Positions 1-36,812 of a DNA stretch of 36,812 bases are shown here, piece by piece. The notes beneath the pieces were generated by a model that was not told where the DNA came from, made no database searches, and saw only the letters and a list, made by a program, of their open reading frames with translations. Position 1 is the stretch's first letter, and every line of letters starts with the position of its first letter. The DNA comes from a virus: the IMG/VR virus record IMGVR_UViG_3300031239_000007, positions 1-36,812 of that record. One strand, written 5' to 3'. The translations under genes and the position numbers were made by a program.

Positions 1-62
1 AGCGGGCTGGACGACTGTCGTACCTGCCTGCAACGCGAAACTGAGAGATGGAGGGTACTAGG

Positions 63-842
63 ATGAAAAGAGCACTGATTGGATTGGCACTTGGCGCGGC
101 GATGGCCGCATGTGGTGCGGGTGGAAAGCCCGCCGCGAAGGACGTGCGGATTCCGGCACCGCAGCCGGGGTTCGTGGCAGAGGAGCTGAAAGTCGGCGAC
201 CCTGGGATCTCGTTTTCGTCGGCGGCCGACGACTACAACAGCTTCGTCGAGTACGGCCCGAAGGGCTACGGCGGGGTCGCCAATCCCGCGAACGGAGAGC
301 CAGTCTCTCACACGCAACAGACGTACGCAGTTGGGACGTCTCCCTACTACTGGCCGACGGAGATCACGGTTGCGATCATCCCGCGCGCCCAGGGCTTCGG
401 AGGACACTGCCCGGACTCGCCGTGCTTCCAGGTGCAATTCACCTCGAGCGCGCACAACGACGCTTACCACCCAAATCTGGTGGGGACCGTCTTCATCGCT
501 GGAGGAGACAGCCAGATCGTAGGAACCTCGGCCAGGCAGGTGGTTGGAGGCGTTACGAGCTGGTACTACCCTGGGGCTATGTACCCTGGATATTTCGGCC
601 TTGACTCACACAACGCCGGGGCTCAGGTGCTGTTTTCTTCCAGTGGTGGGGCAAATCCAACGACCGGTAGCCTGAGTTTCTCGAATGGCGCCGCGGCGTC
701 GATTCGTCAGATCTACATCGTGTTCCCAGATGGTTCTTCTGCGCCACGGCCGGCAAACGCATGGATCTGGGCATCCGTGGAAGATCCGACCGGGACGTAC
801 GTGTATGATCAGTACTCGCTCGCCACGATCAATCCAGGCTGA
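63..842 (+). CDS. Putative secreted lipoprotein (phage cargo gene)
   Basis: A 259-residue protein of no family I recognise. The start at 63 is preferred over an in-frame ATG at 48 because GGAGGG lies just upstream of 63. The N-terminus has Lys-Arg followed by a hydrophobic stretch ending in M-A-A-C with Cys17, which fits a type II signal peptide; Met at -3 is a less usual lipobox residue. The mature part is rich in Gly, Ser and Tyr and has two nearby cysteines in HCPDSPCF, which suggests a folded envelope or surface domain. It runs opposite to the late operon and stands alone, as expected for a lysogenic-conversion or superinfection-exclusion cargo gene. That role is inference. It belongs to the left, variant version of the cassette and has no counterpart at the right end of the window. 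Confidence 0.6.
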   Translation: MKRALIGLALGAAMAACGAGGKPAAKDVRIPAPQPGFVAEELKVGDPGISFSSAADDYNSFVEYGPKGYGGVANPANGEPVSHTQQTYAVGTSPYYWPTEITVAIIPRAQGFGGHCPDSPCFQVQFTSSAHNDAYHPNLVGTVFIAGGDSQIVGTSARQVVGGVTSWYYPGAMYPGYFGLDSHNAGAQVLFSSSGGANPTTGSLSFSNGAAASIRQIYIVFPDGSSAPRPANAWIWASVEDPTGTYVYDQYSLATINPG

Positions 843-871
843 CAGCTTCCTCCCCTAGAGGACGTGGCACT

Positions 872-925
872 GGGATGGGCGACGGTAACACGAGGCGCCT
901 GGGAGGTTCGACCCCTCCCCATCCC
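872..925 (+). ncRNA. tRNA-like minihelix (acceptor plus T arm, no anticodon arm)
   Basis: A perfect 7-bp acceptor pairing (872-878 GGGATGG with 919-925 CCATCCC) directly encloses a perfect 5-bp T stem (902-906 with 914-918) and the canonical T loop TTCGACC. Only 23 nt separate the 5' acceptor strand from the T stem; a normal tRNA has about 41. These 23 nt contain GGTAA, typical of D loops, but no 5-bp stem with a 7-nt anticodon loop. No CCA is encoded. It could be a decayed tRNA, a tRNA-derived attachment remnant, or a functional tRNA mimic. It lies between the lipoprotein gene and the small leftward genes. Confidence 0.5.
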
Positions 926-984
926 GCAAACCCGAGCACCACAATGGTGTGGGCCGAAACCCTGGCGGGGGACGGCATCTCGGG

Positions 985-1161
985 TCAACTTTTCGGCGGC
1001 AGGACCGAGGTCGTCGACACGCTCACGAGGCCGCCCGCGATCGTTGATGCGGCGCCGATGAGCATGCGAGCCCACCACGGCAGGTGGCTTGCGTCTGCGG
1101 TGGCAAGCACCCAGGTACATCCGAGGGCCAGGGCGGAGCAGATTCGCGTTGTGGTGAGCAT
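985..1161 (-). CDS. Small membrane protein, holin-like position
   Basis: A 58-residue protein, read from the ATG at 1161. It has two short hydrophobic segments, about residues 5-20 and 30-48, separated by a WW pair, and no charged tail of note. It lies 1 nt downstream of the XhlA-like gene and ends the leftward cassette. The matching slot in the right-hand cassette holds an unrelated 55-residue two-segment membrane protein (35639-35806). Small membrane proteins in this position often act as holins or holin partners, but nothing in the sequence proves it. No homology between the two versions is visible. Confidence 0.5.
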   Translation of the reverse strand: MLTTTRICSALALGCTWVLATADASHLPWWARMLIGAASTIAGGLVSVSTTSVLPPKS

Positions 1162-1162
1162 C

Positions 1163-1420
1163 TCAGTGGCCTTTCGTGACGAGTGCGGCGATGACGGCCC
1201 CCGCGGTCGCGAGCGCACCGGTTGCGATGGCCCCGGCGAGCCAGAGAATCAGGCTCATCTTGACCTTCATGCCTTCGAAGGCGACCTTGATGCCCTCGAT
1301 CGATCGAGCGATTTCGCCCTCGAAATCCCGGTGCCGTGCGTGCGACTCCTCCACCACTGAAAGCCTCCCCTCGATCTCTCGAACGTCTTCGATCGTGTAT
1401 GACTCGCGTGCGCTATTCAT
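1163..1420 (-). CDS. Coiled-coil plus C-terminal membrane segment protein (XhlA-like)
   Basis: 85 residues from the ATG at 1420, which overlaps the upstream stop in an ATGA junction. The N-terminal 50 residues form a charged heptad-like helix (EIEGRLSVVEESH and onward). A hydrophobic stretch of about 25 residues rich in Ala, Gly and Leu follows, with a KGH end. This layout is that of the XhlA/hemolysin-type membrane proteins that phages place beside holin and endolysin genes. The counterpart at 35803-36042 has the same architecture but little sequence identity. The lysis role is inferred from architecture and position. Confidence 0.5.
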   Translation of the reverse strand: MNSARESYTIEDVREIEGRLSVVEESHARHRDFEGEIARSIEGIKVAFEGMKVKMSLILWLAGAIATGALATAGAVIAALVTKGH

Positions 1421-1773
1421 GCGACGGTCCCCGCCGGGAGCAGCCCGGCCGCGACGAGAAACGACTCGGCCGCCTTGTTGCGCGCTCCGATGCCGCCGGT
1501 TGACGCCGCCACCAGATCGGTGAACCCCGTGGGGGTCGTGGCACCGAAGATCTCGAGGATGTCCGCGTACCCGAGGGGGGACGCCTTTGCGCGCAGTCCC
1601 TCGCTCGCCCCGTCGCGGATGCCCAACGTGTAGAGCTGCGGCCACGGGAGCGCCCCCGCGCCCTGGACCGCGACAGTGACAAGCGCGGTGTTGGTGTCAC
1701 CGTTGAGGTCTACGACCACCACGCGCATCTTGGCGATGTTCGGGACCGGGATGTTTACCGTGAGGTTGAGCAT
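1417..1773 (-). CDS. Conserved phage protein of unknown function (left copy)
   Basis: 118 residues, opening MLNLTVNIPVPNIAKMRVVV. It looks like a compact beta-rich globular protein without signal or membrane segment. The start at 1773 is ten bases below the tail-fibre stop. A second copy of 119 residues lies at 36039-36398 and is about four-fifths identical by eye, including the shared C-terminus LPAGTVA. Its fixed place just after the fibre gene in both versions suggests a fibre accessory or virion role, but I do not recognise a family. Confidence 0.6.
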   Translation of the reverse strand: MLNLTVNIPVPNIAKMRVVVVDLNGDTNTALVTVAVQGAGALPWPQLYTLGIRDGASEGLRAKASPLGYADILEIFGATTPTGFTDLVAASTGGIGARNKAAESFLVAAGLLPAGTVA

Positions 1774-1783
1774 CGAGTTCCCC

Positions 1784-3307
1784 TTAGTTTTGGCAGCGCC
1801 ACGCGGTGCCGTCGTAGATGAAGTCCCAAGCGCCGTTGGTGGTGGTGGTCAGGGAGGTGCCGCTGCGGAAGGTGATGTTCCCGGCGTTGGTCACTTGAGA
1901 AGCGGTGCCGGTTCCGAAGATGAGCGTCACCCGCGAGCCGGCTTGCCAGTTCGTGGTGGTGATGGTCGTGATGACCGTGGTTCCGGTGATCGGGAAGACG
2001 TTGCCGTCGTTGCCGAGGGTGATGGTAGTGGCGCTGGCGACTGCCGCGCCTTTGCCAGTCTGGTGGCGAGTGTTGTGGATCAGGCCGTTGGCGTTGACGT
2101 GGAGCTGCTGAGTACCAGCCGCCGACCACCCGAGGTCATCGGTAGCAGCCTGGAACAGGCCGGATCCGACGTTGGCATTGAAGTAGATCCCGGCCGCCGG
2201 CGCAGAGCCGCTCGCGCCGACGTTGAGCACGCCGAACACACCGACGTAAGAGCCGGAAACCCGAAGTGGCGTGGCTCCCGAGTATTGAACGCCGACAGTG
2301 CCGGCCGCGGCCTCCGTGAATCCGTAGAGCGACGAGTAGACCGGGAATACGCGCCATGTTCCCGAACCCTGGGAGATAGCAATGCAGGTATCTCCGGAGT
2401 TCAATCCGAGTCCCTGTGCGCCGGGAGTGAGCAGGGATGCGCCGTTGGTCAGCGCCCACGTGCACCCTGCGCCGATGGTGCAGATTCGAACCGTGCCGGC
2501 CGCGACGGTCCCGAGCGCCGTGGTGGTGAACACACCCGACCCGGTGACGGTGCCATAGAGACCAGACACGGTAGAAAGGTCGGTGGTCCCGTTGACCGCC
2601 GCGATCGTGAACGTGCCCTGATGGAGCGCGTCCGTCGCGGCCCCTGCCGTGGTCTGACCCGTGCCGCCGTTGCCGAGGGGAAGCGTGCCGGTAACCTGAG
2701 TCGTCAGGCTGGCAGTGCCCGAGATGTCGGCAAACGCCGGCTGTGCGAGAACGGACGAGCCGTCATTGGCGATCGAGGTCAGGAACTGGTGGGCAACGGC
2801 CGCTTTCGTCTGGACGCCATGGTTGACCACGCCCGCGTCATTCTTGATGGCGAGGTTCTTGGACGTCGAGTCGACGTAGACCGTCCCGATGCCCGCCGCC
2901 GGGGTGCTCGGGGCTGCGATTGCCGTGAAGAGCAAGGCGCCCGTGACCGAGGTGGCGTTGGCGATGGTGAGCGCGTCTCCCGCCAGGGTGATCTTCTTGA
3001 TGACGCCGCCGTTGTCCCGCCAGTAGGGCTGGCCGAGCACGTCGGTGATGGCCTCGTTGGTGAGGTCGGTTGAGGTGTTCGCGAGTTGGGAGAACGCCAC
3101 GGCGTAGAGCGAGCTCGCTCGGTGCGACGCGAAGCTGAGGTCCGCGTTGATGTTGAGCCCGGCCGCTGGGACCTTCACGCCCTTTCCGGTGGTGTGGTCG
3201 TGCGCGTCGACGGTGTTCAGCGCGTTCGAGATGTTGGTGGCGTAACCCGTGCCCGCGTCCCCCACGACGGGGACCTGGAGCCCCATGTTCGGGGACGTCG
3301 TCGGCAT
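1784..3307 (-). CDS. Tail fibre / receptor-binding protein
   Basis: 507 residues. The N-terminus carries the phage-fibre motif DAHDHTTGKG followed by LNINADLSF, typical of virion-attaching ends of fibres. A central module (about residues 130-205: TPAAGIGTVYVDSTSKN, then GVQTK, then FLTS) is shared with the large fibre at 12982-15672. A GNGGTGQTT segment, common in phage fibres, follows. The C-terminal 130 residues are the presumed tip and end WRCQN. The last 404 bases of the gene recur at 36409-36812 with scattered substitutions and no net length change. In the circular reading of the genome this tip is an allelic variant. The start follows the previous stop by one base. Confidence 0.8.
   Translation of the reverse strand: MPTTSPNMGLQVPVVGDAGTGYATNISNALNTVDAHDHTTGKGVKVPAAGLNINADLSFASHRASSLYAVAFSQLANTSTDLTNEAITDVLGQPYWRDNGGVIKKITLAGDALTIANATSVTGALLFTAIAAPSTPAAGIGTVYVDSTSKNLAIKNDAGVVNHGVQTKAAVAHQFLTSIANDGSSVLAQPAFADISGTASLTTQVTGTLPLGNGGTGQTTAGAATDALHQGTFTIAAVNGTTDLSTVSGLYGTVTGSGVFTTTALGTVAAGTVRICTIGAGCTWALTNGASLLTPGAQGLGLNSGDTCIAISQGSGTWRVFPVYSSLYGFTEAAAGTVGVQYSGATPLRVSGSYVGVFGVLNVGASGSAPAAGIYFNANVGSGLFQAATDDLGWSAAGTQQLHVNANGLIHNTRHQTGKGAAVASATTITLGNDGNVFPITGTTVITTITTTNWQAGSRVTLIFGTGTASQVTNAGNITFRSGTSLTTTTNGAWDFIYDGTAWRCQN
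2061..2187. repeat. Left copy of exact 127-bp repeat
   Basis: These bases, inside the tail-fibre gene, are identical to 36686-36812, the last 127 bases of the window. The preceding base differs (C at 2060, T at 36685). Upstream of this point the two copies are similar but not identical. The length equals the maximum k-mer of common de Bruijn assemblers, which points to a contig re-entering itself. Confidence 0.95.
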
Positions 3308-3310
3308 GGC

Positions 3311-3784
3311 TTAGACCTCGCCCGCGTAGAACTGGCCGCTGTAGACGCCCGTGCCGCTCGCCTGCGTGATCACGAAGCGGATGTATGCGTAGGGGCAGAC
3401 CCAGGAACTGAAAAAGTCCGTGTCATTGCCACCGCCGCCGAAAGTCGCCTTGAAGTTGTGGACACCTGGAGCGGTATTCGCCCCGGCCACGCCATAGGAC
3501 GCGGTGACGTCAGTCCAGACACCGGGTAGTTGGACCTGGCGAGAGTCGTCGAATCCGTTGTTAGCCTGGATTCGCCACGCATACCCGCCCGACGGCGTGG
3601 TGACAGCTGTCCCGACCTCCTGGACGAAGAACGAGAACGACGTCTTGGAGTTGATCTTGAACGCCTTCGAAATCAGGGTGCCCGCGCCCGTGACGGTCGC
3701 GTTGCCGCTGGAGTCGATCGTGGTGGCGGTCGACGTCTTGATGTCGAACGGCTGGATGTCGACCTGAAAGGATGGATTGCCCAT
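3311..3784 (-). CDS. Virion-associated beta-rich protein, unknown
   Basis: 157 residues from the ATG at 3784 (MGNPSFQVDIQPFDIK). An upstream in-frame extension is rejected because it is Arg/Lys/Pro-rich shadow sequence lying over the preceding gene. The protein has alternating hydrophobic and polar residues and YIRFVITQASGTG near the C-terminus, a pattern seen in jelly-roll or carbohydrate-binding-like phage proteins. It has no signal or membrane segment. It lies between the ejection-type genes and the fibre and carries the 18-nt start-associated element just upstream. The function is unknown; a fibre-assembly or decoration role is a guess. Confidence 0.6.
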   Translation of the reverse strand: MGNPSFQVDIQPFDIKTSTATTIDSSGNATVTGAGTLISKAFKINSKTSFSFFVQEVGTAVTTPSGGYAWRIQANNGFDDSRQVQLPGVWTDVTASYGVAGANTAPGVHNFKATFGGGGNDTDFFSSWVCPYAYIRFVITQASGTGVYSGQFYAGEV

Positions 3785-3791
3785 GCTTCGT

Positions 3792-3809
3792 TGTTGCCGT
3801 GCCCGATTA
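3792..3809 (-). promoter_or_regulatory. Start-associated 18-nt element, copy 1
   Basis: Plus-strand TGTTGCCGTGCCCGATTA. In the mRNA sense it ends 7 nt before the start codon at 3784 and overlaps the TAA stop of the upstream gene. The 7-nt spacer has no Shine-Dalgarno sequence, so the element itself may matter for translation. Confidence 0.7.
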
Positions 3810-4586
3810 GGCGCGGTCCTTTTCGGCGGGTCCGTAGGACTTCGCCACACGGGAGCCGGCCGCCGTGCTCGGGTTTTTCGGGGGGCCTTGCTGTGCTTTG
3901 GCTTTCGCGATGACCGCTTGAATGTCCGCTTGCAGTCCGGGGTCGGAGAAGTCGCCAAGGAACAGCGTCAAGTAACGCTCCTTGTCACGGGGGAGGTTCC
4001 AGTTCTTGCCCTGGCCCGCCAGCGCCTGGATCAACTCGCCCGTGATGACTGAGAGGATCGCGGGGTACATGGCGCCGAGGCAGTCGACGTGCGCCCCAGT
4101 CAGCCGCCCCTCGTGGAGCTTCTGGAGCACGATCAGGGGTTCCTCGGCGACCTCGATGCATCGCTGCCAGCGGTACTGGTCGGACGCGCACGGGGGACGC
4201 TTGCGGATTCCCTGCATCCTGACGTCGGCATTGTGGGGCCGTTGGTCCATTACGTAGTTGACCACCCGGGTCATGGAGCCCACGTAGCCGCCCGAGAGTT
4301 CGGCGTGCTCGGCCGGTAGGCATTTCACGAGGTCGGTCCATATCTTGGCGTTGGTCGGGTCGAAGGCATCGCAGGCCGCGTCCAGACGCTTCCAGTTGAA
4401 CGGTACGGCCTCCAGGCTGAGCCCTGGCCACTCTGACCCTGCCACGTAGTGCCGCACGGCAGAGCGCACCTTTCTCGTGAGCTGATGGGCCTTCTCGTGA
4501 GCCGCCACGGAGAGCAGCTTGGGGGAGCCTTCGAGGAAGTTGATGAAGCCCGTGGTAGCCACGAGAAATTGAACGTCCAAGCTCAC
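3807..4586 (-). CDS. Virion protein, probably internal or ejected
   Basis: 259 residues from a GTG at 4586 that overlaps the previous stop as GTGA. It is mostly helical, with VSLDVQFLVATTGF at the start and several Cys and Trp residues in the middle (NYVMDQRPHNADVR, then SDQYRWQRCIEV). It has no signal peptide. Its C-terminus is Lys/Ala/Pro-rich. It follows two Ala-rich coiled-coil genes in one tightly coupled block, the usual place of podovirus internal or ejection proteins. No family is recognised and the role rests on position. Confidence 0.55.
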   Translation of the reverse strand: MSLDVQFLVATTGFINFLEGSPKLLSVAAHEKAHQLTRKVRSAVRHYVAGSEWPGLSLEAVPFNWKRLDAACDAFDPTNAKIWTDLVKCLPAEHAELSGGYVGSMTRVVNYVMDQRPHNADVRMQGIRKRPPCASDQYRWQRCIEVAEEPLIVLQKLHEGRLTGAHVDCLGAMYPAILSVITGELIQALAGQGKNWNLPRDKERYLTLFLGDFSDPGLQADIQAVIAKAKAQQGPPKNPSTAAGSRVAKSYGPAEKDRA

Positions 4587-5407
4587 TGGGCCGCCTCCGT
4601 TCCCGCTGCCTGGGTCGCCTTGCTGGACAGCTTGATGATGGCCTGAGCCAGTTTGCCGCTGGTCCATCCTTCGGTGTGGGCTTTCGCCACGAGGGTCAGC
4701 ATGGCGCCCGCAGCCTTCTGGGGGAGGTGTGCCGCCTCGATGGCGATATCGGCCGCCGTGGCGAGGCTGTGCCCAATCGACCCGCCGCCGAGTGCATGGG
4801 CCGCCACGTGGGGAATGGTGTCGAGCACGGTGTGTGCGATGGCGTGGGCCGCGCCCTTTGCGATCTTCCCGCCAGTGGACAATGCTCCGGCCGGGGCGGT
4901 CACTGCATCGGCCGCAGCCGCCGCCGGTGCGCGAATGGCGCCGCCGACAAGCTTCCCGGCCGCAGCCCCGACCGGGTTGGTCAGTAGCATTCCGCCCGCC
5001 TCGCCCGCGCGGCGGTACCCGGGTGCCGCCGCCGCGTCGGGGGCCGCACTCGCCGCGAACGACGGGTCAGCCTTCCCGGCCACGTAATTCGCCAGCCCGA
5101 AGGTAGCCGCGTTACCCACGCCCCGCTCCAACTCGCGCCGCTTCGACGGGTCGGTGAGGGTGTCAACTGGGTGGAGCACGGTGTTCCCGATGGCCGCCAG
5201 CGTGGGGTGCTCGGCTTCCGTCCCGAACTGCGCCGGGTCGGGGCCGACCATACCGTCGGGGGTGCGCTTGAGCCCGTCGGGAGCCGGGGCTTTCGACTCG
5301 GGAGCGTCCACCGCGCCGGCCGCCGTGAGCTGTTCGAGGGTCATGCCCTTTGGCGCGTCCTCGGGGGCATCCGTGGCGCCAGCCTTGGTGAGCTCGTCGA
5401 GGGTCAT
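4583..5407 (-). CDS. Ala/Gly-rich internal virion (ejection-type) protein
   Basis: 274 residues, ATGA-coupled to the gene upstream. The N-terminus carries a tandem repeat of about 20 residues: MTLDELTKAGATDAPE and, from residue 22, MTLEQLTAAGAVDAPE. The centre is rich in Ala and Gly with amphipathic stretches (GAAAGKLVGGAIRAPA), as in membrane-active ejection proteins. A C-terminal helical region ends TEAAQ. There is no signal peptide. The short N-terminal repeats may be packaging or protease-recognition tags, which is inference. Confidence 0.55.
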   Translation of the reverse strand: MTLDELTKAGATDAPEDAPKGMTLEQLTAAGAVDAPESKAPAPDGLKRTPDGMVGPDPAQFGTEAEHPTLAAIGNTVLHPVDTLTDPSKRRELERGVGNAATFGLANYVAGKADPSFAASAAPDAAAAPGYRRAGEAGGMLLTNPVGAAAGKLVGGAIRAPAAAAADAVTAPAGALSTGGKIAKGAAHAIAHTVLDTIPHVAAHALGGGSIGHSLATAADIAIEAAHLPQKAAGAMLTLVAKAHTEGWTSGKLAQAIIKLSSKATQAAGTEAAQ

Positions 5408-7140
5408 TGCGGCTGCCAGTTGTTCGGACTGACCTCGACGTAGGTTTTGCCGTTCAGGACCTTGGGTCGACCCGGGGTGAATGACTTGGCCGCCGGCTTC
5501 GACTCGGCCGTCGGGGTCGATCCCTTGCGGTAGGACTCCACGGTCTTCTGGACGGTGTCTTCCAGGTCCTTAATGACGAGTTCCGTGCCCTTGATGCCGT
5601 CTTTTGCGCCCGCCCCGATAAACGGGATGGTGTATTTGCCAGTCTTGCCGAGGGTGCCCGCTTCGATGTGAGTCGAGTGATCCGACGCGCCCATGCTCGT
5701 CACGGACGCCACCGCGGACACGGCCGCATCATGAAGTCGCTCGCGACGCGCTACCGCCTCGGGGGTGTAGACGTCGCCGTTTTCCTTGAGGTCAGCGTGG
5801 TATTGGCGAAGCTTCTCGATCGCGTTCATCTTCGACTGGTAGCCGCTCACAAACTGAGGCACCGCGCGGGCTGTCGGGAGTTTGAGGTCGGTCCCGTCGT
5901 TGAGTTGGATCGTACGGTCGTCCTCGCCGGCTTTGGCCTTCTCGCCGACCGCCTGCCCCTTTTCGCGCTCTGAAAACGCGAGGTCGACCTGGTTCTTCCA
6001 AGTCTTCTCGGGAATGCCGTGCGCCGCAGCCGCAGCAACGATCTCGCTCCGCTTCGCGCCGTTCTCCGCCATTTTCACGAGGTCCACGACGGCAGAGCCG
6101 CCGCCCGCACCACCCGCGCCTGCGCGCCCGGGGGCGAAGTGCGTGGTGGTCGTGACGTGCGTGTCGGCGAGCCGGCCGGCTGCAATCTTCGCGTCTGCCG
6201 CCTTCATGTCGAACTTGGCGTTTGCGACATTGGCCGCAGCCTGTGCCGCCGGGATGCCGAGTGCCGCCTGTTGTGCCACGGCGTATTGCTGGAGGTGCTC
6301 GTAAGTGCGTGCGCGCTGCGCCTGGGCGAACTGCATGTCTGCCCGCGCATCGGTGGCCAGCTTTTCGTTGTAGCCGTCCTTTTCGGCGAGCGCGTGATAC
6401 CGCTGCTGAATCTCGTCGACGTGCTGCTTGTAGGCCCGATCCACGTGGGAGTCGATGAGCCCGAGCGCCTGGTTTGCCGCCGCGCCGATGCCGCCGTTAC
6501 GAGACGTGAGCGCGCCGAAGACAGACACGAGACCAAGGGTGGTGTCGAGCGCGTTCCAGTTGCCGAACATGGGTGGCTTCTGCTTCGCGTCCTGCTGAAG
6601 CTGCGCCCACTCCAGTTCACGCTGCTTGGCGATTGCCGCCTTGCGGTCAGCCTCCGCCTGGGCCTGGGCCGCCGCATCGGCGTCCTCTTGCCGCTGGCGC
6701 GTGGCGAGTTCGTCAGCCTGCCGAGCCGCCTCGACGGCCTTCTGCTCGGCAATCTCGTTCAGCTTGGTTTGACCCGCCCGTTCGGCTTCGAGTGCCCGCG
6801 CTTGGTCGCGCTGCCCTTCGAGGGTCTGACCGGATGGGACTTCGGTCTTGACCGTCTGCTCCCCTTTGACGGCATGGGTTCCGAGGGGGACTGAGGCGAC
6901 GGTAGGGGCTGGAGCGGTCGGGACCGGGACCGGGGCCGCCATGGTGGGGGTGGTGTCTTGAGGGGCGAGCGGTACGGCCGGCGCTGCCGAGTCGCCAGGA
7001 TGCACAGGAAGCGCGCCACGGTCGCCCGGCATCTCGGACGGGCCTTCGGTGCCGGCGGGCAACTCGGGGCCGCTGGCGACAGGAGGGAGCCCTTGCGAGA
7101 GCCGGTCGAGGTCTTCATCGGGCATCTGCTGGTCAGCCAC
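5404..7140 (-). CDS. Large coiled-coil internal virion (ejection-type) protein
   Basis: 578 residues. The first 130 are low-complexity and Pro/Ala-rich. A long charged coiled coil follows (about 130-200, heptads around EAARQADELATRQRQEDADA). Next come helical segments with GLVSVFGALTSRNGGIGAA, which could insert into a membrane, and a globular C-terminus ending NNWQPQ. The start overlaps the S74-domain gene by 8 nt and the end couples to the next gene by ATGA. Size, coiled coil and position between nozzle and fibre genes fit a podovirus DNA-ejection protein. No muralytic motif is seen. Confidence 0.55.
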   Translation of the reverse strand: MADQQMPDEDLDRLSQGLPPVASGPELPAGTEGPSEMPGDRGALPVHPGDSAAPAVPLAPQDTTPTMAAPVPVPTAPAPTVASVPLGTHAVKGEQTVKTEVPSGQTLEGQRDQARALEAERAGQTKLNEIAEQKAVEAARQADELATRQRQEDADAAAQAQAEADRKAAIAKQRELEWAQLQQDAKQKPPMFGNWNALDTTLGLVSVFGALTSRNGGIGAAANQALGLIDSHVDRAYKQHVDEIQQRYHALAEKDGYNEKLATDARADMQFAQAQRARTYEHLQQYAVAQQAALGIPAAQAAANVANAKFDMKAADAKIAAGRLADTHVTTTTHFAPGRAGAGGAGGGSAVVDLVKMAENGAKRSEIVAAAAAHGIPEKTWKNQVDLAFSEREKGQAVGEKAKAGEDDRTIQLNDGTDLKLPTARAVPQFVSGYQSKMNAIEKLRQYHADLKENGDVYTPEAVARRERLHDAAVSAVASVTSMGASDHSTHIEAGTLGKTGKYTIPFIGAGAKDGIKGTELVIKDLEDTVQKTVESYRKGSTPTAESKPAAKSFTPGRPKVLNGKTYVEVSPNNWQPQ

Positions 7141-8890
7141 GGGTCACACCCTTGCGCTTCGCGGAAACCTGCTTCTCGATGTCGGCCATTGCCGCCATGA
7201 GAGCCGATACCGCCATGGGGATGTCGATGGCCTTCGTCCCGTTGACCTGGGTGACCATGCCCTTGCCGAGCGGGCCGGCTTTCTCCACCTGTTCAGCGAT
7301 CACGCCAAGGTGTTTCGGGGACTCGGTGTCAGGCATCGGGAGCCCGCGCTTGGCCATCTCGTCGGGCTTGTAGGCCCACGTGGTCGGGGTGATTTGCGCG
7401 AACATGGCCCGCGCTTCATCGGGGGAGGGGCGCACGTTGGTCTTGACCTTCTTCGAGGAGGCCGCCGCCAGGGGGGCCAGGGATGCCGCCTCTCCAGCAA
7501 GGCCCGCCGCTCCGCCGGCCGCCGCCGCATCACCAGCCGCGCCAGCGCCGCCCATGAGACCGGCCGCCGAGGCTAGCTTTGATGCCGGGGAGATGAGCCC
7601 CGCCGCGCCCGAGATGTCACCGAACAGGCTCGACCCGCCCCCGCCGCTCGGCTTAATGAGCGAGCCCGGGAGCGCGCCAGCGGGGGCCGCCGAGGTGGCC
7701 TTGTTCAGGGTCGCGAAGAGGTCGGCAACCTGCTGGGAAGCCGCCGGCCGCACGTCCGCCTTGACCTGCTCGGAGCTGATCCCCAGCTTATTCGATACCT
7801 CCTGTCCGATGCTCTTGCCATTGGCGGACGCCTGGTTCTCGGCCGCCTGCTCGCGAGAGCTCGCCGCGGTGACGTTGTTGCCCGCCGCCGTGTTGGCCGC
7901 GCCCGCCATGTTGCTCTTAAAGGTGAGGTCCTGGCCCGTGGTCGTGACGCCGTTGGCCGCGTTCGTGGTCTGTCCCGCGAGGTCGTTCGCCGCGTTCGTC
8001 TTGGCGATGTCGGTGTCACCCGTGCGGATGTTGGCGCCCGTGGTCGAGATACCCGAGCCGATGCCCGCCAGGGTGTTTCCACCCGACACGATGTTGTTGC
8101 CGGTGTTCCCGATCGCGGTCCCGGTGGCGGTGACGTTGTTGCCGATGCCTCCCTGTGCCGTCCCGACGTTGGCGAGGCCCGTGCGCGCCGCGTTCTGCTC
8201 GGTGGCACGGAGGATCGCAGCCTGGGCCGCCTCCTGGGCGTTGAGGCCACCGCTGTTGTTCATCGCTGTACGCAACGCGAGTGCGCGGTTTGCACCCGTG
8301 GCGCCAGCCGCAGCGCCGAACTGGGCCGCGACGTTCTGTCCAGCCTGCTGTTCGCCCTGGAGCTGCGCAACGCTCGGGGCAGCGCCTGATAGCACGTCCC
8401 GGTAGGACTGCCCCGCCGCGCCGAGAGTGCCCCGGGCAGCCGCCTGGTCAGAGAGGCCAGCGCCCTGGACGCCGGTCGCGCCCACCTCGGTGCCGATGCC
8501 AGCGCCAACCACGGGAATCCCGCTCGCCTGGACGCCAGCGCCGCCCATCTGGAGCGCCCGCGCTTGGTCACCCTGGGTCGTATTCAGGGTCGGGGCCGTG
8601 ACGGTCGGTGCCACCGCGCCCGACCCCGACTTGGCCATTTGCGAGAACTGGTCGCGCAGATTGCCGGCCGCCGCACTGGCGTTGGCGATGTCGTTCCCGG
8701 GGGTGACCGGGTTGTAGCCGCCCGCGACGGTCGAGCCGTCGGGCTTCTGGGTGTAGATGGTCCCATCCGCCAGGGTGGTGGTGGTCGACCCGTCGGGATT
8801 CGTGACCACCTGGGGTGACTGCGCGCCGCCCGCGACGATGGACCCGATGGGAGTATTCGGGTCCTGGAACTGAGAGAATGGATTTCCCAT
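7133..8890 (-). CDS. Virion protein with C-terminal peptidase S74 chaperone domain
   Basis: 585 residues. The N-terminus (FSQFQDPNTPIG) and a TNPDGSTTT segment are followed by Ala/Gly/Asn/Thr-rich repeats built on TG, GN and NT. The last 108 residues form an S74 intramolecular chaperone: SSKKVKTNVRP, then HLGVIAEQVEKAG, then the final helical segment. Family knowledge says a Ser-Lys dyad five residues apart self-cleaves just before the Ser; Ser478 and Lys483 fit. The signature start is partly duplicated at residue 372 (SSEQVKADVRP, then FATLNKAT). S74 domains usually end trimeric fibres, so the mature body is probably a trimeric spike or needle, although the repeats could also be internal. 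It overlaps the next gene by 8 nt. Confidence 0.75.
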   Translation of the reverse strand: MGNPFSQFQDPNTPIGSIVAGGAQSPQVVTNPDGSTTTTLADGTIYTQKPDGSTVAGGYNPVTPGNDIANASAAAGNLRDQFSQMAKSGSGAVAPTVTAPTLNTTQGDQARALQMGGAGVQASGIPVVGAGIGTEVGATGVQGAGLSDQAAARGTLGAAGQSYRDVLSGAAPSVAQLQGEQQAGQNVAAQFGAAAGATGANRALALRTAMNNSGGLNAQEAAQAAILRATEQNAARTGLANVGTAQGGIGNNVTATGTAIGNTGNNIVSGGNTLAGIGSGISTTGANIRTGDTDIAKTNAANDLAGQTTNAANGVTTTGQDLTFKSNMAGAANTAAGNNVTAASSREQAAENQASANGKSIGQEVSNKLGISSEQVKADVRPAASQQVADLFATLNKATSAAPAGALPGSLIKPSGGGGSSLFGDISGAAGLISPASKLASAAGLMGGAGAAGDAAAAGGAAGLAGEAASLAPLAAASSKKVKTNVRPSPDEARAMFAQITPTTWAYKPDEMAKRGLPMPDTESPKHLGVIAEQVEKAGPLGKGMVTQVNGTKAIDIPMAVSALMAAMADIEKQVSAKRKGVTRG

Positions 8891-8899
8891 GCTCCCCAG

Positions 8900-8917
8900 T
8901 GTTCCCGTGCCCGATTA
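8900..8917 (-). promoter_or_regulatory. Start-associated 18-nt element, copy 2
   Basis: Plus-strand TGTTCCCGTGCCCGATTA. It ends 9 nt before the start at 8890 and includes the TAA stop of the nozzle gene. The 9-nt spacer contains GGGGAG, a usable ribosome site. Confidence 0.7.
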
Positions 8918-11900
8918 GACCTTGGTCATGCGCCCGGTGTTCCCGGTCCGCGTCAAGCCGCCCTCGACGCCAATAGACGCGATCATTGCCTGGAGCGTGA
9001 AGCCCGCCGTCTGGGTCGAATCGAGGGCCGAATCCCACACGGTGAGCTGGTAGCTGCCCGCCTGGCGCTTCTTGGGCCGAATCTCGACCTTGAGCACGTT
9101 GTCGAGGGGGCCGCCCCACACGCCGTCGCCCCAGTTGCCATCGCCCCAGTGCGTCTGACCTGTGAGGTCGTAGCCGTATTGGGTCGTGGCGAAGTCTTGG
9201 GAGTTGTAGCCGAGGGTGGCGTTGAGGTGGCACGCCCCGATGACCTCGCCAAGGAGTTGGATCGCGAACAGGCAAAAGTACCCGCGCAGTCCCGCCGGGG
9301 AGTGAATCGCCAGTTGGATCAGGGACTGCACCCATGCGCCGTTGTCGCCGTAGCTGCCCGGCGTCTCGACCCAGACGTCTCCAGCGGAGCGCACATAGCA
9401 GGGCTGGCCGAGCCAGTTGCAGGCGTCGAGTGCGGGCTGCCCAGAGAACGACGTCCACAGGTTGAAGACGGTGTCCCAGACCAGCGTGTTGCCCGCCGAC
9501 GTGTAGAGCCGCACCTGATGCAGGCCGGGGACTTCGAGCCCGCCCGTGATGGTCGCGGTACCGAGGGTGTCCTCGATGTCCGCCCCGATGTATTTGGCGC
9601 CCCAACCCCAGTCAAGGAGATGGATGCCCTTCGTGGACTGGAAGAAAATGCCGATGCTCGACACGACGATGGACGCAGGGGAGACCGCCCCGAGTTGGTG
9701 GGGAAGCTTGAACGGGGTGGGAATCTGGTTGCTGCCACCCGTGGCGTCGGGAAACTCGCCCGTGACGGTCCAGATTGCCGGCGCATCGGTGAAGACCACG
9801 ACATTGCGATCACGCCCAGCCATGGCCGTGACATTGCCAGCCACGCGGAACACGAAGCCATCGAAGTAGGAGACGCCCACGCCAGGGGTGGCCTGGTTCG
9901 AGAACCACACCGCGCTGGGGTCCTGGTCGATGCCCGCCAGGAAGACGCGGTTCTGCGCCGTGGCCGCGATAGTGCACGCCGGGGGAGCGACGTGCTCGAC
10001 CTCGACCTGGTCCCCGCTGGCGCCGCCGTCGCCGTTGTAGAGCAAGGCGCGGGATGACCAGTCGGGCTGGGTCGGGTTGACGGCGAGGTCGTTCAGCGAG
10101 TCGAGGACCGTCACGGCGTCGGCGCCGGTGTTGTTGGGGATGGGGACCGCGTTCACGAGGCGGTAGACGCTCGGCTGGGTCGGGTCGTCGCGATAGACAT
10201 TGATGAAGATGTCGGAGCGCGTGGTCTGGCGGTAGGTCGGCACGATCACGTTGAGGTCGTGTGCGTTGCTGGTAACGAAGGTGAAGGTGGCGGATGGGAC
10301 CGACTCGTAGACGTTGCCGGCCGCATCCCGCCACACGTAGGTCGCGCGGTAGGCGTAGGTGGCCGCCGAGACCTTCGAGGTGCCCGCACCGCTGTCAGCC
10401 ACGCCAAGGGGCTCAGGGTAGAGGCTGAATCCTGACTCCACCGCGTTCGCCCCGTCGAAGACCCAGGGGATGCCGCCAGGGTAGTGCAGCACGCCGTTGA
10501 GCTCGACCGGCTTGGACAGCGCGGGGCTGGCGTCGAAGGTCCCGAGGCTGACGCCCTGAATGGTCGTCCCGAGCGGCACGGCCGCCGTCTGTCCGAGCGC
10601 CACGTGGCCCGCCATGAGCGGAATCTTGGCCTTCGTGCCGGTCTGCGAGACCCACGGGAGCGTGCCGTAGACGGGGAGGTAGCTGGACCACTGCCCCGCC
10701 CCGATGTCCACTTTGGCGACGATGCGCGTGGTCCCGAGTTCCATGAGGAAGAGGTTGGGCTGAATGGCCGAGTCGAACCGCACGAGCGCGTACCAGGTTC
10801 CGTTGGACAGGAACGCCCGCGACGCGAAGATGACGCCGCGTTCGTAGATGGAGCCGCCCGAGTAGAGGTAGAAGAACGAGGTCACCCGGTTGTCGACCCA
10901 CACTTGAGGCCCGAGAATCGAATCGTTGTAGCCGACGACGTTCCCGAAGATATGGGTCGCGTCGATGACCACTGACGAGACGAATGACAGCGTGCCGTCG
11001 AGGGTGACGAGTTGGGTGCCGTTCGTGGCGTCGGTCGTGGTCAGGTAGTAGCGGCGCGACCCGCCCGAGGCGAAGGGGTTTTGCGTGAGCCATAAGACCT
11101 GCTGGCACGAGACCGCCGTCCCGATGCTGGCGGTGAGGGTGACGCCGCCGACCGAGACGTTGAACAGCCACGCCACGACGTTGGTGGAGCTGGCGAGCCG
11201 AACCGCCAGGAGGATATTGCCCTCGGGGGTGATCTGTCCGTCGAACGGGGTGCCCACGGCGTCCGTGCCGCCAAGGGGGATGACCGTCAGGGGGTCGCGC
11301 GGAGCGAGCGCGTTTACCTTCACGATTTGGAGCGCAAGCGTCCCCGAGGCCGGCCCGAGGATGTAGAAGTTGCCGTCGCCTGGGGCGAAGACCTGCACCT
11401 TGTAGGCGATGGAGAACGCCGCCATGCCGGCGCTGCGCTCGAACACCGCGACGTCGCCCGTGACGCCCAGGACCGTGAACTTGACGCCGTCGATGGCGTC
11501 GTACCAGGCGACGCACTCGCACCCGCTCGACGGGTCGATGGCGTGGCTTGGTGAGACCTTCTGGTAGAGGCTTTGCGAGATGATGGACCGCTTGGCGGAC
11601 CACACGAAGCCGCCGCCGTCGCGTGCCAGCCAGCGGTTCTGGCTCGTGTCGAAGCTGAAGATGGCCTGGTTGTTGTAGAGCACCAGGGAGTTGCCGAGCG
11701 TGTCGACGTGGCGCGGGCTGGCGACGGTCGCGTTGATGGAGTCGGTGGTCGTCGGGAGTGGGGTCGTGCCGTATCGCTTCGAGAGTTCGATGCCGTTCTC
11801 TCCGCCCTTCAAGACCTGGACGTTGGTCCCGGCGACGAGCTCGCCGGGCATCGACAGGTTCGAGGGGGATTTCTGGCTGAGCCCCTTCAGGGTGACAGGA

Positions 11901-11923
11901 ACATTCGTCGGCTGAATTGCCAC
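8915..11923 (-). CDS. Tail nozzle / beta-propeller stabilisation-type protein
   Basis: 1002 residues from a GTG at 11923 (MAIQPTNVPVTLKGLSQKSP). It is almost entirely beta-rich, with repeated aromatic and Gly turns, and has features of podovirus tail-hub propeller proteins: a YRATYVWRDAAGNVYES module with an RTDIFINVYRD-like strand (actual residues RSDIFINVYRD), then a region with RVFLAGIDQDPSAVWFS and VVVFTDAPAIWTVTGE. Function in related phages is closing the portal channel and forming the tail nozzle. It is larger than P22 gp10 and closer in size to T7-type nozzle proteins. It carries the 18-nt element before its start. The assignment is by fold pattern and position. Confidence 0.65.
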   Translation of the reverse strand: MAIQPTNVPVTLKGLSQKSPSNLSMPGELVAGTNVQVLKGGENGIELSKRYGTTPLPTTTDSINATVASPRHVDTLGNSLVLYNNQAIFSFDTSQNRWLARDGGGFVWSAKRSIISQSLYQKVSPSHAIDPSSGCECVAWYDAIDGVKFTVLGVTGDVAVFERSAGMAAFSIAYKVQVFAPGDGNFYILGPASGTLALQIVKVNALAPRDPLTVIPLGGTDAVGTPFDGQITPEGNILLAVRLASSTNVVAWLFNVSVGGVTLTASIGTAVSCQQVLWLTQNPFASGGSRRYYLTTTDATNGTQLVTLDGTLSFVSSVVIDATHIFGNVVGYNDSILGPQVWVDNRVTSFFYLYSGGSIYERGVIFASRAFLSNGTWYALVRFDSAIQPNLFLMELGTTRIVAKVDIGAGQWSSYLPVYGTLPWVSQTGTKAKIPLMAGHVALGQTAAVPLGTTIQGVSLGTFDASPALSKPVELNGVLHYPGGIPWVFDGANAVESGFSLYPEPLGVADSGAGTSKVSAATYAYRATYVWRDAAGNVYESVPSATFTFVTSNAHDLNVIVPTYRQTTRSDIFINVYRDDPTQPSVYRLVNAVPIPNNTGADAVTVLDSLNDLAVNPTQPDWSSRALLYNGDGGASGDQVEVEHVAPPACTIAATAQNRVFLAGIDQDPSAVWFSNQATPGVGVSYFDGFVFRVAGNVTAMAGRDRNVVVFTDAPAIWTVTGEFPDATGGSNQIPTPFKLPHQLGAVSPASIVVSSIGIFFQSTKGIHLLDWGWGAKYIGADIEDTLGTATITGGLEVPGLHQVRLYTSAGNTLVWDTVFNLWTSFSGQPALDACNWLGQPCYVRSAGDVWVETPGSYGDNGAWVQSLIQLAIHSPAGLRGYFCLFAIQLLGEVIGACHLNATLGYNSQDFATTQYGYDLTGQTHWGDGNWGDGVWGGPLDNVLKVEIRPKKRQAGSYQLTVWDSALDSTQTAGFTLQAMIASIGVEGGLTRTGNTGRMTKV

Positions 11924-11930
11924 GCCGAAC

Positions 11931-11948
11931 TGTTGCCGTGCCCGATTC
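11931..11948 (-). promoter_or_regulatory. Start-associated 18-nt element, copy 3
   Basis: Plus-strand TGTTGCCGTGCCCGATTC, differing from consensus only in the last base. It lies 7 nt before the GTG start at 11923. Here the upstream stop codon (11954-11956) lies outside the element, so conservation is not explained by a shared stop codon. No Shine-Dalgarno sequence is seen in the spacer. Confidence 0.7.
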
Positions 11949-11953
11949 CCCGG

Positions 11954-12208
11954 CTACAGGCGGATTTCGGCTAGGCCGGCGTTGACGGTGCGACTGGCTA
12001 CCGCCCACACGAACGCCTTCCACTGCGTCGCCGTGATCCCCTCGATGCCGAAGTGCCGGGCGAACCGTTCGCGGTCCCGCTTCTTCCACGAGGCGAGGAG
12101 TTGCGCGGCGCGGATGTCACCCACCTGGGTCTTGGCCTCCGGGACGAACGCCAGGAGCCGACGCACGCGCACCTGACGGCGAATCTCTTCGAGGTCGAGG
12201 TTAGGCAT
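11954..12208 (-). CDS. Small late-operon protein, unknown
   Basis: 84 residues (MPNLDLEEIRRQVRVRRLL). It is basic and helical throughout, with no membrane segment or cysteine. The segment WKKRDRERFARHFGIEG followed by ITATQWKAFVWAVASRTV could be a DNA-binding or portal-binding helical bundle. It sits directly before the nozzle gene, where small tail-completion or adaptor proteins are often found. The start has no clear ribosome site, and the region above it contains a palindrome, so it may head its own transcript. Confidence 0.5.
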   Translation of the reverse strand: MPNLDLEEIRRQVRVRRLLAFVPEAKTQVGDIRAAQLLASWKKRDRERFARHFGIEGITATQWKAFVWAVASRTVNAGLAEIRL

Positions 12209-12288
12209 GGTTTAGATGCTACTGTCCGAGCTACCGGGTAGCAAGTGCCAAAATGTCACACGCTACGCCTGTAACATGAACTCCCGCG
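12209..12288. promoter_or_regulatory. Intergenic palindrome, putative operator
   Basis: An 80-bp gap between two leftward genes. It holds the perfect palindrome GCTACCGGGTAGC (12230-12242), AGATGCTACTGT at 12214-12225 and GTAGCAAGT at 12236-12244. AGATGCTACTGT recurs exactly at 27248-27259, and ACTTGCTAC (the reverse complement of the third motif) recurs in the same control region at 27.2 kb. The pairing of motifs in two control regions suggests one regulator acts on both. Confidence 0.4.
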
Positions 12289-12750
12289 TCAAGGCATGGT
12301 ACGGGTCCAGGCGGACGCCGGGATTCCGTACTCGCGCTCGAACCGCTCGACGAACGCCATTGGGATAGGGCGCGATCGGGGGCCAGCCTCGGCCAGCCAC
12401 GAGCTGAGCCGCACGCGAGCCACGCCTGTCTCCTTGGCGACGTCCGACACGGTTTTGCCTGCCGCGTACCACGCCGAGATGGCCGGGTGAGCCCGCCGCA
12501 CGCGACTTGCGCCCGTCCGTAGCATTCTCCTTGACCCCTTCGGAATATCGAGTAGCATCTTATCCATGGTACTCGAAAACGCTGCTTCCGCCACCCCGTT
12601 CTCCTTCAATGCCCGTCGAATCGTCGCCTCGATTGCGTCGGCATCCGCCCGAAGCTTCGCCGCCTGGCGTTCGAGCGCCGCCGCGCGCCGCCTGAGGTGG
12701 TCCGGTGTCAGCACGCGCCGGAACCTGACAGGGGCGCTGGTCGCCGTCAA
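12289..12750 (-). CDS. HTH transcriptional regulator, candidate phage repressor
   Basis: 153 residues if read from the TTG at 12750; an ATG at 12567 would give 92. The longer form is preferred because its extra N-terminus is a good coiled coil (LRRRAAALERQAAKLRADAD), which suits a dimeric regulator. The C-terminal half has a Cro/C1-type helix-turn-helix (AGKTVSDVAKETGVARVRLS) followed by a helix ending WTRTMP. It interrupts the late operon between a fibre gene and a small tail gene and lies above a palindrome. An AGATGCTACT-type motif, shared with the 27.2-kb control region, also falls inside its coding sequence. DNA target and lysogeny role are inferred. Confidence 0.6.
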   Translation of the reverse strand: MTATSAPVRFRRVLTPDHLRRRAAALERQAAKLRADADAIEATIRRALKENGVAEAAFSSTMDKMLLDIPKGSRRMLRTGASRVRRAHPAISAWYAAGKTVSDVAKETGVARVRLSSWLAEAGPRSRPIPMAFVERFEREYGIPASAWTRTMP

Positions 12751-12985
12751 CCTGGCCCTGGCGCTCGGTGGCTGTGCCAGTGAGCCAGCCTCGTCGGCCG
12801 AGCCCGTGGAGTGCGTCGGTTACATGGTGACGTCGCAGTGCCCGGGAGCGCCGATGTCGATGGGAATGCCGGTCATCGGCTGCCACGATGACACTGGCGT
12901 GTTCCACGGCGGATGCACCTACAACGCCGGGCCGGCTGGCCATGAGACGACGTCGCTCTGTGCGCTCGTCTGCCCCGGCTTCTAG
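12566..12985 (+). CDS. Small cysteine-rich lipoprotein gene, start uncertain
   Basis: The frame opens at ATG 12566, but the convincing part begins near 12720: Arg-Arg, a hydrophobic run and the lipobox L-G-G-C at residue 70, followed by 69 residues with six cysteines (83, 92, 106, 117, 132, 136), enough for three disulfides. No ATG, GTG or TTG lies between 12566 and the signal sequence. So either it has a long N-terminal extension, uses a rare start such as CTG, or lost its start when the antisense HTH gene was joined. The first 185 bases overlap that gene. Its stop overlaps the stop of the convergent fibre gene. It resembles an envelope cargo protein, possibly for superinfection exclusion. 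Confidence 0.45.
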   Translation: MVLENAASATPFSFNARRIVASIASASARSFAAWRSSAAARRLRWSGVSTRRNLTGALVAVNLALALGGCASEPASSAEPVECVGYMVTSQCPGAPMSMGMPVIGCHDDTGVFHGGCTYNAGPAGHETTSLCALVCPGF

Positions 12986-15672
12986 CTGCTGAATTCCCAG
13001 ACCACGATCCGGCCAGTGGAGCCTGCTCCGCCAGTTACCGCGCCGGTGCCCGTGGCATTGTTGCAGCCGCCGCCGCCGCCTGCTCCAGGTCCTGACCCGG
13101 CGGTGCCAGCGACGCCGGTACCTCCGCTCGGTCCACCCTGACCGGGTCCGCCGCCCGGTCCTGAGGTTCCGCCGTGACCGCCCCAACCCGTGGTCGATGC
13201 CGTCCCCGAGCAGTGCCCGACGCTGCCCGGGTTGCCGGTGCAGCTGCATAGGGTAGTCCAGCCCGCGCCGGTCAGGGAGAAGGTCCCCCCCGCTCCGAAC
13301 GTGGTCACGGTAGGAGCCGCCGCAGGAGTGGCTCCGAGGCCGCCCGTGCCGCTGTTGCATGTGATCGTGTTCGTGGCGTCGGTGATGGTCGTGTTTCCGC
13401 CTGACCCGCCTGTTCCGCCGAGATTAGTGCCCGCCGAGCCCGACGTGCCGATGGTGTAGGTCATGGTGGCGGTCGGAGATGGCACGTAGACCTTGCAGTA
13501 AGCGCCCGCGCCGCCACCGCCACCCGCGCCGGCCTTGGCCGCAGCCGACACTGCCACGCCGCCTCCGCCGCCTCCTCCGCCCCATGCCTCGATGATCAGC
13601 GACCCGATGCCCGCCGGCCTGGTGTAGGTCGCCCCGGCTCCACTCGTGAGTACCTGGAACGACTTCAGCCGCCCCGGGGCCTGCGCCGCGCCAGCCGAGC
13701 CCGCGAGGTCGGTAAAATTAGGCTGAGCCGCCGAGAACACCCCGGCGTCGTTGACCGAGGTGAGGAAGTTGCTTGCCGTGAACCCCTTCGTTTGGACGCC
13801 ATGGTTGACCGTCCCGGCGTCGTTGATCGCTGCGATGTTCTTCGAGGTGCTGTCAACGTAGACGCGCGTCTTCCCGGCCGCTGGAGTTGCCGGCGCGGCG
13901 ATGTTCGTGAAGAGGATGTCGCCCGCGGCCACGGTGTCGTTCGGGATATTGATGGCCGCGGTGTTGAAAAGTCCCGTGGTCGCCAGACCCGTGACCATCT
14001 GGCCGGCGGTGATGGACTGCACCAGCGGCATGACCGAGGTGAACCCGGACGTGCCGTTGTTCGACTTGATGACCCGGTCTGTGGAGTCCGACCAGAGAAC
14101 CGAGTGCGCCGAACCCCCCGTGACCGCCGCGCGGTCTGCGAAGCTGATATCTCCCGCCGCCGGTGTCCCGTGAGGGATATTCGCCAGGGTCGTGACCGTG
14201 CCGAGTGCGCCAACGGTCGTGACGTCGCCAGTGAGCGGGCCGGTGAAGCCGCCGCCGCCCGGGGGGGCTGCCCACGTGTAGTCTGCCCGAAGGAAGTTGG
14301 TGGTACCGCCCCCGCTCGCCGGGGTGCAGTCAGAGAGCGCGGGCTGAGAAGACGTGAATGCCCCGTTCGACGCCAGTCCTGTGAGCCACTGGTGAGCGGG
14401 GGCGGTTGCCGGGTACGCGGTGATACTGGTCAGGCCAGCGCTGTTGATGCAGTTCCAAATGGCATTGGTGGAATCCGCAAAGACCCGCGCCTTGCCTGCC
14501 GCTGGCGTCGCCGGGGCCGCGGTGAGCGTGACGAGCAGATCCCCGACCATCGGAACGTCATTCGGGATGTTCGCCAGGGTCTGCACCGTGGAGCCGAGCG
14601 GCTTCGTCACATCGCCGGTGAAGGCCGGGAGTTGCGCGGCCGCGATGACGCCGGTCAGGTCGCTGAAATCGGGCTGGGCCTGAACCTGGAAGCCGCCCGA
14701 ATCGACGTTGGTGACCCACCGATGAGCCAGCGCCGTCGCCGGAAAGATGGTGTTCGAGACGTTGCCTACGCTGTTGATGAACCCCCAGAGTCCACCGCCA
14801 AGATTGAGGTGGAAGGCCCGCCCATGGCCCGCGCTCGGCGTGGCCGGGGTGGAGATGACGGTGGTAAAGAGGTCGCCCGGCATGGGCGTGTCGTTCGGGA
14901 TATTGGCAAGGGTCTGAACCGTGCTCCCGAGTGGCTTTGTAACGTCCCCAGTGAATGCGGGCAGTTGGGCCGCTGCGATGACGCCGGTCAGATCGGAAAA
15001 CGCCACCTGGCGCGAGGTGAATTGACCCGTGCCAGGGGTGAACCCATCCAGGACATTCGGCGCCAGTGAGCCCGCTCCGCTGGCCGTGGAGTAGAAAATC
15101 CCACTGGACGCACGCGAGCGGAGGTGACCGACGGTGACATCCGCCCAAACGCGCGTCAGTCCGGCGCTCGGGGTCGCGGGCGTGGATATTCCGGTGAACA
15201 GGATGTCCCCCACCGCGGGCGTGTCATTTGGGATGCGCGCCAGGGTGGTGATGGCCGTGCCGCTCGTCGCTGGCCAAGTCACGTCCCCCGTTCCGGTGAT
15301 GGCCCCCGCCGTGATCGTGACGTCGGTGTTGCCCGTGACCGGGTTGTCGATGACCACCGCGCCGCCCGCGAAGTTGAGGTTCCTTCGCTGTGGCATGGCC
15401 GAGCTCGCCAGCTTGATCGTGGTGTATGCGTTGACGCCCGCCCCGGTGCTCTGCGCGTTCGTGACGTTGATGTTGGCCGCGGTCAGGGACTGCGCCATGC
15501 GGTCGAGCGCGTCGTAAATCCCGACGTGAACCCTCTCGAGAGTCTGGTCGGGGTTCCCGAGGATGCGCTGGACCTTCGAGGGAGGTGCCACGGGGCGCAC
15601 TGGCGTCGGCGTGGTGGCGACCTTCTTGCCCGCCTGGGGGATGAGCCGCTTGGAGAACGGAGGGACCGCCAT
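12982..15672 (-). CDS. Modular tail fibre with glycine-rich receptor-binding end
   Basis: 896 residues. A basic, Pro-rich N-terminus (about 1-60) and a connector precede five repeats of about 90-125 residues (residues 129-665). Each contains variants of LANIPNDTP, GD, ATPAAG and FSDLTG. The C-terminal 220 residues form a glycine-rich domain: YTRPAGIGSLIIEAW opens it, followed by polyglycine and dozens of GG pairs, ending VVWEFSS. Glycine-rich sandwiches are known in phage adhesins, where surface loops contact the receptor. Cysteines in the domain are unusual for such adhesins. The repeat unit is shared with the 507-residue fibre. The start is 3 nt after the adaptor stop. Confidence 0.8.
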   Translation of the reverse strand: MAVPPFSKRLIPQAGKKVATTPTPVRPVAPPSKVQRILGNPDQTLERVHVGIYDALDRMAQSLTAANINVTNAQSTGAGVNAYTTIKLASSAMPQRRNLNFAGGAVVIDNPVTGNTDVTITAGAITGTGDVTWPATSGTAITTLARIPNDTPAVGDILFTGISTPATPSAGLTRVWADVTVGHLRSRASSGIFYSTASGAGSLAPNVLDGFTPGTGQFTSRQVAFSDLTGVIAAAQLPAFTGDVTKPLGSTVQTLANIPNDTPMPGDLFTTVISTPATPSAGHGRAFHLNLGGGLWGFINSVGNVSNTIFPATALAHRWVTNVDSGGFQVQAQPDFSDLTGVIAAAQLPAFTGDVTKPLGSTVQTLANIPNDVPMVGDLLVTLTAAPATPAAGKARVFADSTNAIWNCINSAGLTSITAYPATAPAHQWLTGLASNGAFTSSQPALSDCTPASGGGTTNFLRADYTWAAPPGGGGFTGPLTGDVTTVGALGTVTTLANIPHGTPAAGDISFADRAAVTGGSAHSVLWSDSTDRVIKSNNGTSGFTSVMPLVQSITAGQMVTGLATTGLFNTAAINIPNDTVAAGDILFTNIAAPATPAAGKTRVYVDSTSKNIAAINDAGTVNHGVQTKGFTASNFLTSVNDAGVFSAAQPNFTDLAGSAGAAQAPGRLKSFQVLTSGAGATYTRPAGIGSLIIEAWGGGGGGGGVAVSAAAKAGAGGGGGAGAYCKVYVPSPTATMTYTIGTSGSAGTNLGGTGGSGGNTTITDATNTITCNSGTGGLGATPAAAPTVTTFGAGGTFSLTGAGWTTLCSCTGNPGSVGHCSGTASTTGWGGHGGTSGPGGGPGQGGPSGGTGVAGTAGSGPGAGGGGGCNNATGTGAVTGGAGSTGRIVVWEFSS
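13680..15288 (-). repeat. Five tandem coding repeats in the fibre shaft
   Basis: About 270-375 bp per unit, with approximate boundaries. The second and third units both begin with the same 20 residues (GDVTKPLGSTVQTLANIPND), preceded by AAAQLPAF. The fifth unit (TPAAGKTRVYVDSTSKN, GVQTK) is closest to the module in the other tail fibre. The pattern suggests duplication within the gene and exchange between the two fibre genes. Confidence 0.7.
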
Positions 15673-15675
15673 GGG

Positions 15676-16377
15676 TCAACTCCACGGGTCGTTCGGGTCG
15701 ACGGAACGGGTCACGTTGTAGATGTCGGGGGCCTGCTCGGCCTCGCTATCCCTGGCGTTCGCCTGGGTGACCATGTTGCCGGTCATGCCACCGTTGGGGT
15801 CCACGGCGTAGATGCGCGCCATGTCAGCGTCCTGGGTAGCGTGGTCGAGCTTCGCCTTTGTGAGCGCCCGCATGGCGGCATAGGCGATGATGTATTCGGA
15901 CCACAAGTCCATCTGAGCGTCGAGGATGTCGGTCACGCCGGGGGTGATATGGGTCAAGGCCGGGGGACTCGGCCAATACCAGAGCCGATAGACGTCACCG
16001 ACGAAGGTCGCGGACTCGGGGTCGAGGCGGATCACGCTGTCCACCCGGTGAGCTCGCCGACCGTAGCTGTAGGTGTTGCGTTCGCGGAAGTTGAAGACGC
16101 CGACGGGAATCCACCTTGTGCCCACCTGGCGGTCGAGGCCACGGCTCTTCAGGAAGTCCGAGGGGAGCGCGATGGTGTTGCCCGAGACGATGGCTGTGAA
16201 GGTCTGGCTCTTCAGGTAGGCGTCCGTGTAGACCTTCGCGTAGGCCAGATAGAGCTCGCGCAGTCCGTCGTTGACGTAGGTCTCCCACTCGGTCGTGCCC
16301 ACCAGCGGATCGTTGGGCTCCATGTCGGCGCTCTGTTGAGCTAGGAGCACGAGCGTATCGAGAGACTTGGTCGCCAT
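15676..16377 (-). CDS. Head-to-tail adaptor protein
   Basis: 233 residues. The N-terminal half carries WETYVNDGLRELYLAYAKVY followed by an ALPSDFLKSRGL segment. The middle has VYRLWYWPSPPAL, and a helical segment YIIAYAAMRALTKAK follows. This arrangement, with an N-terminal helical region, a beta insert around the P-S-D-F loop and C-terminal helices with YAAMRAL, is typical of podovirus adaptor proteins that bind below the portal and carry the nozzle. Gene order (portal, scaffold, coat, adaptor) agrees. The start follows the previous stop by three bases. Confidence 0.65.
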   Translation of the reverse strand: MATKSLDTLVLLAQQSADMEPNDPLVGTTEWETYVNDGLRELYLAYAKVYTDAYLKSQTFTAIVSGNTIALPSDFLKSRGLDRQVGTRWIPVGVFNFRERNTYSYGRRAHRVDSVIRLDPESATFVGDVYRLWYWPSPPALTHITPGVTDILDAQMDLWSEYIIAYAAMRALTKAKLDHATQDADMARIYAVDPNGGMTGNMVTQANARDSEAEQAPDIYNVTRSVDPNDPWS

Positions 16378-16380
16378 GGG

Positions 16381-16671
16381 TTAGGGGTTCTCTCCAGCGA
16401 GCTGAACGTGGACAGGAAGGGGTGCGGTGATGGGGTTCGGCATGGGCTGCGCTGGAATGGCCCCAGGACGCGGGCCGCCGCGCGCGATGACAGCCTGGTG
16501 GAGTTGCGCCGCCGCCGCCGCAATGCCCGCCTGTAACGCAACCTGCGCATCATGGGACGGCGGTGAGGCGAAGTGCTTGCCGAGCAGGGCCGCCACGTCT
16601 TTGTAGGCGGTTTCGATGAGGTCCGGGTGACCTGCTGCCCATTCGGCGATTGCGAGTAGCGCGGTGAACAT
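16381..16671 (-). CDS. Small structural-region protein, unknown
   Basis: 96 residues from the ATG at 16671 (MFTALLAIAEWAAGHPDLIE). An in-frame extension to 16710 is rejected because it runs into the tRNA gene and because AGAGAGG lies before 16671. The sequence is helical and Ala-rich with a Pro-rich C-terminal third (PAQPMPNPITAPLPVHVQ). It contains no cysteine and no clear membrane segment. It lies between coat-associated genes and the adaptor gene. No family is recognised. Confidence 0.55.
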   Translation of the reverse strand: MFTALLAIAEWAAGHPDLIETAYKDVAALLGKHFASPPSHDAQVALQAGIAAAAAQLHQAVIARGGPRPGAIPAQPMPNPITAPLPVHVQLAGENP

Positions 16672-16687
16672 TGGAGCCTCTCTTTCG

Positions 16688-16756
16688 TAGCGGGGACGTG
16701 GGTCGAACACGTTCGTGCCGGCGTATGAGACCGGATTGCCTCCGAGGCTCCCCGCT
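16688..16756 (-). tRNA. tRNA-Met(CAU)-like gene with minimal D arm
   Basis: Read on the minus strand from 16756. The acceptor AGCGGGG pairs perfectly with CCCCGCT (16689-16695). The anticodon stem CCGGT/GCCGG (16730-16734 with 16718-16722, one G-U) encloses the loop CTCATAC with anticodon CAU, U33 and A37. The variable region is CACGA. The T stem ACGTG/CACGT encloses the canonical TTCGACC. The discriminator base is A16688 and CCA is not encoded. Only 15 nt lie between the acceptor and the anticodon stem, so the D arm is reduced to GCCT-CGG-AGGC (or GCC-TCGGA-GGC), which still keeps a GG pair. A CAU tRNA could be Met or lysidine-modified Ile; the AGCGGGG acceptor is Met-like. Confidence 0.7.
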
Positions 16757-16761
16757 GAAAT

Positions 16762-16785
16762 GCCCCCCGATTACGCCCGGGGGGC
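16762..16785 (-). terminator. GC-rich hairpin after the 73-residue gene
   Basis: Perfect 8-bp stem GCCCCCCG/CGGGGGGC with an 8-nt loop, just upstream (in mRNA sense) of the tRNA. The following bases, ATTTCAG, are only weakly U-rich, so it may be an attenuator, or help process the tRNA 5' end, rather than be a strong terminator. Confidence 0.5.
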
Positions 16786-16792
16786 GAGGCGT

Positions 16793-17014
16793 TTAGGCGC
16801 TGTACTTCTCGAAAGCGGACTTGAGAGCCGCATCGATTGCCTTCGTATCAGCGTCCGTGATTCCAAGCGCTTCGGCGAGCGCAGCCCCGGGGGATTCGGA
16901 CGACTCGTCATCGTCCGGGGCGTCCCCCATGGCCTCGTCTTCGGTCGGGTCGGGCATCGGTCCCTTGGACTTGGCGATGCTCTTCCCGATCTTCTCGAAC
17001 AGGGGAGACGCCAT
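16793..17014 (-). CDS. Small acidic protein of the head module, unknown
   Basis: 73 residues (MASPLFEKIGKSIAKSKGPM). A basic amphipathic N-terminal helix is followed by a strongly acidic linker (DPTEDEAMGDAPDDDESSES) and a C-terminal helical part ending FEKYSA. The charge split resembles small scaffold-like or head-accessory proteins, though the family is not recognised. The start comes 3 nt after the previous stop, with the TAAGCCATG junction seen at several starts in this operon. A strong hairpin follows the gene. Confidence 0.55.
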   Translation of the reverse strand: MASPLFEKIGKSIAKSKGPMPDPTEDEAMGDAPDDDESSESPGAALAEALGITDADTKAIDAALKSAFEKYSA

Positions 17015-17017
17015 GGC

Positions 17018-17434
17018 TTAGACCGTGGACGACTTAAGGGTGAGGTGAACCACCATGCTTCCCGTTCCGCCGCCCTTGAACGGGTCGGCGGCGGTTCCGT
17101 CTGCCCGGACGAGTTGGAACGTGACGGTGGGCTGGGCGATGTTGAGAGCGCGAGTAACGGCAGTCAGGGTGATTCCGTCGGTCGTCGGTGCCACCGCTCC
17201 GTCACAGAAGTTGATGTCGATCTCCACGAGTGCCTGCCATCGCTGGTCCAGGTTGAGCACGTAGAGCCCCGCGCTGGTCCGGGAGATGGGGGTCGTGGTG
17301 GTTCCGACGAGGCCAAACCCCTTCTGTCGAACGGCGGTCCCGACCGCACCCGACGTGTTGGTAATGGGGACCTCCAGATAGAGGTCTTCGAGGCCGGCCT
17401 CGGCCGAGCGGGTGACTTGAGAATAGAGTCCCAT
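17018..17434 (-). CDS. Head-module protein, possible decoration or fibre protein
   Basis: 138 residues from the ATG at 17434 (MGLYSQVTRSAEAGLEDLYL). The longer frame to 17692 runs back through the coat gene and is discarded; AGAAAGG lies before 17434. It is beta-rich with Thr/Val strands (DGITLTAVTRALNIAQPTVT) and ends SMVVHLTLKSSTV, suggesting a single compact beta domain. Lying directly after the coat gene, separated from it by a strand-specific hairpin, it could be a head decoration protein. This is inferred from position only. Confidence 0.55.
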   Translation of the reverse strand: MGLYSQVTRSAEAGLEDLYLEVPITNTSGAVGTAVRQKGFGLVGTTTTPISRTSAGLYVLNLDQRWQALVEIDINFCDGAVAPTTDGITLTAVTRALNIAQPTVTFQLVRADGTAADPFKGGGTGSMVVHLTLKSSTV

Positions 17435-17466
17435 GGTGCTGTTGCCTTTCTTGATGGTCCCCACCA

Positions 17467-17498
17467 GCGCCGCCCGGGTTACAAGGCCCGAGCGACGC
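17467..17498 (-). terminator. Strand-specific hairpin after the coat gene
   Basis: A 12-bp stem with an 8-nt loop. The two imperfect positions are G-U pairs only in the leftward RNA; in the rightward RNA they would be A-C mismatches. That asymmetry shows the leftward transcript is the selected one. No U-run follows, so it may be a partial terminator or an mRNA stabiliser that raises coat expression. Confidence 0.6.
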
Positions 17499-17511
17499 CA
17501 GCGGGAAGGGG

Positions 17512-18759
17512 TTAGGCGATCTGGCTCACGCCGTTGTGCTGAGGGGCGTTGCACACCAGGAGGAACAGCGCCTTCAGGCGGGCGATCTGCGAGTCGGACG
17601 AGGGGTCGTCGATCATCGGAGCCGAGGTCGAGCAGTAGGTGTTGTTGTAGACCGGGTCCTTGGCCACGCCGTTGCCGAGCCGCATCTCCCACGAGCTCAT
17701 CTCGAGAGCGAAGATGCGATCCGCGTACATGAAGGGCGAGCCCTGCACCTTCAGGCTTCCGGTCGGGCCGTGAAGCACGACGGACTCGTAGAAGATGCCC
17801 ACGCCGCCGTCCAGGTCCTGGGCCTCCGTCTTGGCGTAGACGGTGCTTCCCTCGATCTCCTTGACCAGCTTGCCCACGAAGTCGTTGGTGCAGAGGAGCA
17901 CGTCAGGCGAGCCGCCCGCGTCTCCCACGCGCGTCACGAGGTCGAAGATGGCTTCCTTGGCGGACTTCCCTCGACCGTCGACGCGAACGCCAGCGAGAGC
18001 CTGGGGAGCCACGGAGCGGTCCACGCCGCCGACGTCGATGCCGGCAGGAGCCACCAGGGGAATCCACCCGCCGACGCCGATGCAGTTGATCGCGGTCGCG
18101 CTTCCAAGCTGGTCGCCCTGCTGGAAGATGTAGTTACCGGCCGCCCACGAGGCCAGCGAGCCGGTGACGGTGATGGTGCCCGCGTCGCGGTCGACGGCCG
18201 ACACAACCACGGGGCCACCGTTGAGGGAGGCGGAGTTGATGGCGTTCGCGGAGACGAGGACCTGGCTCACGTCCACGATGTTCGTGTCCGTGCGGCTGGC
18301 CATGGTGATGACCTGGCCGGCGATGCCGCCCGCGGCGATCTGCCCGATCTCGTTGAAACCCGATCGGATGAGCGCGTGCTCGATGGAGTTCGCAAGCGTC
18401 TGGGTGGACGACTTGATCTCGGCCATCTTCAGCGCGACGACAGCGCCCGCGCCCTTCGACAGCTCGATGTCGGTGTTGCGGATGATCGCCTGCGCGTGGT
18501 TCTCGGTCCAGTCCATCGAGAACTTCACCCGCTTGGACAGCGAGCGGTTCGCGAGGGCGTTGGCGAACGTGGCGGAGCGGCCGGGCTGCCCGCCGTACTC
18601 GACCGGCACGGTGAAGCTTTCGCCCCCGCCAGCGGTCTTCTTGAACGCCCCCAGGAGGAAGCGCTTGTTCTCGCCGTACAGCATCGACTTCATCGTCGAG
18701 GCGTAGGTCTTTTTCAGGAGTGCATCGGAGTTCGGATCGGTAATGCCGGGAAGTGCCAT
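17512..18759 (-). CDS. Major capsid (coat) protein
   Basis: 415 residues (MALPGITDPNSDALLKKTYA). It follows the scaffold gene by 16 nt, the standard order. Features fit a HK97-fold podovirus coat: an N-terminal helical arm, then TVPVEYGGQPGRSATFANAL, a long spine-like helix region (IRNTDIELSKGAGAVVALKM), an inserted beta domain near residues 190-215 (GTITVTGSLASWAAGNYIFQ), and a C-terminal part with YADRIFALEMSSWEMRLG. Assignment rests on size, position and fold pattern. Alternatives such as a major tail protein are unlikely because scaffold and portal lie directly upstream. Confidence 0.8.
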   Translation of the reverse strand: MALPGITDPNSDALLKKTYASTMKSMLYGENKRFLLGAFKKTAGGGESFTVPVEYGGQPGRSATFANALANRSLSKRVKFSMDWTENHAQAIIRNTDIELSKGAGAVVALKMAEIKSSTQTLANSIEHALIRSGFNEIGQIAAGGIAGQVITMASRTDTNIVDVSQVLVSANAINSASLNGGPVVVSAVDRDAGTITVTGSLASWAAGNYIFQQGDQLGSATAINCIGVGGWIPLVAPAGIDVGGVDRSVAPQALAGVRVDGRGKSAKEAIFDLVTRVGDAGGSPDVLLCTNDFVGKLVKEIEGSTVYAKTEAQDLDGGVGIFYESVVLHGPTGSLKVQGSPFMYADRIFALEMSSWEMRLGNGVAKDPVYNNTYCSTSAPMIDDPSSDSQIARLKALFLLVCNAPQHNGVSQIA

Positions 18760-18775
18760 GGGAGTACCTCAGTGG

Positions 18776-19657
18776 TCAGACGGCAATCCCGAGCTGCTTG
18801 GCGTGGAAGCGAATCGCCTGTTCGATAGTCATCGATGCAGGAGGCTCCTTGTGCCGAGGCTCAGAGACTGCGCGGGTCGAAGTGATGGTCGGCGACGGGT
18901 CTTCGTCTGAGGGGGAGGTCTGCGCCTGAGCGCTGCGTGGCTTCGGGGTGCGAATCTTCGCGTAGTGGGCTTCGAGTCCTTCGAACGCTGCTTCGAACTT
19001 GCTTTTGGTCGTCGCTTCGTCCCAGGTGACAGGGACGAAGGAGCCATCGGGCTGAATGCCTTCCTGCTCCCACGCCCAAACCACCGCGTTGTAGGCGGTG
19101 ACGCCGGGGTCCTCGTCGACGGACGTCGGGTCGAGAGTCGCCAGGGTGGGATACAGGTGCTCACCTTCGGCGTTGGTCGCCTCCATGAGCTTCGAAATCT
19201 CTGCGATGTGGGCCGCCGTGCGCGCGCTGGCCTCCGCCTGGGTCGCCTTGGCCTTCTCCGCCTCGGCCGCCGCCTTCTCCTCGTCCATGGCCTTGAGCCG
19301 CGCCAGTAGGCCCGCCTGAACCTCCTCGGGAGTCGGGGGAGCCTCCTTCTTGGCCACCCGGGCCGCCATGCCCTTGAAGTCCTCGCCGGCTACCTCGCGA
19401 ACCAGCGCCTCGGGGTCAGCCTCATAGGCAGCCTTCAGCTCGGCTAGAATCTGGGCGCGAGTCGGGGCCGGGGGAGCCACCGCGACAGGGGCCGCCGGCT
19501 TGGCCTTGGCCGCTGCGAGTCGTTTCGCCTGCTGTGCGCGGGCAATGTCGGAGACACCAGCGGGTCGTTCGGCTGGCGTGACAGGGGCTTCCGTGGAAGC
19601 TGCCGCCACGGGCGCGGCATCGGCCGGCTGTGTCGAAGTCTCGGGGGAGGTTGCCAT
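18776..19657 (-). CDS. Scaffolding protein
   Basis: 293 residues, highly charged and Ala-rich. The first 65 residues are low-complexity Ala/Pro. A long helical section follows, with TRAQILAELKAAYEADPEAL and a coiled coil around MDEEKAAAEAEKAKATQAEA, then a small aromatic region (YNAVVWAWEQEGIQPDGSF). A disordered linker leads to a C-terminal helix (MTIEQAIRFHAKQLGIAV) suited to coat binding. It lies between portal and coat. A strong GGGAGGG ribosome site precedes the start, and the 18-nt element lies just above it. Confidence 0.75.
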   Translation of the reverse strand: MATSPETSTQPADAAPVAAASTEAPVTPAERPAGVSDIARAQQAKRLAAAKAKPAAPVAVAPPAPTRAQILAELKAAYEADPEALVREVAGEDFKGMAARVAKKEAPPTPEEVQAGLLARLKAMDEEKAAAEAEKAKATQAEASARTAAHIAEISKLMEATNAEGEHLYPTLATLDPTSVDEDPGVTAYNAVVWAWEQEGIQPDGSFVPVTWDEATTKSKFEAAFEGLEAHYAKIRTPKPRSAQAQTSPSDEDPSPTITSTRAVSEPRHKEPPASMTIEQAIRFHAKQLGIAV

Positions 19658-19666
19658 TCCCTCCCG

Positions 19667-19684
19667 TGTTGGCGTGCCCGATTA
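19667..19684 (-). promoter_or_regulatory. Start-associated 18-nt element, copy 4
   Basis: Plus-strand TGTTGGCGTGCCCGATTA. It lies 9 nt before the scaffold start at 19657 and includes the TAA stop of the portal gene. The spacer contains a full GGGAGGG ribosome site, so in this copy the element is not needed to supply one. Confidence 0.7.
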
Positions 19685-21592
19685 ATTACCCTTGAAGGCA
19701 GTCGGGACGGGGCCGGGGATCGCGTCGGCCTGGGGAATCGTCTGTGGCTGCGCAGGAGGGCCGCCAGCGGGCGCAGGGCCTGCCGGTGGTGCGGTAGGGG
19801 CCTGAGTCTTCCTGAGCCGCTGTACGTCGTCCCTCCAGTCAATGAGCATGTCGAGCACGTCCTGAGGGGCCTTGTCGGCGATGCACCGCCAGTAACGCTG
19901 GTTGGCCAGCTCGAACGCCAGGTCCAGGTCCAGCCCCGGGTCGGGCGCGGTCGTCTCGCCATCTTCGGTGATGGCGTCGAGGATGGACTCGATGGCGTCC
20001 CGTGCCGCGAATGCCGGGTTGAGCGCGGCGTCAACGTCGGGGTTCTGGGTGATGCGCGCGTAGGCGGTCGAGTCGAGCTTGCCCATCTGGAGCAGCTCGT
20101 TCGCCTTGTCCACGAGCCCCTCGGGGGTGCGCGGAAGGGAGGAGATGGCGAACGCCAGCTCGACCGAGTAGGCGCCAGGGGGGAGCTTCACGGCGTCCCA
20201 GTCGAGCTTCTTGGCAGATCGTCGCCCGGGGGCGGATACGACCGGCTTGACCTTCTCGCAGCCCCAGACGAGCTTCTTGCCGGCGTCGACCACGTAGGTC
20301 TCGAGGTTCTCGGCGAGCGTGCGGTGTCGCTGCTGGCTGTGATCGCCATACTCCCTGATCGCCTCGCCGCTGTTCAGCCCGCTCGGCTTGGCTCCCTGTG
20401 CCGCGAACTGGTTGACTCCCATTCGGGTCAGGATGCGGGAGCGGGTCGCGTCGCGGTCCCTGTAGAGCTCGGGGGGGCTGGCCTGGAAGACCACCAGGCG
20501 GGGCTCGTGGTCGCCAGCCCACCGCGTGACCTGGGCGACCTTGTTGATGAGCGAGCCGGTGTCGACGGCCGCCTTCTCGTGGATCAGCCAGCGGTTCTGC
20601 GCGCCCCGGCGCTGGTTCTCGAGGATGATCCTGTTCTGCTGGTTGAGGATCCACTGGTCGGCGAGGCACTGCTCAACCACGCCCTGATACTGCCAGCCCG
20701 GGCCGATGTTGTAGGCCACCAGGAAGCTGAAGGGGTGCTCCTCGTCGGGGTCCATCTTCGTCTTTCCGACGTTCAGGACCTTGTTGCCGACCGAGAGCAC
20801 GTGGACGCCAGGGGTAGAGCCGTCTTGGCTGGGTCGCCATCCTTCAAGGAGAGACACGAAGGACGCCGGCACGTCGACCACCAGGCCCGGCAGGTTGCCC
20901 GAGTAGGCGCCGGGGGCGGACATGATGTCGTCGGCGAAGTCGGGGTAGTCGCGACAGAGGTCGGATCGGAGCACGAACCGCCGGTGGTAGATGGGCTCAC
21001 GTTTGCCCGGGATCAGGGAGTAGGCCCGATTCCACAGGACCTCGCTCGGGACACACCGCTCGGACTTGATGACCTTCTTGCTGCCCTCCTTGACGATGAC
21101 CCGCTTGGAGACGCCCCAGCCCCAGGTGAGCGCGTCGCGGAACACGTTGGGGAGGTCGACGTAAAACCCGCAGCTCTTCATGAGCCCGAAGAGGAAGTCG
21201 CCTTTGCGCTTGGCGCGGATCCGCTGGCCCCAGTCTCCGTCTACCGTGACGAAGTGGCACCACGGCTTGGCGCTGCCCACGGTGGCCACCAGGGTCTCGA
21301 CACCGATCGCGATCTGGTTGTCGCTGGCGATCTCGAAGCTGTTGTAATTGGCGCCGTTGCCTGGGGTGTAGGTGAACCCGCCGGCCTTCGAGGTGGTCAA
21401 GCCATAGAGATTCGGGATGCGCCGGGCGCTGGCGTACTGCTGGAAGATGAACCCGTCTGCGATCCACTCAAAGCACCGCCCCTCGGCATCCTGGACGGCC
21501 GCCAGGAGTTGGTTAGCCTGGACGTCGGAGCCCGGCTCTTCCTCGAACCACTCCTTGTCGGCCGCTGCGCCGTTGAAGCCGCCGTCGCTCAC
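19682..21592 (-). CDS. Portal protein
   Basis: 636 residues from a GTG at 21592 (GTGA overlap with the 72-residue gene). Portal-like features are the large helical core, the WRDDVQRLRK C-terminal helix, and the segment GVVEQCLADQWILNQQNRII with a following basic QRRGAQNRWL, typical of portal clip and stem regions. A Pro/Ala-rich C-terminal tail ends the protein. The gene lies below the large terminase and above the scaffold. Its length is close to P22-like and other podovirus portals. It forms the dodecameric DNA channel at one capsid vertex. Confidence 0.8.
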   Translation of the reverse strand: MSDGGFNGAAADKEWFEEEPGSDVQANQLLAAVQDAEGRCFEWIADGFIFQQYASARRIPNLYGLTTSKAGGFTYTPGNGANYNSFEIASDNQIAIGVETLVATVGSAKPWCHFVTVDGDWGQRIRAKRKGDFLFGLMKSCGFYVDLPNVFRDALTWGWGVSKRVIVKEGSKKVIKSERCVPSEVLWNRAYSLIPGKREPIYHRRFVLRSDLCRDYPDFADDIMSAPGAYSGNLPGLVVDVPASFVSLLEGWRPSQDGSTPGVHVLSVGNKVLNVGKTKMDPDEEHPFSFLVAYNIGPGWQYQGVVEQCLADQWILNQQNRIILENQRRGAQNRWLIHEKAAVDTGSLINKVAQVTRWAGDHEPRLVVFQASPPELYRDRDATRSRILTRMGVNQFAAQGAKPSGLNSGEAIREYGDHSQQRHRTLAENLETYVVDAGKKLVWGCEKVKPVVSAPGRRSAKKLDWDAVKLPPGAYSVELAFAISSLPRTPEGLVDKANELLQMGKLDSTAYARITQNPDVDAALNPAFAARDAIESILDAITEDGETTAPDPGLDLDLAFELANQRYWRCIADKAPQDVLDMLIDWRDDVQRLRKTQAPTAPPAGPAPAGGPPAQPQTIPQADAIPGPVPTAFKGN

Positions 21593-21807
21593 TGGCTCGG
21601 CTCCTTCGCGCGCCGGGACAGGAAGTCGCCAAGGGCGTCAGGCTCCTCGGCGGGGGCGTCGTCGACCATGTGGACGTGCACCTGCTCGGTGGCCGCCAAG
21701 GGGTCGCACGTGAACGCGGACACGCTTTCGGCGTTCGGCGCGAACTGGCAGGAGCGGAGCGTCAGGGAGCGCGACGCCAGGAAGGTGACGAGGTCGTCGA
21801 GGGTCAT
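21589..21807 (-). CDS. Small protein between terminase and portal
   Basis: 72 residues (MTLDDLVTFLASRSLTLRSC). It has a short N-terminal helix, a beta-like centre with two cysteines (RSCQFAPN, FTCDP) and VHVHMVDDAPAEEP, then an acidic to basic C-terminus. No membrane segment or known motif. It carries its own copy of the 18-nt element and overlaps the portal start by 4 nt, so it is translationally coupled to the portal. It could be a head-assembly accessory, but I have no family evidence. Confidence 0.55.
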   Translation of the reverse strand: MTLDDLVTFLASRSLTLRSCQFAPNAESVSAFTCDPLAATEQVHVHMVDDAPAEEPDALGDFLSRRAKEPSQ

Positions 21808-21815
21808 CCCTGCCG

Positions 21816-21833
21816 TGTTGACGTGCCCGATTA
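21816..21833 (-). promoter_or_regulatory. Start-associated 18-nt element, copy 5
   Basis: Plus-strand TGTTGACGTGCCCGATTA. It lies 8 nt before the start at 21807 and includes the TAA stop of the large terminase gene. CAGGG lies in the spacer. Confidence 0.7.
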
Positions 21834-23261
21834 CCGGTTGGCTTCGCCCACGAGGCTTTCGTAGTCGGCGGCGTACTCCAGGTCCATGGCTTCCTGAATC
21901 TCTCGCCTCAGGCGAATCTGGCGCGCCTCGTGAGGGGTTGGATCAGGGGTCGGCGGGGCCGCGTAGGACTCCACTGCCCAGAGCGCCGCACGAAGGGCAT
22001 CCGCCAGGTTCTGTTTGAGTTTCCCCTTGGCCATGACCGACTTCCCTGTCGCCCTGGCCCTCGGGTCCCACATGGCGCACTTCATGACCGTCTCGAGCTT
22101 CGAGCCACGGCGTATCCAAAGCTTCTTGGCCGCCAGCATCCGGTTGATGCGCATGACCTCGTTCTCGGGGTCCTTCGAGGGGACCGCCTTGAAGCTGATC
22201 CGCTTGTCGGCGTCCAGGATGATCTTCATGCCGTCTTTTCGAGCGGACCCATAATCGTAAAAGGCATCCAACGGGTTCCAGCGGGTGACCATGGGGGTCA
22301 CGCGGTCGCCGGTGTCATCCCATGATCCGCCCTCACCCTTGGCGGTTTCGTCCTCGTCGGCAACCCAGGCACACCCGTCGCCGTTGCCGTGTCCAACCAC
22401 GATGAGCGCCTCCGCGTCGAGCGTGCCGCCGGGGTCGAGTCCGATGCTGTACCACTTGCACTTGGGGGCCTCGCCGTCGAACCCGTTGGCGTCTGGCCAG
22501 TACCTGAACACGCGGAGCGAGTTGTCCAAGGTTGGCCACATGCCCTTCCAGTGTCGCTGGAATTCGGGGCTGTCCTCTCCGCCGAGGTCGATGAGCGCCT
22601 TGGCCCGTTGTTCCTCACGGGATGCCGGCGGAAGGTACGGATTGCGGTTCATGTGTCCGCGGTGCTGGCTCCAGGCTGCTGACTTGGTGCCTTCGGTGAT
22701 GTCCCACCAGCCACCGATCCCGCTCAAATATCCCGGGATGCCCATGGCCAGGATGCGGCCGGCGTAGCGCATGAGTCCCGGTCGAACCATCTTGATGATG
22801 CCCTCGAGGTCGGGCGCGTCTTGGGCTTCGTCGATGACCAAAAGCGCGGGTTTTAAGCCTTGTAATTTTTTGATTTCGTTGGCGCGCCCCGAGAACACGT
22901 AACCCTTCGAGCCGTTGTCGAGGTGCAACTCACCTTCGACAACTCGCCCCGGCAGCCCGTTCTCGTCGATGAGCCGTTGCCAGTCCTCCAGGATGATCTT
23001 GTTCGCGTGCTCGATGTCGAAGTCGAGGAACACGACGTTCACGCCAGGTTGCTGAATGGCGACGTCGGCGGTCAGGACCGCGGCGAGGATGGACTTGCCG
23101 AGTTGCCGTGTCCCGAGGAACGTGCGGTCGGGGGTGACATCGTCGAACACCGCTTGCTGGTCGGGATAGAGCAATGCCCGCGCGTTCCACGACTTCGCGG
23201 ATCGGCGGGCTGCCTCGCGTTTCAGGCTGGCGAGTAACTTGCGGGCCGCCGCCTGGCTCAC
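21831..23261 (-). CDS. terL: Terminase large subunit
   Basis: 476 residues from a GTG at 23261. The ATPase part has Walker A GTRQLGKS (residues 50-57) and Walker B LLVIDEAQ (140-147, acidic pair D144-E145). The nuclease part begins with SIGLDPGGT (Asp276) and continues with FYDYGSARKDG. Domain order and size match phage large terminases, which drive DNA into the prohead with ATP and cut the concatemer. A GTGA overlap couples it to the upstream small-subunit candidate. The packaging type (headful or cohesive) cannot be read from the sequence. Confidence 0.9.
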   Translation of the reverse strand: MSQAAARKLLASLKREAARRSAKSWNARALLYPDQQAVFDDVTPDRTFLGTRQLGKSILAAVLTADVAIQQPGVNVVFLDFDIEHANKIILEDWQRLIDENGLPGRVVEGELHLDNGSKGYVFSGRANEIKKLQGLKPALLVIDEAQDAPDLEGIIKMVRPGLMRYAGRILAMGIPGYLSGIGGWWDITEGTKSAAWSQHRGHMNRNPYLPPASREEQRAKALIDLGGEDSPEFQRHWKGMWPTLDNSLRVFRYWPDANGFDGEAPKCKWYSIGLDPGGTLDAEALIVVGHGNGDGCAWVADEDETAKGEGGSWDDTGDRVTPMVTRWNPLDAFYDYGSARKDGMKIILDADKRISFKAVPSKDPENEVMRINRMLAAKKLWIRRGSKLETVMKCAMWDPRARATGKSVMAKGKLKQNLADALRAALWAVESYAAPPTPDPTPHEARQIRLRREIQEAMDLEYAADYESLVGEANR

Positions 23262-23635
23262 TTCGCCTTGTCCAGATACTCCATGAGGCGGACCATGTCC
23301 TCGGGGCTCAGTTTCGACGGGTCGAACGGGGGAGCCGTCACCGCCAGCGTGCGATACACCCCCGCGACCTTGGCCAGCGTGTCGACCTCCAATGGCCCCA
23401 GGCCACCGCTGAGGGCCTGTTCTTCGAGACGCTGGGTCGTCACCCCCAGCGCCAACTTGATGCGCCGCTCGCTCGCTTCCAGGGACGGGTCGACGTCGGC
23501 GGCTGCCATGATCTTCCCTGCGCCGGGACGGGCGCTGTACTTGAACCCGTTCGCGCTGCGTTTGCGTGCGCCGCCCGAGCGCAGCGGCTTTGCCGGGGCG
23601 ATGACGGTACCGGGGGCCTGGGTCTTCTCCACCAT
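23258..23635 (-). CDS. terS: Terminase small subunit (probable)
   Basis: 125 residues (MVEKTQAPGTVIAPAKPLRS). The N-terminal third is basic and Ser/Gly-rich, with KRSANGFKYSARPGAGKI. The remainder is helical (ASERRIKLALGVTTQRLEEQ and DTLAKVAGVYRTLAV), which fits the oligomerisation core of small terminases, and the C-terminus is a short helix (DMVRLMEYLDKAK) suited to TerL binding. It lies immediately upstream of terL and overlaps it by 4 nt. A classic DNA-binding HTH is not obvious, so the call rests mainly on position, size and helicity. Confidence 0.65.
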   Translation of the reverse strand: MVEKTQAPGTVIAPAKPLRSGGARKRSANGFKYSARPGAGKIMAAADVDPSLEASERRIKLALGVTTQRLEEQALSGGLGPLEVDTLAKVAGVYRTLAVTAPPFDPSKLSPEDMVRLMEYLDKAK

Positions 23636-23636
23636 G

Positions 23637-23936
23637 TCAGACCCTGATCGCGGCGATCACGTTGCCAAACGGGACGAGCACCCGCTGAATCACGCCAGTC
23701 CGCGCGTCAGGGGCGAGCGAGACCACCAGACACCCGCCGAGCTCGGGGGACTCGGTGATTTCCGCAACCACGGCGCCGCTGGCCACGATTTCCTTGCCGA
23801 CGCGGGCGGTGATGGCCGAGTCGACGAAGCCGTTGACGGCAGAGAACGGGACAGCCTTCACGAACTGGGCGAAGCGGTAGCCGCTGGGCGGGGTGATGGC
23901 GGGGGCGGGGGCGACGACCTTGGGGGCGAGTTTCAT
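23637..23936 (-). CDS. Small protein before terminase, unknown
   Basis: 99 residues from the ATG at 23936 (MKLAPKVVAPAPAITPPSGY); the upstream in-frame extension lies inside the preceding gene. The body is beta-like, with AVVAEITESPELGGCLVVSL and IQRVLVPFGNVIAAIRV, resembling a small SH3- or OB-like barrel. ATGA coupling links it to the acetyltransferase-like gene above, and one base separates it from the small terminase gene below. No function can be assigned. Confidence 0.5.
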   Translation of the reverse strand: MKLAPKVVAPAPAITPPSGYRFAQFVKAVPFSAVNGFVDSAITARVGKEIVASGAVVAEITESPELGGCLVVSLAPDARTGVIQRVLVPFGNVIAAIRV

Positions 23937-24382
23937 GGGGTGCCTTTCGGGAGTGCTTCGAGGATTCGGAACGGGGTGAAAAACACGCGATAGCGCCGAC
24001 GCGCCAGCCTGAGGGCGTTCGGGTTGCCGAGAATGACCTCGACGTTCTGGCCTTCGCGGATGCCAGCGGCTTCGCGTAGTGCCCGCCACGCCCCGCGCTC
24101 GCGGTAGGCGGGCTTCACATAGGCGAACGCCACAACGTCCGTCCCTGAGCGAATGGCGAAGCCACAGACCTCGTCGGTAAGGTCGGGGTCGACCGGGGTT
24201 GCCACGTCGACCTGCCAGTCAGGCGAACGCGTCCAGAACCCGACGGCATCGCCCACGGACTTGGCGAGCACGTCACGGGGAACGCCATGGAAGAACCCGT
24301 TCAGGAGCGCCTGGTGGAAGCACACCCCGTGCACGAGCGCGGCGTCGTCGGGTCGGAACGGGCGGACGGTGAATTCACTCAC
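23933..24382 (-). CDS. GNAT-like acyltransferase
   Basis: 149 residues from a GTG at 24382 that overlaps the previous gene by 8 nt. The opening FTVRPFRPDDAALVHG is the usual first strand and helix of GNAT enzymes. CGFAIRSGTDVVAFAYVKPA fits strands 3-4 before the acetyl-CoA site. After it comes YRERGAWRALREAAGI, where a typical R/Q-x-x-G-x-G/A loop is replaced by RERGAW. A terminal NPNALRLARRRYRVFFTP matches the C-terminal strand with its aromatic pair. The substrate is unknown. Acetyltransferase-like proteins occur near packaging genes in other phages. The altered CoA loop leaves open a binding-only role. Confidence 0.6.
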   Translation of the reverse strand: MSEFTVRPFRPDDAALVHGVCFHQALLNGFFHGVPRDVLAKSVGDAVGFWTRSPDWQVDVATPVDPDLTDEVCGFAIRSGTDVVAFAYVKPAYRERGAWRALREAAGIREGQNVEVILGNPNALRLARRRYRVFFTPFRILEALPKGTP

Positions 24383-24746
24383 GGATGCCAACTTCCCGGC
24401 GGAATGCCGCCACGGTTGCAGTGTCGAACCCATGGCCACAACCTGTGACCCGGCGGATGTCGCGGTAGGACCTGCCCTCCGCGTGGAGCTCGAGAACCTG
24501 GCGTTGCCGCGGGGACCACCGCTGCGTGAACGACGGCGCATGCATGGCCGCTAGGAGGAGGTCGTGGTACTCGGCAGAGCGCAACCAGTGCCCGTTACCC
24601 TCCATGAGCGTTACCGGGTCCACGCCGCGCTGAGGGCCGACGGTGCGCAGCCTGCCCGATGGGTCCTCGTGGTCGTCGAACCCGTCGTCTTTGAGCCGCT
24701 GGCGCCATTCCGCGGCGAGGGCTGGCGGTGGGCGCCTCATGGTCAT
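24375..24746 (-). CDS. HTH protein, sigma-70 region 4-like
   Basis: 123 residues. The C-terminal half reads WSPRQRQVLELHAEGRSYRD followed by IRRVTGCGHG, close to sigma-factor region 4 and LuxR-type helix-turn-helix spacing (R-Q-R-x-V-L-x-L, then G-x-S-Y-x-x-I). The N-terminal part is charged and helical, with GHWLRSAEYHDLLLAAMHA. It is coupled by overlaps to the zinc-knuckle gene above and the GNAT gene below. It may act as a late transcription activator, or as the DNA-recognition part of packaging. Both are inference. Confidence 0.55.
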   Translation of the reverse strand: MTMRRPPPALAAEWRQRLKDDGFDDHEDPSGRLRTVGPQRGVDPVTLMEGNGHWLRSAEYHDLLLAAMHAPSFTQRWSPRQRQVLELHAEGRSYRDIRRVTGCGHGFDTATVAAFRREVGIRE

Positions 24747-24913
24747 GACTGACCCCGTGCCACTAGGCGCGTGGCCAACGCGTGGAGTTCACGCGGTCCG
24801 AGTTCCCCGAGCGCCCAATTCGCTGTCTCGCACCAGAAGGCCCCGGGCGCAAAGAGCACGGCCCGACAGAGCACGGGAAAACACAGTCGGCACGGCCGGG
24901 GCTGCGGAATCAC
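24743..24913 (-). CDS. Zinc-knuckle microprotein
   Basis: 56 residues from a GTG at 24913, with GGAG 9 nt upstream inside the 3' end of the gene before. Four cysteines (8, 11, 16, 28) are arranged C-x2-C-x4-C-x11-C in PCRLCFPVLCRAVLFAPGAF then WCETANW, fitting one zinc site. The C-terminus is helical (LHALATRLVARG). The gene starts 3 nt after the lysozyme-like stop and ends in an ATGA overlap with the HTH gene, so it exactly fills the gap. Single-zinc microproteins often bind nucleic acid or RNA polymerase; here that is a guess. Confidence 0.6.
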   Translation of the reverse strand: MIPQPRPCRLCFPVLCRAVLFAPGAFWCETANWALGELGPRELHALATRLVARGQS

Positions 24914-24916
24914 GAC

Positions 24917-25531
24917 CTACGCTCCCTCGGGCGCCCCGAAGTACCGGGGGATTGCGTGGTCAGGCAGCGGTGGCTTCTCGGCCGCCAGGGTGAACAGGCG
25001 CTGAAGCTCGGCCTGCCGAAACGACTCGCCCGGGATGGACAGGATGCGTGAGCACTGCTTCCAGTCGCGCATGTCGGCCGCCATGGCGAGGTCGGTGGAG
25101 ACGCCAGGCCCGAACATGGTCAGGTCCAACAGCGCGAGGCTGGCGCCGCCAGGGAACGAATCGAACGCCGTGCCGAATCGCGAGGCCCGCCGGCAGTCCG
25201 CCAGAGCCGCGCTGAACTGCGCCTCGAAGGTCTGTTGGAGACCGGCATCGGTCAGCCGCACGCGCGTGAGCTTCGCCTGGCCCGTGTGGCGGGCCTTCGG
25301 GGGGCGACCGGCTGGAAACTTGACGTGAGCGATTTTCGTCCACGCGGCCTTGACCTCGTCCTCCTCGGCTGGAGCACCTGCGGTCGTGACCCACGGCAGG
25401 CACTCGGCGTGCTGCGCCTCGGGCAGCTTGTAGCCAAGCCCCACGTAGACGTGCCCGTCGACGCCCTGCCACATATGGCGTGTCGCGACCCTGTGTCTCG
25501 TTGCGAGGTCGAAGCTGTAATCGGTTCTCAT
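24917..25531 (-). CDS. T4-lysozyme-fold protein lacking the catalytic triad
   Basis: 204 residues from the ATG at 25531, with GGGGTGA upstream. Residues around GVDGHVYVGLGYKL align with the T4-lysozyme active-site hairpin, and AFDSFPGGASLALLDLTMFG, then MRDWKQCSRIL, then AELQRLFTLA, align with its C-terminal helices. By that alignment T4 Glu11, Asp20 and Thr26 correspond to Arg, Gly and Tyr here. It may be a catalytically dead relative used as a structural or binding protein, or an endolysin with relocated residues. A 70-residue insert (KFPAGRPPKARH region) separates the halves. There is no signal peptide. No other endolysin candidate was found in the window. Confidence 0.5.
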   Translation of the reverse strand: MRTDYSFDLATRHRVATRHMWQGVDGHVYVGLGYKLPEAQHAECLPWVTTAGAPAEEDEVKAAWTKIAHVKFPAGRPPKARHTGQAKLTRVRLTDAGLQQTFEAQFSAALADCRRASRFGTAFDSFPGGASLALLDLTMFGPGVSTDLAMAADMRDWKQCSRILSIPGESFRQAELQRLFTLAAEKPPLPDHAIPRYFGAPEGA

Positions 25532-25535
25532 ACGT

Positions 25536-25958
25536 TCACCCCTGCCTGTTTCGTGCGGTATGCGCCCGCCTCGGCTTTGCAGGCGGCAGGGGGGCCTGGA
25601 GCGCGAGAACCGCCTTTTGGTAATCCTTCCCGCTAAATTCATTCCCCTTCACGGGAAGAACCACCCCATTTGGTGCTACCTGACGGTCAGCCTTGCGCGA
25701 GCCCTTGATCGGGGTGACCTCGGGGACCGCCGCCGGAATGGCGTGTTGCGCGGCCTGTGCAGCGGCCGCCTCCGTGGCAACCTGGGCACGGGCCTTCTCG
25801 AGAGCCTCCGCCTCCACCTTGCGCGTAGCCTCGGCCGCCGCGCGCTTGGCGTGGACCTTCTCGACCTCCGCCTTGAGGGCATCGGGGTGGACGAGGCCGA
25901 TCAGTGCCTCGACGATGATCGACATGGAGTTGAAGACGCTGAGTTGCTCGTCGGTCAT
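25536..25958 (-). CDS. Coiled-coil protein, unknown
   Basis: 140 residues (MTDEQLSVFNSMSIIVEALI). A short N-terminal helix is followed by an Ala/Glu/Lys coiled coil over about residues 28-72 (EVEKVHAKRAAAEATRKVEA). A Pro/Val linker follows, then a basic region with KGNEFSGKDYQKAVLALQAP and an Arg-rich end. No cysteines or membrane segments. It lies 4 nt before the lysozyme-like gene and could be a structural partner. No family is recognised. Confidence 0.5.
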   Translation of the reverse strand: MTDEQLSVFNSMSIIVEALIGLVHPDALKAEVEKVHAKRAAAEATRKVEAEALEKARAQVATEAAAAQAAQHAIPAAVPEVTPIKGSRKADRQVAPNGVVLPVKGNEFSGKDYQKAVLALQAPLPPAKPRRAHTARNRQG

Positions 25959-25960
25959 GG

Positions 25961-26155
25961 CTACTTCCGCACCGCGGCCGTGAACGCATTAGCAACGCCC
26001 TCGGCGAACAGCCTCGTATCGAGACCTGCGACGGTCGCCAGGACCATGGGCGTCTCGACGGTGAAGCGAAGTTTTCCCGGGGCCGATCCAGGGAAGACGC
26101 TGATGATGATGGAGTCGCGCGTGGCGGATGTCAGAATCTCGATTTCTGGGGTCAT
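25961..26155 (-). CDS. Small protein, unknown
   Basis: 64 residues from the ATG at 26155 (MTPEIEILTSATRDSIIISV), which overlaps the previous stop as ATGA. It alternates strands and turns (GKLRFTVETPMVLATVAG) and ends in a short helix (ANAFTAAVRK). No signal or membrane segment. Its place in a chain of overlapping small genes supports it being real, but no function can be assigned. Confidence 0.5.
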   Translation of the reverse strand: MTPEIEILTSATRDSIIISVFPGSAPGKLRFTVETPMVLATVAGLDTRLFAEGVANAFTAAVRK

Positions 26156-26301
26156 TGGTTTCCTTTGTGCTGAGGGTTGACTGGCCGACAGAGGCAAGGC
26201 GGAAGCGATACGAGGCTCATGGCCGTGGGCACCCACGCCAGGAAAGCGATGTGGCAGTTGCGGCGAGCGGCGGCGCGGCGCTGCTTTGTGCTACGCCTCA
26301 T
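26152..26301 (-). CDS. Small basic membrane-associated protein
   Basis: 49 residues from the ATG at 26301. A strongly basic N-terminus (MRRSTKQRRAAARRN) is followed by one hydrophobic stretch (IAFLAWVPTAMSLVSLPP) with two nearby cysteines and a polar end. The charge layout suggests a single inner-membrane segment with the N-terminus inside. It overlaps its neighbours by 11 nt upstream and 4 nt downstream. The start is the best ATG; the longer frame is shadow sequence. Confidence 0.4.
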   Translation of the reverse strand: MRRSTKQRRAAARRNCHIAFLAWVPTAMSLVSLPPCLCRPVNPQHKGNQ

Positions 26302-26431
26302 CGGTGTCCCTCTGCTTCCGGTATTCGCGCGTGGCGCTCGCCAGGAGCACGGTGACGATGCCGACGCCCCCACCGACCACCAGGAGCGCCGCGGGCAGCG
26401 CCCACGCGATGACGACGTCGGCGAGACTCAC
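26291..26431 (-). CDS. Small single-pass membrane protein
   Basis: 46 residues from a GTG at 26431 (GTGA overlap with the upstream gene). One clear membrane segment (VVIAWALPAALLVVGGGVGI and four more residues) is followed by a charged tail (ATREYRKQRDTDEA). The layout fits a small holin-type or spanin-partner protein near the lysozyme-fold gene, but cannot separate those options. The longer in-frame reading above 26431 is a shadow of the next gene. Confidence 0.5.
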   Translation of the reverse strand: MSLADVVIAWALPAALLVVGGGVGIVTVLLASATREYRKQRDTDEA

Positions 26432-26700
26432 GCGGTCACCGGGCGCTGCTGCTTCATGCCGATGGACTTCGTGCGCACCTGGTTGCGGGCGCGGCACTCG
26501 GGGCACGTGACCTTGCCGCTGGCGTAGTGGAACGGTACAGGCTCCGCCAAGGTGAACGACGTGCGCCTCCAGCCACACCGGGCGACGTCGCTGTCAGGGT
26601 TCACCCGGGAGTGAATGACCACCGGGTCGGCGTCCTTACGCACCCGAAGGCACACGGGGCGCTCTATGTTCCCCAGTGAGCTCACCATCGAGTAACTCAC
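26428..26700 (-). CDS. Zinc-ribbon-like small protein
   Basis: 90 residues from a GTG at 26700 (VSYSMVSSLGNIERPVCLRV), GTGA-coupled to the gene above. Cysteines occur at PVCLRV, ARCGW and CPEC (a C-x2-C knuckle), separated by a beta-like stretch, with HSR and HY histidines available. This fits a zinc ribbon that binds nucleic acid or a protein. The C-terminus is basic (RNQVRTKSIGMKQQ). An alternative start is the ATG five codons in. Function unknown. Confidence 0.5.
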   Translation of the reverse strand: MSYSMVSSLGNIERPVCLRVRKDADPVVIHSRVNPDSDVARCGWRRTSFTLAEPVPFHYASGKVTCPECRARNQVRTKSIGMKQQRPVTA

Positions 26701-26975
26701 TTGGCCACTCCCGAGCGCAGGCAAGCGTTCAGGGCCTTGACGCGGGAGATGTGGGCATCGAGCCGCGCGTCACTCTGCGCCTGCTCCAAGATGCGAGCCG
26801 CACGGGCCGCGCCGGCCGCCTTGGCCTTGGCGCAGTCGCACACAGGCTGTGGCAGCCCGACGGTGACCTCGAGTTTGTGCCAGTCGCGCATCCGCACACC
26901 CGGGAGGCGAAACGCCAGCCACAGAGCGACGAGGGAGCTCCCGAATAGGAGCGACATGCCCACGGCGGCGATCAT
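26697..26975 (-). CDS. N-terminally anchored protein, inner-spanin-like
   Basis: 92 residues. An N-terminal membrane segment (AVGMSLLFGSSLVALWLAFR) is followed by a soluble domain with VCDC, then helical heptads (AARAARILEQAQSDARLDAH) and a C-terminal cysteine. This topology (uncleaved anchor, then charged helical periplasmic domain) is that of Rz-type inner spanins. No nested or following outer-spanin lipoprotein is visible in this cluster, so the call is tentative. It could also be a membrane protein of the early region. ATGA coupling links it to the gene upstream. Confidence 0.4.
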   Translation of the reverse strand: MIAAVGMSLLFGSSLVALWLAFRLPGVRMRDWHKLEVTVGLPQPVCDCAKAKAAGAARAARILEQAQSDARLDAHISRVKALNACLRSGVAK

Positions 26976-27136
26976 CGGCGCGCCTCCGCCAGAACCGCGC
27001 CCTGGAACTCGAAGAGCCCCTGGGAGACGCGGTCGCCGGCGGCGGCGAGCTGGTCGAGGAGGAACTGTCGCCCCTCGCGCTCGATATGGGTGGCAGGGAC
27101 GGGCGGGGGAGCGGGCGGTCGGGTCGTGGGGTTCAT
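26972..27136 (-). CDS. First small gene of the leftward operon
   Basis: 54 residues from the ATG at 27136 with GGAAGG upstream. A Pro-rich N-terminus (MNPTTRPPAPPPVPATHIER) leads to one helix (FLLDQLAAAGDRVSQGLFEF). No membrane segment. It is the first gene after the divergent control region at 27137-27265, so its promoter probably drives the whole small-gene chain and perhaps the late operon. Function unknown. Confidence 0.5.
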   Translation of the reverse strand: MNPTTRPPAPPPVPATHIEREGRQFLLDQLAAAGDRVSQGLFEFQGAVLAEARR

Positions 27137-27265
27137 GGGGTGCCTTCCGTTGGGGTTGCTACGAAACTTGCTACTCACCCACTATGAGGCATGCCACGGG
27201 CGCAAAGTGCCCAACAACCTGTCGATTTCGGACCCCTTCTCCCTGGAAGATGCTACTGTTAATGC
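27137..27265. promoter_or_regulatory. Divergent control region with 17-bp element and GCTAC motifs
   Basis: 129 bp between the leftward and rightward genes. It holds one copy of GCAAAGTGCCCAACAAC (27202-27218), oriented toward the leftward gene. It also has two direct TTGCTAC repeats 12 bp apart (27156-27162, 27168-27174) and AGATGCTACTGT at 27248-27259, shared with the 12.2-kb region. This is a good candidate for the early promoter-operator switch. Confidence 0.55.
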
Positions 27266-28336
27266 ATGGGAACGAAGCAGACCGCACAGACTCTCGGCTC
27301 AAGGATCGACGAGGTTCTTGGCCACGGACTCTCTGACCAGGACTCCTCGGTCATGAAGACCACCCGCGACCTACCTGACGCCAAGGCCAAGCTTCTGGCG
27401 ATGCGCGACCTCTGCCACCGCCTGGACGACCCGGCGGAGGCCTGGGGCGGGGAGCTGCGCTCCATGAGAGAGCGGCCTGGGATTGAGGGAGTAGGTAAGA
27501 AGGGCGGTCGCCCCGTGCCAGACCACTCCATGGTCCAAGCGCGCGTCCTCGCCTCCTACGAGGCCGCTGGGGACGCATGGATTGAGGCATGGAGGCTAGA
27601 TGTCGTGGCACTGCGGGCGTCGTCGCCGTTCCCAAATGACAAGAGGTTCACGCCGCCGCGCCGGATCATCGAGTCTCGCAAGGATGTTTGCGGGTCGCGC
27701 AAGGACGCCTGCGACGAGCGCGAGAACACCCCGCTTCCGGATGCCACGGCGCTCGCCCATGCTGGCTACGTCGTCGCTCCACGCAAGGACGCGAAGATTG
27801 CCGCCGCAGCGCAGATTGCTGGGTGGGCCTGCGGCTACATCGTCACGCCGAAAAGCGCACGGAACGCCGTCGCTAATGGCTCTGTGGCACTCGTGGCGGG
27901 CCGCCAGGGCGCGTTCATCAAGCGCTGGGAGTCGGGCGTCCTGACCTGGGCTCGCTCATTCAACGCCGCCTCCGCCATCTACGGAGACTCGAAGGCGCTC
28001 GCCGCAGTTGGGGAATGCCCTGGGCTATCGCCGATGTTCATTGGCAAGGCGCTCGGGGCCGAACTTCTGGACCTGCCGCTAGACGGCGTCGAGGTCGAGG
28101 TCGAGCCGATGACCGTGGACGACAGGCTCCCACGGGAGGCTCAAGACGTCCTGGCCAGGCTGGACAGCGCTTCGCAGAGCCTGCACGGCGTGTCGCAGCG
28201 CCTGGGGGCCTTGTCGACCGCGGTCGCGATCCTCAACGGCGACGCGCACAATCCACACGGACGGGTGCTGTCCGCGGAGGAGTGCGCAATCATCGACGAG
28301 GGCCGGGCCGAGATGGCCGCCGCCGGCATCAAATAG
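27266..28336 (+). CDS. Orphan early-region protein, unknown
   Basis: 356 residues (MGTKQTAQTLGSRIDEVLGH). The N-terminal 130 residues are helical and charged. A basic cysteine-containing stretch repeats SRKD (IIESRKDVCGSRKDACDERE). The centre looks globular (GYIVTPKSARNAVANGSVAL, GRQGAFIKRWESGVLTWARS) and the C-terminus is a helical region with LARLDSASQSLHGVSQRLGA. No known domain is recognised. The start lacks a clear ribosome site, so it may be translated from a very short leader. It is the only gene on its transcript, with its own control region before it and a strong terminator after it, which suggests a dedicated regulatory role. Confidence 0.6.
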   Translation: MGTKQTAQTLGSRIDEVLGHGLSDQDSSVMKTTRDLPDAKAKLLAMRDLCHRLDDPAEAWGGELRSMRERPGIEGVGKKGGRPVPDHSMVQARVLASYEAAGDAWIEAWRLDVVALRASSPFPNDKRFTPPRRIIESRKDVCGSRKDACDERENTPLPDATALAHAGYVVAPRKDAKIAAAAQIAGWACGYIVTPKSARNAVANGSVALVAGRQGAFIKRWESGVLTWARSFNAASAIYGDSKALAAVGECPGLSPMFIGKALGAELLDLPLDGVEVEVEPMTVDDRLPREAQDVLARLDSASQSLHGVSQRLGALSTAVAILNGDAHNPHGRVLSAEECAIIDEGRAEMAAAGIK

Positions 28337-28351
28337 CACTCGACCGCCACC

Positions 28352-28389
28352 ACAGGGCCCCCGCGACCACACGGTTTCGGGGGCCCTGT
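28352..28389 (+). terminator. Strong hairpin terminator after the orphan gene
   Basis: Perfect 12-bp stem ACAGGGCCCCCG/CGGGGGCCCTGT (28352-28363 with 28378-28389) and a 14-nt loop, 15 nt after the stop codon. T-containing but not pure T sequence follows (TGCGTCGCG). It would also block leftward transcripts coming from the primase side. Confidence 0.75.
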
Positions 28390-28405
28390 TGCGTCGCGCA
28401 ATTGT

Positions 28406-28742
28406 TGTTACAAGCGTAACAGCCCGGCTGCCGGCACAACGTGTTCAGTGGTAACGCGGGTGGTCGGCAAAGTTTACCGGGGCAAAACGCCCCAGTAGTG
28501 TCGCGCCTCGGGGAGTCGCCGGTAGGCTTCAGGGGGCCGTTCTCTTCCTCAACGTTGGAATCATTGGGGAATACGCCAAAGGGAGCGTCCGAACAGCCCG
28601 GATGCCTACATTGCCCACACGCTCTGTAACCTCAGATGGGGTTACAGGTGCCCTTTTCCAGGAAACCCCCTATAGAAAAACCCCCCTTTTTCTAGTAGAG
28701 AAGGTTGTAAAAAGGCCGTTTGTAACCTCATATTGGGTTACA
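28406..28742. other. Candidate replication origin
   Basis: Part of the 485-bp gene-free stretch 28337-28821 between convergent genes. Two 22-bp dyads, TGTAACC-N8-GGTTACA, lie at 28625-28646 and 28721-28742. Exactly midway is the perfect hairpin TAGAAAAA-C6-TTTTTCTA (28673-28694): the dyad centres are 28635.5 and 28731.5 and the hairpin centre is 28683.5. A further palindrome TGTTAC-AAGC-GTAACA is at 28406-28421 and GGGGC-AAAAC-GCCCC at 28479-28493. A-tracts are rare elsewhere in this GC-rich genome. It lies beside the primase-helicase gene, as in P4-type replicons. The rest of the gap holds no gene I can support. Confidence 0.6.
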
Positions 28743-28769
28743 CCCTGGCGTCCTCCGGTCCCCAGACGC

Positions 28770-28797
28770 AAAAAAGCCACCCGGGTTAGGGGTGGCT
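28770..28797 (-). terminator. Rho-independent terminator of the primase-helicase gene
   Basis: Leftward hairpin AGCCACCC/GGGTGGCT (28775-28782 with 28790-28797), followed in the leftward RNA by six U (28770-28775). It lies 25 nt after the stop codon and ends the leftward primase transcript before the origin-like region. Confidence 0.85.
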
Positions 28798-28821
28798 CCA
28801 GTGCTACTGCCTGGCGTTCGG

Positions 28822-31209
28822 CTACGTATTGAGGAGCGCGAGGCCCCGGTAGCCGCTGACGACCTTGCCGTCGATGCGCCGCTGCTGCTCCTCGAACCCA
28901 GGGACGAGCCGGCGCAGCTCCTTACCGAACCGCTTGCTGGTCATGGGCTTTTCCATGCCGGCGTTGCACCACTGGTGATAGGCGCCCGTGAGGTCCCTGC
29001 CTGCAATCCACAGGTCCGCGCCCATCTTGCACGTCTGCCCCAGGAAGACGCTGATGGTGTCCTCGCCGGTCCTGTACCCTGCGCCGGCATTCTTGACCGC
29101 CTGGGGCTTCTCCAGGCCCCGCTCACGCCATGCCTGGTAGCCGCGCACCGACCACGCCAGGATGCCCGGGAGTTCCTCCATCAACTTGGCCTTGAGGCCG
29201 GGGTCGCGCTGCCCTTCGGTGAACCGCGCCTCGAACGGGATCAGGTGGAGGCGATCCCAGATGGACTCAGAGGTATCGCGGATGCCCGGGAGGTGGTTCG
29301 TCGAGAGCCAGATTTTGCACGTCGGGTGAAAGCTGATCTCCGCCTCGTACAGGGCGCGCGCCACGACTGGCTCGCCGCCGGTCAACTCCTTGACCAGCCG
29401 CTCGTCCAGGCGCATTCCCTGGGCGCCCTCGGATGCCGTCGCGAGCCGGGAGCCGCGAAGCCGCACGAGGTCTGAGCGGGGGCCAGCCCCGCCCACGTTC
29501 TTCTGCTCGGCCAAGGTCTCCATGGAGATGGGGAGCCGGTAGTCTCCCATCATGGCCCCGATTGTCTCGATGAACACCGATTTCCCGTTGGCGCCGACGC
29601 CGTAGAGAAAGAAAAACACCCGCTCGGTCATGTCGCCGCTGAGGCTGTACCCGACCGCGCGCTGGACGTATTCGATCATCTCCTCGTCTTCGAGGAAGAC
29701 CTCACGCATGAACTGGTCCCACCGCGGGCAGGTTGCGTTCGGGTCGAAGATAACGGGGCTCATGCGCGTGGACAGGTCCGCGGGGAGGCTGGCGCGAAGC
29801 GTGCCGGTCTCAAGGTCGATGGTCCCGTTGGCCACGGTGAGCTCGTTGTGGTGCTGGTCGAAGTCCTCGACCCGAGCCCGCACCGTCTCGGTCTCCTTGG
29901 CGTTGTCGATCATGGTCTTGATGCGACCGCCGCCCCTGGTCTGCACGGCGTGCTTGACGGCCGCATTGGCATCCCTCAGGCGCGCCCTGGCCGCCGCCCT
30001 GGCCTCTCCGTCATCCTCTGCACCAGGACGCCCGCGAAACGCTTCCATGGCGGTCCTAGCCGCGTTCAGCTCGTCCTCTGCGCCCTGGAGCATCCGGTCA
30101 GCGACGGACCACGCCGCCCGGGTGACCGCCCCGGTGGTGTCGGGTGCCCACCGATGCCCATCCCACGACAGCCACCCGAGCCCGAGCGCGTAGCGGAGGG
30201 TGTTCCGGAATTCTGAGGCCAAGGCCAGACCGTTGCCGATATCCGACGGGTCGTCAAGCACCAGCGGGGTGAGGTCGGGGTCCGCCGGTGGCGATGGGTC
30301 GGGGGTATTGAGTACCGCTGCGAATGCTTGAGCCACGGAGTCCTTTCCTTCGAGACGCGCCATGTCGTTGAAGTCGGTATCCTTCGGGCCGCGCTCGCCA
30401 GTGAAGGCGGGGACCACGAGTTTGCAGTTCAGCGCCCGAGCCGCCGTGGTGGCATCCGTGAGGCCCGGGTTGCCGTCGGTGGCGTGGTCGTCATCCGCGG
30501 CGATCACGAGCCGGGACTGGGGATACCGCGCCGCCAGTGCCTCGCCCACGGGCAGGAGGTTGTTGCGCCCGAATGCGCACGCCACGGGGAGTCCCGTGAC
30601 CTCGTGGATCGTCGCCCCAGTTGCCACCCCCTCAGTGATCACGATGACCGGGCCTGGGGTGCTGATGGGGAAGAACCGCCCCTTGGGATGAGAGCCCTTC
30701 TCGAACCGCTTGGTAGGGGTCGAGTCGAGCTGCTGGACGCCGTGGAGGTTGCCGTCCACGTCCAGGGCCGCCGCGTAGAGCTTGCCGGCGTAGACGCGCG
30801 TTCCGTGTGTCCCGACGCCCTTGCGGGTGAGATATTCGTGGGGGGCCTCGTTGCCCGAGTTCCACAGGGCGGTGAAGAGGTCCTTGGACCTGGCGTCCTC
30901 CCGCTTCCGATCCTCCTCCGCCACCCTCCGCTCCTCCTTCCGACGGGCCTCCTCGGCCACGTCCACGAACGACTCGCGCTTGGTCGAGCCCGAGAACTTC
31001 CACTTCACGGGGTCGTTGTCGCGCCCCATGTTCTGGACCCAGCCGGCCGGGTGACCGTCGAGATGGACCTGATACCTCCCGTCCTTGCCGTTGGGCTTCG
31101 TGTCCGTGCCGCAGTAGGACACGCCGGGGCCGGTCTTGAGGGAGGGAGGGAGCATCAGTCCGTGCTCGGAGGCCAGAGAGCGGAATTCGGTTTCGGCTTC
31201 GTTCACCAT
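28822..31209 (-). CDS. Primase-helicase (P4-alpha / D5 type)
   Basis: 795 residues from the ATG at 31209, with GAGAGG-type leader sequence upstream; a longer frame to 31308 would run through the control region. The N-terminal 140 residues are a charged region including a coiled coil (EEARRKEERRVAEEDRKRED). A toprim-like primase part follows near residue 187 (VIVITEGVATGATI, then LVIAADDDHA, then DTDFNDMA). The C-terminal half is a D5-N plus SF3 helicase: HNELTVANGTIDLETG, Walker A YGVGANGKSVF (near residues 536-545), then KIWLSTNHLPGI and SIWDRLHLIPFEARF. It synthesises primers and unwinds DNA at the origin, probably recognising the nearby dyads. Confidence 0.85.
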   Translation of the reverse strand: MVNEAETEFRSLASEHGLMLPPSLKTGPGVSYCGTDTKPNGKDGRYQVHLDGHPAGWVQNMGRDNDPVKWKFSGSTKRESFVDVAEEARRKEERRVAEEDRKREDARSKDLFTALWNSGNEAPHEYLTRKGVGTHGTRVYAGKLYAAALDVDGNLHGVQQLDSTPTKRFEKGSHPKGRFFPISTPGPVIVITEGVATGATIHEVTGLPVACAFGRNNLLPVGEALAARYPQSRLVIAADDDHATDGNPGLTDATTAARALNCKLVVPAFTGERGPKDTDFNDMARLEGKDSVAQAFAAVLNTPDPSPPADPDLTPLVLDDPSDIGNGLALASEFRNTLRYALGLGWLSWDGHRWAPDTTGAVTRAAWSVADRMLQGAEDELNAARTAMEAFRGRPGAEDDGEARAAARARLRDANAAVKHAVQTRGGGRIKTMIDNAKETETVRARVEDFDQHHNELTVANGTIDLETGTLRASLPADLSTRMSPVIFDPNATCPRWDQFMREVFLEDEEMIEYVQRAVGYSLSGDMTERVFFFLYGVGANGKSVFIETIGAMMGDYRLPISMETLAEQKNVGGAGPRSDLVRLRGSRLATASEGAQGMRLDERLVKELTGGEPVVARALYEAEISFHPTCKIWLSTNHLPGIRDTSESIWDRLHLIPFEARFTEGQRDPGLKAKLMEELPGILAWSVRGYQAWRERGLEKPQAVKNAGAGYRTGEDTISVFLGQTCKMGADLWIAGRDLTGAYHQWCNAGMEKPMTSKRFGKELRRLVPGFEEQQRRIDGKVVSGYRGLALLNT

Positions 31210-31340
31210 AGAAAGAGAGTGCACTACCTCTCTTGCGCAAAGTGCCCAACAACCCAGGCTGGTGCAAGCCATCTCAGTGCGACTCAGTCCGTGGCAGTTG
31301 TTGGGCACTTTGCTGCCCTCGAAGGTGTCACTTTGAATCT
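31210..31340. promoter_or_regulatory. Divergent control region with two mirrored 17-bp elements
   Basis: 131 bp between the primase-helicase start and the Xis-like start. GCAAAGTGCCCAACAAC lies at 31237-31253 and inverted at 31297-31313. Each copy ends exactly 27 nt from the start codon it faces (31210-31236 and 31314-31340). In both directions the gene-sense order is GTTGTTGGGCACTTTGC, 27 nt, ATG. Both are probably promoter or operator sites of paired early transcripts. Confidence 0.7.
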
Positions 31341-31538
31341 ATGGAAACTGCAACGCTTCGAGATGCACCGACGAAGGTTCTCTTCTCCGTTCCCGATGCC
31401 GCCTCCCAGCTTTCGGTGACGGCGCGCCATCTGTGGAACCTGGTCGCCAAGGGGGAGATCCGAACCGTCTCCCTGGGTAGGCGCCGCCTGATTCCCGCAT
31501 CCGAACTGGCGCGCATCGCCGCCGGGGAGAGCCGCTAA
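31341..31538 (+). CDS. Excisionase-like HTH protein
   Basis: 65 residues from the ATG at 31341; longer frames would cross the control region. VLFSVPDAASQLSVTARHLW followed by NLVAKGEIRTVSLGRRRLIP is the winged-helix pattern of the Xis/AlpA/HTH-17 family: start of helix at the PDAAS turn, recognition helix at T-x-R-H-L-W, and the G-R-R-R-L-I-P wing. It is the first gene of the operon that ends in integrase, which fits a recombination-direction factor. It could also be an early activator. Its stop overlaps the next start (TAATG). Confidence 0.75.
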   Translation: METATLRDAPTKVLFSVPDAASQLSVTARHLWNLVAKGEIRTVSLGRRRLIPASELARIAAGESR

Positions 31539-33226
31539 TGCCGCGCGAGCCTCGCCCTGACGCCCCGACGTGCCCGCGGTGCGGGAAGCCCGGCATGTGC
31601 CGCGGAGGGAGGGACCACGGAGGCAAGCCATCGTGGATCTGCGTGAAGAGCTACAAGCCCCGCGTGGTCTGTCTCCAGACCAACGACGTCACGAAATGGA
31701 TGCCGATAGGCGCCAAGGTGGAGACGTTCGCAGATGTGAAGGCCCGCGGCGCGAAGACCGTGACGCCGACGGCCGAACTTGACTACGACGAGGTGACAGA
31801 GGTGGGTCCCACGACCTTCTCGCGCGACCTCGCCGGGGCGCGAACGTTCGTGATCACGTCGGCGCAGAACGCCACGCCGCCCAACCTGGAGTTTCTCGGC
31901 TGTCTCAGGACGATGGCCGCCGCGAAGAAAGCGGAGCTGATTGTCTGCCCCTACCGCTACAGGAATGCCACTTCGGCATGGACCGAAGCGCAGCAACAAG
32001 CGGAGTGGTGGTCGCCCGAATTCCTGCCCTACTTGCTGAACACCCGCCTGGAAGTCGCCCCTGGCCTCGTGTTGCTGGCCGACGTGAGCATCCAGCCGAC
32101 CGCCAGCGAGCCCCTGTCGGGATTCGACGCCATGACTGGGATGGCCTCGGGAATCGTCGGACACCCCAAGGTCGCCCTCCAGAGCATCGCTGGTCCCGGG
32201 AGCGGGGCCGCCAAGCTGATGTTGTCCAGTGGCGCCTGCACCCTGCCGAACTACACGTCGACCAAGGCCGGCAAGCAGGGGGAATTCCATCACTCCTACT
32301 CGGCGGTCGTGGTCGAGGTCGACGATGCCGGCTACCACGTGCGGCACGTCTCGTTCGATTCGAGCACGTCGACGGTGGTCGACCTGGCGCACGAGTACCA
32401 CGCCGATGGTCGGGTCGAGGAAGCGGAGCGCCCCGTGGCCATTGTCCTCGGTGACGTCCACGTTGGGACCACGGCGGAGCACGTCGACCGCGCGACTTTC
32501 GGGGCCGGGGGAATCGTCGAGTACCTCCAGCCCGAGCACATCGTGGCAGGGGACGTGATGGACTCGATGAGCTGCAACCCGCATTCGGCTGGCGACCCGT
32601 TCATTGCGACCGCGCTCGCAGGTTCAGATCGTGATGACGTGCGCGCAGAGGTCGAGGCCGCGTGGCAATGGATGGTCAATCGGACCCCGGCAGGATGCAC
32701 CTTCGTTGCGGTCGCTGACAACCATGGCGACATGCTCCGCCGCTGGTTGTGCTCCCCCTCGGTAGACTGGAAGCGTGACCCCCGAAACGCCGCCTTTTAC
32801 TTGGAGTTGGCCGGCAAGCTGGTGGCGTCGGCTCACATGACGAGCGGGGGGCCGCGGTACGCCGGTGCCCTGAAGACCGCCTTTGAGGCACTGCCGATGC
32901 CCGCCGACAAGTCGATCCGGGTCCTGAATGAAGACGAGTCGTTCGTGCTCGCTGGCGTCGAGCTCGGAATCCACGGAAACCGCGGCCCGAACGGGTCACG
33001 GGGAAGCATCCGGAATCTCCGGAGACTTGGCCACAAGTCGGTCATCGGCCACAGCCACACGGCGGGCATCTCCGAGGGGACCTATCAGGTGGGGACGAGC
33101 ACTGAGCTGAGGCTGGGCTACAACGCCGGTCCTTCGAGTTGGTCACACGCGCACTGTGTGGTCCACGCCAATGGCAAGCGTCAAATGCTGTTCATCCGCC
33201 GGGACGGGGTGTGGCGCCGTGGTTGA
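31538..33226 (+). CDS. Zinc-ribbon metallophosphoesterase (possible nuclease)
   Basis: 562 residues. A zinc ribbon opens the protein (Cys12, 15, 21, 35; CPRCGKPGMC). A central region of about 200 residues (YRYRNATSAWTEAQQQAEWW and onward) has no family I can name. The C-terminal half has the complete metallophosphoesterase signature: D306-x-H308 (GDVHVG), D339 (GDVMD), N395-H396 (ADNHGD), H479, and H505-x-H507 (GHSHTAG), enough for two metal ions. Phage T5 A1, needed for host DNA breakdown, has a comparable phosphoesterase domain; the comparison is inference. Its gene lies between an Xis-like gene and a nucleotide kinase, consistent with recycling of host nucleotides. Confidence 0.75.
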   Translation: MPREPRPDAPTCPRCGKPGMCRGGRDHGGKPSWICVKSYKPRVVCLQTNDVTKWMPIGAKVETFADVKARGAKTVTPTAELDYDEVTEVGPTTFSRDLAGARTFVITSAQNATPPNLEFLGCLRTMAAAKKAELIVCPYRYRNATSAWTEAQQQAEWWSPEFLPYLLNTRLEVAPGLVLLADVSIQPTASEPLSGFDAMTGMASGIVGHPKVALQSIAGPGSGAAKLMLSSGACTLPNYTSTKAGKQGEFHHSYSAVVVEVDDAGYHVRHVSFDSSTSTVVDLAHEYHADGRVEEAERPVAIVLGDVHVGTTAEHVDRATFGAGGIVEYLQPEHIVAGDVMDSMSCNPHSAGDPFIATALAGSDRDDVRAEVEAAWQWMVNRTPAGCTFVAVADNHGDMLRRWLCSPSVDWKRDPRNAAFYLELAGKLVASAHMTSGGPRYAGALKTAFEALPMPADKSIRVLNEDESFVLAGVELGIHGNRGPNGSRGSIRNLRRLGHKSVIGHSHTAGISEGTYQVGTSTELRLGYNAGPSSWSHAHCVVHANGKRQMLFIRRDGVWRRG

Positions 33227-33857
33227 GGTGGTCGTCATCGCTGGCCGGGCAGGGAGCGGTAAGTCCACCCTGGCGAAATGGCTCCACGGGACGCACGGCG
33301 CGCATATCCGCTCGTCGGCCGGGCCGTTGAAGGACATCGCCCGCGACGTCCACGACTTCACCGACGCGCAACTGTTCGGGACCCAGGTGGAAAAGGAAAC
33401 GGAAGACGAGCGCATCGGCATGTCCCCCCGCCGCTTCCTGCAACTACTCGGGAGCGCCGTCCGCACGCACCTTGGCCATGACGTCTGGACCCGCGCCTGC
33501 GTGGAGTCCATCCGGTCGTCGCACTACTTCCGTGATGGTGAGGTCTTCGTGGTCGACGATGCAAGGTACCCGAACGAGGTCGCCATGTTCAAGGCCATGG
33601 CATCCGCCGACGTGCGCGTGACGACGGTCAAGCTGGTCAAGACCGGATTCGTTCGCCCGCGGTCTGAGCACGACTCCGAGTCCTCTGTGGACGCCATCGA
33701 GTGCGACTATACGATCCAGGTGCCGCCGAACCCGCCCGCCGACTTCGTGATGCGGGCCTTCGTGAACCAGGTACCCGGACCCTGGTCCACCCATCGGCGG
33801 TGCGTCCACTGCTGGATGGGCACCGCGCCGTGCCGCACGTGCGTCAATGGGCTGTGA
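33219..33857 (+). CDS. Deoxynucleoside monophosphate kinase
   Basis: 212 residues from the GTG at 33219, overlapping the previous gene by 8 nt (a second GTG at 33228 is possible). Walker A GRAGSGKST is at residues 9-17. MSPRRFLQLLGSAVRTHLGH and then VWTRA match the dNMP-binding segment, and VVDDARYPNEV matches the DDxRxPNE motif of phage dNMP kinases. A C-terminal zinc knuckle C-x2-C-x6-C-x2-C (CVHCWMGTAPCRTC) is not standard in the family and may be a small added domain. The enzyme phosphorylates dNMPs to dNDPs for phage DNA synthesis, probably from degraded host DNA. Confidence 0.8.
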   Translation: MVEVVVIAGRAGSGKSTLAKWLHGTHGAHIRSSAGPLKDIARDVHDFTDAQLFGTQVEKETEDERIGMSPRRFLQLLGSAVRTHLGHDVWTRACVESIRSSHYFRDGEVFVVDDARYPNEVAMFKAMASADVRVTTVKLVKTGFVRPRSEHDSESSVDAIECDYTIQVPPNPPADFVMRAFVNQVPGPWSTHRRCVHCWMGTAPCRTCVNGL

Positions 33858-33942
33858 TCCGCTCGCCGGGGCCGCCCTGTTCCTGATCGGCGGGCTGGTC
33901 GGGGTGCTGTTGGCCTATCTGGCGTGGTTCGAGCGTGAATAG
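33847..33942 (+). CDS. 31-residue membrane microprotein
   Basis: 31 residues from the ATG at 33847, overlapping the kinase stop by 11 nt and the integrase GTG by 8 nt. One membrane segment fills it (LAGAALFLIGGLVGVLLAYL), flanked by MGCDP and AWFERE. The double overlap in an otherwise gap-free operon and the clean hydrophobic segment argue that it is translated. Function unknown; possibilities are a small inhibitor of a host membrane process or an integrase-coupling leader peptide. Confidence 0.5.
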   Translation: MGCDPLAGAALFLIGGLVGVLLAYLAWFERE

Positions 33943-35128
33943 CCTCGTCGAAGTGCTGCGGCGCGCGCTTGCGGAGGCCGAGAGGTCTGTGCAGACTGCC
34001 GGCGCGGCCAGCGGTCAGGGCCTTGAAAGCGGAATAGGAGACGACGGGGGCCTCCACGAGGAGGACCCTATGTATTCATGGATCGGAAAGACGCCTTACC
34101 GCCACCATGCCCGGTGGTTGGTCTGGGCGAAGGACATCACGGGCAAGCGGCAATCGAGGCTGTTCGACAGCGAGGTCGATGCCGCGGATTGGATCGCGAG
34201 GAACCGACGCTTCATCGTCGCCGACGGGCGGCTGATGGGGGTCGCCGTTACGGAATATCTGGCGTTCCTCGGGACGCGGAACAAAGCGCCGCTGAGGCCG
34301 CAATCGGTGGTGACACTCGGATACCGGCTTCGAGCCGTCGCCAGGTGGGACGAACTGGCGCCTGTGGGGCGCTTCTCGTGGTCGAAGGCATGGGCAGCCG
34401 CAACCCAGGAAACGGCCCGTGCAACGCAAACTGGGATGCTTGCGGCGCTCCAGGGGTTCGTGTCGTGGCTGGGCCTGCCCTCGAAGGTCCTGGCGGGGTG
34501 CGAGGTGAGCGGGGACGTGGTTCGAGGGAAACGCCAGTTGAGGATTGACGACGCGCGCAAGTTCATCGGCGCCGCGCTGGCCGATGGTTCCCCTTTGGCG
34601 TTGGCCGCCGCCACGCAGGCATTCTGCGGCCTGCGCCCCGGGGAGGTGGTCGAGCTTCAGGTCCGAGATGTCGACGACCGTGGGAGGTTGCTGTGGGTGG
34701 CCGGCACGAAGACGCGCGCCGCGAAGCGCGAGGTGCCGGTGGACCCGGCGTTCGTGCCACACCTGGTCCGCGCCGCCGCGGGCCGCGAGCCGGGGGAGCG
34801 CCTGTTCCCGTGGGAGGGGGAGGCCTCGAAGGACGCCCACAAGGCACGGAAGGACGCCTTGAGCCGCAAGGTGCGCGACCTGTGCCGAGCCGCCGGGGTG
34901 GAGAGGGTCGTGCCGCACTCGCTGCGCGGCCTGAACGCCACGTTGAGAGTTACCGGGGGAGCCTCGGACGCCAGCATCACCCGGGCGCTCGGGCACCTGA
35001 GCATCGAGACCACCCGCCGGCACTACATCGCCCCGGGCGTTGCGGAGAAGTCCGCTCAAATGTCCGCTCACGGGCGACTGACCGAGCCCCGGGAGTTACC
35101 ACAAGTTACCGAGGTCGAAGGCGCTTGA
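33935..35128 (+). CDS. int: Tyrosine integrase
   Basis: 397 residues from a GTG at 33935. The catalytic residues of tyrosine recombinases are present: Arg234 (FCGLRPGEV), Lys259 (AGTKTRAAKRE), His328-x-x-Arg331 (PHSLRG), His354 (LGHLS) and the nucleophile Tyr364 (RRHYIAPG). The N-terminal part carries an arm- or core-binding region (TGKRQSRLFDSEVDAADWIA and MGVAVTEYLAFLG). Two GTTACC repeats that look like arm-type binding sites overlap its last codons. It is the last gene of the operon that starts with the Xis-like gene, and the attachment site follows directly. Confidence 0.9.
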   Translation: MNSLVEVLRRALAEAERSVQTAGAASGQGLESGIGDDGGLHEEDPMYSWIGKTPYRHHARWLVWAKDITGKRQSRLFDSEVDAADWIARNRRFIVADGRLMGVAVTEYLAFLGTRNKAPLRPQSVVTLGYRLRAVARWDELAPVGRFSWSKAWAAATQETARATQTGMLAALQGFVSWLGLPSKVLAGCEVSGDVVRGKRQLRIDDARKFIGAALADGSPLALAAATQAFCGLRPGEVVELQVRDVDDRGRLLWVAGTKTRAAKREVPVDPAFVPHLVRAAAGREPGERLFPWEGEASKDAHKARKDALSRKVRDLCRAAGVERVVPHSLRGLNATLRVTGGASDASITRALGHLSIETTRRHYIAPGVAEKSAQMSAHGRLTEPRELPQVTEVEGA

Positions 35129-35277
35129 CAGGCGCGAGGCATTCCGCTTAGAAGTCGCGTGCTTACGAACGCGAGGATGGCGAAACTGGTAGACGCACTA
35201 GCTTGAGGTAGTTGGGACCGGCCGCAACTCGGCCACGGACGCGGACTTAGAGAAACTCGAAGGTTACCGGAGTTACC
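35095..35277. other. attP: core with paired arm-type sites
   Basis: GTTACC occurs twice on each side of the core: 35095-35100 and 35105-35110 (10-bp spacing) to the left, 35263-35268 and 35272-35277 (9-bp spacing) to the right. One-helical-turn spacing is typical of arm-type integrase sites. Between them lies the tRNA-Leu-like core. The arrangement int, P arm, core, P' arm is intact, so the sequence is a free or circular phage attachment site (or a junction of tandem prophages), not a single prophage end. Confidence 0.7.
35171..35209 (+). other. tRNA-Leu(GAG) 5' half at the attachment core
   Basis: The 39 bases match the 5' half of a bacterial tRNA-Leu: acceptor GCGAGGA, D arm GCG-AAACTGGTAGA-CGC, then CTAGC and loop TTGAGGT with anticodon GAG. 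Beyond 35209 the sequence diverges: the anticodon stem cannot close, and no T arm or 3' acceptor (TCCTCGC) follows. A small hairpin GGCCG-CAACT-CGGCC lies at 35220-35234. It is best read as the crossover core shared with a host tRNA gene. Confidence 0.7.
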
Positions 35278-35311
35278 GAAACCGGCCCCCGTCGTCCCTG
35301 TTCCGGTTTGT

Positions 35312-35635
35312 CTACCGACGCTTTGCGAGGTCGACGGTCAGGGACTGAGCCGCCAGCGCGACCGCATCCCGGGCCGAGCGGACGGCCGCCAGGGTCTCAG
35401 ACATGGCCGCGTCGACGGTGGCGAGCTCGCGGAGACACCCCAGCGCCAGCGCCCGAGCCCGGGGGGTGGTTGCCGAGCGCATCTGACGTACGAGCATGGC
35501 CAGGCTGAGAGCCGCCTCGATGCCGCCGGTGGCAGCCCGGATGATGGTCTCGGCGAGGTGCTCGGTCAGGACCGCCGGCAGGTCAACGCGGTCGGTCTTC
35601 GATTCGGTATCCAGGAAGTCACTGAAGAGGCCCAT
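35312..35635 (-). CDS. Helical protein ending the right-hand cassette
   Basis: 107 residues (MGLFSDFLDTESKTDRVDLP). It is almost all helical and Ala/Leu/Arg-rich (LTEHLAETIIRAATGGIEAA and TPRARALALGCLRELATVDA), with no clear membrane segment. It lies 3 nt after the 55-residue membrane protein and is the last leftward gene before attP. The left cassette has no counterpart: there its place is taken by the tRNA-like minihelix and the lipoprotein gene. Function unknown. Confidence 0.55.
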   Translation of the reverse strand: MGLFSDFLDTESKTDRVDLPAVLTEHLAETIIRAATGGIEAALSLAMLVRQMRSATTPRARALALGCLRELATVDAAMSETLAAVRSARDAVALAAQSLTVDLAKRR

Positions 35636-35638
35636 GGG

Positions 35639-35806
35639 TCAGACCTTCGCGCCGCGGAGCCGAGCGTAGGCGAGGGAGAACCCCGACACACCGACGCACG
35701 TCACCGCAAGCCACGTCGGGACCGCACCAGGGTTCGCCAGGGCGTAGGTGGTGACCGCCGAGGTGCCGAGCCCCAAGGATGCCAGGAACGCGTCCAGGCG
35801 ACTCAC
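35639..35806 (-). CDS. Small two-segment membrane protein, holin-like position
   Basis: 55 residues from a GTG at 35806 (GTGA overlap with the gene above). Two hydrophobic segments (AFLASLGLGTSAVTTYALA and WLAVTCVGVSGFSLAYA) are joined by NPGAVPT, with a basic tail (RLRGAKV). This hairpin topology is common among small holins. It holds the same slot as the 58-residue membrane protein at 985-1161 but shows no evident sequence similarity, so the slot has been exchanged rather than diverged in place. Confidence 0.55.
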   Translation of the reverse strand: MSRLDAFLASLGLGTSAVTTYALANPGAVPTWLAVTCVGVSGFSLAYARLRGAKV

Positions 35807-36042
35807 CTGCGCACTACCCAGCCGATGACGACAGCAACCACGACGGCCATGACGCCGCCCGCGATGGTGACGCCGATCCAGCGCAGCGCCTGGAGCTGGA
35901 GCTTGACGCCCTCCATGGCCGCCGCCAACGCCAGGGTGTGCGCGTCGAAGCGGTCGCGGAGTTGCCGGTGCTCGATGGCGAGGTCCTCGACCCGGTCGCC
36001 GAGGTTCTCGAACGCTTCGTGGCTGGCGAACTGCGGGCTCAT
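35803..36042 (-). CDS. Coiled-coil plus C-terminal membrane segment protein (XhlA-like)
   Basis: 79 residues from the ATG at 36042, ATGA-coupled to the gene above. A charged helical N-terminal part (FENLGDRVEDLAIEHRQLRD) precedes a single C-terminal membrane segment (WIGVTIAGGVMAVVVAVVIG) ending VVRR. The architecture equals that of the 85-residue protein at 1163-1420, with low sequence identity. A lysis-accessory role is inferred from architecture and neighbours. Confidence 0.55.
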   Translation of the reverse strand: MSPQFASHEAFENLGDRVEDLAIEHRQLRDRFDAHTLALAAAMEGVKLQLQALRWIGVTIAGGVMAVVVAVVIGWVVRR

Positions 36043-36398
36043 GCGACGGTCCCGGCCGGGAGCGCCCCGAGCGTCACGAGGTAGGATTCGGCCGCCTTGT
36101 TGCGCGCGCTGATGCCGCCCCCGACGTAGGCGGTGACGAGGTCGGTGAACCCCGTGGGGGTTGTGAACCCGAAGACCTCGAGGATGTCGCCGTAGCCGAG
36201 CGGGGTGCCCTTGGCGCGCAGCCCCTCGCTTGACCCGTCGCGGATGCCCAGCGTGAAGAGCTGCGGCCACGGGAGCGCCCCCGCACCCTGGGCGGAAACC
36301 GTCACGAGCGCCGTGTTCGTGTCGCCGTTGAGGTCGACCACGACCACGCGCATCTTGGCGATATTCGGGACCGGAACGTTGACCGTGAGATTCAACAT
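36039..36398 (-). CDS. Conserved phage protein of unknown function (right copy)
   Basis: 119 residues, close homologue of the 118-residue protein at 1417-1773. The first 35 residues differ at two positions or so, while the middle and C-terminal third differ more (for example YVGGGISARNKAAESYL against STGGIGARNKAAESFL). The start lies ten bases below the tail-fibre stop, as in the left copy. If the genome is the 34,625-bp circle, this copy is the one linked to attP and integrase. Confidence 0.6.
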   Translation of the reverse strand: MLNLTVNVPVPNIAKMRVVVVDLNGDTNTALVTVSAQGAGALPWPQLFTLGIRDGSSEGLRAKGTPLGYGDILEVFGFTTPTGFTDLVTAYVGGGISARNKAAESYLVTLGALPAGTVA

Positions 36399-36408
36399 GG
36401 ACGCTCCT

Positions 36409-36812
36409 TTAGTTTTGGCAGCGCCACGCGGTGCCGTCGTAGATGAAGTCCCAAGCGCCGTTGGTGGTGGTGGTCAGGGCGGTACCACTGCGGAAGGTGA
36501 TGTTCCCGGCGTTGGTCACCTGAGAGGCGGTGCCGGTTCCGAAGATGAGCGTCACCCGCGAACCGGCCTGCCAGTTGGTCGTGGTGATCGTCTGGATGAC
36601 CGTGGTACCGGTGATCGGGAAGACGTTGCCGTCGTTGCCGAGGGTGATGGTAGTGGCGCTGGCGACTGCCGCGCCCTGTTTGAGTTGGTGGCGAGTGTTG
36701 TGGATCAGGCCGTTGGCGTTGACGTGGAGCTGCTGAGTACCAGCCGCCGACCACCCGAGGTCATCGGTAGCAGCCTGGAACAGGCCGGATCCGACGTTGG
36801 CATTGAAGTAGA
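36409..36812 (-). CDS. Tail fibre C-terminus (partial, right copy)
   Basis: The stop is at 36409-36411 and the gene runs off the window. Its 404 bases match 1784-2187 with no net length difference. The 127 bases nearest the window edge are identical. The differences lie in the last 90 codons, around the segment before NDGNVFPITGT and in the strand region near the C-terminus. In the circular reading this is the tip that belongs to the fibre whose N-terminal part lies at 2188-3307. Confidence 0.8.
   Translation of the reverse strand, partial: YFNANVGSGLFQAATDDLGWSAAGTQQLHVNANGLIHNTRHQLKQGAAVASATTITLGNDGNVFPITGTTVIQTITTTNWQAGSRVTLIFGTGTASQVTNAGNITFRSGTALTTTTNGAWDFIYDGTAWRCQN
36686..36812. repeat. 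Right copy of exact 127-bp repeat at window end
   Basis: Identical base for base to 2061-2187. It lies at the very end of the window, and the distance between copies is 34,625 bp. It marks the point where the sequence re-enters itself. Confidence 0.95.

Follow-up and report, generated by a model that had tools for sequence, protein, structure and literature searches.

The 118 bases at positions 28625-28742 of the viral DNA analysed here, just 3' of the gene for a P4-family primase-helicase, are with a probability of roughly 0.83 the replication origin of a temperate phage, and the adjoining primase-helicase is its initiator. The window, that is, the whole stretch of 36,812 bases of record IMGVR_UViG_3300031239_000007, is GC-rich and encodes a terminase, a capsid-like protein, the P4-family primase, an integrase, and an excisionase; the virus was therefore classified as a temperate tailed phage. 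The origin reading is the most likely one and rests on the position of the element, its symmetry, the identity of its neighbour, and a class-wide pattern; neither conservation of the dyads nor GC skew contributes to it. The element itself is best read as a palindromic variant of the rep-ori kind found in SaPI and PICI elements. Table 1 lists the features.

Table 1. Features of the window (upper lines) and of three phage loci (last line).
Feature	Position	Strand	Remark
Terminase gene	21831-23261		
Orphan protein, 356 aa	27266-28336	+	end faces the element
Gene-free gap	28337-28821	strandless	between two converging gene ends; contains the whole element
GC-rich hairpin after the + strand gene	28352-28389	+	12-bp stem 28352-28363/28378-28389, by eye; possible terminator without T run
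Weaker outlying dyad TGTTAC-N4-GTAACA	28406-28421	strandless	related half-sites; possible accessory site
Distal dyad TGTAACC-N8-GGTTACA	28625-28646	strandless	putative site bound by the C-terminal domain of the primase-helicase
CCTTTT	28652-28657	strandless	mirrored by AAAAGG on axis 28683.5
Central A/T hairpin TAGAAAAA-CCCCCC-TTTTTCTA	28673-28694	strandless	exact, on axis 28683.5; candidate melting core
AAAAGG	28710-28715	strandless	mirror of CCTTTT
Proximal dyad TGTAACC-N8-GGTTACA	28721-28742	strandless	outer edge 79 bp past the final base of the primase gene
Likely intrinsic terminator of the primase gene	28770-28797	-	8-bp stem 28775-28797, then T6; read from sequence
P4-family Toprim primase-helicase, 828 aa	28822-31308	-	putative initiator; Pfam D5_N, Toprim_3, DUF5906; PHROG 6088
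C-terminal winged-helix domain, last 94 residues	28825-29106	-	predicted fold; putative reader of the dyads
Tyrosine integrase gene	33935-35128		
Symmetric repeats 3' of primase, unrelated motifs	L136 4330-4616; L138 4330-4663; L135 4048-4340		phages PSA, FHC15313, T25

An earlier note on this DNA had pointed to two TGTAACC dyads with centres 96 bp apart and a hairpin at their exact midpoint, and both observations hold. The dyads match without mismatch (0 mismatches each) and have identical 7-bp arms; their 8-bp spacers, TCAGATGG and TCATATTG, differ at 2 positions, and the copies are 91% identical overall. The exact hairpin is centred at 28683.5, which is also the midpoint between the dyads. 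Around this axis 35 of 59 pairs are mirrored, the most of any axis in the window (the runner-up has 32), and when the 485-bp gap was dinucleotide-shuffled 1000 times, no shuffle reached this number (maximum 32) or contained a twin dyad with 7-bp arms. The dyad has just 2 matches in the window when up to 3 mismatches are allowed, a count of loose matches (two or more) that was also seen in 4 of 100 shuffles. Elsewhere in the window there is no twin dyad with 6- or 7-bp arms, no rival repeat cluster of origin type, and no strong tandem array. The 50 bp around the axis are 56% AT compared with 34% across the 3 kb that precede the primase stop, from which the axis is 138 bp away. When the element was folded as DNA the two dyads formed separate hairpins, and the stretch was modestly special (z -2.22).

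The gap that holds the element is gene-free, as had been claimed, and at 485 bp and GC 0.59 it is both the longest and the lowest in GC among the six gaps of more than 100 bp. It contains 7 of the window's 35 GTAAC/GTTAC 5-mers and 5 of its 12 AAAAA/TTTTT 5-mers. Going 3' from the primase stop, a terminator-like hairpin with T6 comes first and the 118-bp element follows. The proposal of terminators on both sides stands on the primase side, where the stem and T6 are clear; the opposite side has a GC hairpin without a T run. A terminator consensus scan gave no excess (2 found versus 2.2 in shuffles). The orphan protein encoded across the gap has no family match, no solved relative, and no relative in IMG/VR.

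The neighbouring enzyme is indeed of the P4 type. It matches TIGR01613 (primase_Cterm) at 273.1 bits (curated cut-off 108.7), Pfam Toprim_3 at 44.9 bits (27.2) and D5_N at 88.2 bits (22.4), as well as DUF5906, and PHROG 6088 with an E value of 4.2e-122. The primase domain matched is Toprim, and an archaeo-eukaryotic prim/pol domain is absent from the protein. Its closest solved sequence relative is 7ola, 'Structure of Primase-Helicase in SaPI5'. The last 94 residues are predicted to form a winged helix (pLDDT 81.6), and this model matches the origin-binding domain of phage P4 (1ka8) with Z 8.3 and rmsd 2.5 over 75 aligned residues, the third-ranked hit; the match concerns the fold only, and a Z near 8 may reflect a common arrangement. 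By sequence, the C-terminus is homologous to the C-terminal domains of the relatives discussed below (E 1.5e-12 to locus L147). The alpha protein of phage P4 consists of a Toprim primase, a helicase, and a C-terminal origin-binding winged helix, a set of parts that the window protein shares, its winged helix by prediction. P4 origins carry short directional repeats, whereas the window has palindromic dyads.

In the fold comparison the C-terminal model was closest to two eukaryotic DNA-binding domains of RFX proteins (Z 12.0 and 11.0), ahead of the P4 domain. The RFX site is given as GTNRCC(0-3N)RGYAAC (PMC5752003), and the window's half-site GTAACC fits GTNRCC. The RFX X-box idea was nevertheless dropped and counts as no evidence, because the RFX pattern is not enriched in the gaps of the class (ratio 0.95). 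The core GTRAC is about twofold enriched in these gaps; two control words gave 0.54 and 0.60.

The earlier note had proposed to look for the dyads and their spacing in relatives, and the dyads could not be traced there. Searches of IMG/VR with double-dyad and extended-dyad patterns gave 0 matches. Exact single dyads were found in at least 119 stretches, which by our own estimate is about the chance level for 14 fixed bases; some of these have a second dyad (up to 4 mismatches) within 300 bp, and there was no pattern among the matches listed. Searches with the portal, a metallophosphoesterase-like protein, and a neighbouring ORF yielded one close relative, L127 (79% in the portal), an 11.5-kb contig without the dyad, and L128 at 35%; the neighbouring ORF had no relative. 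Primase relatives in bacterial genomes numbered three, all distant. The IMG/VR searches thus brought up no close relative of the dyads, and we therefore surveyed the conservation of place rather than of motif. The query was an alignment of ten P4-family primases, and the best 80 of 592 relatives were taken together with 16 earlier loci. These 96 loci formed 53 clusters at 80% identity, or 54 with the window, of which 52 were testable; locus L129, whose C-terminal part failed to align, was left out. For each locus, the 400 bp following the primase stop were scored for long-range inverted symmetry against windows of the same size from the same locus.

In viral contigs and phages, the place just 3' of a P4-family primase gene is a hot spot of symmetric repeats. 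Within this sample (best 80 of 592 relatives plus 16 loci), the 400 bp after the stop take first rank within their locus in 28 of the 52 clusters, with the window counted among the 52; 2.3 such clusters are expected. The symmetry percentile peaks at the primase stop (mean 0.81 compared with about 0.5 elsewhere). With the comparison restricted to noncoding-rich windows, a score of at least 12 was reached in 16/40 downstream windows and 2/203 controls (p 2.6e-7, from windows that overlap). Of 97 downstream pieces, 19 contain twin dyads with 6-bp arms, and these come from 4 clusters of which the window is one; among control windows the count is 5 of 1974. The 14 best cases share a layout of repeats, AT-rich core, and inverted repeats, with a motif that differs by lineage. 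In the other 20 clusters whose symmetric element is clear, the axis is 55-242 bp away from the stop (median 116.5), and in 18 of these 20 the core is AT-richer than the 3 kb before the stop. The remaining 24 of 52 clusters do not rank top of their own locus; they include the actinophage loci L132, L133, and L139, where the primase lies in a packed operon, and the window itself, which scored 8 (z 1.48, with 11 of 90 control windows equally high). The low score of the window is due to its 7-bp arms, since the metric favours long arms. Most relatives also have more sites per side than the window's single dyad.

Among these phages, Listeria phages PSA and FHC15313 each have twin dyads and an inner inverted pair on one axis, with midpoints at 125/125.5 and 121.5/122. 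Their layout comes close to that of the window. The gaps agree with the window's in lying 3' of a P4-family primase and in having an arm-sharing dyad pair placed symmetrically about an AT-rich core; they differ in an unrelated motif, in dyads 211-213 bp apart, in the inner inverted pair, and in a next gene that is co-oriented with the primase. In the PSA cluster, where 16 of 17 members were assigned to motif classes (L148 was left out), the primases of different motif classes differ by 40% in the last 40 alignment columns (721-760) compared with 9% within classes, and by 22% compared with 10% in columns 681-720; in other columns the two values are close. The same relation holds over 160 within-cluster pairs from 9 clusters with a body divergence of at most 10%: the similarity of the gap falls with the divergence of the C-terminus (rho -0.79) far more than with that of the body (rho -0.28). 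The p values (Spearman and Mann-Whitney) are descriptive, since within-cluster pairs are not independent. Between L177 and L211 the helicase bodies diverge by 1% and the last 90 columns by 51%, a pattern that recurs in other clusters. DNA identity was profiled for 7 hand-picked pairs. In three of them (L175/L179, L177/L211, and L136/L138) the diverged stretch of DNA reaches about 300 bp to either side of the stop, beyond which identity returns to 0.94-0.99; in the other four the recovery is partial or comes later.

This joint change is the trace that would be expected if reader domain and site had been exchanged together. The C-terminal domain of about 90 residues probably reads the motif in the gap, because the two vary jointly among close relatives whose enzymes are otherwise near-identical; part of the joint change could be linkage, since the motif and the C-terminal codons adjoin on the DNA. 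The earlier note's proposal that the origin is read by the adjacent primase-helicase gains support from the identity of the enzyme and the predicted winged helix at its C-terminus, the hot spot of the class, the joint change of motif and C-terminus, and the literature on SaPI and PICI origins. As a separate observation, in the pairs L177/L211, L194/L203, and L145/L155 the helicase bodies are near-identical, the last 90 residues are strongly diverged, and the gap sequences are unrelated; these appear to be swaps of reader domain plus origin.

SaPI and PICI origins are described as directly following the 3' end of the rep or pri-rep gene (PMC7581432, PMC6092414). SaPI Rep helicases are reported to recognise the directly downstream origin via their C-terminal domain, and the isolated C-terminal domain of Cch2, a relative of SaPI Rep, to bind such an origin site (PMC7581432). 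As far as these accounts describe it, the rep-ori arrangement shares with the window a Primase_Cterm (TIGR01613) helicase, a place directly downstream of the initiator gene (the window's candidate origin starts 79 bp beyond the gene), repeats flanking an AT-richer core (for the window, the 50-bp core mentioned above), and a reader domain at the C-terminus, which is putative in the window. The window departs from it in having one palindromic dyad per side in place of iteron sets, a hairpin core with a C6 loop, a tailed phage as host element, and a gap between converging genes. A further comparison is with plasmid pRN1, whose 100-bp stem-loop, 54 bp downstream of the replication gene, is reported to be necessary and sufficient alongside the replication operon; phage BIP-1 is said there to have a similar stem-loop (PMC4234260). 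By this account, in both pRN1 and the window the replication gene is followed by a small terminator and then by an inverted element of about 100 nt, which lies 54 bp and 79 bp from the gene, respectively; the pRN1 protein has an archaeo-eukaryotic primase and the window protein a Toprim primase. Streptococcus thermophilus phage Sfi21 is described as having a 302-bp noncoding origin that is independent and activated by infection (PMC6356513); by this description it is, like the window element, a noncoding phage element. The PLE satellite is described with a RepA_N origin (PMC7145576).

If the element is the origin, the winged-helix C-terminus of the primase-helicase would bind the GTAACC/GGTTAC half-sites of both dyads, and helicase rings would assemble on each side, facing each other across the A/T hairpin. 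The A/T core would then melt or extrude, the helicases would load, the Toprim domain would prime, and two forks would depart in opposite directions. A broader idea, offered tentatively and with considerable doubt, is that in phages with P4-family primases the last ~90 primase codons and the adjoining origin form an exchangeable cassette, which is swapped as a unit so that related phages use origins that do not cross-react. The window might then hold a twofold-symmetric form of the cassette, in which two reader domains would sit face to face on each dyad and the A/T hairpin with its C6 loop would open by extrusion and not by simple melting. In a literature search of partial coverage we recognised no paper describing that tailed phages swap the primase C-terminus jointly with the origin.

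Several other readings of the element were weighed. The dyads might be operators of a phage repressor or regulator, set 96 bp apart on one helix face so that the bound dimers form a loop. Perfect dyads of 22 bp are of typical operator size, and 96 bp is by our own arithmetic close to nine helical turns. However, both flanking genes end at the gap, so that the site is not at a gene start; a scan for sigma-70-like promoters, the one type covered, found none in 26500-30500; the window has no further copy of the dyad; and the survey ties such elements to the 3' end of the primase. We consider operators improbable. The absence of a sigma-70-like promoter in that region also speaks against a structured RNA or a bidirectional terminator made in the gap, which we regard as very unlikely. 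A 171-base RNA fold does score better than all of 200 shuffles (z -3.14), but palindromic protein sites give the same folding signal, the window has no Rfam match, the stems are AT-rich and without T runs, and the primase is already served by a separate terminator.

Attachment, packaging, and partition sites can all hold inverted repeats, and the phage encodes a tyrosine integrase and an excisionase. The integrase gene, however, is more than 5 kb away with a tRNA-like sequence of its own beside it, the terminase gene is likewise located elsewhere (Table 1), and no partition-family match was found among the window proteins searched; we give any of these sites a very small chance. Finally, the place after the primase could be incidental, with the dyads binding something unrelated and the origin elsewhere. 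The modest score of the window element on the class metric would fit this, as would the cumulative GC skew of the circular genome, a check proposed in the earlier note: it gave no support to the origin, its minimum falling elsewhere (33,888 raw; 31,575 after correction for gene strand), and its range is no larger than in block shuffles (p 0.31), so the minimum is not significant and the skew is uninformative. Against an incidental position stands that no other part of the window has a competing repeat cluster, a strong tandem array, or a twin dyad, and we give this reading a slim chance. An origin served by the adjoining primase-helicase thus remains the preferred reading.

Origins are unannotated in most phage genomes. 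The survey suggests a rule for phages with P4-family primases, namely to seek the origin in the gap 3' of the primase. A plan similar to rep-ori after the primase is now seen in tailed phages PSA, FHC15313, and T25 and in many viral contigs. Since reader domain and motif change as a pair, origin specificity and the incompatibility of phages and satellites can be tested by domain swaps.

A few further observations concern the genome as a whole. An imperfect 556-bp repeat (1632-2187 versus 36257-36812) reaches the end of the contig and looks like an assembly join between two strain variants, and the genome is therefore probably a 34,625-bp circle with a variable segment. The circle of this size named in the earlier note depends on this imperfect repeat, in which only the last 127 bp are exact. 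At 31341-31538 the window encodes a 65-aa excisionase-type DNA-binding protein (TIGR01764, 33.1 bits; cut-off 28.8), divergent from the primase. Beside the integrase gene, a tRNA-Leu-like sequence at 35129-35311, read by eye and not called by ARAGORN, is a candidate attP. ARAGORN called a tRNA-Met on the minus strand at 16687-16756, amid the structural genes.

Follow-up and report, generated by a model that had tools for sequence, protein, structure and literature searches.

Metagenome assemblers based on de Bruijn graphs, such as metaSPAdes and MEGAHIT, end their contigs where paths meet, and the ends keep overlaps as long as the largest k (maxK) (PMC10914622). For SPAdes, k lists with 127 as their last value are in use for metagenome work (PMC6511391, PMC8364033). 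The maxK overlaps, which are the basis of COBRA, are identical stretches of the largest k at contig ends, at a node with two incoming paths that come from repeats or from strain variants (PMC10914622). The stretch of DNA analysed here, hereafter the window, corresponds to an entire virus record in IMG/VR, which has 36,812 bases and is classed there as linear, with no end repeats found. It shares these traits with overlaps of the COBRA type, but the partner of its terminal overlap is internal to the same contig instead of lying at its other end, and rules comparing one end with the other (IMG/VR 'linear', COBRA 'self_circular') would therefore overlook the closure. Our results suggest that the window is very probably a lollipop path in a de Bruijn graph of k = 127, in which a phage genome of 34,625 bp closes on itself, and that the repeated 127 bases are most likely an overlap left by assembly bookkeeping and not a biological duplication.

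Gokushoviruses have circular genomes, and 80 of their contigs from IMG/VR formed our control set. Exact 127-base suffix overlaps were present in four of the 80. In two of these contigs (L035 and L067), the 127 bases form a plain end repeat. The other two resemble the window in having a head, a mismatch, a 127-base overlap and a loop of genome length: a single SNP stands just before the overlap in both, with a 54-base head and a 4486-base loop in L058, and a 53-base head and a 4394-base loop in L065. Since two of the 80 controls are lollipop-shaped, IMG/VR yields the shape of the window where a strain variant of a circular virus is present. The likeness does not extend to the head, which in these controls has 53-54 bases with one SNP, whereas that of the window has 2,060 bases and is 14% diverged, then unrelated. 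Further overlap lengths recur among the gokushovirus contigs (99, 121, 123 and 144), as expected of other assemblies.

The terminal overlap

The last 127 bases of the window (36686-36812, no strand assigned) are identical to positions 2061-2187 at 127 of 127 bases, and the base preceding the run is T in one copy and C in the other; an exact match search confirmed the preliminary description on both points. This is the longest suffix of the window that recurs elsewhere, the run stops where the window does, and no comparable exact match to the window start exists elsewhere in it. The overlap links the 3' end to position 2061 and not to base 1, which gives a lollipop rather than a plain circle, and the lengths add up (2060 + 34,625 + 127 = 36,812). 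Similarity extends further to the left at a lower level: positions 1417-2187 and 36039-36812 are 88.5% identical over 777 columns, and 560 of 650 columns (86.2%) are identical once the exact 127 bases are left out. The chance of a 127-base identical run at 86.2% identity is about 6e-9, and the next longest identical run between the two versions has 71 bases. We infer that 127 is the k of the assembler, a widely used value, although a truncated repeat would look alike.

The overlap very probably formed as follows. The main population would be a phage with the 34,625-bp genome 2061-36685, and circular, circularly permuted or concatemeric DNA would all fit. A relative in the same sample would have at least 127 identical bases from position 2061 on, and would differ from the main phage in the fibre tip, the 118-aa gene and the region beyond. 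In the graph, the edge 1-2187 would lead into the node, which lies inside the fibre gene (first occurrence at 2061-2187, likewise unstranded) and whose sole exit would be the self-loop 2061-36812. The assembler would have written out the branch of the relative (1-2060), the shared node and one turn of the loop, and would have halted on meeting the node again, leaving the 127-base overlap at the contig end. A toy graph of k = 127, made from the loop as a circle together with the head, has two edges of 2187 and 34,752 bases, the latter a self-loop, and their sum minus 127 is 36,812. These edges are unchanged whatever length is shared past the node, and their path is exactly the window. Because this result follows from the lengths, the agreement speaks for consistency and is not a proof. 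Treated as a circle, 2061-36685 contains exact repeats of at most 20 bases, and no other break is therefore expected in it.

Real duplication is possible but less likely. It would imply one linear genome with two diverged cassettes of the fibre tip and the 118-aa gene, where the contig breaks as an identical stretch of the second copy begins, and we give this very little credence. A repeat node in a single genome likewise leaves a k-long overlap at the contig end (PMC10914622), and if the repeat is exactly 127 bases long, the toy graph has these two edges and one more. However, a repeat of more than 127 bases splits the loop at a second branch node (extra nodes appeared in the toy graph for repeats of 200, 500 and 1247 bp), and read-pair resolution would therefore be needed for the contig to pass. 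Duplication also needs a second complete fibre gene and more genome past the contig, yet 2061-36685 already has a full set of single-copy hallmark genes.

Two alleles at the junction

Both versions carry, on the minus strand, the end of a fibre-like protein followed by a protein of 118 or 119 aa. By the head route, the fibre-like protein has 507 aa (1784-3307, minus strand), and its gene is common to the loop route from 3307 down to 2061. By the loop route, the 3' part of the same gene lies at 36409-36812 (minus strand) and forms one open frame together with 2188-3307. The frame is unbroken from 36685 into 2061 and has 508 codons, including one that precedes the ATG; either route gives a complete fibre gene. 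The head allele of the adjoining gene encodes 118 aa (1417-1773, minus strand) and has no assigned family; the loop allele encodes 119 aa (36039-36398, minus strand).

Positions 1417-2060 and 36039-36685 are 86% identical with dN/dS of about 0.2 (0.18 for the 118-aa gene and 0.20 for the fibre C-terminus). Because the ratio is this low in both genes, the head and loop versions are, as judged from their sequences, separate functional alleles under purifying selection, rather than a recent duplication or a copy in decay. To the left of positions 1417 and 36039, comparison of head and loop gave no nucleotide similarity, a point against the lollipop reading. Hence, the earlier proposal that 1-2060 is a second allele from a co-occurring relative stands for 1417-2060 and needs revision for 1-1416, which has a different gene content. 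The proposal that a path at k = 127 re-entered a used node draws support from the toy graph, the fibre frame, the divergence of the alleles and the gokushovirus controls.

The two fibre-like genes also contain repeats, internal ones at 14480-14995 and others between the two genes (2805-2965 against 13787-13947), with 71-73% identity. Fibre repeat units are matched in the fibres of three other contigs (L003, L004 and L089). Two of them, L003 and L004, were rejected as relatives, their resemblance to the window being confined to these units and not genome-wide.

The loop as a probable complete phage genome

The loop (2061-36685, 34,625 bp, no strand assigned) is probably a complete genome, circular or circularly permuted. 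It encodes a terminase (phrog_2), SU10-like portal and capsid proteins, a primase-helicase, a dNMP kinase and an integrase, along with candidates for tail and internal virion proteins and a phosphoesterase of the DNA-transfer family. The loop has a single terminase, portal, capsid, primase, integrase and attP-like site. The late genes continue uninterrupted through the join and end opposite the integrase, facing it. Beyond the allele pair, the loop encodes two small membrane-type proteins, one protein of 107 aa and the integrase, and contains the att-like site; one of the membrane proteins (79 aa, 35803-36042, minus strand) shows, read by eye, a coiled part and one C-terminal hydrophobic stretch. 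The preliminary description took 2061-36685 to be a complete circular or permuted genome. All the checks that we ran support closure at 34,625 bp, but the circle is one of assembly topology, and assembly closure does not distinguish a circular molecule from circularly permuted or concatemeric DNA.

Two RNA-like features lie elsewhere in the loop. A possible tRNA-Met (CAT) is located between structural genes (16687-16756, minus strand). It was considered and rejected as linked to integration, being far from the integrase and having no convincing resemblance to the tRNA-like remnant of the head. A search of Rfam gave nothing above threshold; the match of 8837-8887 to the Acido-1 RNA reached 28.8 bits where 50 are needed and is probably due to chance.

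The integrase is a tyrosine recombinase of 397 aa with a predicted start codon (33935-35128, plus strand; phrog_1, 2.5e-25; PF00589, 1.5e-15). An attP-like site (35171-35208, plus strand) separates it from the end of the late genes; the site corresponds to the 5' half of a tRNA-Leu gene, as far as the anticodon loop (GAG), and phage genes lie on both its flanks. From this layout, integration would replace the 5' half of the host tRNA and its promoter, which is reportedly a rare arrangement among bacteria (PMC8371274). An exact 38-base search of genome contigs gave no attB with the same core, and the exact core is in no other viral contig searched. A promoter-like TTGACA at 35125 overlaps the integrase stop codon, ahead of the tRNA-Leu(GAG) 5' half, which lies on the integrase side of the att-like site (35125-35208).

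The att-like site also bears on a further explanation, that of two related prophages in tandem in one chromosome, or a sequenced dimer, in which the order of head, body, att site and second left end would be real. The gene order would then be the same, and an integrase and an att-like site are indeed present. The earlier argument was that an intact attP agrees with a circular form: the half-site flanked by phage genes fits an unintegrated genome, but a tandem array would match too. Other observations speak against the tandem. The left end of the first prophage should carry the tRNA-Leu half-site, and none was seen at 843-1162, where the single tRNA-like feature is a different remnant; host genes were not identified; and the length of the identical run is that of an assembler k. 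Tandem prophages are thus possible but less likely, and in our view highly improbable.

The head branch

In our preferred reading, that of a circle joined by the branch of a relative, the head (1-2060, no strand assigned) would be the end of a related phage or prophage whose sequence is common with the loop from 2061 on; its origin in a second genome of the sample is what we infer. No separate record of this relative was found, which counts against this reading, though near-identical records may be omitted from the searches concerned. The head encodes a small membrane protein of 64 aa (1163-1357, minus strand) with very weak similarity to the 79-aa protein of the loop (blastp E = 0.001, 23% identity over 39 residues). 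A putative lipoprotein of 259 aa (63-842, plus strand) is present in the head branch only; searches of Pfam, PHROGs, cultured phages, plasmids and viral contigs gave no relative of it.

A tRNA-like remnant at about 871-930, which separates the lipoprotein gene from the late genes, has acceptor arms GGGATGG/CCATCCC and a good T-arm (GGAGGTTCGACCCCTCC), and no anticodon arm. Neither this remnant nor the att region folded better than shuffled sequence. The remnant is possibly the att site of the relative itself, and 1-1416 might be cargo or host DNA beside a related prophage.

The last possibility can be put more specifically: the circle would be as proposed, and the head would be the end of a related integrated prophage, with positions 1 to about 900 being host chromosome next to the att site. 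This is a sub-version of our preferred reading, and both may hold together. G+C content is 61.3% in the first 842 bases, no window of equal size in the loop falls that low (minimum 62.1%), and the position of the remnant, with its T-arm and acceptor end, fits such a boundary. Yet, in tetranucleotide use, 1-1162 stays inside the range of the loop windows (15% of which are equally far off), the plasmid and phage records searched gave no match to the lipoprotein gene, and the remnant was not called by ARAGORN, nor could a complete tRNA gene be rebuilt there. On balance, we regard a host flank as possible but rather unlikely.

Relatives of the phage

One contig shares more than fibre repeats with the window. 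In an 11.5-kb fragment (L089, IMGVR_UViG_3300044819_000039), terminase, portal and capsid have 74-80% protein identity to those of the window, and the fragment is colinear with 15.5-24.7 kb, which confirms that the packaging and head block is a real phage module. The fragment reaches neither the junction nor the integrase, and it is a single contig, found through the portal alone: searches with the terminase and the capsid gave no relatives among the viral contigs searched. Capsid, portal and terminase (17512-23261) had no tblastn match in 50,697 phage records or in any cultured phage record searched, and none of the bacterial genomes searched has the terminase. A 41-base piece of the node is in no other viral contig searched. 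The SU10-like signal in Pfam is weak, with the capsid above the curated cut-off and the portal below it. Judging from these comparisons, the lineage is one with almost no database relatives.

Implications

Overall, the structure is an ordinary and well-explained assembly effect of an already known kind, around a phage of a poorly sampled lineage. A more ambitious reading, which we hold only tentatively and with slightly more doubt than confidence, is that the loop is the complete genome of an undescribed temperate phage lineage with an SU10-like capsid and portal signal, caught together with a relative that would have swapped the whole fibre-tip, lysis and integration region through recombination in the fibre gene.

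The closure removes an apparent gene duplication, and a record classed as linear becomes a probably complete genome. It also offers a simple test, that of a contig end matching its own interior by exactly k, which would recover complete genomes and strain variants that are overlooked when ends are compared only with ends.
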